From Leeia speluncae (GTDB lineage Bacteria > Pseudomonadota > Gammaproteobacteria > Burkholderiales > Leeiaceae), in contig NZ_JAJBZT010000003.1 in the NCBI RefSeq assembly GCF_020564625.1, forward strand, positions 186,001-250,000: a DNA stretch of 64,000 bases, given 5' to 3'. The stretch's first letter is position 1. Each line of letters begins with the position of its first letter. Positions 1-64,000 of the stretch are shown here, one piece after another. Made by a program: the position numbers and the translations under genes. Under the pieces are notes generated by a model. That model had not been told where the DNA came from, searched no databases, and was given only the letters and a program-made list of their open reading frames with translations.

Positions 1-400
1 TAGCACTTTGACGAATCGCCTCCCATGTACCCGCCGTGATTGGCACGCCGGCGTCCATCGCAAAGTAGCCCAATTTGCCATCAATATCTGCCGGGATACG
101 ATCGGTACGTAAACCGCGTACCGGCCAAACAAGAGGCAATGCATCATGCGAACGACCGAGTGCACTCCACTCTTTCCAAGCATTTTCTAAGAATTCGACA
201 TAAGCAGCGGAATGCACGCGTAGTAGCGGAGATTGACCAAACTCATCAGGACCACGCACTTCACCAAGCCCAACCGCCTTGACCCGGTCGAGTACCATGT
301 CTGCACGACTTGGTTTCTCGAAACAAGGCTGCATTTTGCCATCCATTAATTCGGCTTGGCCGTAATGCAAACGATGTGTATCACTGTAAATGGTTAGCAC
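1..400 (-). CDS. aphA: Acetylpolyamine amidohydrolase, N-terminal part (cut by window edge)
   Basis: Partial gene; 133 codons are visible and the C-terminal part lies beyond base 1. It is translated from a GTG at 400 behind CAGGAG spaced 6 bases away, which decides the start. The visible protein begins LTIYSDTHRLHYGQAELMDG and includes RADMVLD and DGKLGYFAMDAGVPITAGTW, the N-terminal hallmarks of class II histone-deacetylase-like acetylpolyamine amidohydrolases. Family members remove acetyl groups from acetylputrescine or acetylcadaverine with a catalytic Zn, whose ligands would lie in the missing part. It follows the polyamine transporter on the same strand, but a strong terminator separates them, so it probably has its own promoter or depends on readthrough. 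The family is fairly certain; the exact substrate is inferred. Confidence 0.87.
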   Translation of the reverse strand, partial: MLTIYSDTHRLHYGQAELMDGKMQPCFEKPSRADMVLDRVKAVGLGEVRGPDEFGQSPLLRVHSAAYVEFLENAWKEWSALGRSHDALPLVWPVRGLRTDRIPADIDGKLGYFAMDAGVPITAGTWEAIRQSA

Positions 401-454
401 GAGTATCTCCTGTTATTTGGCATGCTATCCCGGGGGATCCGGAAATTTTGGGTA

Positions 455-493
455 AAAAAGACCCTATGCCACTTCTCAAGGAAGTTCATAGGG
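455..493 (-). terminator. Rho-independent terminator of the polyamine transport operon
   Basis: Arms CCCTATG (462-468) and CATAGGG (487-493) enclose a second stem ACTTC/GAAGT around a 5-base loop. Read on the minus strand, the hairpin is followed by TCTTTTTT. It sits between the binding-protein gene and aphA. Confidence 0.85.
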
Positions 494-548
494 AATGTAT
501 TCGTCAAATGGGAGGCGGTTATATTCGCCCCCCCCAATCTTCCGTGGC

Positions 549-1583
549 TTACTTTTTCAGTTTCGTCCACACTTTGTCACGAAGTGCCAACGCTTTTGGT
601 GAGCACACTTTATTTGGAACAAATCGGCTCTTATAAGCAGCAGGGGTATTCACCGCTGGGTCAGAGCGTAGCGATTCATCCATAAATTTATCAGCGCCTT
701 TAATGGCGTTGTTGTAGCCAGTAAAGTTTGATGCAAGTGCAATGTTTTCTGGTGCCATCATCCAGTTCAGGAATTTCAAGGCGTTGTCTTTGTTCTTCGC
801 ACCTTTTGGAATGGCGAAGTTATCGTTCCAGAACGGCATACCTTCTTGCGGATACACGAAGACCGCTGACTTTAGCTTTTCTTTGGTTCGGTGAGCGGCA
901 CCATTCCATTGGTGATGCATAATCACCTCTTTGGCTTGCATGCGCTCAATCGTGCCGTCTGAGTTATACATCGCCAACATTGGTTTTTGTTTCATTAGAA
1001 CGTCTAAGACCTTCTGTGCTTGTTTTGGATCTTCGGTACATTGATCAATCTTCAGGTACAGAGAGGCCGCCACAAACATGTCATTCATGTCATTTAATGC
1101 CACCACTTGGCCTTTTAGCGCTGCTGGTGGCTCGAAGAATGATTTCCAGCTTTCAGGCAATTTGCCACCTGGCACGCGCGCAGAATCATAAGTAAAGCCA
1201 GTTACCCCCCACATATATGGCGCACTGTAAGAACGGGTTGGGTCAAAAAATGGTTTGTTCAGTGGCGCTGTCACATTTTTGAAGTTAGGTAACTTATTGA
1301 CTTCCACCTTATCCAGCAGCCCTTCAGCAATCATGATTTTCACCATGTAGTCTGAAGGAACGATCACATCGTAACCGGTTGCACCCGCTTTGAGCTTGGC
1401 TAACAGCGACTCGTTGCTGTCATAAACATCCAGATTCACTTTGACACCGGTGTCTTTCTCAAACTTTTTCAGTAGGTCTAGCGGGATATAATCTGACCAG
1501 TTATAGAGGTTTAGCTCTCCACCGGCATGCACCATACCCGACACCATTGAGCCAACCAGCAAGGCAATCACACGACGTTTCAT
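549..1583 (-). CDS. potF: Polyamine ABC transporter periplasmic binding protein (PotF/PotD type)
   Basis: A 344-residue periplasmic solute-binding protein of the spermidine/putrescine family. A Sec signal peptide ends near residue 20 (SGMVHA/GGEL). The mature part opens with LYNWSDYIP and continues with GYDVIVPSDYMVKIM, typical of PotD/PotF proteins that grip polyamines through acidic and aromatic residues. The ATG is preceded by GAGGAG. It is the last gene of the operon potG-potH-potI-potF and would deliver its ligand to the two permeases. Whether the ligand is putrescine, spermidine or an acetylated polyamine cannot be told from sequence; the adjacent acetylpolyamine amidohydrolase makes acetylated forms worth considering. 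Confidence 0.93.
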   Translation of the reverse strand: MKRRVIALLVGSMVSGMVHAGGELNLYNWSDYIPLDLLKKFEKDTGVKVNLDVYDSNESLLAKLKAGATGYDVIVPSDYMVKIMIAEGLLDKVEVNKLPNFKNVTAPLNKPFFDPTRSYSAPYMWGVTGFTYDSARVPGGKLPESWKSFFEPPAALKGQVVALNDMNDMFVAASLYLKIDQCTEDPKQAQKVLDVLMKQKPMLAMYNSDGTIERMQAKEVIMHHQWNGAAHRTKEKLKSAVFVYPQEGMPFWNDNFAIPKGAKNKDNALKFLNWMMAPENIALASNFTGYNNAIKGADKFMDESLRSDPAVNTPAAYKSRFVPNKVCSPKALALRDKVWTKLKK

Positions 1584-1634
1584 TTCTCTCTCCTCAAGTA
1601 AATCACTCGATAAAAACGATAATCAACAGACTTT

Positions 1635-2426
1635 CTACTGGCGAGCTTTACCCACCAACCAAGACAACAGAACAAAAGCGATTGAAACTAGCAGCATCAT
1701 GGCGGAAATCGCATTTACTTCTGGCGTGATGCCCATGCGAATCATGCCGAAGATATACACGGGTAGTGTTGTAGCGCCCGCACCTGCAACAAAAAAGGTA
1801 ATCACAAAATCATCTAGCGAAATAATGAATGCCAACATGGCACCCGACACAATGCCTGGCATTAATAGCGGAAAAGTAATTCGCCAAAAGGTAATCCAAG
1901 GGGTGGCATACAAATCAGCAGCCGCCTCTTTATAACGCGGGTCCATCCCTTCTAACCTTGCACGAATCGGCATATAGGCAAACGGGATGCAAAATACCGT
2001 ATGTGCCACCAAGACGGACAACATGCCCAGTTCTAAACCAATGGCGAGGAAGAACAGCAAAGTCGCCACGGCGGTCACAATCTCTGGCGCTAATAACGGT
2101 AACCCCAACATGGCATTTACGAATGACTGGCCACGGAATTTACCTGCAGACATCGCCAAAGCAGCCATGGTGGCAAAGGTGGTAGAAACAATCGTTGCCC
2201 CGGTAGCCACGATAAACGAGTTTTTCGCGGCTCTTAAAATGTTGGGGTTATCCCAAACGCGGGCATACCAATCTAATGAAAATCCACTCCAAATGGTCGC
2301 CACTTTGTTTGCGTTAAAAGAGAGAACAATTAAGATTAAGATTGGTAGGTACAAGTACACCAAGGCAAACCATGCGGTTGGGCCAACCCCTTTGAAACGC
2401 CACAAACGATTGCTTTGACTGATCAT
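1635..2426 (-). CDS. potI: Polyamine ABC transporter permease (PotI/PotC type)
   Basis: A 263-residue inner-membrane permease with about six hydrophobic segments. The EAA loop (EAAADLYATPWITFWRITFP) is where the ATPase docks, and LPLLAPEIVTAVA is characteristic of PotC/PotI. The start codon overlaps the stop of the preceding permease by 4 bases (ATGA), so the two are translationally coupled and probably form a 1:1 heterodimer. The C-terminal SLDDFVITFFVAG matches the family. Length is normal. Confidence 0.93.
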   Translation of the reverse strand: MISQSNRLWRFKGVGPTAWFALVYLYLPILILIVLSFNANKVATIWSGFSLDWYARVWDNPNILRAAKNSFIVATGATIVSTTFATMAALAMSAGKFRGQSFVNAMLGLPLLAPEIVTAVATLLFFLAIGLELGMLSVLVAHTVFCIPFAYMPIRARLEGMDPRYKEAAADLYATPWITFWRITFPLLMPGIVSGAMLAFIISLDDFVITFFVAGAGATTLPVYIFGMIRMGITPEVNAISAMMLLVSIAFVLLSWLVGKARQ

Positions 2427-3310
2427 TTGCCTGCTCCCGGTGCACGTTTGAATCGAAGGTTGTAGGCCATCATCGCTAACATCACCATGGCTAGAAGCGC
2501 AAATGAGAGCGCGGCGCCAAACGGCCAGTTTCTCGCCCCGCCAAATTGGTTTTGAATCAAGTTACCAATCATCAAGCTTTTGCCACCGCCGAGTAGTTCG
2601 GGGATAAAGTACGATCCCAGCGCGGGGATCAGCACCAGCATACACCCAGCAACAATGCCCGGCATCGCTAAGGGCAAGATGACTCGGCGAAATGCCATCC
2701 AACGATTGGCCCCCAGATCAAAAGCGGCCTCAACCAATTTCCAATCCATTTTTTCTAGGCTGGTATAGATAGGCAAAATCATGAAGGGTAAAAAGGAATA
2801 CACCAGACCAATTGCGACGGCGGTTGGGGTGTAAAGCAGGTTTAATTGTTCGTGCGTTAACCCCACCGCGCTAAGAAACTGCTCTGCCAAGCCTCCATTA
2901 CGCAGCAACAACATCCAAGCAAAAGTGCGGACAAGTAAGTTGGTCCAAAATGGAATGGAAATGAGCAAAATCCAGCGGTTACGGGCTTTCTCATCTTTTA
3001 ACGCGATATATAACGCGGTTGGAAACCCAATCAGTAAGGTGGCAATTGTTGCGCCACCAGCAAGAAGGAAAGAGCGAACAAAAATCCCGATATAATCGGT
3101 ATTAAGCACCAACTGATCGTCTAAATCTCTTTCATATAAAAACTGGGTATAGCTTTCTAGTGAGTAATGCCCCCACTTCACCCCACCATAGGTATCAGGC
3201 TCTAAAAGCGACATCCATGCCATTAACCCCATTGGTAACACCATGAAAACAAACAAGGTAATCACGGTGGGTGCGAGTAAACCTGTTCGCCGCAATGCAG
3301 GACTTAGCAT
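2423..3310 (-). CDS. potH: Polyamine ABC transporter permease (PotH/PotB type)
   Basis: A 295-residue membrane permease and partner of the following PotI-like subunit. Its EAA loop reads EAAFDLGANRWMAFRRVILP. The stretch LLVRTFAWMLLLRNGG and the long periplasmic loop carrying YLYERDLDD fit PotB/PotH. The ATG follows GGAGG at 7 bases and lies only two bases after the ATPase stop codon. Second gene of the operon. Confidence 0.93.
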   Translation of the reverse strand: MLSPALRRTGLLAPTVITLFVFMVLPMGLMAWMSLLEPDTYGGVKWGHYSLESYTQFLYERDLDDQLVLNTDYIGIFVRSFLLAGGATIATLLIGFPTALYIALKDEKARNRWILLISIPFWTNLLVRTFAWMLLLRNGGLAEQFLSAVGLTHEQLNLLYTPTAVAIGLVYSFLPFMILPIYTSLEKMDWKLVEAAFDLGANRWMAFRRVILPLAMPGIVAGCMLVLIPALGSYFIPELLGGGKSLMIGNLIQNQFGGARNWPFGAALSFALLAMVMLAMMAYNLRFKRAPGAGK

Positions 3311-3312
3311 GA

Positions 3313-4380
3313 TTAGTCCTCCAATACACGAATTGACTCAGTAAGAATGCCGACCCTGACGTTTGTCCCAACTGGGTAAGCGGCATTGGCGCCATAGTCA
3401 TTTTGAAGACGAACTTGCATCATTGGCTGACCCGGCAGTGTGACGTGGTAAACCGTATCGGTCCCCATATAAACGACGTTGTCGATCACCCCAGGCAATC
3501 CACTTTCATCAAAGCAAAGGCGCTCTGGACGAATCGCCAGCGTAACGGGTTTACCCATCGTCAAACCACTGGTATTAAACGCTAAGGTACCCAGGCCATT
3601 TCCTAGATCTAAACCATCCGCCACAACGACCGCATTCAGAAAGTTTGTTTCACCAATAAAATCCGCGACAAAGCGATTCACCGGTGCATCATAAATTTCT
3701 GATGGTGTACCAATCTGCTGAACCACACCACCAGACAGCACAGCAATCCGGTCTGACATGGTGAGCGCTTCTTCTTGGTCGTGCGTCACAAAAATAAAGG
3801 TGATCCCTGTTTCACGTTGCAGACGTTTCAGTTCTACCTGCATTTCTTTACGCAACTTCAAATCAAGTGCGGAAAGCGACTCATCTAGTAACAGCACTTT
3901 GGGATGATTAGCCAGTGCTCTGGCTAATGCTACGCGCTGTTGTTGGCCGCCCGATAATTGGTTGGGCTTTCGATTACCCATCCCCTTTAATTTCACCAGC
4001 ACCAGCATTTCTTCCACAATGCGATCAATTTCGCTGGCTGGCTTTTTTTGCATCTCTAAACCAAAGGCGATATTTTTGGCCACGGTTAAATGAGGAAATA
4101 AAGCATAGCTTTGAAAAACGGTATTAATTGGTCGCTCAAATGGCATCGAGCCTTCTAGCCGTTTGCCAAATAAACTAAGGTGGCCACTCGTCGGTTGCTC
4201 AAAGCCCGCAATTAACCTTAGCAAAGTGGTTTTACCACAGCCAGAAGGGCCTAAAAGCGTAAAAAACTCATTATCTTGTATATCTAACGATACAGAATCT
4301 AGCGCTTTGACCTGATCATCTCCTTGGCCAAAACACATCGATAATGCTTGAATTTGGATAGCGACTTGCCGCTGCTGCAT
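3313..4380 (-). CDS. potG: Polyamine ABC transporter ATP-binding protein (PotG/PotA type)
   Basis: A 355-residue cytoplasmic ATPase energising polyamine import. Walker [10 protein letters not shown] is at residues 44-52, followed by the signature [15 protein letters not shown], Walker [12 protein letters not shown] and the H-loop [10 protein letters not shown]-terminal TOBE domain ([10 protein letters not shown] onward) binds the regulatory part of the family. The ATG is preceded by GAGGAGAG. First gene of the four-gene transporter operon, 189 bases downstream of the AraC-type gene on the same strand. Confidence 0.94.
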
Positions 4381-4509
4381 CTTGCTCTCTCCTCGCGTGA
4401 TGGGGTGACGGCGAAACAGATGTCATTTTTGCAGCAGTTAGGGCTTGGTGTGTCAGTGTGGAAGCGGCCAGCAAGGGGATAATTACGGCCAATGTATCGT
4501 AAAAACTTC

Positions 4510-4525
4510 TTAAGTAGTACTACTT
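4510..4525. promoter_or_regulatory. 16-base perfect palindrome upstream of the polyamine transport operon
   Basis: TAAGTAGTACTACTTA is an exact inverted repeat with no spacer, 130 bases upstream of the potG start in the 189-base gap below the AraC-type gene. A dimeric regulator could bind here. The identity of the regulator is not shown by the sequence. Confidence 0.4.
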
Positions 4526-4569
4526 AGTTAGCAAATTAAAAATTTGAGCGCGCGTGATGCAGAAAAAAG

Positions 4570-5592
4570 CTACCTAGAATCTCGCCATTCACTTGGAACT
4601 TTGCCCGACCAGCGATGAAAGGCATGACGAAAACTTGCCGTTTCGCTGTAGCCCAATTTTTCAGCTACTTCAGCGATACTCAAACGGGTATGGCTAAGAT
4701 AATCTTGCGCTAATTCAAACCGAACTTTATCAATTAAGGTTTGGAAAGAGGTGTTGGCGGCAGCAAAGCGGCGGCGCAGCGTTCGCTCTGACATACAAAG
4801 CCCATCAGCCAATTTGGTTAATGTGTTGTATCGCTTAGGTTCCGCATGTAAGAGGCGTAATGCTTTAGCGACCACACCATGACCACTGGCTGTCTGCCAC
4901 TCGCTAGCGAGTTGAGCACATTGCCGCCTTGCCATTAAATAGCTAACTGGCTCGGCCAGCGGCAAGGCTTGTGCTAACCATTCTTTTGGGAACACGAGTG
5001 CGTTAGTAGAGGTATCAAATGTCCCCTCCACGCCGAAAGCACTGATGTATTGCGATTGATGTTTAGGTGCCGCGTTAGCTACCTTCACCGCCACAGGCAC
5101 AACCGGTGCCGACATCACATCACGAATAATGGCCCATAGCGAAGATAGACACATCTCACTATTCATCAAATACAAATCAGGCCGATAGTTGTAGCCTTTG
5201 GCGCACAAGTAGGCAAACTGATCATCCGTTTCTAGTGAAATATCAAAATAACTACCTAACAACAGCGGAAAATCTAACGCACACTGAATCGAATCGCCCA
5301 AAGTTGGACTGACGAGCATGGAATACCCCAGCATGCCATAGCTAGAAATATGCATAGCAGTGCCAATTTCCAAGCCAATCGAGGCATCTCCACTTTGCTC
5401 ATACGCATTATGAAAGACGATCAGCTCTTGGGCGTGGCTAATCATCATGGCTGGCTGGCGCAAGTCATCCACCGCAATCCCGCTACCGCTTAGCAATGCG
5501 TCTACCTGTAGTCCTCGTTTTTGCATGAGCGAGACAGTCAGCGCAACGGTATGTAAATTAGCAGGCATTTGTGCGGCTTGGGTAAGCGGCAT
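4570..5592 (-). CDS. AraC-family transcriptional regulator with N-terminal arabinose-binding-like domain
   Basis: A 340-residue DNA-binding regulator. The N-terminal two thirds match the arabinose-binding-type domain of OruR/ArgR-like AraC proteins (GDASIGLEIGTAMHISSYGM). The C-terminal 100 residues carry the double helix-turn-helix with MSERTLRRRF and IAEVAEKLGYSETASFRHAF. The start at MPLTQAAQ is preferred; an upstream in-frame ATG at 5673 would add 27 residues that look unlike the family, but no strong ribosome-binding site decides it. It is co-directional with and directly upstream of the transporter, so control of polyamine uptake and deacetylation is inferred. Confidence 0.85.
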   Translation of the reverse strand: MPLTQAAQMPANLHTVALTVSLMQKRGLQVDALLSGSGIAVDDLRQPAMMISHAQELIVFHNAYEQSGDASIGLEIGTAMHISSYGMLGYSMLVSPTLGDSIQCALDFPLLLGSYFDISLETDDQFAYLCAKGYNYRPDLYLMNSEMCLSSLWAIIRDVMSAPVVPVAVKVANAAPKHQSQYISAFGVEGTFDTSTNALVFPKEWLAQALPLAEPVSYLMARRQCAQLASEWQTASGHGVVAKALRLLHAEPKRYNTLTKLADGLCMSERTLRRRFAAANTSFQTLIDKVRFELAQDYLSHTRLSIAEVAEKLGYSETASFRHAFHRWSGKVPSEWRDSR

Positions 5593-5776
5593 GGGCGTCT
5601 CTGTAATGATTAAATAACAAGCATCTTCCCAATGCTTCCTCACGGTGGACGAAGCAACGATATGACACAGCATAACGAAAATTCTAGGTTACTCACAACT
5701 GCCAACTACCCCCAAATCCGGAACCGGCGTAAAATAAGCACTTCATTTGATTCAATGACCGATTGGATATTCCACC

Positions 5777-6388
5777 GTGAGCCACACGCTGCAAAAATTG
5801 GTGTTAGCCAGTAATAACAAAGGAAAACTTGCCGAGTTTTCTGCCCTACTCGCACCAATGGAGATTGAGGTAATTCCGCAAGGCGCACTGAATGTGCCAG
5901 AAGCCGAAGAGCCGCACATTACCTTTTTAGAAAATGCACTCGCAAAGGCGCGTCACGCTAGTAAGCTAACCGGTTTACCTGCGCTAGCAGATGATTCGGG
6001 TATTTGTGTGCCAGCCTTGGGTAATGCTCCCGGCGTTTTTTCTGCACGCTATGCGGGAGAACCAAAATCTGACGAGCGCAACAATCAAAAATTAATTGCA
6101 GATTTAGCCTCACACAAAGACCGCACTGCTTTCTATTACTGCGTATTGGCACTGGTATTACATGCGGATGATCCTCGCCCAGTGATTGTCGATGGCAGTT
6201 GGTATGGTGTAGTGCAAGATATCGCAAGTGGCGATGGTGGTTTTGGCTATGACCCGCATTTTTATCTGCCCGCATTTAATTGCACAGCAGCAGCGTTACC
6301 AAAAGAGCAAAAAAATAGCATTTCCCACCGCGGCCAAGCGATTCAGGCATTGCTGACCAAGCTAAAAGAAAGCGGACTGACAAAATGA
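5777..6388 (+). CDS. rdgB: XTP/dITP diphosphatase (non-canonical purine NTP pyrophosphatase)
   Basis: A 203-residue house-cleaning enzyme that hydrolyses XTP, ITP and dITP to monophosphates plus pyrophosphate, keeping deaminated purines out of nucleic acids. Family motifs: LASNNKGKLAEF near the N terminus, FLENALAKAR, ALADDSGICVPAL, GDGGFGYDPHF and ISHRGQA. It starts at a GTG, since no ATG lies ahead of the conserved first strand. It overlaps the next small gene by 4 bases and leads the rdgB-orf-hemW unit. In relatives it commonly follows rph; here rph is about 48 kb away in the window. Confidence 0.95.
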   Translation: MSHTLQKLVLASNNKGKLAEFSALLAPMEIEVIPQGALNVPEAEEPHITFLENALAKARHASKLTGLPALADDSGICVPALGNAPGVFSARYAGEPKSDERNNQKLIADLASHKDRTAFYYCVLALVLHADDPRPVIVDGSWYGVVQDIASGDGGFGYDPHFYLPAFNCTAAALPKEQKNSISHRGQAIQALLTKLKESGLTK

Positions 6389-6606
6389 GTTTCACCCCTC
6401 CTACTTGGTGTCGTTCAGATGGTAGCCCCGTCTCTTGCGTCGAAAAAATTAAAGTATTAAATGAAAATATCGAAGAACTTCGTCAGATGGCGCAAGATGC
6501 GTTAGAAGACGCAGTGCTACTAGAATGTACGGAAGCCCAAATTAGGCAGGCACTGCACGATATGATCGATAGTCTAGTGAATCCGTACAAGGAAGCCGGC
6601 AAGTGA
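6385..6606 (+). CDS. Small conserved-position protein of unknown function between rdgB and hemW
   Basis: A 73-residue protein I do not recognise. It overlaps rdgB by ATGA at its start and hemW by GTGA at its end, so all three are translationally coupled, strong evidence that it is real. It begins MSFTPPTWCRSDGSPVSC, with two Cys, then an acidic amphipathic helix rich in Glu and Leu (ENIEELRQMAQDALEDAVLL) likely to form a coiled coil or helical hairpin. No signal peptide or membrane segment. A helper role for neighbours is only inference. Confidence 0.72.
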   Translation: MSFTPPTWCRSDGSPVSCVEKIKVLNENIEELRQMAQDALEDAVLLECTEAQIRQALHDMIDSLVNPYKEAGK

Positions 6607-7790
6607 GCCAACCCATAGCCATGCCGGTAGGGAAAAGTAACTGGCAAATGACATCGCTGCCGCCCTTGTCACTTTACGTACATATCCCTTGGTGCTTAAA
6701 AAAGTGTCCTTATTGCGATTTTAACTCGCATGAAAAACGGGGTGACTTAGCCGAAGACGCCTATATTGATTCACTCATACTGGATTTAGAATCCGCCCTA
6801 CCGCTTATTTGGGGCCGCCGTGTTATTACGATTTTCTTTGGTGGTGGCACGCCAAGCCTCTTATCGGCCAAAGGGTTAGATAGAATCTTAGAGGCGTTCC
6901 GGGCACGCTTGCGCATTCATACCGATGCGGAAATTACTCTAGAAGCCAATCCAGGCACGTTTGAAATCCAAAAATTCAAAGATTATCGGGCGGCGGGCAT
7001 TACACGCTTATCCATTGGCATTCAAAGTTTTAACCAACGTCATCTCAAGGCTTTAGGCCGCGTGCACGATAGCGAAGAAGCCAAACGGGCGGTCAACATT
7101 GCCGCAGAAACGTTTGACACTTTTAACCTAGATCTCATGTATGGTCTTCCAAACCAAACCCTAGCGGAAGCCATGGAAGATATCGAGACGGCACTATCGT
7201 TCTCGCCCAAACATCTGTCGTGCTATCACCTAACGTTAGAACCGAACACGCTATTCTATCGCTATCCGCCAGAGTTACCGGATGATGATCTGACGGCGGA
7301 TATGCAAGAATCGATCGAAAACCGACTAGCGGCAGCCGGCTTTGAACACTACGAGACATCCGCCTTCGCGCAAAAAGGACATCGTTGTCAGCATAATCTG
7401 AATTACTGGAGCTTTGGCGACTACCTAGGGATTGGCGCTGGCGCACATGGCAAGCTATCTTTCCACGACAAGATTTTGCGCCAAATACGCCATAAGCAAC
7501 CAACGGCCTATATGGAAAACGTAGCAAACAGTAGCCAAATTTTAGAAGAACACGCGGTAGAGTTAACGGATTTACCGTTTGAATTTATGATGAATACCTT
7601 GCGGTTAACCGAAGGCTTCCCGGTTGAGCTCTTCGCTCAGCATACCGGATTACCTATTAACCGCGTCGGGAAAGCATTGCAAAACGCCGAATCAGAGGGG
7701 CTAATTACTCGAAATCATGAGATGATTACGCCAACTTTAAAAGGACAGCGTTTCCTTAACCAATTACTTCACCACTTTTTACCAGCCTAA
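6603..7790 (+). CDS. hemW: Heme chaperone HemW (radical SAM, coproporphyrinogen-oxidase-like)
   Basis: A 395-residue radical SAM protein. The 4Fe-4S motif CLKKCPYC has its three cysteines at 31, 35 and 38, and GGGTPSLL follows as the SAM-binding glycine motif. Its single CxxxCxxC and C-terminal HemN-like domain (FEFMMNTLRLTEGF) place it with HemW, the heme-carrying chaperone, rather than with oxygen-independent coproporphyrinogen oxidase HemN, which is longer. The GTG start overlaps the previous stop; ATGs at 6621 and 6648 are alternatives that still keep all motifs. Third gene of the rdgB unit. Confidence 0.92.
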   Translation: MSQPIAMPVGKSNWQMTSLPPLSLYVHIPWCLKKCPYCDFNSHEKRGDLAEDAYIDSLILDLESALPLIWGRRVITIFFGGGTPSLLSAKGLDRILEAFRARLRIHTDAEITLEANPGTFEIQKFKDYRAAGITRLSIGIQSFNQRHLKALGRVHDSEEAKRAVNIAAETFDTFNLDLMYGLPNQTLAEAMEDIETALSFSPKHLSCYHLTLEPNTLFYRYPPELPDDDLTADMQESIENRLAAAGFEHYETSAFAQKGHRCQHNLNYWSFGDYLGIGAGAHGKLSFHDKILRQIRHKQPTAYMENVANSSQILEEHAVELTDLPFEFMMNTLRLTEGFPVELFAQHTGLPINRVGKALQNAESEGLITRNHEMITPTLKGQRFLNQLLHHFLPA

Positions 7791-7848
7791 CGCACCCCAT
7801 ATGGCAAAGACTGGCAAAGAGTGATTTATCACCACCGGAGCTTAAAAA

Positions 7849-8229
7849 ATGGCAAAAACCATCATCCATACAGACAATGCACCTAAAGCAATTGGCGCTT
7901 ACTCACAAGCGGTAAAAGTAGGTGACACCGTGTACTTGTCTGGTCAGATTCCATTGGATCCTGCGACCATGGAAATCGTGGAAGGCATCGATGCACAAAT
8001 CCATCAAATGTTTAAAAACCTAGCTGCAGTTGCTGAAGCAGCTGGCGGTTCTTTGGCCGACTTAGTTAAATTGAACATCTTCATGGTGGATTTGGCTAAC
8101 TTCGCTAAAGTAAACGAAATCATGGCTGAGTATGTACCACAACCATTCCCAGCACGTGCAGCGGTTCAAGTATCTGCGCTACCACGCGGCTCGTTGATCG
8201 AAGCTGACGGCGTATTGTTCTTGGGTTAA
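7849..8229 (+). CDS. ridA: 2-iminobutanoate/2-iminopropanoate deaminase (RidA)
   Basis: A 126-residue RidA/YjgF protein that speeds hydrolysis of reactive enamine/imine products of PLP enzymes. It has the family opening ([16 protein letters not shown]), LSGQIPLDP, the catalytic-pocket Arg103 in [10 protein letters not shown] and Glu118 near the end. Cytoplasmic homotrimer by analogy. It stands alone, followed by its own strong terminator. In some relatives ridA follows spoT, but here spoT is about 38 kb away. Confidence 0.95.
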
Positions 8230-8251
8230 TCTCGAGCAATATAGCAATACC

Positions 8252-8288
8252 AAAAACCGCCTAAGTATCTTGCTTAGGCGGTTTTTTA
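8252..8288 (+). terminator. Terminator after ridA
   Basis: ACCGCCTAAG (8256-8265) pairs perfectly with CTTAGGCGGT (8273-8282) over a 7-base loop, flanked by A and T runs and followed by TTTTT. Confidence 0.92.
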
Positions 8289-8364
8289 TTTCCCGATGCA
8301 AACACATCAACCATCTAATGCTAGGCATAGCAAACCGGCTACTACTATGGAATAATCCTGACTT

Positions 8365-10452
8365 ATGTCAGAAGTCATTTCAGCTACGCCAGATCCCTTT
8401 CGTAAACTCGCCGGCTTTACCGATCCTAATCGCCAAAAGCTAGCCAAGCTCGGCCTTACACGGTTGGAAGATTTGGTATTGCATTTGCCACATCGTTACG
8501 AAGATGAAACGCAGTTGTATGGCATCACCGAAGCGCCGCATGATCGGGTCGTTGTCGTCGAAGGCCTCATCAAAAAAAGCGAAGTGCAAATTCGTCATCG
8601 CAGACAATTGATTGCCGAAGTAGCCGATAAAACGGGACGTTTAGTTGTCCGTTTTCTCAATTTCTATCCCTCACAGCAAAAGCAATGGCAAGTCGGTAAA
8701 TCGGTTCGGTTAATCGGCGAAATTAAGCATGGTTTCTTTGGTTTGGAAATGGTGCACCCTCGCGCCAAGTTTAGTGGGCTAGATGCGCCACTGGGTAACC
8801 AATTTACCCCGGTTTACCCCACGACCAACGGACTCTCCCAAGACACCCTCGCGAAACTAGTTGGCATTGCATTAAAACATGTCCTGTTAGACGATACCTT
8901 GCCAGCCTCGATTGTCGGTGCGTATAAACTACCACCACTAGAAAAGAGCATCCGGTTCTTGCATTCGCCTCCGGTAGAGAGTGATTTATACCCCCTTACC
9001 GCCAAAACACACCCGGCTTGGAAACGGTTAAAGTTTGATGAGTTACTCGCACAGCAACTCACCCTCCTGTCTAACCGTGCCAAACGCAGAGAAGTTCCTG
9101 CGCCAATCCTTACGTCTACCGGTCAGTTAACTGGCCAACTATTAGCCAGCCTCCCCTTTGCGCTCACACCTGCACAAAGCCGCGTTGTTGACGAAATTTG
9201 CCGTGATTTAAGCCGCAATGTACCGATGCAACGTTTGCTGCAAGGGGATGTGGGTAGTGGTAAAACCATTGTCGCCGCACTCGCCGCTCTGCAAGCTGTC
9301 GAAAATGGCATGCAAGCTGCCTTTATGGCCCCCACCGAGTTACTAGCCGAACAACACTTCCGCAAGCTAACCGAGTGGCTAACGCCCATGGGTATCCGCA
9401 TTGGCTGGGTATCTGGCAGCCAAAAGAAAAAAGAACGGGAAACCAACCTAGCGGCGATTTCATCAGGCGAAGTGCAAATTGCGGTAGGTACGCATGCACT
9501 TTTTCAAGACAAAGTCAGCTTTGCCAATTTGGCCTTATTACTGGTAGATGAACAACACCGATTTGGTGTCGGGCAGCGGCTACAACTTCGCAGCAAAGGC
9601 AGCGATGAAAACCGAGCACCGCATCAGCTAATGATGTCGGCAACACCTATCCCCCGTACCTTGGCGATGAGCTATTTTGCGGATTTGGATGTTTCTGTGA
9701 TTGATGAACTTCCACCAGGTAGAACACCCATCGTCACCACCTTGTTAGATAACCGTAAGCGCGAACACTTGATAGAACGAGTGGGCGCCGCTTGCCGCCC
9801 CGCACCAGCAGGGCAAGGCGCGCAAGCCTATTGGGTTTGTCCGCTGATTGAAGAGTCTGAAGCATTACAACTACAGACCGCCGTTGCCACCCACGAAACA
9901 CTTCAAGCGATGTTGCCCGACCTGCGTATTGGCTTAGTCCACGGCAAATTGCCACCAAGTGAAAAACAAGCGGTGATGCGATCATTCAAAGACCATGAGT
10001 TAGATATCTTGGTCGCAACCACCGTGATTGAAGTGGGCGTAGACGTGCCAAATGCCACGCTAATGGTGATCGACCACGCTGAACGGATGGGTTTAGCGCA
10101 ACTACATCAATTACGTGGTCGAGTTGGACGCGGCAGCAAAGCAAGTTACTGTACTTTGCTATATCAAGCGCCATTAGGCGAAATCGCCCAAGCCCGACTA
10201 GACCTCATGCGCCGAAGCACAGATGGCTTCGAGATTGCGCGTGAAGACTTACACATTCGCGGCCCAGGTGAACTATTAGGCAACCGTCAAAGTGGCGTGC
10301 CATTACTGCGGTTTGCAGATCTAGAAAGAGATACGGATTTACTCGAAATTGCGAGAAATCTGGCGCCAAGATTATTAGCCGAGCAACCAGAAGTGGCTGC
10401 CGCCCATCTAGAAAGATGGATCGGCAACCGAACAGGTTTATTAGACGCCTAA
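8365..10452 (+). CDS. recG: ATP-dependent DNA helicase RecG
   Basis: A 695-residue branched-DNA helicase for fork regression and recombination repair. An N-terminal wedge/OB domain ([20 protein letters not shown]) precedes the helicase core: Walker A GDVGSGKT, Walker B-type [10 protein letters not shown], motif [13 protein letters not shown], and motif [13 protein letters not shown]. The C-terminal [13 protein letters not shown] is diagnostic of RecG. Normal length. It starts 135 bases after ridA, beyond a terminator, so it is its own unit, and its end overlaps the convergent chemoreceptor gene by 4 bases. Confidence 0.96.
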
Positions 10453-12065
10453 AGTTTGTATTTTTGCAGAATATTCATTTGCTCACTCGCCAACTGATCT
10501 AGTCGGTTAGCGGTTGCTAAAGCTGCTTCGGCAGATGCACTCGCTTCTTCCGTCATTTGTGTGATGCGTTCAATCTGCACGGCGATATTGCTTGTTGCGG
10601 AACTTTGCTCATGAATGGCAAGCGCAATCTCTTCTACATTACTTGCTGTGTTTTCTGCCGCCTCGCCAATTTTTTCGATGGCACCACCTGCTTCATCGGC
10701 ACGTTTCACACTGGCATTTACTTCTTCTAAAGTTAATTCCATTTGCTGACGCGCACTATTAGACAATTGGCGCATTTGGTTAATCGTGCCAGCAATTTCT
10801 TGTGTCGATAATGCAGTACGTTCCGCCAATTTTCTGACTTCATCTGCGACCACCGCAAACCCGCGCCCCTGCTCACCCGCCCTTGCCGCTTCAATGGCTG
10901 CATTTAATGCGAGTAGGTTGGTTTGGTCAGCCACTTCTTTAATCACGGCCAAGACGGCACCAATTTGGTTGCTTTGTTGATCGAGCAACTTTACCGTTTC
11001 ATCGGTATTTTTTACCGTGGCAGAAATTCGGCGAATATCGTCAATCGTACTCCCAATAATTTGCGCCCCTGCAATGGCTAATTGGCCTGAAGTTTTCGCC
11101 AACCCTTGTGATTGATGAGACTGATCGGCCACTAGCTGAATACTCACGGCCATTTGCTCCGTCGTCGCGGCCACATTTTCTGTTGCATCACTTTGGGTAT
11201 CCGATGCTTGGGCGAGTTGTTGCGCATTCGCCGTCATCTGATTTGCACTATTTGCCACTTCCTGAGAACTAGCCAACAGCACTTGCAGGTTTTGCTGCAT
11301 ACGATCAAGCAACTCATTTAAACCATGAATCGTTTTTCCGACCTCATCTTCCGTCGTTACTTTAGCTCGCTTCGTAAAGTCCAAAGTCGAACTCACCTCA
11401 TGGACGGTTTGATATAGCGTATTTAGCCCACTACGAATCGTTAGGTATAGTTTAAACCCCATCCACGCAGAAAGAATCAACCCAGCCAGCGCCCCCCAGA
11501 TAATGACTTGACGTCCAATCACCTCTGCTTTTTTTGCTGAATCCGCATTTTGCAAACCAAGCGCATTACTATGGCTAACCTGTGCTTCAAGATTGTCTTC
11601 TAACTGCTTCGCTTTTGGCGCCAAGACGTTCTTCATCAGTTTTTCTGCAGCGGCCAAATCACCCGAATTAGAAACTTCAATCGCCTCTTTTAATGACTGC
11701 TGGTAGCCGGCAAATGTCGCCAACGATACGCTGAGTAGTTTTTTGTCTTGTTCGTCGCTGAGATATTTTTCCTGATAAGTTTTTAGAAATTTTGTGACAT
11801 TGGCGTCAGCGGCTTTCATTTCCGCTTCATAGCTATCTTTCGATGAAAGATCCGTCGTCAGCACAAATTTAATCATTGCCGCATTGACTTTAACGGCCTC
11901 AGCCTTGGCATTTTGCAATATAGATAGACTAGGCAGCGTATCGTTAAAGGCGGTATCAAGTTCTTTTCCAATGCTGCGCATTTGCAATATACCAGCCACA
12001 CCGACCACCAACACGGAAGCCAACGCCACCGCAAATGCTACCAATGTTTTGCTCGCAATCTTCAT
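10449..12065 (-). CDS. Methyl-accepting chemotaxis protein
   Basis: A 538-residue chemoreceptor. The first membrane helix is at residues 7-29, a helical periplasmic domain rich in Lys and Ala follows, and the second helix lies near 186-207 ([18 protein letters not shown]). A HAMP linker comes next, then the cytoplasmic signalling domain with the conserved hairpin tip [20 protein letters not shown] and [16 protein letters not shown]. It lacks a C-terminal NWETF-type CheR tether and ends NILQKYKL. The ligand cannot be predicted. No che genes are nearby; the rbs genes start divergently 350 bases away, so ribose-related chemotaxis is only a possibility. Confidence 0.94.
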
Positions 12066-12309
12066 GTATCCGCTCCTCTTTATTGGGCAGTTTTATTGTG
12101 TTTCTGATTGCGAGTATGGAAATCTCCCTTCTATATTCATACGCATTTTTTAAAGAAAACCTATACGCTCATGTAACCAACTGGTCAGTCAGTTAATCCG
12201 CCTTATATTCCGCTCGCTATTTCCCCCTTCACTCGGTGGATGTTTTTTTATTTTTAAAACATCTCGTCAAACGGTTGACAAAAATGCGGCAGCGCAACAT
12301 CGAAAGTTG

Positions 12310-12338
12310 TTGATTTGCTTATTTTGTGCACATAAACT
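12310..12338 (+). promoter_or_regulatory. Candidate sigma-70 promoter of the rbs operon
   Basis: TTGATT (12310-12315) and TAAACT (12333-12338) are separated by 17 bases and lie 78 bases upstream of the rbsB start. The first operator begins 3 bases after the -10 element, so a repressor there would block initiation. Confidence 0.5.
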
Positions 12339-12341
12339 GCA

Positions 12342-12367
12342 CGCAAACGATTGCGCAAACGTTTGCG
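12342..12367. promoter_or_regulatory. Tandem LacI-family operators (probably RbsR sites)
   Basis: CGCAAACGATTGCG (12342-12355, near-palindrome) and CGCAAACGTTTGCG (12354-12367, perfect 14-base palindrome) overlap by two bases. The central CG with AAACG/CGTTT arms is typical of LacI/GalR family operators. The LacI-type gene rbsR is in the operon downstream, so autoregulated repression relieved by ribose is inferred. Confidence 0.75.
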
Positions 12368-12416
12368 TCATTGTTTTCTACCAAATAAAGTCAGAATAGA
12401 CACTTAGGAGAACCTG

Positions 12417-13364
12417 ATGAACTCACGCCGTTTTGCTTTAAAAACCTTAGCAGCGATCACCACTGTTGGTTTGTTCGCTAGCAGCAGTGCATTTGCTGAT
12501 GCTGCACATCCAAAGGTCGCGCTAGTGATGAAATCCCTAGCAAATGAATTCTTCCAAACCATGCAAGATGGTGCGAAGGCTCATCAGAAACAGCACAGCA
12601 AAGATTACGCATTAGTGAGCAACGGTATTAAAGACGAAACCGATACCGCAGCACAGATCAAAATCGTTCAGCAAATGATGGTTGAAAAAGTAGATGCAAT
12701 CGTGATTGCACCAGCAGACTCTAAAGCGCTAGTACCAGTGCTAAAAGAAGCCGTATCTAAAGGCATTATTGTTGTAAACATCGACAACAAACTTGATGCA
12801 GCAGCATTGAAAGAAAAAGGCATTACCGTACCGTTTGTTGGCCCAAACAACCGCACTGGCGCAAAACTAGTGGGTGACTACCTAGCAAAATCGATCAAAG
12901 CAGGCGATAAAGTAGCGATCCTAGAAGGTGTTTCTACCACCCTTAACGCGCAACAACGTACCCTAGGCTTCAAAGACGCGATGGCAGCAGCAAAAGCCAA
13001 CGTAGTAAACGTGCAGTCTGGCGAATGGGAAATGGACAAAGCGAACACGATCGCTAGCGCAATGTTGCGTGAAACACCAGATCTAAAAGCGATCTTGGCG
13101 GGTAACGACAATATGGCACTAGGCGCAGTGGCGGCGATCAAAACTGCAGGCAAATCAGGCAAAGTAGCTGTTGTTGGTTACGATAACATCTCTGCTATCC
13201 AACCAATGCTAAAAGATGGCCGTGTATTAGCGACTGCAGATCAGTTTGGTGCACAACAAGCTGTGTTTGGTATTGAAACTGCATTAAAAGCAGTGAAAGC
13301 AAAAACACCGCAAAACAAACTGCCAGCAGTTGTTGAGACCAATGTTAAATTGGTAACCAAGTAA
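12417..13364 (+). CDS. rbsB: Ribose ABC transporter periplasmic binding protein
   Basis: A 315-residue periplasmic sugar-binding protein. A signal peptide ends near residue 27 (SSSAFA/DAAHP). The mature protein has the type I binding fold with VALVMKSLANEFFQTMQDGA, DAIVIAPADSKALVPVLKEA and ILAGNDNMALGAVAAI, closely following the RbsB pattern. The ATG follows AGGAG. First gene of rbsBACRKD, placed directly behind the operators. A hairpin after its stop probably raises its level over the membrane subunits. Confidence 0.93.
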   Translation: MNSRRFALKTLAAITTVGLFASSSAFADAAHPKVALVMKSLANEFFQTMQDGAKAHQKQHSKDYALVSNGIKDETDTAAQIKIVQQMMVEKVDAIVIAPADSKALVPVLKEAVSKGIIVVNIDNKLDAAALKEKGITVPFVGPNNRTGAKLVGDYLAKSIKAGDKVAILEGVSTTLNAQQRTLGFKDAMAAAKANVVNVQSGEWEMDKANTIASAMLRETPDLKAILAGNDNMALGAVAAIKTAGKSGKVAVVGYDNISAIQPMLKDGRVLATADQFGAQQAVFGIETALKAVKAKTPQNKLPAVVETNVKLVTK

Positions 13365-13371
13365 TCTTGCT

Positions 13372-13412
13372 TTGATCCCGCTCGTTCTGCGAAATTGATC
13401 TGGCGGGATCAA
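13372..13412 (+). other. Intercistronic stem-loop between rbsB and rbsA
   Basis: TTGATCCCGC (13372-13381) and GCGGGATCAA (13403-13412) form a perfect 10-bp stem with a 21-base loop. No U-run follows, so it is not a typical terminator. Such hairpins after binding-protein genes commonly protect the upstream mRNA from 3'-5' decay. It ends 12 bases before the rbsA ATG and could also limit rbsA translation. Confidence 0.65.
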
Positions 13413-13424
13413 TGGAATACTACC

Positions 13425-14957
13425 ATGACAAGTAGCGCACTCTTTCATGCATCTGGTATTGGCAAGCATTACGCAGGCCCGGTGCTACAGCATATTGACC
13501 TGACCCTGCACGCTGGCGAAGTCTTAGCACTCACCGGTGAAAATGGGGCGGGCAAAAGTACCCTATCAAAAATCATTGCGGGTTTAGTGACGCCAACTAG
13601 TGGCGTGATGCTATTAGATGGAAAAGACTTCCGCCCTGATAGCCGTAAATCGGCCGAGCAACAAGGCGTTCGGATGGTGTTGCAAGAGTTAGGGTTGATC
13701 TCTACCTTAACTGTTGCCGAAAACTTACTATTAGATCGTCTGCCAAACCGTGGCGGTTTTATTCGCAAACAAGCCATGCTGGACTTGGCGAAAAAGCAGA
13801 TGGAAACCATTGGTTTAGGACATATCGATCCTGAAACCCCTGTTAGCCAATTAGGTATTGGCCACCAGCAAATGGTAGAGATTGCCCGCAACTTAGTGGG
13901 TAACTGCAAAGTGCTGATTCTAGACGAACCCAGTGCCATGCTAACCAACCGTGAAGTTGAGCATCTTTTTGAACAGATCGAAAAGCTCAAAGCACGTGGC
14001 GTTGGCATTATCTATATTTCACATCGCCTAGACGAACTCGAAAAAATTGCAGATCGTGTGACCGTACTTCGAGATGGCCACCTGATTGAAACACGTCCAA
14101 TGAAAACCACCACACAAGACGAAATTGTTCGCTTGATGGTAGGTAAAGACGTACAAGAAAGCATGGACCGACCTCGCCGTCCAACTAGCGGACTCGCACT
14201 TAGCTGCAAACACCTAAGCCGTGGCAGTGCAGTAAAAGATGTCAGCCTAGATTTACATAATGGAGAGATTTTAGGCATCGCTGGGTTAGTTGGCTCTGGC
14301 CGTACCGAACTACTCCGCTTAATTTTTGGTGCAGACCAACGAGACAGTGGTGAGATCGCCCTCAAAAACCAATCTATTCCGATGAAGCATTCACCAGTTA
14401 AAGCGGTGAAAGCCGGCATTGGTTTGGTTACAGAAGACCGTAAAGCACAAGGGTTGCTGCTTAGCCAATCGATTCGAGTGAATACCACTTTAGCGAATCT
14501 TCCCGATGTTTCACAACGGACGTGGCTACAAGCCGCGAAAGAAATTCGCTTAGTCAGTGAAATGCGCGAACTGTTAGGCATCCGTAGCCACTCCATCGAG
14601 CAAACCACCGGAGAACTCTCTGGCGGTAATCAGCAAAAAGTGGTTTTTGCTCGCTGGATTCATCGCAATTGTGATGTGTTACTGTTAGATGAACCAACCC
14701 GTGGTGTAGATATCGGTGCACGTGCAGATATTTACAAAGAAATGGACAAGATGGCCGCCAATGGCAAAGCCCTCTTGATGGTGTCAAGTGACCTTCGTGA
14801 GTTGATGTCCGTCTGCGATCGAATTGCCGTCATGAGTGCGGGCAAACTCATAACCATTTTTGAGCGTGGCTCTTGGTCACAACAAGCCTTGCTAGAAGCC
14901 GCGTTTAGCGAATATAGCTCGATGAAGCATGGCGCAGCCACTGCACAAACCCATTAA
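13425..14957 (+). CDS. rbsA: Ribose ABC transporter ATP-binding protein
   Basis: A 510-residue ATPase with two nucleotide-binding domains, typical of sugar importers. The first has an intact Walker A (GENGAGKST). The second has the degenerate GLVGSGRTE usual for RbsA/MglA and a full signature LSGGNQQKVVFARWI with LLLDEPTRGVDIGA. The ATG at 13425 is preferred over an upstream in-frame TTG at 13395, which lies inside the intercistronic hairpin. Confidence 0.94.
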   Translation: MTSSALFHASGIGKHYAGPVLQHIDLTLHAGEVLALTGENGAGKSTLSKIIAGLVTPTSGVMLLDGKDFRPDSRKSAEQQGVRMVLQELGLISTLTVAENLLLDRLPNRGGFIRKQAMLDLAKKQMETIGLGHIDPETPVSQLGIGHQQMVEIARNLVGNCKVLILDEPSAMLTNREVEHLFEQIEKLKARGVGIIYISHRLDELEKIADRVTVLRDGHLIETRPMKTTTQDEIVRLMVGKDVQESMDRPRRPTSGLALSCKHLSRGSAVKDVSLDLHNGEILGIAGLVGSGRTELLRLIFGADQRDSGEIALKNQSIPMKHSPVKAVKAGIGLVTEDRKAQGLLLSQSIRVNTTLANLPDVSQRTWLQAAKEIRLVSEMRELLGIRSHSIEQTTGELSGGNQQKVVFARWIHRNCDVLLLDEPTRGVDIGARADIYKEMDKMAANGKALLMVSSDLRELMSVCDRIAVMSAGKLITIFERGSWSQQALLEAAFSEYSSMKHGAATAQTH

Positions 14958-14975
14958 TTTTGCAGGAAAAACATC

Positions 14976-15959
14976 ATGACCACCCAAAGTCAGACTGCTA
15001 ACCAAGCCAGCCAACTAAAGCAGCAGCTTGGAAACTACCTAGGCCTCATCATTGCACTATTGCTCATGGTGGGTTTATTTAGTTATTTAAGTGAGTATTT
15101 TCTTAGTTTAGATACCTTCACCACCATTGCGAACGAAATCCCAGCCGTAGCAGTAATGGCCGTTGGCATGACCTTTATTCTTATCATCGGCGGTATTGAT
15201 CTATCCGTTGGTTCGGTCATGGCACTTTCTAGTGCTGTAGCGGGTATTGCCATGCTGCAATGGCACTGGAGCTTATTCCCAGCCATGCTACTTGCCATGC
15301 TAACTGGCTTAGTTACCGGCATGATTAACGGGGTGATTTCAGTTGGCTGGCGTTTACCTTCTTTTATCGTCACCTTAGGCATGCTAGAAGTAGCACGTGG
15401 CGGAGCGTACATTGCAACCGACTCTAAAACCCAATATATCGGTAGCGCAATTGATTGGTTAAGTGCGCCGGTGGTTGGCCAATTGTCACCGTCTTTCTTT
15501 ATTGCGATTGCAATTGTGATCATTGCCCAGATTATCTTGGTGAAAACTGTATTTGGCCGTTACATGATTGGTATTGGTACAAACGAAGAAGCCATTCGCT
15601 TAGCAGGTGTTGATCCTCGCCCAGTGAAAATCGCGGTGTTTGCCATTACCGGTTTATTAGCGGGTCTTGCCGGTATTATGCAAGCATCACGCCTTGAAGC
15701 AGCAGACCCGAACGCGGGGATTGGTGCAGAACTAGTCGTGATTGCAGCCGTTGTGATTGGTGGCACTAGCTTAATGGGTGGCCGTGGCTCAGTTGCCAAC
15801 ACATTCTTAGGTGTATTGCTCATTTCAGTGCTAGAAGCTGGATTGGCACAAATTGGTGCCTCAGAACCAACAAAGCGCATTATCACCGGTTGTGTAATTA
15901 TTATTGCCGTTGTGCTAGATATGTACCGTGAACGTCGTCGTAACCGTCGCTCACACTAA
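14976..15959 (+). CDS. rbsC: Ribose ABC transporter permease
   Basis: A 327-residue inner-membrane permease with eight or more hydrophobic segments. AVGMTFILIIGGIDLSVGSVMAL and the loop RYMIGIGTNEEAIRLAGVD are RbsC hallmarks, and the C terminus carries GGTSLMGGRGSV. It starts 18 bases after rbsA behind GCAGGAAA and would form the homodimeric channel with RbsA. Confidence 0.94.
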   Translation: MTTQSQTANQASQLKQQLGNYLGLIIALLLMVGLFSYLSEYFLSLDTFTTIANEIPAVAVMAVGMTFILIIGGIDLSVGSVMALSSAVAGIAMLQWHWSLFPAMLLAMLTGLVTGMINGVISVGWRLPSFIVTLGMLEVARGGAYIATDSKTQYIGSAIDWLSAPVVGQLSPSFFIAIAIVIIAQIILVKTVFGRYMIGIGTNEEAIRLAGVDPRPVKIAVFAITGLLAGLAGIMQASRLEAADPNAGIGAELVVIAAVVIGGTSLMGGRGSVANTFLGVLLISVLEAGLAQIGASEPTKRIITGCVIIIAVVLDMYRERRRNRRSH

Positions 15960-16040
15960 TCTGGCAATTTGCCAATTTAAATGCAATAAATACACAGTTG
16001 AAACACGCGGTTAACTCACCTAGCGTATACCAGAGCTACT

Positions 16041-17051
16041 ATGGCAACCATTAAAGATGTCGCATTACATGCAGGCGTATCGGTCACCACCGTCTCACAC
16101 GCGCTAAATGGCACTCGCTTTGTTAGCGAAGAGGCCAAGCAACGCATTGAGACGGCAGTAGCTACGCTAGGTTACGTGCCTAGTGCGATCGCAAGGAGTT
16201 TGAAACACAACTCCACCCGCACCCTAGGGATGATGATTCCAAATAATTCAAACCCCTACTTTGCGGAAATTATTCGCGGCGTAGAAAGCCAGTGTTTTGA
16301 TGCGGGTTACAACCTTGTTTTATGTAATTCTGATAACGACCCAGAAAAACAGTCTTGCCATCTTCGCGTATTGGCAGAGCGGCGGATTGATGGGCTGATC
16401 TTAGTCGCTTCAGGCGCAGAAGCAGCACTAGCCAGCCAATTAGAAAGTCTCAACGTACCGCTGGTATTGGTCGATCGCAACATTATTGGCTTAGATAGCG
16501 ATCTGGTTCAGGTAGACCATACATCGGGCAGCAAAATGGCGACAGACCATCTCATTCAACTCGGTCATCGTAATATTGCCTGTATTAGCGGCCCGGCAGG
16601 TTTAGCACCAAGCACAGAAAGACGTGCGGGCTGGAAATTAGCCCTACAAGCAGCAGGCATTGATCGTCGAGAAGGCGATGTGGCACGTGGTGACTTCACT
16701 AGCCGTGGCGGGTTCAATGCAATGCAAACCTTACTGGCAAGAAACGATCGTCCAACCGCTGTGTTTGTTTGTAACGATGTGATGGCAATTGGTGCAATGA
16801 GTGCGATTCACCAAGCAGGTTTATCCGTACCGGGTGATATCTCGATTGTTGGATTCGATGATATTGAATTAGCCGCGTATACCATCCCGCCACTTACTAC
16901 CATTGCGCAGCCGAAAAAGGCGATTGGCGTGGGTACGGCAGAATTACTACTAGAGCGCTTGTCAGGTGGCCGTACGCAAACTCGCCAACTGATCTTGCAA
17001 CCAGAATTAATTGTTCGGCAGTCTTCTGCCGCCCCTTCTACTCTTTCATGA
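16041..17051 (+). CDS. rbsR: LacI-family ribose operon repressor
   Basis: A 336-residue repressor. The N-terminal helix-turn-helix is TIKDVALHAGVSVTTVSHAL, followed by a hinge helix with PSAIARSLK and a periplasmic-binding-like sensor domain (RTLGMMIPNNSNPYFAEIIR). It lies inside the operon between rbsC and rbsK rather than at its end, so its level tracks operon activity. Its likely targets are the paired operators at 12342-12367. Ribose as inducer is inferred from context. Confidence 0.92.
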   Translation: MATIKDVALHAGVSVTTVSHALNGTRFVSEEAKQRIETAVATLGYVPSAIARSLKHNSTRTLGMMIPNNSNPYFAEIIRGVESQCFDAGYNLVLCNSDNDPEKQSCHLRVLAERRIDGLILVASGAEAALASQLESLNVPLVLVDRNIIGLDSDLVQVDHTSGSKMATDHLIQLGHRNIACISGPAGLAPSTERRAGWKLALQAAGIDRREGDVARGDFTSRGGFNAMQTLLARNDRPTAVFVCNDVMAIGAMSAIHQAGLSVPGDISIVGFDDIELAAYTIPPLTTIAQPKKAIGVGTAELLLERLSGGRTQTRQLILQPELIVRQSSAAPSTLS

Positions 17052-17063
17052 TTTGATTCAACA

Positions 17064-17981
17064 ATGATGCAAAACTCATCCGCTCCTATTCTTGTGATTG
17101 GCAGTCTTAACATGGACTTGGTCATGCGTACTCCACGTGTACCAGCAGCCGGGGAAACACTCCTCGGACATGACTTTGCCACCCATCATGGTGGAAAAGG
17201 AGCCAATCAAGCTTTTGCCTGCGCAAGACTAGGCGCCAATGTCCGTATGATTGGTCGAGTTGGTAAAGATGATTTTGGTCAGAGTTTAATCAACGGCTTA
17301 AAAGAAGCCGGCGCAGAAACCAGCGCGGTTCAAACAGTAGAGACAGCCACCGGCATTGCCATTATTTTAGTGGAAGATAACGGCCAAAACCGCATTCTAC
17401 TTTCTGCAGGTGCGAACGGTACGTTTACCCCAGAAGATATCGATGCCTTAGAAGCAGATATCCAAGCCGCCTCTTTGCTTATCTTGCAATTCGAGATTCC
17501 CATCCCTGCCATTATTCGCATTTTAGAAATTGCGAAAAAGGTGGACACCAAAGTGTTAGTCAACCCTGCACCAATGGCCGAGTTACCCGATTGGGCATGG
17601 CAAGCGATCTCCTACCTCATCCCTAACGAAACCGAAGCAACCGAACTCACCGGTATTTCGGTGACGGATGTAGAAAGTGCTCACCAAGCAGCGCTGAAAC
17701 TACAAGAACAAGGTATTCATCAAGTAATGATTACCTTAGGTAGCCAAGGTGTTTACGCATTAGGCAAAGAAGCAAATGGCCATTTCCCGGCACAAAAAGT
17801 CACTGCCGTAGACACCACCGCAGCGGGTGACACATTTATTGGCGGCATTGCCACCGGCCTACAAGAAGGTATGGCATTAACCGAAGCGATCGCCTTTGGC
17901 CAAGCAGCCAGCGCCATTACCGTCAGCAGGCAAGGCGCACAAAGCTCCATTCCGCATCGTCACGAAATTACGCTGCCTTAA
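17064..17981 (+). CDS. rbsK: Ribokinase
   Basis: A 305-residue PfkB-family kinase that makes D-ribose 5-phosphate with ATP. Signature 1 is HHGGKGANQAFACARLGA. The C-terminal signature DTTAAGDTFIGGIATGL contains the anion hole and the catalytic Asp of GD. The substrate-binding N-terminal NMDLVMRTPRVPAAGET is as in RbsK. It starts 12 bases after rbsR at tandem ATGs; the first is used here. Confidence 0.94.
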   Translation: MMQNSSAPILVIGSLNMDLVMRTPRVPAAGETLLGHDFATHHGGKGANQAFACARLGANVRMIGRVGKDDFGQSLINGLKEAGAETSAVQTVETATGIAIILVEDNGQNRILLSAGANGTFTPEDIDALEADIQAASLLILQFEIPIPAIIRILEIAKKVDTKVLVNPAPMAELPDWAWQAISYLIPNETEATELTGISVTDVESAHQAALKLQEQGIHQVMITLGSQGVYALGKEANGHFPAQKVTAVDTTAAGDTFIGGIATGLQEGMALTEAIAFGQAASAITVSRQGAQSSIPHRHEITLP

Positions 17982-18001
17982 TCAATTCATCGCGAGCTAA
18001 C

Positions 18002-18397
18002 ATGAAAAAAACAGGATTGCTTCACGCCAAACTTACCGAGATCATTACCGCTGCTGGTCATGGGGATTTAATCGTGATTGGCGATGCAGGGTTGCCAGTA
18101 CCCGCCAATACCCCGCTGATTGATCTAGCAGTTGTACCAGGCTTGCCTAAATTTCTAGATGTGCTTACAGCAGTTGCCAATGAATTAGCCATTGAAGCCG
18201 TGCTAATTGCCGCAGAAACCGCGAACCATAGCCCAGAAATTCAAACCGGTATTGAAACTGCCACGCAGGGCATTACTAAAGATACGATCAGCCATGAGCA
18301 GTTAAAAGACCTCAGCAAAACTGCCAAGGTCATTATCCGCACAGGCGAATGCACCCCCTACGCGAACGTAATTCTTCGCGCAGGTGTCACATTCTAA
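18002..18397 (+). CDS. rbsD: D-ribose pyranase
   Basis: A 131-residue RbsD/FucU mutarotase interconverting pyranose and furanose ribose, which provides the furanose form for ribokinase. MKKTGLLHAKLTEIITAAGH contains the catalytic-site His20, followed by GDAGLPVP; the C terminus RTGECTPYANVILRAGV fits the family. Last gene of the operon, 20 bases after rbsK. I see no terminator before the convergent esterase gene 12 bases on. Confidence 0.94.
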   Translation: MKKTGLLHAKLTEIITAAGHGDLIVIGDAGLPVPANTPLIDLAVVPGLPKFLDVLTAVANELAIEAVLIAAETANHSPEIQTGIETATQGITKDTISHEQLKDLSKTAKVIIRTGECTPYANVILRAGVTF

Positions 18398-18408
18398 TTC
18401 GCTGCAGC

Positions 18409-19002
18409 TTATACCGTTAAATAGCCAATCGCTTTTTGGAATAGCCCGGCGCCAATATGATGGGCCACGCCGGGTTCGGTATCTAAGGTCACACTCGCCC
18501 CTAGCGATTGCAACTGCGCATACGCCTGCTTTGCCAGCATCACCGGCATCACAGGGTCTGCTTCACCATGCAACAAATGAATCTTGGTTTCTGTTGAAAT
18601 GGATGATGGCAGTTCTGCAAATCGCCCAGAAAAACCAATCACTGCCCCCACTAATTCAGGATGCGCCACCACGGTGGCCAAAGACATAATTGTCCCCTGC
18701 GAGAAACCAATTAGCACGGTATCTTTCGCTGCCACTTGGTATTTTGCTTGCGCAGCCTTAATCAAACTCACTACTGCCGGCAAACCTTCCGCGACTCGTG
18801 AAGGCCGGTTTTCTTCTGTCACACCTTGAATAGGAAACCACTGCCTGCCGCCATGCGGGCCCATTGGCAAGGTGCCATCTGGCACTTCTATCGCTACGTC
18901 CGGAAATTGCGCGGCAAAGTGATTGGCAAAACCACGCATGCCAGCAGCACTATCTCCCACGCCATGCAAAAAAATAAATAATCGATTTGCCGCCATCATC
19001 AT
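18409..19002 (-). CDS. ypfH: YpfH-type alpha/beta-hydrolase (serine esterase)
   Basis: A 197-residue cytoplasmic hydrolase of the phospholipase/carboxylesterase family. An oxyanion-side LFIFLHGVGDSAAGM leads to the nucleophile elbow GFSQG. A catalytic Asp follows in LLHGEADPVMP and a His in GVAHHIGAGLF. The N terminus (FLHGVGD) resembles E. coli YpfH, an esterase active on short acyl esters. Three consecutive Met codons mark the start; which is used is unclear. Physiological substrate unknown. Confidence 0.85.
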   Translation of the reverse strand: MMMAANRLFIFLHGVGDSAAGMRGFANHFAAQFPDVAIEVPDGTLPMGPHGGRQWFPIQGVTEENRPSRVAEGLPAVVSLIKAAQAKYQVAAKDTVLIGFSQGTIMSLATVVAHPELVGAVIGFSGRFAELPSSISTETKIHLLHGEADPVMPVMLAKQAYAQLQSLGASVTLDTEPGVAHHIGAGLFQKAIGYLTV

Positions 19003-19128
19003 GCCCCTAGCTAATATCAGAATAGCAGCATCATAAATCGATTCATTTCCACAACCAATAGTACAAAACCAAGAGCATTACCCCGATAATCGGGACAATT
19101 GTGACTCCCCTACAGCCCCCAGGCTTAA

Positions 19129-19935
19129 TTAACAAGCGCGGAAAGTTTCAGGTGCAGAATGCACGCCCCAAGCATAAGACTCCAGCGATAGCACATTCGA
19201 CTGCACACCGGTCTCTAAGAGCGTCGCCCGTGCATCATCGCCAGCCGCCCCCAATGCCACTAACAAGGGTAAGTAATGTTCTGACGTAGGATGGGCTAAT
19301 TCGGCATCCGGCGCTAACGTTAGCGCATCAATCAACGCCGCTCTATCATTATGCTCAATACGATCGCGAATCCACTCGGTAAAACGCATCACATAGTCCG
19401 GCATTTCTAGTGGCTTTTGGTGGTAATCTTTCAAATTATGCGTCAAGCAGCCAGACCCCATCACCAACACACCACTGCGGCTTAATCCTTGTAATGCCTC
19501 ACCTAATTGGTACGCCTCTAGTGGCGTCATCTTAATGGGCATCGATAACTGCAGCACCGGTACATTTTCATCCGGAAATAACTGCATGAGCGGAATCCAT
19601 GCGCCATGATCTAAACCACGTAGCGCGTCCGCCGTTGTCCGCCAACCCTGTTGGCTAAGATGCGTCGCAATTTCTTCGGCTAACTTGGTTGCACCCGGTG
19701 GGTGATATTCCATTTCATACAATGCTTCAGGAAAAGAGCCAAAATCATGCATCGCATGATGCGCTTTTGCTGAAGTAATAAATAGTCCTCTTGTTCTCCA
19801 ATGCGGAGAAATCACTAACACCGCCTTTACGTCACACAGCATTTGACCATACGCAGATAACATCGACCCCCAAGTACCCGGGTTTAACACAATATCAGGT
19901 GCACCATGAGAAACAAATAAACTGCGCTGAATCAT
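19129..19935 (-). CDS. ygiD: YgiD-type extradiol dioxygenase (LigB family)
   Basis: A 268-residue protein of the LigB/4,5-DOPA-extradiol-dioxygenase family. Conserved metal-site histidines lie in LFVSHGAPDIVL, VISPHWRT and GCLTHNLKDY, and PTSEHYLPLLVALGAAG is typical. The ATG at 19935 follows GAGGAG; an upstream start at 19992 would add 19 atypical residues. Its E. coli relative opens the DOPA ring in vitro, but the natural substrate is not settled. Monocistronic here. Confidence 0.87.
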   Translation of the reverse strand: MIQRSLFVSHGAPDIVLNPGTWGSMLSAYGQMLCDVKAVLVISPHWRTRGLFITSAKAHHAMHDFGSFPEALYEMEYHPPGATKLAEEIATHLSQQGWRTTADALRGLDHGAWIPLMQLFPDENVPVLQLSMPIKMTPLEAYQLGEALQGLSRSGVLVMGSGCLTHNLKDYHQKPLEMPDYVMRFTEWIRDRIEHNDRAALIDALTLAPDAELAHPTSEHYLPLLVALGAAGDDARATLLETGVQSNVLSLESYAWGVHSAPETFRAC

Positions 19936-20045
19936 CAAAGCATCTCCTCTAAATACGACGAAGGTTTTAAAACAACAAGCCCTACAAAGCATCTGCCAGT
20001 AGGCAAATTATTCATAGGGCATGCTGTTGAACCAATTTTTTCTTT

Positions 20046-20068
20046 AAAAGGAGGCAAGCCTCCCTTTT
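20046..20068 (-). terminator. Terminator after the GbcA-like oxygenase gene
   Basis: GGAGGC (20050-20055) pairs with GCCTCC (20058-20063) over AA, extended by AAAA/TTTT with one bulged C. On the minus strand it ends in TTTT and lies just past the stop codon at 20074. Confidence 0.7.
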
Positions 20069-20073
20069 ACTAC

Positions 20074-21345
20074 TTAGCCTAAGTTAGCTTTCAAACGGCC
20101 AACATACCAAGCAGAGAACTTCTCAACCAATGTTTCAGTGTATGGAGAGTATGGACCTGGCTCGTAAGCATCGCTCACTACACCGCGCTGAGACTCTTCC
20201 ACCAACAAACGATCTTGGTCGTTGGTTTGTTTCCAAACGTGTGTTAGGTTTTCTACGGTGTAATCCACACCTTCTACTGCATCTTTGTTCACTAACCACT
20301 TAGTACGAACCAATGTTTTACCTGGGCTAATTGGCAAGACACAGAAGGTCACAATGTGGTCCGCCATGAAATGGTGCCAGCTGTTTGGTTGTGTCCAGAA
20401 AGACAAGCCACCCAATGCAGAATCGGTAAAGTCAGCCAATAATTTTTTACATGCAGATTCAGTCGTCATGGTTTGAGCCTGACCAGCCTTGTCTAGTGGC
20501 ATACGCTGTGTACGGAAACCACTAATCGCGCAATCTAGACGCTCAACTTCTTTAGATGGCAAGCCCATTGCTTCCCACTCTGCATGGCGCTGAGCAATCA
20601 TCTTGTCGTAAGCTTCAGCACCTGGGTCAGTGCCTTCGCTAGGTGCGAAACCGTAGCTGTAAGCAAACAAGGAAATCGTCAACTCTGGGTGGTTACCAGT
20701 ACAGTGGTAGCACTCACGGTTGTTTTCCATGGTCAACTTCCAGTTGCCTTCTTCGATAATATCGATCTGAGCAGCAACTTTTGTGTTTTCTACTTGGTGT
20801 GGTGCAATGTACGGGGTCATAGTAGCGACCAAGTCATCGAAGTCTGCTGGTGGATTTTCAGCCAAGCAGATAAACAACATACCGGCTACATTTTTTAAAT
20901 GAACTGGTTTTAGGCTATGGTGCTGTGGGTTGAAACCTTCGCCCATGTGCTCAGCAAATAGCAAGTTACCTTGTGTGTTATATGTCCACTGGTGGTAAGG
21001 GCATACTAAGTTACCGGTAGAACCTTTTGCACCGCTACATACACGTGCGCCACGGTGGCGACAAACGTTATGGAACGCGCGAATTTCATTGTCTTCACCG
21101 CGAACAATCAGAATTGGCTGCTCACCAATTTTCACGGTCATATAGTCACCAGCTTCTGGTACATCTGGAGAAACACCAACATAGATCCAGTGCTTACCAA
21201 AGATTTCTTTCATATCAATATCAAAGACTTCTTGGCTAGCGTAGAAAGGAGCATCCAAGCTATAGCCTGGTTTACGGTTGTTGACTAGTTCACGTACTTT
21301 GTCAGCAACTTCAGCATTTTTTACAGCAATTTCGCGCATTCCCAT
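20074..21345 (-). CDS. gbcA: GbcA-like Rieske oxygenase (glycine betaine monooxygenase alpha subunit)
   Basis: A 423-residue oxygenase subunit. The Rieske 2Fe-2S ligands are C95, H97 (NVCRHRG) and C115, H118 (CPYHQW). The mononuclear iron site lies in NNRECYHCTGNHPEL. Overall layout and segments such as HKDAVEGVDY-like NKDAVEGVDY, TNDQDR and SDAYEPGPYS follow Pseudomonas GbcA, which demethylates glycine betaine to dimethylglycine. No reductase (gbcB) lies in the window. The ATG at 21345 is preferred to a GTG at 21354. Substrate is inferred; related enzymes act on stachydrine or carnitine. Confidence 0.82.
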   Translation of the reverse strand: MGMREIAVKNAEVADKVRELVNNRKPGYSLDAPFYASQEVFDIDMKEIFGKHWIYVGVSPDVPEAGDYMTVKIGEQPILIVRGEDNEIRAFHNVCRHRGARVCSGAKGSTGNLVCPYHQWTYNTQGNLLFAEHMGEGFNPQHHSLKPVHLKNVAGMLFICLAENPPADFDDLVATMTPYIAPHQVENTKVAAQIDIIEEGNWKLTMENNRECYHCTGNHPELTISLFAYSYGFAPSEGTDPGAEAYDKMIAQRHAEWEAMGLPSKEVERLDCAISGFRTQRMPLDKAGQAQTMTTESACKKLLADFTDSALGGLSFWTQPNSWHHFMADHIVTFCVLPISPGKTLVRTKWLVNKDAVEGVDYTVENLTHVWKQTNDQDRLLVEESQRGVVSDAYEPGPYSPYTETLVEKFSAWYVGRLKANLG

Positions 21346-21415
21346 GACTCTCACCCCATGTGCAATTAAATGAAAACAAACGTGCAGAACATGGGCGCAA
21401 TATTCGGGCTTTCTT

Positions 21416-21482
21416 GCATGTCGGATTAACGTTTTTTCGACATGCTAAAAAGGGATTTCGACGTATCAATAGGTAAACCTAT
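21416..21482. promoter_or_regulatory. Candidate operators upstream of the GbcA-like gene
   Basis: 8-base arms GCATGTCG and CGACATGC with a 14-base spacer are followed 23 bases later by ATAGGTAAACCTAT. They lie 71-137 bases upstream of the start codon, where an activator would bind. No regulator gene is adjacent. The assignment is inference. Confidence 0.4.
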
Positions 21483-21574
21483 AAATTTGGTCAAACTTTT
21501 TTCACATTTTATTCATACGCATACATCCAATTGAAAAATAAGTACTTTTTAAAATTACCAACACGGTTAAAAAT

Positions 21575-21615
21575 GCAAAAACCCAAAGCTTGATCCAGAT
21601 CAAACTTTGGGTTTA
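21575..21615 (-). terminator. Terminator after the glycosyltransferase gene
   Basis: AAACCCAAAG-C-TTGATC (21579-21595) pairs with GATCAA-A-CTTTGGGTTT (21598-21614), 16 of 17 positions, with a 2-base loop. On the minus strand it continues into TTTTGCATTTTT. Confidence 0.8.
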
Positions 21616-21664
21616 GATGGAAAATTACTTGTCTTTAAACGACATTTAAATGACAATCAACTAT

Positions 21665-22714
21665 TCATGCAATCGCCAATTGTTTCGTCTTCTCATACGG
21701 TTTACTACCCTCCCAAACAATTTGGCACAACCAAGACAAGAACTGCTCACTCGCTTTTTCCCAAGCAAATTGCTCTGCGTACAATCTAGGCGTCGCACGG
21801 TCAATTACCAAGGCTTTTAAACAAGCCAACTTTAAATCCTCTTCCATCACACCAGCATCAGAGTCACCAATCACATCTAGAGGCCCAGTAACAGGATAAG
21901 CAGCCACAGGGCAGCCACAGGCCATGGCTTCTAACATCACCAAACCAAAGGTATCTGTTTTACTCGGGAACACAAACACACTCGCACTACGGTAAGCAGC
22001 AGCGAGTTGCACACTATCTAATACCCCTAGCCAATTTACTTCAGGGTATTCTTTCATCAACCGCTCTCGCGCAGGGCCAACACCTGCCACCCATTTGCAA
22101 CCTGGCAAATCTAAGGACAAAAAGGCATCTAAATTCTTCTCTACCGCCACACGCCCCACATACAAGAACACTGGCGGCTCACCCGGCAAAGCATTCTTTT
22201 CCCCCTCAGGATGAAAACGATTTAAATCCACCCCATGAGACCATGTCGCGACATTCGTAAAGCCTTGGGCTTCTAAATCTTTCCTCACCACCGGCGTTGG
22301 CACCATCACATGACGAGCCGCACCATGAAAGCGGCGCAACCAAGCATAGCTTACCGACAATGGCAAACCCGTGCGTAACTGAACATACTCCGGGAAGCGC
22401 GAGTGATAAGCGGTGGTAAATGGCACATTTTGCTGCAAGCACCACTTTCTTGCAGCCATACCCAATGGGCCTTCTGTTGCAATATGAATCGCCTCTGGCT
22501 TTAATTCTTCGATAAAGGCTTTTACCTTTCGGTACGGGAACAGCGACAATCGAATATCCGGATACGTTGGCATTGGCATCGTTTTAAACCCTTGCGGAGT
22601 CAAAAACTCCACCTCATGGCCCCACTTTTCTAAATCGGCCGCCGTGTATTCTAAAGTACGCACCACCCCATTTACCTGTGGCAACCAAGCATCCGTGACA
22701 ATTAAAATCTTCAT
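21665..22714 (-). CDS. Glycosyltransferase, GT4 family
   Basis: A 349-residue GT-B fold glycosyltransferase. The N-terminal acceptor domain starts KILIVTDAWLPQVNGVVRTL, with a glycine-poor loop typical of lipid-glycosylating GT4 enzymes. The donor domain carries FLYVGRVAVEKN and the nucleotide-sugar motif FPSKTDTFGLVMLEAMACG. It resembles bacterial alpha-mannosyl or glucosyl transferases acting on membrane lipids. It directly follows an LpxH-like phosphoesterase, a pairing often seen in betaproteobacteria, although a terminator lies between them. Donor and acceptor unknown. Confidence 0.85.
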   Translation of the reverse strand: MKILIVTDAWLPQVNGVVRTLEYTAADLEKWGHEVEFLTPQGFKTMPMPTYPDIRLSLFPYRKVKAFIEELKPEAIHIATEGPLGMAARKWCLQQNVPFTTAYHSRFPEYVQLRTGLPLSVSYAWLRRFHGAARHVMVPTPVVRKDLEAQGFTNVATWSHGVDLNRFHPEGEKNALPGEPPVFLYVGRVAVEKNLDAFLSLDLPGCKWVAGVGPARERLMKEYPEVNWLGVLDSVQLAAAYRSASVFVFPSKTDTFGLVMLEAMACGCPVAAYPVTGPLDVIGDSDAGVMEEDLKLACLKALVIDRATPRLYAEQFAWEKASEQFLSWLCQIVWEGSKPYEKTKQLAIA

Positions 22715-22744
22715 GTATATTCCGTTTAGGTGATTGTTAGATAT

Positions 22745-22777
22745 AAAAAAAGCGATCGTAAAATCACGATCGCTTTT
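22745..22777 (-). terminator. Terminator inside the LpxH-like / glycosyltransferase pair
   Basis: AGCGATCGT (22751-22759) pairs exactly with ACGATCGCT (22766-22774), extended by A/T pairs, and on the minus strand ends in TTTTTTT. It begins right at the stop codon of the phosphoesterase gene, 31 bases before the glycosyltransferase ATG. Confidence 0.85.
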
Positions 22778-23633
22778 ATGAATGCTTACTCGCCACGACT
22801 GCCGGCAGCCTTTCTAGTATTTGCCCACCCGGCACTTGCCAACTAATAATCTGTAATTCACCTTCAAAGGTTTCCACTAACGCGGTTAGACTTTCTACCC
22901 AATCCCCATCATTGGCATATATCACGCCGCCAATTTCCCGCAGCTCAGCCTTATGAATATGGCCACATACCACCCCATCCAATCCCCGCTGCCGTGCTTC
23001 CGCGGCAACCGCCTCTTCAAACTGAGTCACAAAATTGACGGCCTTCTTTACCTTATGCTTCAGGTACTGAGATAGCGACCAATACCCCAACCCCATTCGT
23101 CCACGAACCTGATTCAACCAACGGTTAAGTTTCAACGTAAATTCATATGCTTGGTCTCCTACATAAGCCAACCATTTGGCACACTGAATCACCCCATCAA
23201 ACAAATCACCATGCAGTACCAATAGCTTTCGCCCATCAGCCATTTCATGCACGACCTCATCTGCAATCTGAATATCGCCAAAGGTAAGCCCTAAAAAGTG
23301 CCGGACACATTCATCATGATTCCCCGGAATAAACACCACCTTAGTCCCTTTACGGGCTTTTCTTAGCACTTTCTGAACAACATCATTATGCGTCTGATGC
23401 CAATACCAATTCCGCTTCAACGCCCAACCATCGACAATATCGCCAACCAGATAGAGATGTTCAGATTCAGTATGCTTTAGAAAATCCAATAAGAACTTCG
23501 CTTGGCAACCAGCGGTCCCCAAATGAATATCAGAAATAAAAATAGATCGGAAATGTAATGAGGAAGGGGCAGAAGCAACGTTAGCAGGTTGCTCAGGAGA
23601 AGATAATAAGTAAGCATCGTTCGGTGTATTCAT
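22776..23633 (-). CDS. LpxH-like metallophosphoesterase (UDP-2,3-diacylglucosamine diphosphatase family)
   Basis: A 285-residue calcineurin-type phosphoesterase. Metal-binding motifs appear in order: SDIHLG, GDIVDGW, GNHDE, HGDLFDG and GHIHKAE. It belongs to the UDP-2,3-diacylglucosamine diphosphatase family but is longer than classical LpxH (about 240 residues) and has a 30-residue Ser/Ala/Pro-rich N-terminal extension. It may therefore be a paralogue rather than the lipid A enzyme. The ATG at 23633 is preferred to a GTG at 23639. Confidence 0.85.
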   Translation of the reverse strand: MNTPNDAYLLSSPEQPANVASAPSSLHFRSIFISDIHLGTAGCQAKFLLDFLKHTESEHLYLVGDIVDGWALKRNWYWHQTHNDVVQKVLRKARKGTKVVFIPGNHDECVRHFLGLTFGDIQIADEVVHEMADGRKLLVLHGDLFDGVIQCAKWLAYVGDQAYEFTLKLNRWLNQVRGRMGLGYWSLSQYLKHKVKKAVNFVTQFEEAVAAEARQRGLDGVVCGHIHKAELREIGGVIYANDGDWVESLTALVETFEGELQIISWQVPGGQILERLPAVVASKHS

Positions 23634-23730
23634 ACCCACTATCTAAGCAGGTAAACATGACAACACCGTGACGCAAGAATGACAATCTATTGACAGTCAA
23701 ACGAATCAACAATAACAAAACCACAAATAG

Positions 23731-23756
23731 AAAAAACCGCCCGAAGGCGGTTTTTT
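23731..23756 (-). terminator. Terminator after the porin gene
   Basis: AAAAAACCGCC and GGCGGTTTTTT form a perfect 11-bp stem over a CGAA tetraloop. It is symmetric and would work in both directions, but the porin on the minus strand is its natural client. Confidence 0.93.
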
Positions 23757-23786
23757 CACTGACTAAACTATTAGATAACTAACAGA

Positions 23787-24806
23787 TTAGAAAGAGTGTT
23801 TCATACCGATAGCAAAGCTACGTGCACGATCTTGATCGGTAACTTTAGAAGATACCAACTCAGCAAATGCAGTAGTACGCTTGCTTAGGCTGTAGTGAGC
23901 ATACAAACCGTATAGAGTTTGTTTTTTAGCTGAATCGTAGTTGTAGTTCTTAACGCGACCAACTTCACCACCGAAACCTAGCTTGCCAGTTGTATAGTTA
24001 ACATACAACATAGATTCTTTCTTAGCAACGTAAGAAGCATTGGTTTCAGATTTCTTAGTACGCTCGTATTCACCAGCGATTTCTAGGCCGTTACCGAAAC
24101 GGTAAGCACCAGTCAAGCTGTATTGAGTAACTTTAGCAGAGTTGTCACCTGCAGAGGTAGAGTTACCTTTTTGCAAGTTGTAAGCACCACCTAGATCCCA
24201 AGATTCGGTATCGTAGTCAGCACGTACGGTGTAACCTTTAGATGCTTTAACAGATGCAGTTTTGTTTTCGCCCATGTTGTAGCGAACAGAAGCTGTCAAA
24301 TTACCGAATGCTGGTAGATCGTAACGAACTACGTTGTTACGAGAGTCTGTACCATTAGAAGAACCAAAATCATTATATACATCAGTACGGCCGAAGAAAT
24401 CGCCGCCGTAGTTATAGTATGTGAAGCCACTGTGTTTTCCGTCATTGTAGTTGTCTAGATCTTTACCTAGACGAACTTGACCGAAAGAAGCGCTCTTTAG
24501 ACCAACGTAAACTTCTTTACCTGCGAATGCGCCAGACTCTTTAGAGCCTTCGCCAGTAGTTGTACCTAGACCGGTACGTGTTGTTGCACCCCATACTGTA
24601 GACAAACCATTGCCTAGGTCTTCAGTACCAGAGAAAGTCAATTCGAAACGACCATTGATACGGTTTTGAGCAGCTGTACCGTCGTATGCTTTGTTATCGT
24701 GCTGGTATGCGCCTTGAACAGAACCAGAAATAGTTACGTTGCCGCTGTCAGCAAAAGCTGGAGCTGCGAAAGCGCTAAGAACTGCAACTGCGATCAGTTT
24801 TTTCAT
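23787..24806 (-). CDS. Gram-negative trimeric porin
   Basis: A 339-residue outer-membrane porin. The signal peptide MKKLIAVAVLSAFAAPAFA is cleaved before DSGNVTISG. The mature part is rich in alternating beta strands with Gly/Tyr/Asn turns. FAGKEVYVGLKSASFGQVRLGKD is the betaproteobacterial porin signature, and the C terminus RSFAIGMKHSF ends in the Phe needed for BAM recognition. SD CGGAG. Strong gene with its own terminator, probably a major outer-membrane protein; pore selectivity is not predictable. Confidence 0.93.
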   Translation of the reverse strand: MKKLIAVAVLSAFAAPAFADSGNVTISGSVQGAYQHDNKAYDGTAAQNRINGRFELTFSGTEDLGNGLSTVWGATTRTGLGTTTGEGSKESGAFAGKEVYVGLKSASFGQVRLGKDLDNYNDGKHSGFTYYNYGGDFFGRTDVYNDFGSSNGTDSRNNVVRYDLPAFGNLTASVRYNMGENKTASVKASKGYTVRADYDTESWDLGGAYNLQKGNSTSAGDNSAKVTQYSLTGAYRFGNGLEIAGEYERTKKSETNASYVAKKESMLYVNYTTGKLGFGGEVGRVKNYNYDSAKKQTLYGLYAHYSLSKRTTAFAELVSSKVTDQDRARSFAIGMKHSF

Positions 24807-25053
24807 TTGATAAAACTCCGTTGAGTTTGATTGACGTATATCGATGTCTTTAGCGACACCAATTTCAAAACCACGAGACTATTAAAACGCAGGTGTAGCA
24901 AAAAAGCCAAGTATCAAACACAGCCCTTCGTCATTTCGTTGCCTTTCTGTGGCGGTTTTGCAACAAAACCACTTGTCATGCTTATTTTATAATCAGCACA
25001 ACCCAAAACAAGTGATTTACCAAACTCTTTTACCCCCCAAAAAACACTACGAG

Positions 25054-26409
25054 TTATTTTTCCGCCACCAATGCGGAGAGCAACATTCCATGCACACCAC
25101 CAAAACCGCCATTACTCATCACCAAAATATGGTCATTCGCTTTAGCTTCTGCCACTACCGCCCGCACTAGCGTATCGAGTTCTTCAAAGGTACTCGCCTT
25201 ATCCCCTAGCGCGCTTAGAGAACCAGCGGCATCCCACCCTAGATTGGCTGCGTAGCAAAAGACTTTATCTGCAACCGTTAAACTACTCGCCAATTGGTCT
25301 TTTAACGTACCTAGTTTCATGGTGTTAGAACGCGGCTCAAGCACAGCTAAAATGCGCGCATCACCAACTTTATGTTTCAAGCCAGCAATGGTGGTTTCAA
25401 TGGCAGTGGGATGATGGGCAAAATCGTCATACACGGTAATGCCGTTTACGCAGCCTTTTACTTCCATACGACGTTTGACGTTTTGAAAACTAGCTAGCGC
25501 AGCAATACCATCTGTAACCGTCACACCCACATGCCTAGCAGCCGCTAACGCAGCCAATGCATTATTTCGGTTATGTTCACCGAGCAATTCCCAACTAACA
25601 TTACCGTGTAGTGCACCACCTACTTTTACTTCGAAACCATTACATTCCGTTTGCTCGCCGGCTTGCCAAAGGCTATTGTCCGCGCCAAAGGTTTCCACCT
25701 CTGACCAGCAACCTCTTTGTAACACACGCTCAAGCGATGCTTCTTTACCATTCACGACCAATCGACCACTAGCCGGTACGGTTCTTACCAAGTGGTGAAA
25801 TTGGGTTTCAATAGCAGCAATGTCATTAAATATATCTGCGTGATCAAACTCTAGATTATTAAGGATGGCAGTGCGTGGGCGGTAGTGCACAAATTTTGAG
25901 CGCTTATCAAAAAACGCTGTGTCGTATTCATCCGCTTCAATGACAAAAAATGGGCTATCGGTTAAACGAGCAGATACGCCAAAGTTTTCTGGTACACCAC
26001 CAATTAAGAAGCTTGGGTTTAAACCTGCATACTCTAACAACCAGGCCAAGATGGAACTGGTAGTGGTTTTGCCGTGCGTACCGGCAACAGCTAGCACCCA
26101 TTTATCTCTCAGAATATTCTCACCCAACCATTGCGGGCCAGAAATATATGGCAGGCCACGGTCCATAATGGCTTCCATTAGCGGATTACCACGAGAGACG
26201 ACGTTTCCTACCACATATAGATCGGCATTGAGATTTAACTGGTCAGAATGAAAACCTTCAATTAATTCAATCCCCAATTGTTCTAACTGCGTACTCATTG
26301 GAGGGTAGACTCCGGCATCACACCCAGTCACCCGATGTCCTGCCGACTTTGCCAATGCGGCAATACCGCCCATAAACGTGCCGCAAATACCTAAAATATG
26401 AATATGCAT
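25054..26409 (-). CDS. mpl: UDP-N-acetylmuramate:L-Ala-gamma-D-Glu-meso-Dap ligase
   Basis: A 451-residue Mur ligase that reattaches the murein tripeptide to UDP-MurNAc for cell-wall recycling. The N-terminal Rossmann start is HIHILGICGTFMGGIAALAK, the ATP loop GTHGKTTTSS, then EADEYDTAFFDKRSKF and the C-terminal DDFAHHPTA. These distinguish Mpl from MurC. It stands alone; no terminator is visible before the porin. A -10-like TATAAT on the minus strand (26515-26520) may belong to its promoter. Confidence 0.95.
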   Translation of the reverse strand: MHIHILGICGTFMGGIAALAKSAGHRVTGCDAGVYPPMSTQLEQLGIELIEGFHSDQLNLNADLYVVGNVVSRGNPLMEAIMDRGLPYISGPQWLGENILRDKWVLAVAGTHGKTTTSSILAWLLEYAGLNPSFLIGGVPENFGVSARLTDSPFFVIEADEYDTAFFDKRSKFVHYRPRTAILNNLEFDHADIFNDIAAIETQFHHLVRTVPASGRLVVNGKEASLERVLQRGCWSEVETFGADNSLWQAGEQTECNGFEVKVGGALHGNVSWELLGEHNRNNALAALAAARHVGVTVTDGIAALASFQNVKRRMEVKGCVNGITVYDDFAHHPTAIETTIAGLKHKVGDARILAVLEPRSNTMKLGTLKDQLASSLTVADKVFCYAANLGWDAAGSLSALGDKASTFEELDTLVRAVVAEAKANDHILVMSNGGFGGVHGMLLSALVAEK

Positions 26410-26730
26410 AGATTTAATAGTTGGTTGCTTATATTAAATAAAGAGGGAACGCCAACAACGGAGCACTAAACACCCCCGCACTTAGTCACTACGTTTAGGC
26501 GTGTAATCGTAGCTATTATAACTAGCATCCGATTTGCATGACAGCAACTCGACAATGTTCTTCAGATTTCTACCAATTGGCTTGCAGGGAGCGACCTCCT
26601 CGTTTATGCTGCCCCTGCCTGATAAAAGGCGAAGCCCATAAAAACAAAACATGCTGCCATTCAAGAATCTTTACAATTGAAATGGCGGGTTATTTCTGTA
26701 CATTTTTTGCAGATATGCTAAAAAGATAAT
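26410..26730. other. Divergent intergenic region mpl / GGDEF gene
   Basis: 321 bases without a convincing gene. On the minus strand TATAAT at 26515-26520 could be the -10 of mpl, with a 100-base leader, but no good -35 is visible. The 60-residue reading frames here lack ribosome-binding sites. Confidence 0.5.
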
Positions 26731-27654
26731 ATGCCAGCATCTCCAGCCGATATTGCGCGCATTGCACTGATTCGCTTAGCCGAACAGGCTTTGCCACCGA
26801 CACCAGAAAATTACGCCCGCTTCTATTATGAAGTGACCGGCGACACGCCGCCTGCAGCCGAAAAAAATGCAGGTATTGATGAGGCTTTTGTCGGGCAATT
26901 ACATGAAGTAGTTAATTCAGCATCGTCCACCACGCTAAATCTGATTCAGTACTTAGGCGGCTCAAACCAGAGTATTTCTCAATCGATTGAACACTTAAGT
27001 GAAATAGAAGAGAAACAGCAGATCATGTCGTTGTTAGGCTCTATACTGGAAACCACTCGATCGATGCATTTGACGGTGGAAAGCTCTCGAGTCGAGCTAA
27101 ATGAAACTCGCCAATCTTTACAGACATTGCAGCAAGAAATTGAAGAAACCCAGCACGGGATTCATCACGATCAATTGACTGGCGCACAAAACCGTTTGGG
27201 CATGGATAAAACACTAGCAAGAGAAGTGTTAAAAGCTCAGCAGAACAAAGGGCGCTTGACCATTTGCCTACTATCGGTCGATAGTTTTAATGATTACAAA
27301 GCCAACTTTGGCATTGACCTATCAGGAAAAATTTTGCAACACCTCGTCACCATTAGCCGATCTGTCATGAGGGATTCTGACAGCATGGTGAGATATGGGG
27401 ATGAAGAATTTTTACTCATTCTTCCTGAAACCGATCTGAAAGGTGCCAAATTTGTTTTAGACCGCTTGCAATTGATTCTGCAACGCTCGTCTATGTATGT
27501 TCAAAACGAAAAAGTCACCATCTCTATTTCTGGTGGCATTGCACAAATGGGCGGCCAAGAACGTGTTCAAGCCTTGGTTGTCCGCGCAGATAGAGCACTT
27601 TACCACGCCAGAGCAAACGGGCATGCGCAAATTACATTTGCAAAAGACGCTTGA
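26731..27654 (+). CDS. GGDEF-domain protein with degenerate active site and intact I-site motif
   Basis: A 307-residue cytoplasmic protein. Residues 1-35 carry the betaproteobacterial motif LPPTPENYARFYYEV, residues 80-145 form a helical linker, and residues 146-305 form a GGDEF fold. The signature reads RYGDEEF (221-227), so the second Gly is Asp. The metal-binding D-x-D-x-F-K motif reads S182-V-D-S-F-N, and the substrate N-D pair is K190-A191. The inhibitory RxxD motif R214-D217 is kept at the correct 5-residue spacing. It is therefore more likely a c-di-GMP-binding effector than an active cyclase, which is inference. Monocistronic. Confidence 0.87.
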   Translation: MPASPADIARIALIRLAEQALPPTPENYARFYYEVTGDTPPAAEKNAGIDEAFVGQLHEVVNSASSTTLNLIQYLGGSNQSISQSIEHLSEIEEKQQIMSLLGSILETTRSMHLTVESSRVELNETRQSLQTLQQEIEETQHGIHHDQLTGAQNRLGMDKTLAREVLKAQQNKGRLTICLLSVDSFNDYKANFGIDLSGKILQHLVTISRSVMRDSDSMVRYGDEEFLLILPETDLKGAKFVLDRLQLILQRSSMYVQNEKVTISISGGIAQMGGQERVQALVVRADRALYHARANGHAQITFAKDA

Positions 27655-27695
27655 TCGCGATATCTCTAGTTTTCGGAAACGAAATGTAAACCAGA

Positions 27696-27731
27696 AAATA
27701 AATAAGGCTGCCTAGGCAGCCTTATTTATTT
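27696..27731. terminator. Bidirectional terminator between GGDEF gene and etfA
   Basis: A perfect 17-bp stem, with AAATAAATAAGGCTGCC (27696-27712) and its complement (27715-27731) around a 2-base TA loop. It serves two convergent genes. Confidence 0.9.
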
Positions 27732-27752
27732 GTGCACGCGAACAAAAATTAC

Positions 27753-28685
27753 TTACAGTGCTTTCACCAACTCTGGCACAACGGTAAATAAATCACCCAC
27801 AATACCGTAATCTGCCACTTGGAAAATTGGTGCTTCTTCATCTTTGTTGATCGCAACAATGACTTTACTAGCAGACATACCTGCAATGTGCTGAATTGCA
27901 CCAGAGATACCCACCGCAAAGTAAATTTCAGGCGCAACCACTTTGCCTGTTTGGCCTACTTGATAATCGTTTGGCGCGTAACCAGCATCCACCGCCGCGC
28001 GTGAGGCACCTAATGCGGCACTTAGTTTATCTGCAAGCGGTGTTAACACTGCATTGAAGTTTTCTGCAGACGCCAATGCGCGACCACCAGACACCACCAC
28101 TCGTGCGGTCGCTAATTCTGGACGATCGTACTTTGCCATTTCTGCATTTACAAACTTAGACTTGCCACTGTCTGCGGTCGCTGCTACAGCTTCAATACTT
28201 GCTGAACCGGTGTTACTAACATCTGCATCAAATGCAGTTGGGCGCACAGTAACAAACTTGATTGGATCGTTACTTTTTACGGTAGCTAATACGTTACCCG
28301 CATAAATTGGACGCACAAAAGTATCTGCGGATTCAACAGCAACAATGTCAGAAACCATTGAAACATCACACAATGCTGCTGCGCGTGGCAGATAGTTTTT
28401 ACCCGCAGTGGTTGCTGGCGCCAATACAGCCTCATACGCTTTAGCGAGCGACGCAATTAGGCTACCCATGTTTTCAGCCAATTGATGCGCATACACTTCT
28501 GCGTCAGCCACTAGCACTTTTGCTACGCCAGTTGCTTTTGCTGCAGCTTCTGCTACGGTTGCGCATTGAAACCCTGCAACCAATACGTGAACATCGGCAC
28601 CCACTTTGCGAGCTGCAGCGATAGTTTTTAGGGTAGCAACTTTTAATTCTTTATTATCGTGTTCTGCAATGACTAATACGCTCAT
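27753..28685 (-). CDS. etfA: Electron transfer flavoprotein alpha subunit
   Basis: A 310-residue subunit that carries the FAD of the EtfAB dimer and passes electrons from acyl-CoA and other dehydrogenases to ETF-ubiquinone oxidoreductase. The C-terminal FAD domain shows [48 protein letters not shown] and [14 protein letters not shown]. Its start overlaps the etfB stop by 4 bases, coupling the two. No dehydrogenase is adjacent. Confidence 0.96.
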
Positions 28686-29434
28686 GACAGCACCTTTGCT
28701 TCAGTACGGAGTTTTTCAACTAGTTCTGCAACACTAGCCACTTTTTTACCTGCAGCACGTGCCGCAGGCTCAGCCATTTTGACCACTGTAATGCGTGGAG
28801 CAACATCTACGTTTAAAGCGGCTGGCGTCGTGGTTTCGATTGGCTTTTTCTTTGCTGCCATAATATTTGGCAATTTGATAAAGCGCGGCTCATTTAGGCG
28901 CAAGTCGGTAGTGATCACCGCTGGCAAACTAATTTCAATCGTTTCTAGACCGCCGTCAATTTCTCGAGTCACGGTTAACGCGTCGCCATTCACTTCGACT
29001 TTTGAAGCAAATGTACCTTGCGGGAAGCCGGTTAGCGCAGCCAACATTTGACCAGTCTGGTTTGCGTCGTCATCAATCGCTTGCTTACCAAGAATCACTA
29101 ATTGAGGTTGCTCTTTCTCGATCACCGCTTTTAGTAACTTTGCGACGGCTAATGGCTCTAGCTTTTGATCTGTCTCAACCAAAATGCCACGGTCAGCACC
29201 CATAGCCAAAGCAGTGCGTAGCGTTTCTTGGCATTGCGTCACACCCAAAGACACAGCGACAACTTCAGTTGCCTTGCCTGCTTCTTTTAAACGAATTGCT
29301 TCTTCTACCGCAATTTCATCAAAAGGGTTCATCGACATTTTTACGTTAGCAATATCAACATCACTACCGTCGGTTTTTACACGTACCTTGACGTTGTAAT
29401 CCACAACGCGCTTAACTGCGACTAGGACTTTCAT
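28682..29434 (-). CDS. etfB: Electron transfer flavoprotein beta subunit
   Basis: A 250-residue subunit holding AMP. It starts [19 protein letters not shown] and includes [18 protein letters not shown] and [20 protein letters not shown]; the C-terminal recognition loop [20 protein letters not shown] is the EtfB signature. SD AGGAGG lies 3 bases before the ATG. First gene of etfBA. Confidence 0.96.
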
Positions 29435-29868
29435 ACGCCTCCTGCTGGCATGAAGAGTTAATTAGTAGTAGTTGGCATAAAACACTTTGTAGCCAACTAA
29501 TTTGGCTGAACACAAGTGCATTTCAGCCTAAAAGTGAATTCGATAACTTTATATTTTAACAGGCTTAACTATATGCGTTAAGCCAATCGCCGTGAATTAA
29601 CGACAAAGTTCATCATGAATACCAATTTGCATGATGAATTTTAATAGGCGCCCCTTATTGCACCCATTTAATTCTGCAATGCGGAATAAGGTTCCGCAAT
29701 TTAATGTATCATACAATAAATACAACCGTTTTACCTAACACTGCAAATATGATGTGTATCAAAGAGAGCCAAAGTAGCGAAGTCTTTCTAACATGCTCTG
29801 ATTCCAAATTCTGGCATTGCCGCTTATGATATTTGCAACTCAATACCTTAACCTCAAGGAGTTTTAGG
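29435..29868. other. Divergent intergenic region etfB / phaJ-like gene
   Basis: 434 bases without a gene. It has two inverted repeats, TTCATCATG/CATGATGAA (29609-29638) and TGCGGAA/TTCCGCA (29680-29698), placed between the two divergent starts, and the ribosome-binding site AAGGAG of the right-hand gene. Confidence 0.6.
29680..29698. promoter_or_regulatory. Candidate operator TGCGGAA-N5-TTCCGCA
   Basis: Perfect 7-base arms with a 5-base spacer. Arms of the GCGGAA/TTCCGC kind are common for IclR-family regulators, which is recalled and not proven here. It lies 246 bases from etfB and 171 bases from the phaJ-like start. Confidence 0.35.
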
Positions 29869-30294
29869 ATGTCGCAAGATTGTGTTTACATTGAAGAGAT
29901 GGAAGTGGGTCAATTTGCAGAAATTGGTCGCACCATTACCGATGCAGATATTGTGATGTATGCCGGCGTCAGTGGCGACACCAACCCTGCTCACCTGAAT
30001 CAACAATATGCAGAAGCCACCATGTTTAAAGGCCGCATTGCACACGGCATGTTAACTGCCGGTCAAATTTCAGCCGTTATTGGCACTCGTCTACCAGGAC
30101 CTGGCAGTATTTACATGAGCCAAAGCTTAAAGTTTAAGGCGCCAGTTCGCCCTGGCGATACAGTCATTACCCGGGCAACGGTTACCGCGATTGATTTAGC
30201 AAAAAAACGAGTGACCCTAGCAACTGTTTGTAAGGTGGGTGAAACGATTGTGCTTGAAGGCGAAGCATTAGTACTTGCTCCTAGCAAGGGCTAA
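29869..30294 (+). CDS. phaJ: (R)-specific enoyl-CoA hydratase, MaoC/PhaJ type
   Basis: A 141-residue hot-dog-fold hydratase. The hydratase-2 motif is complete: GDTNPAHLNQQYAEATMFKG with catalytic Asp37 and His42, then RIAHGMLTAG. Such enzymes convert trans-2-enoyl-CoA to (R)-3-hydroxyacyl-CoA, linking beta-oxidation to polyhydroxyalkanoate or other (R)-acyl products. The ATG at 29869 has AAGGAG at the right distance; the frame extends upstream to a TTG but without support. The neighbouring etfBA fits a fatty-acid role. No PHA synthase is in the window. Confidence 0.87.
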   Translation: MSQDCVYIEEMEVGQFAEIGRTITDADIVMYAGVSGDTNPAHLNQQYAEATMFKGRIAHGMLTAGQISAVIGTRLPGPGSIYMSQSLKFKAPVRPGDTVITRATVTAIDLAKKRVTLATVCKVGETIVLEGEALVLAPSKG

Positions 30295-30300
30295 TTACAA

Positions 30301-30330
30301 AAAAACAGAGGCTGATAAATCAGCCTCTGT
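30301..30330. terminator. Terminator between phaJ-like and OmpW-like genes
   Basis: ACAGAGGCTGAT (30305-30316) pairs perfectly with ATCAGCCTCTGT (30319-30330). On the minus strand it runs into TTTTTTT, making it best for the OmpW-like gene; on the plus strand the tail is poor. Confidence 0.82.
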
Positions 30331-30369
30331 TCAATACGCCAACTCAATGAGCGGATATAGCTACATCAC

Positions 30370-30987
30370 TTAGAAACGATATCCAATACCAATACCAAAC
30401 AAGACTGGATCAAGCTTCACGCGTGAAACTTTCTGATTAGAACTATCTAGCACATCGCTACGAAGGCGGAGTTTTTTCAAATCCACATTCAAGTAAACGT
30501 TTTTACCCAGTTTATAATCAAAACCTACTTGAAGAGCAAGTCCGGTACTGTGGTTATCTAAGTGATAAGCCCCGTTAGCGATCTGTTCTTTACTAATCAA
30601 AGTATAGTTAACACCGGCACCAACGTACGGACGGAAATTACCTTCAGGATTAAAATGATACTGAGCTAGCAAGGTTGGAGGTAGATGCTTAAACGTACCG
30701 ATTTTGTCACCATCCAGATATACATTTTGCTTCTGAGGTACTGTCAACACTAATTCTGCAGCAATGTTTGGTGTAAAGAAATAGCTAACATCCAACTCTG
30801 GAATTACTTTGTTATTTACAGTAAGGCGGTTGCTTGCACCTGTTCCTGAAACTGGATCAGACTTTTGGGCCATATCTAAATTCACTGCCCTTGCACGAAT
30901 CATCCAATTACCTTCATCTTCAGCTTTTACAGCAAGAGATGCACACAACCCGGTAACTAAAACCGCTGACAAAAGTTTGCAATTCAT
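30370..30987 (-). CDS. OmpW-family outer-membrane protein
   Basis: A 205-residue small beta-barrel protein. Signal peptide MNCKLLSAVLVTGLCASLAVKA precedes EDEGNWMIRARAVNL, the typical OmpW opening (a signal peptide followed by W-x-x-R-x-R). IPELDVSYFFTPNIAAELVL and HLPPTLLAQYHF are family hallmarks, and the barrel ends GIGIGYRF. OmpW proteins are eight-stranded barrels with a narrow hydrophobic channel. ATG at 30987 follows TGGAG. Monocistronic. Confidence 0.9.
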   Translation of the reverse strand: MNCKLLSAVLVTGLCASLAVKAEDEGNWMIRARAVNLDMAQKSDPVSGTGASNRLTVNNKVIPELDVSYFFTPNIAAELVLTVPQKQNVYLDGDKIGTFKHLPPTLLAQYHFNPEGNFRPYVGAGVNYTLISKEQIANGAYHLDNHSTGLALQVGFDYKLGKNVYLNVDLKKLRLRSDVLDSSNQKVSRVKLDPVLFGIGIGYRF

Positions 30988-31126
30988 TTTTTTACTCCAC
31001 ATGTAATCACTTCATTTAACACGGAGCAATTGTCCACACCTCAGCGAGTACGAAAATTGACTCAAGTCAAATTTCAAAAACGCGGAGACAGAAAATGATC
31101 AAACCTTTAGCTAGCAAACTGTTTTG

Positions 31127-31984
31127 TCACATTAATTGACCTAATATCCCAACAAACACAGCCAAGCCAAACCAGTTGTTATGCAAAAAGGCCTTGAAGC
31201 ATTTGGCACGTTCTCTGGTTCGGATTAAGAAATAGTGATACACCGCAATCAAACCCGCAACAACCAATCCACCGTAATAGATCATGCCTAAGTGGTGCAC
31301 CATCCCAACCGCCACCAAAATTGCTAATGCAATGGCGTAGCAGAGCATGATGATTGCGACGTCAAATCGTCCAAAAGTGAGCGCTGACGTTTTAATGCCG
31401 ATACGAATATCATCGTTTCGATCCACCATGGCGTATTCAGTATCGTAAGCAATTGTCCATAATACGTTAGCGACTAATAACCACCATGCAATAGCGGGCA
31501 CCTCACCAACAATTGCCGCATACGCCATCGGGATACCAAAACCAAAAGCAATCCCTAAATAGGCCTGAGGAATCGCAAAGAACCGTTTAAAAAAGGGATA
31601 TGTACCAGCCAAAATGGCTGCTGGAATAGTCATTAGCAAGGATAATGTTGGGAGAGGAAGTGCAATTAATAGCGCCATGAGCGCCAAAACAACTGCCACC
31701 ACAATGGCTTCTTTTGGAGAGACCTCGCCAGATACGATGGGACGCTTTGCGGTACGTTCTACGTGGCCATCAAAATCCCGATCCGCCCAATCATTGACAG
31801 CACAACCAGCAGAACGCATCAGAACGGTTCCCACCATGAAGATTACTACCAACATTGGGTCTGGGCGCCCTGCACTTGCTAACCATAACGCCCATAGGGT
31901 TGGCCACATCAAGAGGAGTGAGCCAATCGGCTTATCTAAACGAACAAGTCTCGCATAAGCGTGTAATTTATTGCTAAGCGTCAT
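31127..31984 (-). CDS. ubiA: 4-hydroxybenzoate octaprenyltransferase
   Basis: A 285-residue membrane prenyltransferase that joins the polyprenyl tail to 4-hydroxybenzoate in ubiquinone synthesis. The two Asp-rich motifs are [19 protein letters not shown] and [16 protein letters not shown]. About eight membrane helices. Its start overlaps the end of ubiC by 11 bases, so the two early steps are coupled. Confidence 0.95.
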
Positions 31985-32561
31985 GGCTGCGATAAATCCT
32001 TTTCCATAAAGCAGGTAAAAATATCTCTGTCACCATTAGCGGTGTATTGTTACGAACAAAAATAGAGCGTCGTGCCCACAGTGGCTCGGACAAATGCTTG
32101 TCGATTTGCTTGACTTGCTGATATAGCGGATGAAATGGGTTAATGCGCGCATAAGATAACGGTAAGCGAAGTACGCTAGGGTCTGTGAACAACACTTCCG
32201 CAAGCGGTCTTCTTGCTAGCGTATACAGCGATTTCCAAACTTGCTTCACGCCAGTGAGAGAAGTGATACTGTGGGCGACTACCATTGGCTCATCATCTAG
32301 CGTTAGGCAAACATCTCTCTGCCAGACCTGTTGCCTTTTGGGCAATGCAATTGACGCCCATTCATCCGGCAAGACAAAGCCATGCCCGGACTTCATCAGG
32401 GTGACCGCAAAATTGGGGCTTAATTGTTTTAAACGCCAGGTAAGTGAACCCGCTGAACTTAGCCATCGCCACGCAAGTGGTGAAGCAATGACTCTTGCCT
32501 GTGTCCAAACAGGATCAGACAGTGAGTAGGTATTAGCAGCTTGTCGATATCGAGGTTTCAT
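31974..32561 (-). CDS. ubiC: Chorismate pyruvate-lyase
   Basis: A 195-residue cytoplasmic enzyme forming 4-hydroxybenzoate and pyruvate from chorismate, the first committed step of ubiquinone synthesis. The active-site Arg lies in [34 protein letters not shown] and [23 protein letters not shown] follow the UbiC pattern, the last containing the catalytic Glu. ATG at 32561 is the family-like start; in-frame ATGs lie upstream. Followed by ubiA. Confidence 0.92.
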
Positions 32562-32619
32562 ACGGCGCATATTATGCCAGAGCAACCTTCGATTGCCGAT
32601 CTATTCTATTCAATCTAGT

Positions 32620-33441
32620 TTATTCCCCTACCCCAACATCTGAAACAGTTTCTCGCAAAAAGAGAGAAAACAATTCGGACTGTGAATTAATGCCCAACTT
32701 TGAATATAAGTGTTTACGATGCACTTTGACGGTTTCTGTCGCAATTCCTAAGCGAGAAGCAATCCCTTTCGAAGAAAAGCCGCTTAACATTAATCGACTA
32801 ATTTCTAGTTCTCTTGTGGTGAGCGTACTATTGCCCAAGTTGAATTTAGCATTCACTAATGCAGAGACTCGCTCTTTAGTGGCCGGGCGAGAACCAGATA
32901 AGACCGTGTTAGCTTTAATTTGCTCGAAATGCCAACGCTGCCGTAATAAAGGGATTAACCATTGTGACAATATCTCTAACAGACTGAGTGCGGTCGGCGG
33001 AATTCGCTGATGCGAACCTAGCGATAAGCACAAGGTCGCTTCATTTGGTAGCAAGCAATTAATTTGCAGTTCGTCTTCCACAATATTTAAGCGAAAATAC
33101 CGTTGGTAGTACTCAGTCGCTTTGAATCGATCCGGTGCCACATCGTCTAGCCGCACCAAACCTTCTTTACGATTTTCTCTGGACGCGATAAAGAACGGAT
33201 CTAATACATAAAGGCCATTGAGATAATCTTCAAATAACGGATCAGCCAAACCGTCATCCATTGGCATCTCTGCTAATACGTTTGGAGGAGAGTGATCTGT
33301 AAAAACTAATGCGACCCAGCTATCAAAATGCACATAATCAGATAATACGCGGGTCAATTTAAGCCAAAAATCGTCTTGATCTAAGGACTCGATCACCACA
33401 CCAACCGCGCGGTGCCACACAAAATTATCCAATGACAGCAT
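32620..33441 (-). CDS. LuxR-type transcriptional regulator
   Basis: A 273-residue regulator. The C-terminal helix-turn-helix is LTTRELEISRLMLSGFSSKG through TVKVHRKHLYSKLGI. The N-terminal 190 residues do not resemble acyl-homoserine-lactone or response-regulator receiver domains that I recognise; they include several Trp/Tyr and may sense a small molecule. It is transcribed divergently from the nitrilase-permease pair, so controlling that pair is likely. ATG at 33441 is chosen over a TTG. Confidence 0.88.
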   Translation of the reverse strand: MLSLDNFVWHRAVGVVIESLDQDDFWLKLTRVLSDYVHFDSWVALVFTDHSPPNVLAEMPMDDGLADPLFEDYLNGLYVLDPFFIASRENRKEGLVRLDDVAPDRFKATEYYQRYFRLNIVEDELQINCLLPNEATLCLSLGSHQRIPPTALSLLEILSQWLIPLLRQRWHFEQIKANTVLSGSRPATKERVSALVNAKFNLGNSTLTTRELEISRLMLSGFSSKGIASRLGIATETVKVHRKHLYSKLGINSQSELFSLFLRETVSDVGVGE

Positions 33442-33611
33442 CCCTATACCCCCCAAAGGTTACCCCTAATGCGTAATGTCTAAATATTTTTTCTAAACCT
33501 ATACTTGCTGACATTACTGATTCATCCACATTATAAAGAGATTCATCAAATACTCTGTATTACTTGATGCAAATCTCGGTATTAGATCAACGTGCTTTCG
33601 GAGCGTGACAC

Positions 33612-34427
33612 GTGAATATTCAATTAGCCCAAATTAGTTCGGAAGATGGTGTTACTCAACCCAATCTAGCCAAGGTGTTGTCGATTATCGAGTCTGCAGC
33701 AGCGGAGACAGACCTGATTGTCTTTCCAGAAACTTGCTTGATGGGTTTTCCAACAGCAGAACAAGTCGCTTCTGTTGCTGAAACCGAAGATGGCCCGACC
33801 CTTGCAGCTGTGCAAGCCGCGATTAATAAAAAACAAATTTCTGTTGCACTAGGATTTGCAGAGGTAGAAGACGGCCACTTTTACAACACCACGGTCTTAA
33901 TGTCGCCAGAAGGTATTCACCTGAAATACCGTAAAACTCACTTATGGGCATCGGATATTGGCGTATTTGAGCCGGGTAACCAGCTAGTAACCGGCATGTG
34001 GAAAGGAATTCGGGTTGGCATTTTGATTTGCTTTGACATTGAATTCCCAGAAACCGCGCGCGCCCTCGCCGCACAAGGAGCGGAACTACTCTTAGTCACA
34101 AACGGCAATATGGACCCTTATGGCCCGGTTCACCGCGTACTAATTACCGCGCGTGCGATGGAAAACCAAATCTTTGCAGTGATGGTGAACCGTTGCGGTA
34201 CCGGTGGCGATTTAGTGTTTGCGGGAGAAAGCGCTGTCGTCAACCCATTTGGTGAAGTCATTACGGCTTTAGGGCGCGAAGAAAGCTTTGCTCAGGTTTC
34301 TTTAGATATGGCTTTCGTTGAGAAAAGCCGTACAGATTACCAATACCTTGCGCTTCGCCGTATTCAGCAAGTAGGAACGCTAGTAGAAGGTAACGAAGGT
34401 CAACGCGCATTTGTAATTTCTGAATAA
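33612..34427 (+). CDS. Carbon-nitrogen hydrolase (nitrilase superfamily)
   Basis: A 271-residue cytoplasmic amidase-type enzyme. The catalytic triad is present: Glu in VFPETCLMGF, Lys in LKYRKTHLWA and Cys in GILICFDIEFPE, plus the second Glu. Size and sequence suit N-carbamoyl or amide hydrolysis rather than nitrile hydrolysis. GTG start behind CGGAG. It forms a unit with the amino-acid permease downstream and faces a LuxR regulator, suggesting uptake and deamidation of a nitrogen compound. Substrate unknown. Confidence 0.87.
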   Translation: MNIQLAQISSEDGVTQPNLAKVLSIIESAAAETDLIVFPETCLMGFPTAEQVASVAETEDGPTLAAVQAAINKKQISVALGFAEVEDGHFYNTTVLMSPEGIHLKYRKTHLWASDIGVFEPGNQLVTGMWKGIRVGILICFDIEFPETARALAAQGAELLLVTNGNMDPYGPVHRVLITARAMENQIFAVMVNRCGTGGDLVFAGESAVVNPFGEVITALGREESFAQVSLDMAFVEKSRTDYQYLALRRIQQVGTLVEGNEGQRAFVISE

Positions 34428-34506
34428 GTTGTTTGTGTGAAATTGCGCCCTGAGGAGGGTGCTTTTTGGATGTAGTGAAGTCACTACATTGTTTAGGGAG
34501 AGAGTA

Positions 34507-35829
34507 ATGAGTGGTTTAAAACGATCGTTGACGTTAAGTTCGGTGGTCTTGTTTGGCTTAGCCTACATGACCCCAATTATTGTATTAGGTACATATGGCC
34601 TTATGGCGACCACCACCCAAGGGGTAACTGCCGGTGCATATGCACTCGCATTAATCGCCATGCTAATGACGGCATATAGTTATGGAAAAATGGCGGCAGA
34701 GTACCCAGTTGCTGGTTCTGCTTATACCTATGCGCGTAAAGCAATTAACCCGAAACTAGGTTTTCTGGTGGGCTGGGCGGTTTTATTAGATTATCTATTT
34801 TTACCGATGGTGATCTGGCTATTTGGCGCAGTGTACCTAAATAGCGCCTTCCCCAATGTGCAAATGTCAGTTTGGATTATCGGTTTTATCGTGGTGACTA
34901 CCTGCATTAATATTGCTGGCATTAAGTTTGCGAACACCATCAACTACCTAATGATGTTGACGCAAATGCTGGTTTTAATCGCCTTTGTGTTACTTGCTAT
35001 TCACTATGTAGCCGGTGATGCGACCAAGTCTTTCTTTGATCTATCTCCGTTTTATCAGCCAAAAGTACAGCTTTCATTAGTAATGGCCGGTGCGGCGATT
35101 GCTTGTTACTCTTTTCTTGGCTTTGATGCGGTGACCACGCTAACAGAAGAAACCGTTCACCCGAAGAAAACCATCCCAAAAGCCATTATGTTGGTTACCT
35201 TGTTTGGTGGTGGTATATTTATTGTGACTTCATTCTTTGTGGGTTTAGCTCACCCAGGTTTAAACTATCAATCACCAGATGCGGCGGCGTCTGAAATCGC
35301 CAAAAATATTGGTGGTGACATTTTTGTCTCAATCTTCCTGATTGGTCTAATCATTGGTCAATTTGCTTCTGGATTGTCTGCGCAAGCCAGTGCCTCTCGC
35401 TTAATCTATGCAATGGGACGTGATGGTGTGTTACCAAAAGGTTTGTTTGGTAAATTACATAATAAATTCCAAACACCGGCTTTTAACATTGTTTTATGTG
35501 GCGTTGTTGCATTACTCGCACTGACCATGGATGTCAGCACATCCGTTTCATTCATTAACTTTGGTGCGTTCTTGGCATTCACTAGCGTGAACATTTCTGT
35601 GATTGCGCGCTTTTATATTCGCAGAACAGAACCATCTCCACGTGACTTTATTCGCTTTCTGCTTATCCCCGCACTTGGTGCTGTTGCCGATTTATGGTTA
35701 TTGGTTAGCTTGGATGGACATGCCATCAAGTTAGGTCTTGGTTGGTTGGCGGTAGGCGTAGTTTATCTGGCCTATTTAACAAAAGGTTTTAAACAAGAGC
35801 CGCCAGAAATGGACTTTAGCGAATCGTAA
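34507..35829 (+). CDS. APC-family amino acid permease
   Basis: A 440-residue inner-membrane transporter with about twelve hydrophobic segments. The first helix carries the APC motif VLFGLAYMTPIIVLGTYG; later ACYSFLGFDAVTTLTEETVHP and GLSAQASASRLIYAMGRDGVLP are standard for the family. The ATG at 34507 follows GGGAGAGAG. It lies 79 bases after the nitrilase-like gene and is followed by a terminator. Likely imports the substrate of that enzyme, or its product. Confidence 0.92.
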   Translation: MSGLKRSLTLSSVVLFGLAYMTPIIVLGTYGLMATTTQGVTAGAYALALIAMLMTAYSYGKMAAEYPVAGSAYTYARKAINPKLGFLVGWAVLLDYLFLPMVIWLFGAVYLNSAFPNVQMSVWIIGFIVVTTCINIAGIKFANTINYLMMLTQMLVLIAFVLLAIHYVAGDATKSFFDLSPFYQPKVQLSLVMAGAAIACYSFLGFDAVTTLTEETVHPKKTIPKAIMLVTLFGGGIFIVTSFFVGLAHPGLNYQSPDAAASEIAKNIGGDIFVSIFLIGLIIGQFASGLSAQASASRLIYAMGRDGVLPKGLFGKLHNKFQTPAFNIVLCGVVALLALTMDVSTSVSFINFGAFLAFTSVNISVIARFYIRRTEPSPRDFIRFLLIPALGAVADLWLLVSLDGHAIKLGLGWLAVGVVYLAYLTKGFKQEPPEMDFSES

Positions 35830-35841
35830 GATTGCGAAGTG

Positions 35842-35876
35842 AAAAAAATGGCGGCCAAGTAGGTCGCCATTTTTTA
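35842..35876 (+). terminator. Terminator after the APC permease gene
   Basis: ATGGCGGCC (35848-35856) pairs with GGTCGCCAT (35862-35870), one G-U, loop AAGTA, followed by TTTTTT. Confidence 0.88.
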
Positions 35877-35895
35877 TTGCTAGTACAACCGCACA

Positions 35896-35935
35896 AAACA
35901 AAACGGCAGAAGATTGCTCTTCTGCCGTTTTGTTT
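35896..35935. terminator. Bidirectional terminator before gltD
   Basis: A perfect 18-bp stem: AAACAAAACGGCAGAAGA (35896-35913) and its complement (35918-35935), loop TTGC. On the minus strand it follows the gltD stop and ends in TTTTGTTT. Confidence 0.9.
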
Positions 35936-35967
35936 ATCAATACGACCTTTAGGTAGTATTGCTTACC

Positions 35968-41890
<5,923 letters not shown>

Positions 41891-42364
41891 TTTTCCCCTC
41901 ACGAACAGGCACAGAACCCTTATCCTACCCGCCAGCCCGGGTATCAAAACGGGTTCCTGATTAACTTCAGACTGGATTGCTTTTTGATAATCCTTGCAGG
42001 CAGTTTCAATATGGCTGCCTGTCTTTGAAAACCACTATTTATTGCAGTTTTTGCCAGAAGGGTGCGATTTAAGTTGATTTAACAAAGTCTGTATAGCATC
42101 AACCCAACAGAGCACCTGATCAGTTAGTTCATTTTATGTAATTACGACACGAACGGCAATAAATTTTATAAAAATGCGACATTTACATTAAGCCAATGAT
42201 TTAAAACAAAAAAACACCAATTTTATTAACATGGCATTAATTTTTTTCACAAAAATGGTCATTTTTGCGACAGAGCAGATCAGATTTACGACACTTTAGC
42301 CCCCAAAATACAAATCGGGGACATCTCTGCCCCCGATCGGTAATATTACTGAAATCTGAATTTG
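41891..42364. other. Intergenic region gltB leader / hemF end
   Basis: 474 bases, very AT-rich, without a gene. It contains an inverted repeat CAGGCAG/CTGCCTG (41997-42003 and 42015-42021) in the presumed gltB leader, four copies of a short [T]ACGACA/TGCGACA element (near 42143, 42174, 42266 and 42288), and the hemF terminator at the hemF end. Confidence 0.5.
42314..42337 (-). terminator. Possible terminator after hemF
   Basis: ATCGGGG (42314-42320) pairs with CCCCGAT (42331-42337), loop 10 bases. On the minus strand TTTGTATTTT follows. Shorter than the other terminators here. Confidence 0.6.
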
Positions 42365-43273
42365 CTAACTACCACGTCCTAACCAGTCTTTTTCTATCAA
42401 GAAATCGGTATATAACTTCGCCTCTTCAGTACCTTCTTCTGGTTGCCAATCATATTTCCAAGAAACCAATGGCGGCATAGAAAGCAAGATAGATTCTGTT
42501 CTTCCGCCAGATTGAAGACCAAACAGCGTACCCCGGTCAAACACCAAATTAAACTCAACGTAACGGCCTCTGCGATACAGTTGAAATTCTCTTTCTTTTT
42601 CACCAAAAGGCATCTCTTTGCGTTTTGCGATGATCGGCAAATACGCCTTTAGGAATGCATCGCCCACCGAACGGGTAAATGCAAAAGAAGCGTCAAAACC
42701 TAATAGGTTAAAATCATCAAAAAACAAACCACCAATACCACGAGGTTCTTGGCGATGTTTTAAATAGAAATATTGGTCACATTGTTTTTTCAGTTGCGGG
42801 TAATATTGCTCGCCAAAAGGGCTAACCGCATCGGCACAGGTTTGATGAAAATGTACGGCATCTTCGGTAAATCCATAATAGGGGGTTAAATCCATTCCGC
42901 CCCCAAACCACCAAACGGGTTCTGCGCCCTCTTCCATCGCACAGAAAAAGCGCACATTTAAATGTACAGTTGGGCAATAGGGATTACGTGGATGCAATAC
43001 TAAAGAAACACCCATCGCCTCCCAGCGACGGCCTGCAATTTCAGGACGGCTAGCAGATGCAGACGGAGGTAAGCGATCTCCCTGTACATGAGAGAACAAC
43101 ACCCCGCCACGCTCAAAGAAATGGCCATCTTCTATCAAGCAAGAAATCCCGCCACCACCTTGTGGACGAACCCATTCATCTCGCTCAAAAGACTTTCCAT
43201 CAAAAGAAGAAAGCCCATCGACAATCTGCTGCTGTAGACCTTGAAGATATTGTTTTACTGCTTGCAAATCCAT
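42365..43273 (-). CDS. hemF: Oxygen-dependent coproporphyrinogen III oxidase
   Basis: A 302-residue enzyme converting coproporphyrinogen III to protoporphyrinogen IX with O2. Family blocks: [40 protein letters not shown] with substrate His, [12 protein letters not shown], and the C-terminal [30 protein letters not shown]. It lies 86 bases after tatD on the same strand. The heme chaperone gene hemW is about 35 kb away. Confidence 0.96.
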
Positions 43274-43359
43274 TTAGCGATTCCTTGCTGCATAACCAAA
43301 GGGGTGGAAGGCAGGCATTGTCGCCTGATCACTCATTCTAGACAAGTCGAGTATCTTGC

Positions 43360-44136
43360 TTAAACGGGTAGCGCTCTGCCTAACGCGACTTCTGTATTGA
43401 TTCTTAATTGTATAGAGAGTTCATCTAATGCTATCCCACCTCTTAACGCTGCCAATACTTTTGCAATCCGAGGTAATTGATCAGGGGTATGACGTTGATG
43501 CGGCGCCCACTCCGGCGGGATATCTGGCCCATCGGTTTCTATCACGATCGAATCTAGCGGGAGTGTCACGGCTAGATGACGGATTCTTAAGGCGCGTGAA
43601 TAAGTCATCGCACCACCAAACCCTAATTTAAACCCCATTTGGACAAACTGCATTGCTTGTTGGTCACTGCCATTAAATGCATGGGCAAAACCACCTTTTA
43701 CCGGAAACTGCCGCAAGTATTTAAGGATTTTATCTTGCGAACGACGTACATGTAGCACAACCGGTAGATCATATTTTCTGGCTAGTTTTAGTTGGGCGAC
43801 AAACAAATCAGTTTGTTTCTTTTCATCCAACCCTTCCACAAAAAAATCCAGACCAATCTCACCCACCGCCCAAGGCCGATGCGTCGCCAGCAATTCATCT
43901 AATTGATCAATATGAGACATTTCATGTACAGCATCGGCATAAATGGGATGCAAGCCAAGTGCAGGAATACACGCACTTTGTTGTTCAGATAGTGCAATCA
44001 CATCCGTGCACGTTGCCAGTGTTACCGCGGGCACCACCCAAGCAGATACGCCTGATTGTTGTGCATCAGCCATCAGTGTTGCAAGATCCGGTTTAAATTC
44101 TGGCGCATCTAAGTGACAGTGAGTGTCTATCCACAT
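43360..44136 (-). CDS. tatD: TatD-family metal-dependent hydrolase
   Basis: A 258-residue TIM-barrel DNase-type hydrolase. Metal ligands: DTHCHLD at the N terminus, Glu in AVGEIGLDFF, His in VVLHVRRSQDK and FAHAFNG, and Asp in IVIETDGPD. The start at MWIDTHCHLD is family-typical and has GAGAAA ahead; the frame extends upstream without support. Divergent from the HEAGH membrane-protein gene 53 bases away. Could be YcfH, TatD or YjjV type; not resolved. Confidence 0.9.
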   Translation of the reverse strand: MWIDTHCHLDAPEFKPDLATLMADAQQSGVSAWVVPAVTLATCTDVIALSEQQSACIPALGLHPIYADAVHEMSHIDQLDELLATHRPWAVGEIGLDFFVEGLDEKKQTDLFVAQLKLARKYDLPVVLHVRRSQDKILKYLRQFPVKGGFAHAFNGSDQQAMQFVQMGFKLGFGGAMTYSRALRIRHLAVTLPLDSIVIETDGPDIPPEWAPHQRHTPDQLPRIAKVLAALRGGIALDELSIQLRINTEVALGRALPV

Positions 44137-44189
44137 AGCTTTCTCAAATGATATAGTCAAACTACGCCAATGACATTCAAGCCAAATAA

Positions 44190-44993
44190 ATGCACATCGA
44201 CTCACATGGATTTGTGGTTTGCCCAAAATGCAAAGCAAATGCACGAACTGCAGAAGGAAAACCCATTCCTATCTGCCCGAGTTGCGGTGTTGTATTTGCC
44301 AAAATACTCGCCTCGTCACCAATGTCCAAACAAGCACACGACGAAGAACAGGATGACGACACGTCAACTAACCCCACCTGGAAAGAACGATTCATTACTC
44401 CACCCGCTTCGGATGACACAATATCCGATCATGATATGTGGTGGGTACGGGCTATTGGCCTTGGCTTACTTGTCTGGTGGAGCCTGCATTTTATCACCAT
44501 GAACTGGCATACCAACGAAATTGGCAGTTCGTTCATGCACAATATCAACCTCGTTTTTCACGAAGCGGGGCATTTGTTTTTTCGACCGTTTGGCCGTTTG
44601 ATAATGTTCTTTGGCGGAAGTTTCTTCCAAGTGCTGTGGCCACTCATTCTAGCGGCCGCATTTTTGCTGAAATACAAAAATCCCTTTGCTGCATCGGTGT
44701 GCTTTGCCTGGGCAGGACAAAGCCTAATGGATGTTGCCCCTTATATTGGTGATGCCAGAAGTTTGCAGCTTGGTTTAATTGGAGAGTACAACGAAGATAT
44801 TGTTGATATGCGATCAGAACGGCATGACTGGCACAATATTTTAGGTGATTTGGGGCTACTAGAAAAAGATCAACTCATTGCGAATTTAGCGCACAATGGC
44901 GGCCGACTCATGCTAATTATCGCTTGTGTATGGGCCGCTGCCATTGTGTATGCACAATATCAATCGCAACGATCTGAAAAATTAGAAGATTAG
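44190..44993 (+). CDS. Zinc-ribbon membrane protein with HEAGH motif, unknown function
   Basis: A 267-residue protein I can describe but not name. Residues 1-40 form a zinc ribbon with cysteines at 11, 14, 29 and 32 (CPKC and CPSC). An acidic linker follows, then hydrophobic segments near 87-104, 146-161 and 240-255. Between them is HEAGH (124-128), a metalloprotease-type zinc motif next to a membrane segment, then SLMDVAPYIGDA (179-190) and HDWHN (212-216) as possible further metal ligands. The layout recalls membrane-embedded site-2 proteases, though the usual NPxxxLDG is absent. Its stop abuts the convergent acetyltransferase stop. Confidence 0.75.
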   Translation: MHIDSHGFVVCPKCKANARTAEGKPIPICPSCGVVFAKILASSPMSKQAHDEEQDDDTSTNPTWKERFITPPASDDTISDHDMWWVRAIGLGLLVWWSLHFITMNWHTNEIGSSFMHNINLVFHEAGHLFFRPFGRLIMFFGGSFFQVLWPLILAAAFLLKYKNPFAASVCFAWAGQSLMDVAPYIGDARSLQLGLIGEYNEDIVDMRSERHDWHNILGDLGLLEKDQLIANLAHNGGRLMLIIACVWAAAIVYAQYQSQRSEKLED

Positions 44994-45476
44994 TTAATCT
45001 CCAGCAAGTTTCAGCAATGCATCGCCGGTTACACGGCAGATTCGCCATTCATTCATTAGTTCAGCGCCCATCGACTCGTACAGGGCAATGGCGTTGGCAT
45101 TCCAATCCAGTACCGTCCATTCAAATCGACCATACCCTCTCGCCACCGCTTCTTTCGCTAGATAACGCAACATCGCTTTAGCAATGCCCATTCCCCGCGC
45201 AGCAGGTTGCACATACAGATCCTCCAAGTAAAGACCGGGTTTACCTAAGAAGGTAGAGTAATTTTTAAAGCACAGCGAAAACGCCACCACCTTGCCCGCT
45301 TGCTCAACCACAAAGGCAAAAATAAAAGGACTATCAGTAAACAATTGCTGATGCAAATCTTGCTCTGTCGCAACGACTAAATGGGTTAGTTGCTCAAATT
45401 CTGCAAGGTCTAAAATCATTTGATGAATAGAAGCCACATCTGCAGGCGTTGCTGCACGGATAAGAAAGTCAGCCAT
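44994..45476 (-). CDS. GNAT acetyltransferase, spermidine/spermine N1-acetyltransferase-like
   Basis: A 160-residue GNAT enzyme. It resembles SSAT-type diamine acetyltransferases in layout: an opening FLIRAATPADVASIHQMI, then LYLEDLYVQPAARGMGIAKA, which holds the acetyl-CoA P-loop, and RFEWTVLDWNANAIALYESM. ATG at 45476. The substrate may be a polyamine, thialysine or a related amine. It lies 56 bases after spoT on the same strand. A role with the polyamine genes at the left edge is only inference. Confidence 0.82.
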   Translation of the reverse strand: MADFLIRAATPADVASIHQMILDLAEFEQLTHLVVATEQDLHQQLFTDSPFIFAFVVEQAGKVVAFSLCFKNYSTFLGKPGLYLEDLYVQPAARGMGIAKAMLRYLAKEAVARGYGRFEWTVLDWNANAIALYESMGAELMNEWRICRVTGDALLKLAGD

Positions 45477-45532
45477 TTGCAAGTTCTTGTTTTGAATTAA
45501 AAAAGGTTACAGATGCAGCGCCGACGCTAGCA

Positions 45533-47734
45533 TTAGTTACGGCGGCGGCGAATACTTTCGACAATCTGCATCGCATGCAAGTTACGGATAATATCTTCTA
45601 ACTGAGCGCGATTTTGCACTTGCAACAAGAAGCGAATGTAAGTGAAGTTTGGTCGTTGATCAAACTCTTCTAAATGCACATTCACAATATTGGCATTGTG
45701 ATCAGATACCACCGCAGCCACTTGTGCTAACACGCCACGGTCGTTCACCGCAATAACATCTAGGCCGACATCGTATTGCTTATCGGATGGCGGATCCCAA
45801 TCGATTTCCACAAGATTCTCCGGGTTAACCTCTGGGTTGGTTACGTGATGACAATCAGACATGTGGACAACTAAGCCCTGCCCTTTTGTCACCAAACCCA
45901 CAATCTTGTCGCCCGGCAGTGGATAACAACACTTACCATAATGTAGTGCAGAGCTTTCCCAACCACGCAGTTGAATAGCAGGCAGGCCACTCATGTCAGC
46001 AGCTTCTATACCGCTCAGTTTCAATAGCGCACGTGCAACTACCATCGAGAGCTTCTTACCTAAACCAATATCAGCTAGCACTTCATCTTTCGATTTCGAG
46101 CCAATCTCTTTCAGGTAACGATCCCACATTTCAGGAGGGTGATCTCCCCGCGTTGGTGCCAGTACATCAAAGGCTTGCTCAAGCAAACTCTCACCCAATG
46201 CAACGGATTCGTTGTATTGCATGGTTTTTAGGTAATGGCGAATTTGCGAACGCGCCTTACCGGTAGAAACAAAAGATAACCATGACGGGTTCGGGAACGC
46301 CTGATTATCCGTCACAATCTCTACCCGATCACCACTTCTTAGGCGTGTACGAAGTGGCATGAGTTCGTAATTAATCCGCGCGGCCACACAATGCGTACCA
46401 ATATCGGTATGCACTGCATAAGCAAAGTCGATTGGGGTTGCGCCTTGTGGCAAGGCCAAAATGCGGCCTTTGGGCGTAAACACATACACTTCGTCAGGGA
46501 AGAGATCGACCTTGATATGTTCAAGAAATTCGGCGGCATCGCCGCTTTCAGACTGAATATCAAGCAAACGTTGCAACCACTTATGCGTGCGCTGATGCGC
46601 CTCATTCATGTGGCCATCGGTACTCTTATACATCCAGTGAGAAGCAATGCCATCCTCTGCCGTGCGATGCATATCTTTCGTACGGATTTGAACTTCAATT
46701 GGCGTTCCGTACGGGCCAAATAAAGTAGTGTGCAACGATTGATAACCGTTTGCTTTCGGGATGGCGATGTAGTCTTTAAACTTACCCGGGATTGGCTTAT
46801 AGAGGGCGTGCAAAGCACCCAATGTCAAATAGCATGAAGGCTCATCTTCTACCACCACGCGAAAACCATAAATATCTAACACCTCAGAAAATGTCAGATG
46901 CTTTTCTTGCATTTTCTTATAGATGCTAAACAGGTTTTTCTCGCGACCGGAAACAGAGAACTTTAATTTGGCAGACTCTAGCTTGGTTTGTAGTGCAGCC
47001 AAGATTTTATCAATTAGCTGCCGGCGATTACCGCGCGCAGCTTTCACCGCTTTGGATAAAACCTGATACCGATTGGGGTGAAGATAACGGAAACTAAGAT
47101 CTTGTAACGACTGATACACCGCGTTTAAGCCAATGCGGTTCGCAATGGGGGCGTAAATATCCATCGTTTCACGTGCGATGCGACGCTGTTTATCTGCACG
47201 CATCGCATCAAGCGTCTGCATATTGTGCAGACGATCCGCAATCTTGATCAGAATAATGCGGATGTCACGCGCCATGGCCAGCAGCATTTTACGAAAATTC
47301 TCTGCTTGGGCTTCTTCGTGACTTTGGAATTCGATTTTTTCTAGTTTAGATAGACCGTCGACTAACTCTGCGACTGGCTTACCAAATAATTCTTGCAACT
47401 CTTCCTTGGTTACCGCGGTATCTTCCACCACATCGTGCAAGAGCGCCGCCATCAAGACCTGAGGATCTAAATGCCAATCAGCAAGAATCGTCGCCACCGC
47501 GAGTGGGTGGGAAATGTAGGGTTCCCCGCTCTTACGATATTGTCCCTCGTGCGCCACTTCGCTAAAGCGATAGGCCGCTTCTAATAGATCAATATCAGGC
47601 TGAGGTAAATATTTAAGTTTGGAGAAAAAAAGCTCGAGGCTTTGCTCAAGCTGCTCATGGGGAGAGGCCGGCGCAGACTCAACTTTGCCAGAACCGACTG
47701 CATCTGTACTTAGTGGAATGGCGGCCCCGTCCAT
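45533..47734 (-). CDS. spoT: Bifunctional (p)ppGpp synthetase/hydrolase SpoT
   Basis: A 733-residue stringent-response enzyme. The N-terminal HD hydrolase keeps HDVVEDT and the downstream KIADRLHNM. The synthetase core shows DIYGFRVVVEDEPSCYLTLG and YIAIPKANGYQSLHTT; TGS (PKGRILALPQGATPIDFAYA) and a C-terminal ACT domain follow. Both active sites look complete, hence bifunctional SpoT rather than RelA. It follows rpoZ by 21 bases in the conserved order gmk-rpoZ-spoT. Confidence 0.96.
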   Translation of the reverse strand: MDGAAIPLSTDAVGSGKVESAPASPHEQLEQSLELFFSKLKYLPQPDIDLLEAAYRFSEVAHEGQYRKSGEPYISHPLAVATILADWHLDPQVLMAALLHDVVEDTAVTKEELQELFGKPVAELVDGLSKLEKIEFQSHEEAQAENFRKMLLAMARDIRIILIKIADRLHNMQTLDAMRADKQRRIARETMDIYAPIANRIGLNAVYQSLQDLSFRYLHPNRYQVLSKAVKAARGNRRQLIDKILAALQTKLESAKLKFSVSGREKNLFSIYKKMQEKHLTFSEVLDIYGFRVVVEDEPSCYLTLGALHALYKPIPGKFKDYIAIPKANGYQSLHTTLFGPYGTPIEVQIRTKDMHRTAEDGIASHWMYKSTDGHMNEAHQRTHKWLQRLLDIQSESGDAAEFLEHIKVDLFPDEVYVFTPKGRILALPQGATPIDFAYAVHTDIGTHCVAARINYELMPLRTRLRSGDRVEIVTDNQAFPNPSWLSFVSTGKARSQIRHYLKTMQYNESVALGESLLEQAFDVLAPTRGDHPPEMWDRYLKEIGSKSKDEVLADIGLGKKLSMVVARALLKLSGIEAADMSGLPAIQLRGWESSALHYGKCCYPLPGDKIVGLVTKGQGLVVHMSDCHHVTNPEVNPENLVEIDWDPPSDKQYDVGLDVIAVNDRGVLAQVAAVVSDHNANIVNVHLEEFDQRPNFTYIRFLLQVQNRAQLEDIIRNLHAMQIVESIRRRRN

Positions 47735-47755
47735 GATAGAGAATCCAGCGATTGC

Positions 47756-47965
47756 TTAAAAATCGCGATAACGCTTAAGAATCTCTTCTGACAATTTGCC
47801 CTGCGCCATTTCACGCAATGCAACAACTGTTGGCTTGTCACGTGCAGCATCTACCTGTGGAGTAGAGCCATTCGCAATCTGGCGAGCACGAGTGGTCGCA
47901 GCCAATGTCAGGTTGTAACGGTTTGCCATTCTTTTCAGGCAATCATCAATGGTAATACGTGCCAT
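47756..47965 (-). CDS. rpoZ: RNA polymerase omega subunit
   Basis: A 69-residue polypeptide that helps fold and hold the beta-prime subunit and forms part of the ppGpp site 1. It starts [20 protein letters not shown] and includes [11 protein letters not shown], both RpoZ hallmarks. Lies between gmk and spoT. Confidence 0.96.
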
Positions 47966-48100
47966 AGTCGATTTACTCAGGTAATACAGTTAGCGACAAA
48001 CAACTTAAAACGCTACGAATAGCAAAGATAAGCTGTATAAAAATGCTTACGCAGGGTGCATAAACACCCCGCCTATTTTCTATTGTACACCAAATCGATG

Positions 48101-48718
48101 TTAAACGCCCTTGAGCTCGGACATCAGTTGGGCAAACTTGCGGGATTGATTGACGATTCTTAAACGCGCCGCACGCACAATGCTGATAATGTCATGAACG
48201 GATGCATCGATCAGCTCGTTAACAATCACATAGTCGTATTCATCCACATGACGAATTTCGTCCTGTGCAGACTTTAAGCGCACTTGAATCGCTTCTTCAG
48301 AATCTTTACCACGACCACGTAAACGTTGCTCTAGCACTTCCAATGAAGGCGGTAAGATAAATACAGAAATGGCTTCTGGGAATAATTTACGAACTTGCTG
48401 AGCGCCTTGCCAGTCGATTTCTAGCAAAATGTCTTGCCCTGTGGCTAACTGCTCACGAATCCATTTTTCTGAGGTACCGTAGAAATTACCATACACTTCT
48501 GCGTGCTCTAGGAAATCGCCTTTGCCAATCATGTCGACAAACGCATCACGGCTAACAAAGTGATAGTCCTTACCATTCTCTTCTCCTGGGCGAGGAGAAC
48601 GAGTCGTAAATGAAACGGACAGTTTCACATTAGCATCTGCTGCTAATAAAGCAGACACCAGAGTGGTTTTACCGGCACCAGATGGCGCTGCCACGATAAA
48701 AATATTGCCTTTTTCCAT
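48101..48718 (-). CDS. gmk: Guanylate kinase
   Basis: A 205-residue kinase phosphorylating GMP to GDP. The P-loop is VAAPSGAGKTTLVSALL, followed by the GMP-binding SFTTRSPRPGEENGKDYHFV and EHAEVYGNFYGT, and the lid region LRGRGKDSEEAIQVRL. First gene of gmk-rpoZ-spoT. Its leader holds a long hairpin. A target of ppGpp in many bacteria, fitting its neighbour spoT. Confidence 0.96.
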   Translation of the reverse strand: MEKGNIFIVAAPSGAGKTTLVSALLAADANVKLSVSFTTRSPRPGEENGKDYHFVSRDAFVDMIGKGDFLEHAEVYGNFYGTSEKWIREQLATGQDILLEIDWQGAQQVRKLFPEAISVFILPPSLEVLEQRLRGRGKDSEEAIQVRLKSAQDEIRHVDEYDYVIVNELIDASVHDIISIVRAARLRIVNQSRKFAQLMSELKGV

Positions 48719-49216
48719 GCTAAATATACCTGCTTGATTTAAGTGTTTTCATTCCTATCCAGACTTTTATCACCCAGCATATCTAGTAAATCTGGATGGG
48801 AATAAAAACGACATTTGATGACACACACCCAACTTCGTAAGACATCACGTTTTTGCAGTGGGATTTGTCAGCGTAACACAAGCTTCAAGAAAATTTAACC
48901 GGTAAAACTCGCATTTTTGTAATGATTTCCTGAACCTGTCTTATTTTTCGGCGAAATTAGCGCCCCATTTACGTGTTGCTTTGCAGCATTTTGAGAAAAG
49001 TGTCTGATTGGCGCAAATGTTACAACCTATTCATCTCACCTAAATAAAACTGACCAAATGGTTGAATTTTATATCGTTTCCGTCAAAAATCCCGCTTAGC
49101 TTGCGATTACCCCCCATCAAACAGATGCTTTACCTATCCAACTAGGCATCCATTTCAGGATAGAATCGCCGGCTTTCTTTCCGAACCACCTTTTCCTGCA
49201 TAGGGAGGCATTACAG
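48719..49216. other. Divergent intergenic region gmk / purine permease
   Basis: 498 bases without a gene, AT-rich. On the gmk side is a long imperfect inverted repeat (48746-48808). The rest holds presumably both promoters. I see no purine riboswitch core. The permease SD GGGAGG is at its right end. Confidence 0.55.
48746..48808 (-). other. Long hairpin in the gmk leader
   Basis: ATTCCTATCCAGA (48751-48763) pairs with TCTGGATGGGAAT (48791-48803) with one wobble, extended by TTTT/AAAA and one mismatch. The loop is 27 bases and the structure ends 28 bases before the gmk ATG on the minus strand. No U-run follows, so it is not an obvious terminator. Confidence 0.45.
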
Positions 49217-50512
49217 ATGCTGCTGGAAAATCTCTTTAAGCTCAAAGAGCATGGAACAGATGTAAAAACAGAGGTCATCGCAGGGTTTACCACCTTCTTG
49301 ACGATGGCCTATATCGTTATTGTTAACCCAGGTATTTTATCCATCACAGGTATGGATTTTAATGCGGTTTTTGTCGCAACGTGTTTAGCGGCGGCATTGG
49401 GTACCGCGATTATGGCGTTAGTGGCTAACTACCCGATTGCGCTAGCACCAGGCATGGGTCTCAACGCGTACTTCACATTTACTGTTGTAAAAGGCATGGG
49501 TGTGCCTTGGCAAGCCGCACTGGGCGCAGTGTTTATCTCTGGCGTGATCTTCCTTGCGGTAAGCTTATTTAAAGTGCGAGAAGCGATTGTGAATGCAATT
49601 CCTAAATCGCTAAAGTTCGCGATTTCAGCAGGGGTTGGCTTATTTTTAGCCATCATCGCGCTGAAAGGTGCTGGTGTCATTGTAGGCAGCCCTGCAACGC
49701 TGGTTACCATGGGAGATCTTCACGATGCAAAAGTATTGCTGGCTATCTTTGGCTTCTTCCTGATTGTTGCATTGGAATATCGCAAGGTTCACGGTTCGAT
49801 CATCATTGGTATTTTGGCCGTCACCGTGCTCTCGATTATCCTTGGTTTATCTAAATTTGAAGGTGTGTTTGCCCCTGTTCCGAGCATGGCACCCACCTTT
49901 ATGCAGATGGATCTAAACGGCGCACTATCAGCAGGTCTAGTTGGCGTTATTTTTGTTTTCTTCTTTGTTGATTTGTTTGATACAACCGGCACATTAGTGG
50001 GCGTTTGTCACCGCGCTGGTTTATTAGATAAAGATGGAAAATTGCCACGTCTAAAACGTGCATTGATGGCGGACTCTGTCGCCATTACAGCCGGTGCAGC
50101 ACTTGGCACTTCTTCTACAACCGCCTATATTGAATCTGCAGCAGGTACTTCTGTAGGTGGCCGCACCGGTCTAACCGCATTAGTAGTGGCGCTTTTATTC
50201 TTGGCTTGCCTATGGATTTCTCCACTAGCGAAAACGGTGCCGGCATACGCCACTGCACCAGCACTTTGCTATGTAGCGGTGTTAATGACACGCGGCCTTG
50301 CAGAAATTGACTGGGAAGATCTAACAGAATCTGCCCCAGCGGTAATTACCGCAGTAGCAATGCCATTTACCTACTCGATTGCCGATGGTATTGCATTTGG
50401 CTTTATTAGCTATGTCGCCATCAAACTATTGGCTGGTCGTTTTGCAGATTTAAAACCAACCGTACTAGTGATTGCCGGTCTTTGGATCGTCAAACTAGCT
50501 TTCTTCCACTAA
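49217..50512 (+). CDS. NCS2/AzgA-type purine permease
   Basis: A 431-residue membrane transporter for adenine, guanine or hypoxanthine. Family motifs: EVIAGFTTFLTMAYIVIVNP at the start, LAPGMGLNAYFTF, FFFVDLFDTTGTLVGV and SAAGTSVGGRTGLTALVV. About twelve hydrophobic segments. SD GGGAGG. The next gene, apt, starts 10 bases on, so import and phosphoribosylation of a purine base are coupled; adenine is the likely substrate. Confidence 0.93.
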   Translation: MLLENLFKLKEHGTDVKTEVIAGFTTFLTMAYIVIVNPGILSITGMDFNAVFVATCLAAALGTAIMALVANYPIALAPGMGLNAYFTFTVVKGMGVPWQAALGAVFISGVIFLAVSLFKVREAIVNAIPKSLKFAISAGVGLFLAIIALKGAGVIVGSPATLVTMGDLHDAKVLLAIFGFFLIVALEYRKVHGSIIIGILAVTVLSIILGLSKFEGVFAPVPSMAPTFMQMDLNGALSAGLVGVIFVFFFVDLFDTTGTLVGVCHRAGLLDKDGKLPRLKRALMADSVAITAGAALGTSSTTAYIESAAGTSVGGRTGLTALVVALLFLACLWISPLAKTVPAYATAPALCYVAVLMTRGLAEIDWEDLTESAPAVITAVAMPFTYSIADGIAFGFISYVAIKLLAGRFADLKPTVLVIAGLWIVKLAFFH

Positions 50513-50522
50513 GAAGTGACCA

Positions 50523-51080
50523 ATGGAAAACTTAAGTAATCTGGATTATGCCGGCTATTTAAAGAGCTGGATTCGTACTGTGCCTAACTGGCCGCATGAT
50601 GGAGTGATGTTTCGCGACATTACTCCTGTTTTGCAAAACCCAAAAACCTTCCGTCTATTGATTGATATTTTTGTTCACCGCTATATGGATCAAAAAATCG
50701 ACATGGTGGCAGGCTTAGATGCACGCGGTTTCATTTTAGGCTCTGTACTTGCTTACGAACTAAATGTCGGCTTCATCCCGATTCGTAAAAAAGGCAAACT
50801 ACCGTTCACCACGGTTGCTGAAGAGTATGAGCTAGAGTATGGCAACGCCACCGTAGAAATGCATACGGACGCCTGCAAAGCGGGTGACCGTATTGTATTG
50901 ATCGATGACTTGATCGCGACTGGCGGCACCATGATGGCTGGCTACAAATTACTAACACGCCTAGGCGCAGAAGTGATTGAAACAGCTGCAATTGTTGACT
51001 TGCCAGAACTAGGTGGCAGCAAGCTGATCAAGGACAAACAAATCCCGCTGTTTACGATTTGTGACTTTGAAGGGCTGTAA
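50523..51080 (+). CDS. apt: Adenine phosphoribosyltransferase
   Basis: A 185-residue salvage enzyme turning adenine and PRPP into AMP. The PRPP-binding motif is [16 protein letters not shown], the flexible loop [14 protein letters not shown] and the base-contacting [17 protein letters not shown]. Second gene after the permease, followed by a strong bidirectional terminator. Confidence 0.95.
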
Positions 51081-51104
51081 GCCAGATTAGGGTTTGCCTG
51101 CACC

Positions 51105-51148
51105 AAATAAAAACGCCACGATGAGTAATCTTCGTGGCGTTTTTATTT
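51105..51148. terminator. Bidirectional terminator between apt and yicC
   Basis: A perfect 17-bp stem: AAATAAAAACGCCACGA (51105-51121) and TCGTGGCGTTTTTATTT (51132-51148), loop of 10 bases. Serves both convergent genes. Confidence 0.92.
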
Positions 51149-51165
51149 GAAGAGACAAGTGCTAT

Positions 51166-52032
51166 TTATTCGATATTCTGCACTTGCTCACGCATTTGCT
51201 CGATCAGCACTTTCAGGTCCATCGATGCTTGGGTGAATTCCATGTTGGCGGCTTTTGAGCCCAAGGTATTGGCTTCGCGGTGCAACTCTTGCATCAAGAA
51301 ATCTAGGCGCTTACCAACCACTCCACCCTTTTTCAGGATGCGGCGCACTTCGGTACAGTGGGTAGTTAGACGAGTCAACTCTTCATCCACATCAATTTTT
51401 TGCGCAAAGAGAGCCACTTCTTGTTGGATGCGAGACTCTTCACCTTGCTCTAAAACCTCTTGCAAACGCTCGGTTAACTTTTGCTGGTAAGCAGCCACCA
51501 CAGCTGGCAATAGCGGCGTAATGTCTTTTACAATCGCTTCGATCTGTTCAATACGATCAATCAGCATGGCGGATAATTTATCGCCTTCGCGATGGCGAGT
51601 CGCAATAAAGTCATCTAATACCGCTTCGATTGCGCCTTTAACAATGCCAGCTAAGGTTTCGGTATCGACAGAGTCGGTTGCCAATACGCCAGGCCAACGC
51701 AAAATATCCGATACCGTCAGGCCTTTTGCACCACCAGCTAATGCCAACACCTGCTGTTCTGCAGCGAGCAACGCAGAGACGGTTGCTTGATTCACTTGCA
51801 AGGTTGGGGTTTGATCTGGATTAGGCACTAACCCAATTCGGCACTCTAATTTACCGCGGTTTAATCTAGCGGAGAGAGACTCTCTCATCAACGGTTCAAA
51901 TTGACGGAATTCTTCTGGTTGACGGAACACTGCATCTAAAAAGCGGTGATTGACCGATTTCAATTCCAACGTCATCATGCCGATTGGGGTTGGGAGAGTT
52001 TTCACTGCATAGCCGGTCATACTGGCAATCAT
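51166..52032 (-). CDS. yicC: YicC-family endoribonuclease
   Basis: A 288-residue protein of the YicC/YloC family, whose members cleave RNA and affect small-RNA decay in E. coli. It begins MIASMTGYA, the universal family start. The C-terminal half contains EELTRLTTHCTEVRRILKKG and KRLDFLMQELHREANTLGSK with the conserved Glu/His residues of the active site. ATG at 52032 follows AAGGAAA; the longer frame is unsupported. Divergent from the kinase gene. Confidence 0.93.
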   Translation of the reverse strand: MIASMTGYAVKTLPTPIGMMTLELKSVNHRFLDAVFRQPEEFRQFEPLMRESLSARLNRGKLECRIGLVPNPDQTPTLQVNQATVSALLAAEQQVLALAGGAKGLTVSDILRWPGVLATDSVDTETLAGIVKGAIEAVLDDFIATRHREGDKLSAMLIDRIEQIEAIVKDITPLLPAVVAAYQQKLTERLQEVLEQGEESRIQQEVALFAQKIDVDEELTRLTTHCTEVRRILKKGGVVGKRLDFLMQELHREANTLGSKAANMEFTQASMDLKVLIEQMREQVQNIE

Positions 52033-52263
52033 GCATTTTCCTTTCAGAGATTCCGAAAAATCGGACGCCACGACTTTACAAGCGGCGAACGAAGAATGAC
52101 AATTCAATTATTATACGTTGTAATCACTGTTTTCTGACCGAGATGATTGCTAATCCAGCAAAACACTTGGTAGAGTACAGTTGCCTTGGCAAGCGTAGCG
52201 CTTGCCTTAAACAATAATTAGACACCGTTCGTCCCCACAACAAGAGAACAGGTTTGGCAAAAC

Positions 52264-53217
52264 ATGGGTCAGCAAGCTAACTTACCACTGCCGCGCGGAT
52301 ATCAATTACAGAATTATACCATTGTAAAACCGTTAAGCTCTGGAGGTTTCAGTATCGTTTACCTGGCACATGATGAAAATGATCAGCCAGTGGCGATTAA
52401 AGAATATATGCCAAGTTCACTGGTGCTTCGTGTGGATGGCGAAATCGTTAATCCAGAGAACCCTGAGTATCTTCCCACTTTCCGCTATGGTTTAAAGTGC
52501 TTCTTTGAAGAAGGCAAGGCGTTGGCGGGGATTAATCACCCGAATGTTGTGCGCGTGATTAACTTTTTCCGCGCTAATGAAACCGTTTATATGGTGATGA
52601 GCTACGAACGTGGCCGTACGTTGCAACGAGAGATTCAGTTGCGGCAAAACGAAACCATGAAAGAGAGCATGATTCGTTTGGTATTTGGCCAGTTGCTAAA
52701 TGGTTTACGTGAAGTGCATTTGCACAAACTTCTTCACTTAGATATCAAACCCGCGAACATCTACATTAGACAAGACGGTACACCATTACTGTTGGATTTT
52801 GGTTCTGCCAGACAAACTTTTACACAAAATAACCCGCGCTTATCGCCAATGTTTACGCCAGGGTTTGCGCCGCCAGAACAGTATAGGGACAGAGATAACT
52901 TAGGTCCTTGGAGCGATATATACAGCGTGGGAGCTAGTATCTACGCATGCATGGCCGCCCATGCACCGCAACCGGGTGATCAACGGGCAGTCGAAGATAA
53001 GTATGTTTCGGCGTCTAAACTGTGGAATGGGGTCTATTCTAAGCACTTACTAGAAATAGTAGACTGGTGCCTTGAAAAAGACTTTTTGAATCGCCCGCAG
53101 TCTGTACTGCAAATTCAAAAAGAACTGTTACGTAATGACTATGAAATTCCGGAACCAAAACTTTCACAAAAAATCCGGTCGTTTTTAACGCAAAATATTT
53201 TTCCGCGTAATCGCTGA
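52264..53217 (+). CDS. Eukaryotic-like serine/threonine protein kinase
   Basis: A 317-residue kinase without a membrane segment. The glycine loop is LSSGGFSIVYLA, the ATP-anchoring Lys46 lies in VAIKEYMP, the catalytic loop is HLDIKPAN (Asp160, Asn165) and the metal site DFG (Asp178). The usual HRD Arg is Leu159, so it is a non-RD kinase. APPEQY and the substrate-binding lobe follow. It lies 14 bases before a PP2C phosphatase gene. Substrates unknown; no FHA-domain or secretion genes are adjacent. Confidence 0.92.
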   Translation: MGQQANLPLPRGYQLQNYTIVKPLSSGGFSIVYLAHDENDQPVAIKEYMPSSLVLRVDGEIVNPENPEYLPTFRYGLKCFFEEGKALAGINHPNVVRVINFFRANETVYMVMSYERGRTLQREIQLRQNETMKESMIRLVFGQLLNGLREVHLHKLLHLDIKPANIYIRQDGTPLLLDFGSARQTFTQNNPRLSPMFTPGFAPPEQYRDRDNLGPWSDIYSVGASIYACMAAHAPQPGDQRAVEDKYVSASKLWNGVYSKHLLEIVDWCLEKDFLNRPQSVLQIQKELLRNDYEIPEPKLSQKIRSFLTQNIFPRNR

Positions 53218-53231
53218 GGCAAAAAAATAAA

Positions 53232-54149
53232 ATGAAGTTTTCCATCTACCAAGAAAGTAGACGCGGTGGACGCAAGTACAACCAAGACCGTATGGGCTAT
53301 AGCTATAGCCGTGATGCGTTGTTATTGGTAATTGCAGATGGCATGGGAGGCCATTTGCAAGGTGAGATTGCCGCACAAATTGCAGTTGAAATGCTGATCC
53401 GCCAATTTGAAGCGGCAGCTAAACCTGTTGTGAAAGAACCTTCTGCATTTATGTATGAAGCCATTCACCAAGCGCATGATGCAATTTTAGATTACGCCAG
53501 TAAAAATCAGTTGCTAGAAACACCACGCACCACCATCGTGACCTGTTTAATTCAGGACAACATGGCTTATTGGGCGCACGTGGGCGACTCTCGCCTGTAT
53601 TTCTTCCATAACGGGCAGCAGCAGCACGTTACCACCGATCATTCTCGCGTTCAGCAGTTAATGCAGATGGGTAAGATCACCCCAGCCCAAGCATTAACTC
53701 ACCCTGATCGTAACAAGATTTATAACTGCTTAGGCAGTGCCTTCCCGCCAGAAGTGGAATTATCGCCACGCCGTCCGATATCGCATGGCGATACGATTTT
53801 GTTGTGTACAGATGGTCTGTGGGGCACATTAGATCCAATGGAATTGCAACAGTACCTAGGCCAGTTTCCGGTTCTCTACGCACTGCCTCAATTAATGGAT
53901 AAGGCAGAGTTTAATGGTGGCAAATTTGGCGACAACTTAACCGCGCTGGGTATTACTTGGTTGGAAGAGGATGATCTGAACCAAAGTACCGCTACCTCTA
54001 CGCTAAAAATGACAGATAACGACGTGAATAGCCAATTGGAAACCATCCGTGTGGATGACGATCTAAAAGCAACTGGCGAAGTGTCTGACGAGGATATTGA
54101 GAAAGCAATTTCGGATATTCAAAAAGCGATTAAACGCTATACCAAATAA
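53232..54149 (+). CDS. PP2C-family serine/threonine phosphatase
   Basis: A 305-residue phosphatase. PP2C metal motifs: QDRMGY near the N terminus, ADGMGGH, HVGDSRLYFF, LCTDGLWG and DNLTALGI. A Ser/Thr/Asp-rich tail of about 50 residues follows the catalytic domain, perhaps a target of the partner kinase. Coupled to the kinase gene upstream, so the two form a reversible switch. Rph follows after 104 bases. Confidence 0.93.
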   Translation: MKFSIYQESRRGGRKYNQDRMGYSYSRDALLLVIADGMGGHLQGEIAAQIAVEMLIRQFEAAAKPVVKEPSAFMYEAIHQAHDAILDYASKNQLLETPRTTIVTCLIQDNMAYWAHVGDSRLYFFHNGQQQHVTTDHSRVQQLMQMGKITPAQALTHPDRNKIYNCLGSAFPPEVELSPRRPISHGDTILLCTDGLWGTLDPMELQQYLGQFPVLYALPQLMDKAEFNGGKFGDNLTALGITWLEEDDLNQSTATSTLKMTDNDVNSQLETIRVDDDLKATGEVSDEDIEKAISDIQKAIKRYTK

Positions 54150-54253
54150 ATAATAATGGATGTCGAACCTAGATTCGCACCTGTTAAATTGAATACTCTT
54201 TTGATGGGCAACCCAATGTGCGTTGCCCATACATTTTTATAAAGGATGCAATC

Positions 54254-54973
54254 ATGCGCCCATCAGGCAGACAAGCAAACCAGCTTCGAGAAGTAAGCAT
54301 TACTAGACAATTTACCAAGCATGCCGAAGGTAGTGTGCTAATTTCTTTTGGTGATACGCAAGTAATTTGCACCGCGACCGTTGAAGAGAATGTGCCTTCT
54401 TTTTTAAAAGGCAAAGGCCAAGGTTGGGTAACGGCTGAATACGGCATGCTGCCACGCTCGACCAACTCTCGCATGAAGCGCGAAGCAGCTAGCGGCAAAC
54501 AAAGTGGCCGTACACAGGAAATTCAGCGCTTAATTGGCCGTAGTCTTCGTGCAGTGATCGATTTAGTTGCTTTAGGCGAGCGCCAAGTAATTGTGGATTG
54601 TGATGTGATTCAAGCAGATGGCGGCACACGTACCGCTAGTATTACCGGCGCATTTGTGGCGGTTCATGATGCATTGTCTCAGTTGGTAAGCAAAGGTCAA
54701 TTAGCTAGCCTTCCACTAAAAGATCACGTGGCGGCAATTTCTGTTGGGGTAGCGGATGGCAAACCGGTACTAGACTTGGATTATGTAGAAGACTCTGCTT
54801 GCGACACGGATATGAACGTGGTGATGACGGGTAGCGGTAAATTTGTTGAAATCCAAGGTACGGCAGAAGGTGAAGCGTTTAGCCGTGAAGAGATGAATGA
54901 ATTACTCGATTTAGCAGGCGCTGGTATTGCTGAGTTAATTCAAAAACAAAAAGCCGCATTGGGCATTGCGTAA
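54254..54973 (+). CDS. rph: Ribonuclease PH
   Basis: A 239-residue phosphorolytic 3'-5' exoribonuclease trimming tRNA ends. It opens [14 protein letters not shown] and carries [18 protein letters not shown], the RPH box, with [15 protein letters not shown] and DADGGTR-type [13 protein letters not shown] at 54254 has AAAGGA; the earlier frame start at 54218 is unsupported. Full length, unlike the truncated E. coli K-12 gene. In related bacteria rdgB often follows; here a terminator does. Confidence 0.95.
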
Positions 54974-54984
54974 TATCTGATATA

Positions 54985-55035
54985 CCCCCAAAAACAAAAA
55001 ACAGGTCATTCGAGCCTGTTTTTTTGTTTTTGGGG
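54985..55035. terminator. Bidirectional terminator between rph and XRE-cupin gene
   Basis: A stem of about 20 bp with one bulge: CCCCAAAAACAAAAAACAGG (54986-55005) against 55015-55035. Loop of 9 bases. Serves two convergent genes. Confidence 0.85.
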
Positions 55036-55050
55036 ACCTAAACTTAGTGC

Positions 55051-55644
55051 TTAAAGCGCCATGACCATATTTCGGGTAAAAGAGAGCATTTGCGTGGTTC
55101 TATTTTGATACGCATAAGGCTCTTGGCTAGCAAAGACAAAAGACTCACCCGCCTTCACGACATGAATTCTGCCTTTTGTGACCAAGGCCAACTCACCACT
55201 CATCACGTAGTGAATTTCTTGGTAGCCAACAGGATCCGCTTCTGACTGATATGAGTCACCCGGAGCAAGCTGCCAAAACCACAGTTCAACCGTGGTATTG
55301 CTACTTTGCACACTTTGCAATAGCGTGGCATGGCTAGCAGGCTGGTTTCCTTGCCAAACACGCACCGGCGCTTTCATTTGTTGAGCATCTGGTTGCGGCG
55401 CCCTGACAATTCGGTCAAACGGGACATTTAACGCCGTTGCCAAACGGTCTACCGTCGCAATACTGACATTGCTTTCACCGGCTTCAATATTCACCAACAT
55501 ACGCCGACTAACGCCCGCGACCGTCGCCAAATGCACTTGGCTCCAGCCTTTTTGTTGTCGTGCCTGTTTGATATTGGCAGACACATGTTGGATAACTTGT
55601 AGATGCCCCGGATTATCCGGTTGCGACGTTTGCTCTTCTGTCAC
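55051..55644 (-). CDS. XRE-family regulator with C-terminal cupin domain
   Basis: A 197-residue regulator. Residues 20-75 form a helix-turn-helix (IKQARQQKGWSQVHLATVAG, ESNVSIATVDRLATAL). The C-terminal half is a cupin with YQEIHYVMSGELALVTKGR and VKAGESFVFASQEPYAYQN, usually a small-molecule sensor. Such proteins regulate neighbouring transport or metabolic genes. It is divergent from the unknown gene at 55806 with 161 bases between, so that gene may be a target. Confidence 0.9.
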   Translation of the reverse strand: MTEEQTSQPDNPGHLQVIQHVSANIKQARQQKGWSQVHLATVAGVSRRMLVNIEAGESNVSIATVDRLATALNVPFDRIVRAPQPDAQQMKAPVRVWQGNQPASHATLLQSVQSSNTTVELWFWQLAPGDSYQSEADPVGYQEIHYVMSGELALVTKGRIHVVKAGESFVFASQEPYAYQNRTTQMLSFTRNMVMAL

Positions 55645-55805
55645 CTGATTGCCCTGTATTTCGTTAAATGTGCGTAAAACAGTCGGCTAAACAGCCTAAA
55701 CCGGATAGTAACGCGGATTTACTATCTTCGTTAAGCGTTATTCAGGATTTCTGATCATCCATCTCATCATTTCTTTTTATAAGGGTCAGGTTTACAATTC
55801 TGCCC

Positions 55806-56822
55806 ATGAAACTGACTTTAGTACTTCCCGGCCTGATTTGGCCACATGCAGATAAGCAATTCTTTAGAGAGTTGTCTCTTCCTTCTTTGGCTTGGTTATT
55901 AGGCAAAGCAAGTAAAATTAAATCCATTACTGGCACATGCAATGATTGGTTAGCGGACGCCACCCAATCGCGAGACTTCCCGTCGGCAGCCTATGCAGCC
56001 AGCTTGTTAGCCAATCAGCCAACAGATTCTGCAGGGACTTGGCTATTTGCTCATCCGATCCACTTAATTCCCAATCGATCCGAATTACGAATTGCCGATG
56101 CGGGCCAGTTAGGGATTAGCCTATTGGAAGCAGAAGCATTGGTAAGAGGGTTAAATCAGCATTTCGCTCAGGATGGTATGCAGTTTTATGTGCAAACCCC
56201 AGATCAGTGGCTGCTACATGTTGCGAATGAGGTGACGGAGTCATTTACGCCGTTTGAAACCGCGGTGGGCAGAAGCATGGACCCGATTTTGCCAACCGGC
56301 CCTAATGCGATGGTTTGGCATCGGCAAATGAATGAAATGCAAATGCTGATGTATAACCACCCAGTAAATGATGAAAGAGATGCCAAAGGGATGCCGGTGA
56401 TTCATGGCGTTTGGTTATCAAGCCCAGGCAAATCAACACAAACAGCTAGCCAGCCGTCGTCAACCCAATGGTGGATAGATAACGTGATGTGGCAAGGCCT
56501 CGCCAAGCAATTGAACATCCCATTTAGCCCATCCCCATCAAGAAGCGAGATGATTCTCGAATCTGAAAAAGATGCGTTAATTAAGCTAGAAACGGCGAAT
56601 TGGGCGCAGATTCGCCAAGATGTGTGGGCATGGCAAGAAGCGTTACGTGAAGTGGAAGATGTTTGGTTTACGCCACTTGCAGCGGCGTTATCGAGTGGAA
56701 AAGTGAGTCAATTAGACTTAGTACTCTCTGACGAATCTGAAACCTCCACTTACCGTATTCAAACAAGTGACAAGTGGAAGTTCTGGAAAAGACCGTTACC
56801 GCTTGAAACACTCTGTTCTTAA
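55806..56822 (+). CDS. Conserved hypothetical protein, phosphoglycerate-mutase-labelled family
   Basis: A 338-residue protein not firmly identified. The N terminus LTLVLPGLIWPHADKQFF and later SLPSLAWLLGKA resemble betaproteobacterial proteins often labelled cofactor-independent phosphoglycerate mutase. I see none of the metal-binding motifs that label would require, so the label may be spurious. Trp is frequent (WFAHPIHLI-like WLFAHPIHLI, WHRQMNEMQM). No signal peptide or membrane segment. Divergent from the XRE-cupin gene and convergent with the EAL protein, ending 4 bases before it. Confidence 0.65.
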   Translation: MKLTLVLPGLIWPHADKQFFRELSLPSLAWLLGKASKIKSITGTCNDWLADATQSRDFPSAAYAASLLANQPTDSAGTWLFAHPIHLIPNRSELRIADAGQLGISLLEAEALVRGLNQHFAQDGMQFYVQTPDQWLLHVANEVTESFTPFETAVGRSMDPILPTGPNAMVWHRQMNEMQMLMYNHPVNDERDAKGMPVIHGVWLSSPGKSTQTASQPSSTQWWIDNVMWQGLAKQLNIPFSPSPSRSEMILESEKDALIKLETANWAQIRQDVWAWQEALREVEDVWFTPLAAALSSGKVSQLDLVLSDESETSTYRIQTSDKWKFWKRPLPLETLCS

Positions 56823-56825
56823 GAA

Positions 56826-58628
56826 TTAACGCCAAGCCTGACTCATATGGCAAATAGACAAACTACTTCCTTGTGTCATCTTTGCCATATGCTTCACCTC
56901 TGCCGCTAACTCGGCCAAATCGTGATGTGTGCTGCAAGCACCGGATGGCACGACGACTGCACCAATCGATAACGAGGTTAATGGGATTAAGGTGTTTTCG
57001 CCTTGGCGGTTAACCCCCATAAAGCCACCTTGCTCTCGGTGACCCGGTAAAAACAGATTGCTGACATCTTGATCAAAGCGCTGTAAAGCCATACGACAGC
57101 GATGTTCCCAATCGGCACTTTGCATGAGCACGATAAAATCATCCCCGCCAATATGCCCGACAAAATCACGCTTGGGTTGAGAAATATCTAACAGCAGATT
57201 GGCTGTTAGCCGAATAATGTCGTCACCCTTGCGGTAACCATATACATCATTAAATGGTTTGAAATGATCGAGATCAGCATAGCACGCAACAAACGGTACG
57301 TTGTTTGCGATCAGCATGTCGACTTGCTCATCAATCGGCACATTGCCAGGGAGTTGCGTTAACGGATTGGCGTATCTCGCTTGATTAAGTTGATGGGCTG
57401 ACATGGCGCGCATGACGTCATACGCGCTTGCGATCCCCCGATAATAACCACCTTCCGTAACGATAAACCCTTTCGATAACTGGCTGCGCCCTTCTGCCAC
57501 CACCTGCTGACTAACGACCGACAAATCAGAGGTAGCATCTACGACTAATGGGTTGGTGTCCATTAATCGGTGACAAGGTTTTCTACCATATAAGTCTCGT
57601 TTGTAATGCCCGGCAAATAGTTCGAGTAAAGTTTGCCTATCTAACATGCCAATCGGGCGCCCATCCGCCACCACAGGTAAAGCATATAGCTCGGGGTCAT
57701 TGGCAAAGCGTTGGTAAACCGTTTCACTCAAGGTTTCTGGGCTAACCGGTGCTACCGTTTGCATCATCAGCGAAAGCGAGTGATTGGTCTTTCTGCCCTG
57801 CTGATGTAATTGAATACGCTCATTTTCTCGTTGAATGGTGGCGAGCACGTCTGGGTTCATCGTAGGAGATGCCAGTCCCATCGGCTTACCTAGCAGGTAG
57901 CCCTGCCCAAACGCCACCCCTAACTCTTGCAAAATACGGAGTTCTTCATGGGTTTCGATACCTTCTGCAATCAAGCAACTGCCAGACAAAGCCGTGAGGT
58001 GTTGAACCGCTGTAGTAAAGTGCTTTTTGAGTGGATCGCGGTCAATTTCTTGCACAAAGTGCATGTCAATTTTGACAAAGTCTGGTTGCAACTCATACCA
58101 CAAACGCAAGCTTGAGAAACCCGCGCCTAAGTCATCTAGCGCAATCTTAATGCCTGCATTTCGATACGGCGTCAGACTGCGCAACAAGGCTTGATAGCCG
58201 CCGGTGACTGGACGGCTTTCGGTAATTTCAAGAACGATGCGGCTTGCTGGAAAGTTATTTTGTTTGGCGATATCAACCAGCATGTCGACCGAAAAAGCGG
58301 GGCTAAAAAAGCAGTCTGGATTGGTATTTAAAAATAAATTACCAGGTAGTTGGCGCTCTGCAAATTGGCGAATAATCACACGTCGACATGCCGCCTCTAG
58401 GGGCAATAACAGGCCGTGGCGCGCTGCAATATCAAACAATTGCGCGGGAGAGGCTAACGTGGAATTCACAGGGCCACGAATAAGCCCTTCGAAGCCAAGA
58501 ATTCGGCCTTGCTTTAAGTCTACAATCGGCTGAAAATGGGCATGCAATTCTTCCTTATCCAAAATGGACATGAAAAAATTAAGCTGTTCATCTTCCCGAT
58601 CCATGCGGTTAAAGGCATGTACTGACAC
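56826..58628 (-). CDS. EAL-CBS-GGDEF c-di-GMP signalling protein
   Basis: A 600-residue cytoplasmic protein. The EAL phosphodiesterase domain (about 20-260) keeps its motifs: EGLIRG (Glu47), NTNPDC, EITESRP, DDLGAGFSSL, VKIDMHF, EGIETHEE and GQGYLLGKP. A pair of CBS repeats (about 290-410) may bind nucleotides. The GGDEF domain (from 430) has DLDHFKPFND and GGDDF, so the usual Glu is Asp, and it lacks an RxxD I-site. Phosphodiesterase activity is well supported; cyclase activity is uncertain. GTG start behind CGAGG. Confidence 0.92.
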   Translation of the reverse strand: MSVHAFNRMDREDEQLNFFMSILDKEELHAHFQPIVDLKQGRILGFEGLIRGPVNSTLASPAQLFDIAARHGLLLPLEAACRRVIIRQFAERQLPGNLFLNTNPDCFFSPAFSVDMLVDIAKQNNFPASRIVLEITESRPVTGGYQALLRSLTPYRNAGIKIALDDLGAGFSSLRLWYELQPDFVKIDMHFVQEIDRDPLKKHFTTAVQHLTALSGSCLIAEGIETHEELRILQELGVAFGQGYLLGKPMGLASPTMNPDVLATIQRENERIQLHQQGRKTNHSLSLMMQTVAPVSPETLSETVYQRFANDPELYALPVVADGRPIGMLDRQTLLELFAGHYKRDLYGRKPCHRLMDTNPLVVDATSDLSVVSQQVVAEGRSQLSKGFIVTEGGYYRGIASAYDVMRAMSAHQLNQARYANPLTQLPGNVPIDEQVDMLIANNVPFVACYADLDHFKPFNDVYGYRKGDDIIRLTANLLLDISQPKRDFVGHIGGDDFIVLMQSADWEHRCRMALQRFDQDVSNLFLPGHREQGGFMGVNRQGENTLIPLTSLSIGAVVVPSGACSTHHDLAELAAEVKHMAKMTQGSSLSICHMSQAWR

Positions 58629-58738
58629 ACTAAACCTCGAGACTCTTATATCCTGTACCAGAGAGTCATTCTACTAATTTGATGTGACGTTTACGTGACA
58701 AACCATTTGGTCAAAAGCAAAAAAGTGCTGAAAAAACA

Positions 58739-60085
58739 ATGCCTTCAATAAAAAAACAGTTGTTAAAAAATACATTGATTGCGATGTTGTCACTATGGTT
58801 AGTGACAGCACTGATTACCATTTATGCAGCTAGGCACGAGGCATTAGAGTTACTAGATAGCAAACTACAAGAAACAGCGTACACACTGCTTGCCTTTAAT
58901 ATTGAAGGCTCAATAAAGCACCGAGATAAAAAAGGGGAAGAGGAAGAAATCGAGAGCGAACATTTCCCTGCGAAGAATGATGAGTTACAAGTACAAGTTT
59001 GGCGAAATGATGGCGCATTAATTATTGCCAGTCCAAACGCACCTTCCGTTCCGTTTAACCCGGAAAGTGGTTTTGCCGTCAATCGCCAAGACAAACAAAG
59101 TTGGCGCTCTTTTGCCGTTTGGGATGAAGACCATTCGCTACAAGTTCGCGTGCTAGAAGATAAAGAAAAATTACATAAAGTGGTTGCTGAAATTGTGACC
59201 ACACAGTTACTCGCCTTTTTACTCTTTGCCCCTGTTTTAGCCATTATGATTTCATGGTCGATTGGCAGAGGATTACAACTACTTACCCGGCTAGCCTCTG
59301 AGATAGGTACAAGGCATGCACAACACCTAGAACCCGTCCCTGATGAAAATATTCCCGCAGAAGTGCAGCCGATGTTAAAAGCACTGAATGCGCTGCTAGA
59401 ACGGCTAAATGAATCGATTCGCAAAGAAAGACGTTTTACCGCGGATGCGGCACACGAGCTCAGAACGCCATTAGCCGCGTTGCGTGTGCAGGCTGAACTA
59501 GCCAGCCAAAGCCAAGATCCAGAAACACGTGCGCATGCATTGCAGCAACTGGTTGAAGGTTCAGGGAGAACATCCCGCGTGCTGGATCAGTTGCTTGCGT
59601 TAGCCCGCATTGAACATGATCAAACCTTGATTGGAGACACGCCAATAGACCTTCAACAACTAGCAAGAAACACACTTGCGAATGAGGCAGGACGAGCATT
59701 ATCACACCAGCAAGAGTTAGCACTGCTGACAGATAATCCCATTATTGTGAATGGCGATGCGACCTTATTGCAATTAATGCTGCGCAACTTAGTGGATAAT
59801 GCGCTGCGCTATATGCCTGAAGGTGGTGTGTGCTCCATTTCCTGCCTGTCCGACACCGATAAAGCCCTTTTAATCATTGAAGATACAGGTCCAGGTATTC
59901 CAGAAGAATCATTAGATCGTGTCTTCGATCGTTTTTACCGAATCACCGGCACACGTCAAGAAGGTACTGGCCTTGGGCTTTCGTTAGTAGCGGAGATTGT
60001 CCGCTTACACCATGGCACCATTCAACTTAGCAACCGCCTTGAAGGTACAGGTTTAACCGTTACCGTTTCTCTTCCACTACATTAA
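58739..60085 (+). CDS. Sensor histidine kinase, orphan (QseC-like layout)
   Basis: A 448-residue membrane kinase. The first membrane helix is at residues 10-30, a periplasmic domain of about 115 residues has a very acidic and basic stretch (HRDKKGEEEEIESEH), and the second helix lies near 158-175. The phosphoaccepting H-box is ADAAHELRTPLAAL, with N-box MLRNLVDNALRY and G-box EDTGPGIPEE plus GTGLGLSL. No response regulator lies beside it, so it is an orphan in this window. The signal is unknown. Confidence 0.9.
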   Translation: MPSIKKQLLKNTLIAMLSLWLVTALITIYAARHEALELLDSKLQETAYTLLAFNIEGSIKHRDKKGEEEEIESEHFPAKNDELQVQVWRNDGALIIASPNAPSVPFNPESGFAVNRQDKQSWRSFAVWDEDHSLQVRVLEDKEKLHKVVAEIVTTQLLAFLLFAPVLAIMISWSIGRGLQLLTRLASEIGTRHAQHLEPVPDENIPAEVQPMLKALNALLERLNESIRKERRFTADAAHELRTPLAALRVQAELASQSQDPETRAHALQQLVEGSGRTSRVLDQLLALARIEHDQTLIGDTPIDLQQLARNTLANEAGRALSHQQELALLTDNPIIVNGDATLLQLMLRNLVDNALRYMPEGGVCSISCLSDTDKALLIIEDTGPGIPEESLDRVFDRFYRITGTRQEGTGLGLSLVAEIVRLHHGTIQLSNRLEGTGLTVTVSLPLH

Positions 60086-60253
60086 ACACACCTCACCCGC
60101 CCTCGGGTTTGAGTATCTATTTGATCCCCCTTTTTTCAAAAATGGGTATTTGTGTGTTTTTTTGTATTATTGTGTACTTTTTAAATTACTCATGTAATAC
60201 TCATCACACAGTTTCAAACAACAACAATTTTCATTCCACTATTGGGAGCCCAT

Positions 60254-61309
60254 ATGAATTCTTGGAAAAAGCTGTTTGTGTCTGTTTCACTGGCGTTAAC
60301 CACCTTCTCTGCGTCCGCAACGGAATTAACGCATTGGCCAGCTGACGTTGCCGCCAAACTCGATGCGATGATCAAGAAAAATGCAAATACCGGCGCTTAT
60401 GCTGTATTTGACGCAGACAACACGACTTACCGCTATGACCTTGAAGAATCCCTGCTCCCGTACTTAGAAATGAAAGGAATCATTACCCGAGAAAAGCTAG
60501 ACCCATCTTTAAAACTGATTCCATTTAAAGACACACCAACATTCAAAGAGAGCCTATACAGCTACTATGTGAGAATGTGTGAAGTAGATGATTTGGTTTG
60601 TTATCCATGGGTAGCACAAGTTTTCTCTGGACTGACGCTAAAAGAACTGAAAGGTCATCTTGATGACATGATTGCCGAAGGCAAACCGGTGCCCGTGAAA
60701 TATTACAACGGTGAAGAGGTAGTTGAGGCGAGCTCTACCCCACCCAAATTCTATACCGGCATGCAAGAGCTATATAACAAGCTGCAAGAAAATGGCATTA
60801 GCGTTTATGTGATCAGTGCAGCTAGTGAAGAACTTGTTCGCATGGTAGTAGCCGATCCTAAATATGGCTACAACGCAAAACCAGAAAACATTATTGGTGT
60901 GAATATGCTTTTGAAAGACAAAAGCACTGGTGCACTAACAACGTCCCGTTTGCAAATCAAAAAAGGTACTTACAACCAAGCTGCTAACTTAAATATGGAA
61001 TTAACCCCTTATTTAATGAACCCAATGACTTGGTATGAAGGAAAAATGGGGACCATTTTAGGCTGGATTGACCAGTGGAAAAAACCGGTCTTAGTCGCTG
61101 GTGACACACCAATTTCTGATGGTTACATGCTGTTAAATGGCACAGATGTGGCAAAAGGTGGCGTTAGAGTGTGGGTAAACCGCAAAGCGAAGTATATGCC
61201 GGTGATTCAAAAGTGGTGGGAAGATTCGGCTAAGCAACAAGCGGCACTTGGTCAGTCGGTCACAGCAGATAAAAACTGGCTAGTAGTGAAACCAGAAGAG
61301 ATTCAATAA
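60254..61309 (+). CDS. HAD-family phosphatase, phosphorylcholine phosphatase-like
   Basis: A 351-residue periplasmic protein. The signal peptide ends near residue 22 (TTFSASA/TELTHW). HAD motif I FDADNTTYRYDLEE, motif II VISAASEEL and motif IV AGDTPISDGYML match the spacing and wording of Pseudomonas PchP, which releases phosphate from phosphorylcholine. ATG at 60254 follows GGGAG; the upstream TTG is ignored. It could supply choline from host or membrane lipids. Specificity is inferred from motifs only. Confidence 0.8.
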   Translation: MNSWKKLFVSVSLALTTFSASATELTHWPADVAAKLDAMIKKNANTGAYAVFDADNTTYRYDLEESLLPYLEMKGIITREKLDPSLKLIPFKDTPTFKESLYSYYVRMCEVDDLVCYPWVAQVFSGLTLKELKGHLDDMIAEGKPVPVKYYNGEEVVEASSTPPKFYTGMQELYNKLQENGISVYVISAASEELVRMVVADPKYGYNAKPENIIGVNMLLKDKSTGALTTSRLQIKKGTYNQAANLNMELTPYLMNPMTWYEGKMGTILGWIDQWKKPVLVAGDTPISDGYMLLNGTDVAKGGVRVWVNRKAKYMPVIQKWWEDSAKQQAALGQSVTADKNWLVVKPEEIQ

Positions 61310-61352
61310 GTAAAGATTTCTACAACAACAACGCAAGACTCACTCAACACTC

Positions 61353-61380
61353 AGGCGGCCAATGGCCGCCTTTTTCTTTA
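61353..61380 (+). terminator. Terminator after the PchP-like gene
   Basis: AGGCGGCC (61353-61360) pairs with GGCCGCCT (61364-61371), loop AAT, followed by TTTTCTTTAT. Confidence 0.88.
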
Positions 61381-61408
61381 TATTAATCTGAACGACTAGA
61401 GAAATGGA

Positions 61409-62233
61409 TTAATCTTTTTCACCCGACTCTTTATCGTGATGTTCATTTTCACGATGCTCATCTTCATCACCATCATCATGGTGCTTTGTTTCGCCGGCAC
61501 TCGCTAACACCAGCTGTTTAGCGGGTTCGCTACTATCTGCACTGCTATAGTCATCTCCAGCTTCTAGCCGATTATCTTGAAATAAAGGCGCAAACATTGG
61601 CTGTTGGGCAAGTAAACTTTTTGCACCACCGTAGCCTGAGTAAACAAAGCCAACCACTAAGGCTAACAATAAAGCGCCCACTAATGGTCTAGCTGAACGA
61701 ATACCTTCTGTAGATGCGCCCTCTTTCTTACCGGTGACCATGGCACGCGCTAGGTTTTCTTTATGCAGTACGCTACTTAACACAACAGCAATTACATGGA
61801 TAACCACTAAGCCCATGAACGCATTACCAAGTAGTTCGTGAATCTCTCCCGCATCCATCGTATCGGAAAAAGTTAGCCAGCCAGTTAATGGCGTTGCAAT
61901 ACCAAATGCAAGTAACGCCAGAATGGCTAATGCACCAGCAGGGTTGTGCCCAACATGATGTTCTGGGTCGCCATTTTTAATGGCTTTGAAATAACGAATA
62001 GCGGCCAATGGAGAACGGATAAACTGAGTAAACCGTGCATAACGCGTACCGACAAGTCCCCAGATTAAACGGAAAATAATCATGAGTGCCACATTGTAAC
62101 CAGCCAGCACATGAATACTACGAAGGTGCTCACCTTCAGAAGTAAAGTATGCGGTTAGAAAGCTAATCACTAACACCCAGTGAAACACACGTGTGGGTAG
62201 ATCCCAAACGAGTACTTTGCTTTTATTTTCCAT
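61409..62233 (-). CDS. Cytochrome b561-type membrane protein with His-rich tail
   Basis: A 274-residue membrane protein of the bacterial cytochrome b561 family. It starts KVLVWDLPTRVFHWVL, with membrane helices carrying heme-ligand histidines (FHW, SIHVLAGY, IHELLG, VIHVIAV). After the last helix comes a 70-residue polar tail ending in a stretch of His, Asp and Glu (HHDDGDEDEHRENEHHDKE) that could bind metal. ATG at 62233 has GGAG ahead; two earlier ATGs are less well placed. Electron partner unknown; no soluble cytochrome is next to it. Confidence 0.85.
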   Translation of the reverse strand: MENKSKVLVWDLPTRVFHWVLVISFLTAYFTSEGEHLRSIHVLAGYNVALMIIFRLIWGLVGTRYARFTQFIRSPLAAIRYFKAIKNGDPEHHVGHNPAGALAILALLAFGIATPLTGWLTFSDTMDAGEIHELLGNAFMGLVVIHVIAVVLSSVLHKENLARAMVTGKKEGASTEGIRSARPLVGALLLALVVGFVYSGYGGAKSLLAQQPMFAPLFQDNRLEAGDDYSSADSSEPAKQLVLASAGETKHHDDGDEDEHRENEHHDKESGEKD

Positions 62234-62278
62234 TTTATTCTCCATCCCATTTTGTAAGGTGCGGAAAATATCCATCAA

Positions 62279-62840
62279 CGGGAGATTCGACGGATACTTT
62301 CCATCCAGACTCGACTCATACGTTTAGCAGTCCTTCTACACGCTGACTGAGACTGGCAAAACAAAGTTTACCTTTGCAAGCTTAAGTCAAACTTAAGCAC
62401 AAAGAGAGAAAAATGGTGATTCTTTTGACCAGATAAAGTTATTCAACTCATCTTTCCACATCAAGCTTGAACACCTCCGTGGAAAGCCTGTGGAAAAGGT
62501 TGCTAAACCCATGAATTTATTCAACAAAACATGCCAGATTAAAATTTAATCAGCCCCACAAACTCATTCACATTGGAACTGAACTAGCTCGGGGATAAGC
62601 TGTGGATAAATTCATTAAATCACTGAAATTAAACAACAAAATACCTGCGCTCATAATTTAGGCAAATTATAAGCCGATCTGGGGGATAACCGCACAAAAC
62701 CAAATGTAAAAGAGTATTTTTGGATGGATGTGGATAACATAGCAGAGTTTCCACATCCATTTTTGACAAGCATGGGGAAAGCTTGTGGATAAAGCAGTTA
62801 CCCCATTGAATTGATTAAGAAATTTATTAGCGATCAAAAA
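62279..62840. other. Intergenic region with DnaA-box cluster
   Basis: 562 bases without a gene, AT-rich toward the right end. Its right two thirds hold the DnaA-box cluster described separately. The rest shows no other clear signals; the leader of the cytochrome gene begins at its left end. Confidence 0.6.
62452..62792. other. oriC: DnaA-box cluster, candidate replication origin (oriC-like)
   Basis: Three perfect boxes TGTGGATAA (the complement of TTATCCACA) lie at 62601-62609, 62729-62737 and 62784-62792, all in one orientation. TGTGGAAAA at 62489-62497 fits the relaxed consensus. Boxes with one mismatch are at 62452-62460, 62564-62572 and 62747-62755, and two GGGGATAA-type sites at 62591 and 62681. 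AT-rich stretches between 62610 and 62680 could unwind. Flanking genes are not dnaA, dnaN or mnmG, so this may be oriC away from dnaA, a DnaA-titrating site, or coincidence. Confidence 0.55.
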
Positions 62841-63293
62841 TTAAGCAGATTTACGAAAGCGATCTAACCCAATTCCGCCAGTACCGAAAACAGAGAGGGC
62901 AAACAACATCAGCCCCCATTGCCAATGATCATAAAGACCAGGTGTCCATACACTCGCTGGTGTCACCAAACCATGCCAGTAAGCGATGACCGCCATCGCA
63001 TTCACACCAAATAAGCCAATCGCCGCCCAACGTCCAAATAACCCCGCAATGAGTAGCGCAGAGAAAATTAACTCGCCGCCAGTAGCTAATGGTGCCGCGA
63101 TGCTCGGTGGTAATAATGGCACATGGTATTCATCGGTAAATAAAGCGATCGTAATAGACCAATCATCTATTTTGGTAAGCCCCGAGCGAAAAAAAACGCG
63201 GAAGATTTCTATACGCATTAACAGCAAAGCGATCGATTGCAATGCAGTTAGCCAAGGTGCTTGCCATTCACGGTTTGATTGAGAGCGACGCAT
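62841..63293 (-). CDS. DoxX-family membrane protein of a bufferin-type locus (BufD/HvfD)
   Basis: A 150-residue membrane protein with four hydrophobic segments. FFRSGLTKIDDW, ALFTDEYHVPLLPP and GELIFSALLIAGLFGRWAAIGLF-type helices match the DoxX proteins that accompany DUF692 enzymes. ATG behind AGGAGG, 33 bases after the DUF2063 gene, so the two are one operon. In Haemophilus and Caulobacter such genes (HvfD, BufD) accompany copper-binding modified peptides. Role of DoxX there is unknown. Confidence 0.87.
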   Translation of the reverse strand: MRRSQSNREWQAPWLTALQSIALLLMRIEIFRVFFRSGLTKIDDWSITIALFTDEYHVPLLPPSIAAPLATGGELIFSALLIAGLFGRWAAIGLFGVNAMAVIAYWHGLVTPASVWTPGLYDHWQWGLMLFALSVFGTGGIGLDRFRKSA

Positions 63294-63326
63294 GTGTTCC
63301 TCCTGTATGGATGGGTTCTATTGTTG

Positions 63327-64000
63327 TTAGTATTGAATATCGATCAAAGCACTCGCTTCAAACAAACATTGCAGCGTGGATAGCGGCTGATATGCCTCAT
63401 CGATTGCCAACCCTATATCCACCGCTTCTGCAAAACCACACCCGCTAATCAGCGCGTTGGTCACCGCTGTATCTACTGTTGAGAGCCGGATAGGCGTTAC
63501 TACATTAGCAATACGAGTCACGAGCACCCCGCCGCCTGGTTTATTTAAATCCACTTGCACCACTTTTTGTTCTGGCTGGTGGTATTCCCAAATATCCGCT
63601 AGCGGCCAATTCGATTGAATGAGACAGACAGCAGGATGAAAAACAAAGATCAGTCCCCCTATTTTTTCTGGCGGCACAGATGCTAGGCTAGAAGGTGATA
63701 ATGGTGACGCATCTTTTGCATAAAAAGCGCAATGTACGCGCCAATCTAGCCTTGCCACATCCGGTAGGTATGGCAATGAAATAGCTGGGGGATAAGACGC
63801 CATCCAGTCAGGGAAGTCGTGACCTAGATCATGAAGATTGGGCGATATGGCTCTTTGGCTACTTACATATTGCGCCGCCATTTCCTCAAAAAAAGCTTGC
63901 CCAACTAAAGCAGTCACAACAGGAAATAAAGCACTGAGTGCATGGGTGCGATTGAGTTGATGATTGCGGCGATACGCAGCTAATCGCTGAGGGCTAAAAA
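63327..64000 (-). CDS. DUF2063 protein of a bufferin-type locus (BufC/HvfC), start outside window
   Basis: Partial gene: the frame is open to the right edge, so the start lies beyond 64000. The 224 visible codons include RLAAYRRNHQLNRTHALSAL, FPVVTALVGQAFF and FPDWMASYPPAISLPYLPDV, characteristic of DUF2063 (HvfC/BufC). An internal GTG at 63917 is not the start. HvfC partners the DUF692 iron enzyme (BufB/HvfB) in modifying a Cys-rich DUF2282 precursor (BufA/HvfA) by oxazolone/thiooxazole formation. Those two genes are expected just beyond the edge. Confidence 0.88.
   Translation of the reverse strand, partial: FSPQRLAAYRRNHQLNRTHALSALFPVVTALVGQAFFEEMAAQYVSSQRAISPNLHDLGHDFPDWMASYPPAISLPYLPDVARLDWRVHCAFYAKDASPLSPSSLASVPPEKIGGLIFVFHPAVCLIQSNWPLADIWEYHQPEQKVVQVDLNKPGGGVLVTRIANVVTPIRLSTVDTAVTNALISGCGFAEAVDIGLAIDEAYQPLSTLQCLFEASALIDIQY

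Follow-up and report, generated by a model that had tools for sequence, protein, structure and literature searches.

A putative bufferin-1 operon with two tandem DUF2282 precursor genes in a Leeia-like betaproteobacterium

The window analysed here, a stretch of 64,000 nucleotides (G000:C3:186001-250000) within a contig of 420,325 bases, ends on its right side in two minus-strand genes for a DoxX-family and a DUF2063 protein. From these two genes alone, the initial annotation had predicted the tail of a bufferin or oxazolin locus, with a DUF692 enzyme and a Cys-rich DUF2282 precursor just past the edge. This raises the question whether such an operon is present, to which of the two types it belongs and what kind of precursor it encodes. 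The sequence was read beyond the right edge, and the region C3:247000-262000 will be referred to as locus L003 (L003 coordinate + 60999 = window coordinate).

Genes at and beyond the right edge of the window

The two visible ORFs, at 62841-63293 and from 63327 onwards, are adjacent, co-directional on the minus strand and separated by 33 bases (63294-63326), as had been described. The following features were found:

62841..63293, minus strand: bufD, DoxX-family membrane protein, 150 aa (PF07681, 54.1 bits, cut-off 23.6)
63327..64000 plus 85 bases beyond the edge (L003:2328-3086), minus strand: bufC, DUF2063 partner (PME-type 1), about 252 aa (PF09836)
L003:3086-3928, outside the window, minus strand: bufB, DUF692/MNIO enzyme, 280 aa (PF05114, NF050167)
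L003:3946-3980, minus strand: hairpin in the bufA2-bufB gap (folding)
L003:3990-4244, minus strand: bufA2, DUF2282 precursor, 84 aa (PF10048)
L003:4329-4401, minus strand: three hairpins in the bufA1-bufA2 gap (folding)
L003:4426-4674, minus strand: bufA1, DUF2282 precursor, 82 aa (PF10048)
L003:4889-5443, opposite to bufA1-bufA2-bufB-bufC-bufD, divergent: greB

Reading outward, bufB is reached 85 bases beyond the window edge; bufC follows it directly, its ATG sharing one base with the bufB stop. Together with the two DUF2282 genes further on, it lies 0.1-1.7 kb beyond the edge on the minus strand, upstream of bufC, exactly where enzyme and precursor had been expected. Both points on which the prediction had been made to depend, a DUF692 gene within a few kb and a DUF2063 match, were found, and an operon foreseen from two genes was thus confirmed. 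The order bufA-bufB-bufC is present on a single strand. Searches of the genome detected bufA1 and bufA2 as the only DUF2282 genes and bufB as the only DUF692 gene. On the same strand beyond bufD, positions 61409-62278 encode a protein of the cytochrome b561 type, the C-terminal tail of which is rich in His, Asp and Glu (HHDDGDEDEHRENEHHDKESGEKD) and possibly metal-binding.

Assignment to the bufferin-1 family and predicted function

BufB matched PF05114 with 341.8 bits (DUF692 E-value 3.8e-102) and reached 348.4 bits with NF050167, 'MNIO family bufferin maturase', which is above the curated cut-off of 310, whereas the score of 260.9 obtained with the HvfB model is under its cut-off of 360. Alignments with the solved relatives 3bww, 8hci and MbnB 7dz9 demonstrated that BufB retains the blocks common to them (HG, SEHL/SDHL-type, EN, LDVNN, IHIAGH and DTH). 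BufC was recognised by PF09836 with 60 bits for the visible part and 65.1 bits for the whole protein (cut-off 27.2), but stayed under the cut-off of the NCBIfam model HvfC (40.5 versus 142), as did BufD for the NCBIfam HvfX family (42.7 versus 80). These low scores fit bufferin rather than oxazolin partners, though neither protein has a positive curated match.

According to PMC12452194, the core genes of Buf1 encode precursor, MNIO, DUF2063 protein and DoxX protein; Buf1 is characterised by a DUF2282 precursor with bufABC in strict order, the central cysteines being modified and the outer ones joined in a disulphide. Since all four core families occur here in canonical order on one strand, BufB scores above the bufferin maturase and below the HvfB cut-off, and the DUF2282 precursors carry four cysteines, the locus is very probably a bufferin-1 operon, bufA1-bufA2-bufB-bufC-bufD, making exported copper-buffering peptides.

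The chemistry, export and copper binding of the products are deduced from published relatives, as thiooxazole installation and copper binding have been described for MNIO-DUF2063 products (PMC13097082). By analogy, BufC, with its DUF2063 and RRE-type domain, would present the precursor and guide BufB, and the MNIO iron enzyme BufB would oxidise the two central cysteines of each DUF2282 precursor to thiooxazoles, leaving the outer two to form a disulphide. The presumably Sec-targeted peptides might then be exported to the periplasm, where they would bind and buffer excess copper, with the DoxX membrane protein BufD presumably in an accessory role. In PMC12452194, operons induced by gold are reported along with MerC fusions and ties of DoxX to oxidative or sulphur stress, which could instead point to an operon serving mainly against another stress (gold, mercury, sulphur/oxidative). 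We consider this unlikely, as the bufferin function tested in the cited literature is copper buffering.

Two precursors and the hairpins behind them

The initial annotation had anticipated a single Cys-rich DUF2282 gene; the family was correct, but two genes were found, with PF10048 scores of 80.9 and 88.3 bits. BufA1 and BufA2 each contain exactly four cysteines, in the conserved DUF2282 pattern KCxG...NDC...HSCAGQ...GTC, and their N-termini resemble signal peptides by eye (KK, a hydrophobic stretch and an AxA-like site). Around Cys2 and Cys3, which are the residues modified in Buf1 (PMC12452194), the two proteins are near-identical. Judged by their sequences, bufA1 and bufA2 are ordinary precursors of a known family: the suggestion that the precursor could be new holds for the sequences as such, but not for their kind, as all four cysteines defining bufferin 1 are kept.

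Comparison with Leeia oryzae revealed 74% identity between the A1 orthologues and 76% between the A2 orthologues, whereas A1-A2 comparisons gave 55-65%, which places the duplication before the split of the two species. A third genome of the genus carries a single, A1-like copy. The ratio dN/dS was saturated, and hence uninformative, in pairs involving genes of the window's own locus. A Leu directly after Cys1 was found only in the two A2 proteins, with Phe or Tyr in the other DUF2282 precursors extracted, which were pulled from the loci by pattern so that a few divergent ones were missed. This exchange, together with differences in the middle of the core, might be taken to indicate that bufA2 is a duplicate in decay rather than a second functional substrate. 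Nevertheless, bufA2 is intact in two species, its orthologues are clearly closer to each other than to bufA1, and both modified cysteines have almost the same context as in bufA1; decay is thus quite improbable. Finally, an oxazolin (hvf-type) locus with an EGKCG-repeat precursor and the gene set HvfABCX shares the enzyme, partner and DoxX families and would account for the weak HvfB, HvfC and HvfX matches, but all three models remained under their cut-offs while BufB exceeded its own, both precursors belong to DUF2282 and the EGKCG motif occurs in neither, so that the bufferin half of the initial annotation stands and the oxazolin half is refuted by precursor type.

Both precursor genes of the bufferin-1 operon are followed by strong hairpins. 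Three successive hairpins occupy the bufA1-bufA2 gap (z -5.5 over the stretch), and one 15-bp hairpin is located in the bufA2-bufB gap (z -6.2). A terminator scan detected none in either gap, since T-tracts are absent. The hairpins matched no Rfam family, and a genome search ruled out that they represent a genomic repeat. The bufA-bufB gap measures at least 45 nt in 18 loci from related genera, that of the window among them, and folds better there (median z -2.7) than a small control set of 24 further gaps, 45-200 nt long and between co-directional genes of the same loci, which may hold real terminators (median z -0.5; Mann-Whitney P 0.0008, for phylogenetically non-independent loci with rule-assigned start codons and a 45-nt limit set after the data had been seen). 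The hairpin sequences themselves vary from genus to genus.

We infer that the hairpins following each precursor gene probably keep expression of the enzyme below that of the precursors. The bufA transcript could be processed and stabilised at its 3' end, or termination could be partial. Lantibiotic operons are known to have comparable arrangements. A more far-reaching and tentative possibility is that Leeia keeps side by side two bufferins of ancient divergence, both matured by a single MNIO enzyme but different in function or metal preference, bufA2 carrying Leu for an aromatic residue after Cys1. In this reading the intercistronic hairpins, which are found again in related genera though with unrelated sequences, would set the stoichiometry of precursor to enzyme.

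Regarding regulation, some Buf1 loci carry sigma factor and nrsF genes (PMC12452194). A search of this genome for NrsF yielded no hit, and no sigma factor gene adjoins the operon. A perfect 15-bp palindrome, TGTATTGACAATACA, is located past the window edge at L003:4721-4735, upstream of bufA1 and 46 bases from its start, and is the sole exact copy in the genome. Although it has the look of an operator, we do not claim a regulon: it is absent in L. oryzae, and its near matches in the genome (up to 2 mismatches) number 20 versus 10 per strand for the reversed-pattern control, an excess of just ~2-fold.

Comparison with related loci and known systems

The locus is ordinary in that it represents another operon of the bufferin-1 family and leaves the picture of this family unchanged. 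The additions are modest, namely the ancient bufA1/bufA2 paralogy with the A2-specific Leu and the hairpins behind each precursor gene. What is nevertheless gained is a well-defined example of a bufferin operon in which two precursors have long been maintained. The pair offers a simple system for asking why some hosts keep two substrates per MNIO enzyme, and the locus also suits the question how RiPP operons of the bufferin class set precursor levels over enzyme levels.

In 37 out of 39 related loci, the gene immediately 5' of that for the MNIO enzyme encodes a precursor, and DUF2063 and DoxX genes mostly follow. Tandem precursors were also observed in L011, L018 (three genes) and L034; PMC12452194 already describes such tandems and suggests that several substrates may share a single MNIO enzyme. 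The locus of Leeia oryzae DSM 17879 (L010) shares gene order, tandem pair and divergent greB, with a BufB 66% identical, but has other hairpin sequences and lacks the palindrome.

Further arrangements were noted among the loci. In four bufferin loci (L033:3875-5593, L034:3359-5059, L039:3953-5704 and L048:3935-5590), the MNIO and DUF2063 domains (BufB and BufC) share a single continuous ORF of 552-584 aa, the named hosts being betaproteobacterial; the passages of PMC12452194 consulted do not mention this fusion. L040:3953-6418 is an ORF of 822 aa starting with a BufB-like MNIO domain, its remainder giving no recognisable match to BufC or BufD. The third genome of the genus contains a second MNIO locus (L009:1159-3119), with an MNIO 44% identical to BufB of the window locus, a DUF2063-like partner and a signal-peptide-like precursor of 86 aa with six cysteines that appears Buf2-like by eye.

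Oxazolins and captophorins (Haemophilus HvfA, fontiphorin; PMC13097082) have the MNIO and its DUF2063 partner in common with the present locus, but their precursors belong to families other than DUF2282. The locus closely resembles the Buf1 clusters of the Caulobacter vibrioides type (PMC12452194). Compared to these, the window locus differs by its two tandem precursors, the hairpins between precursor and enzyme genes, and the lack of an NrsF hit in the genome and of an adjoining sigma factor gene, but it agrees with them in precursor family, the four cysteines, MNIO, DUF2063 partner, DoxX protein and gene order.
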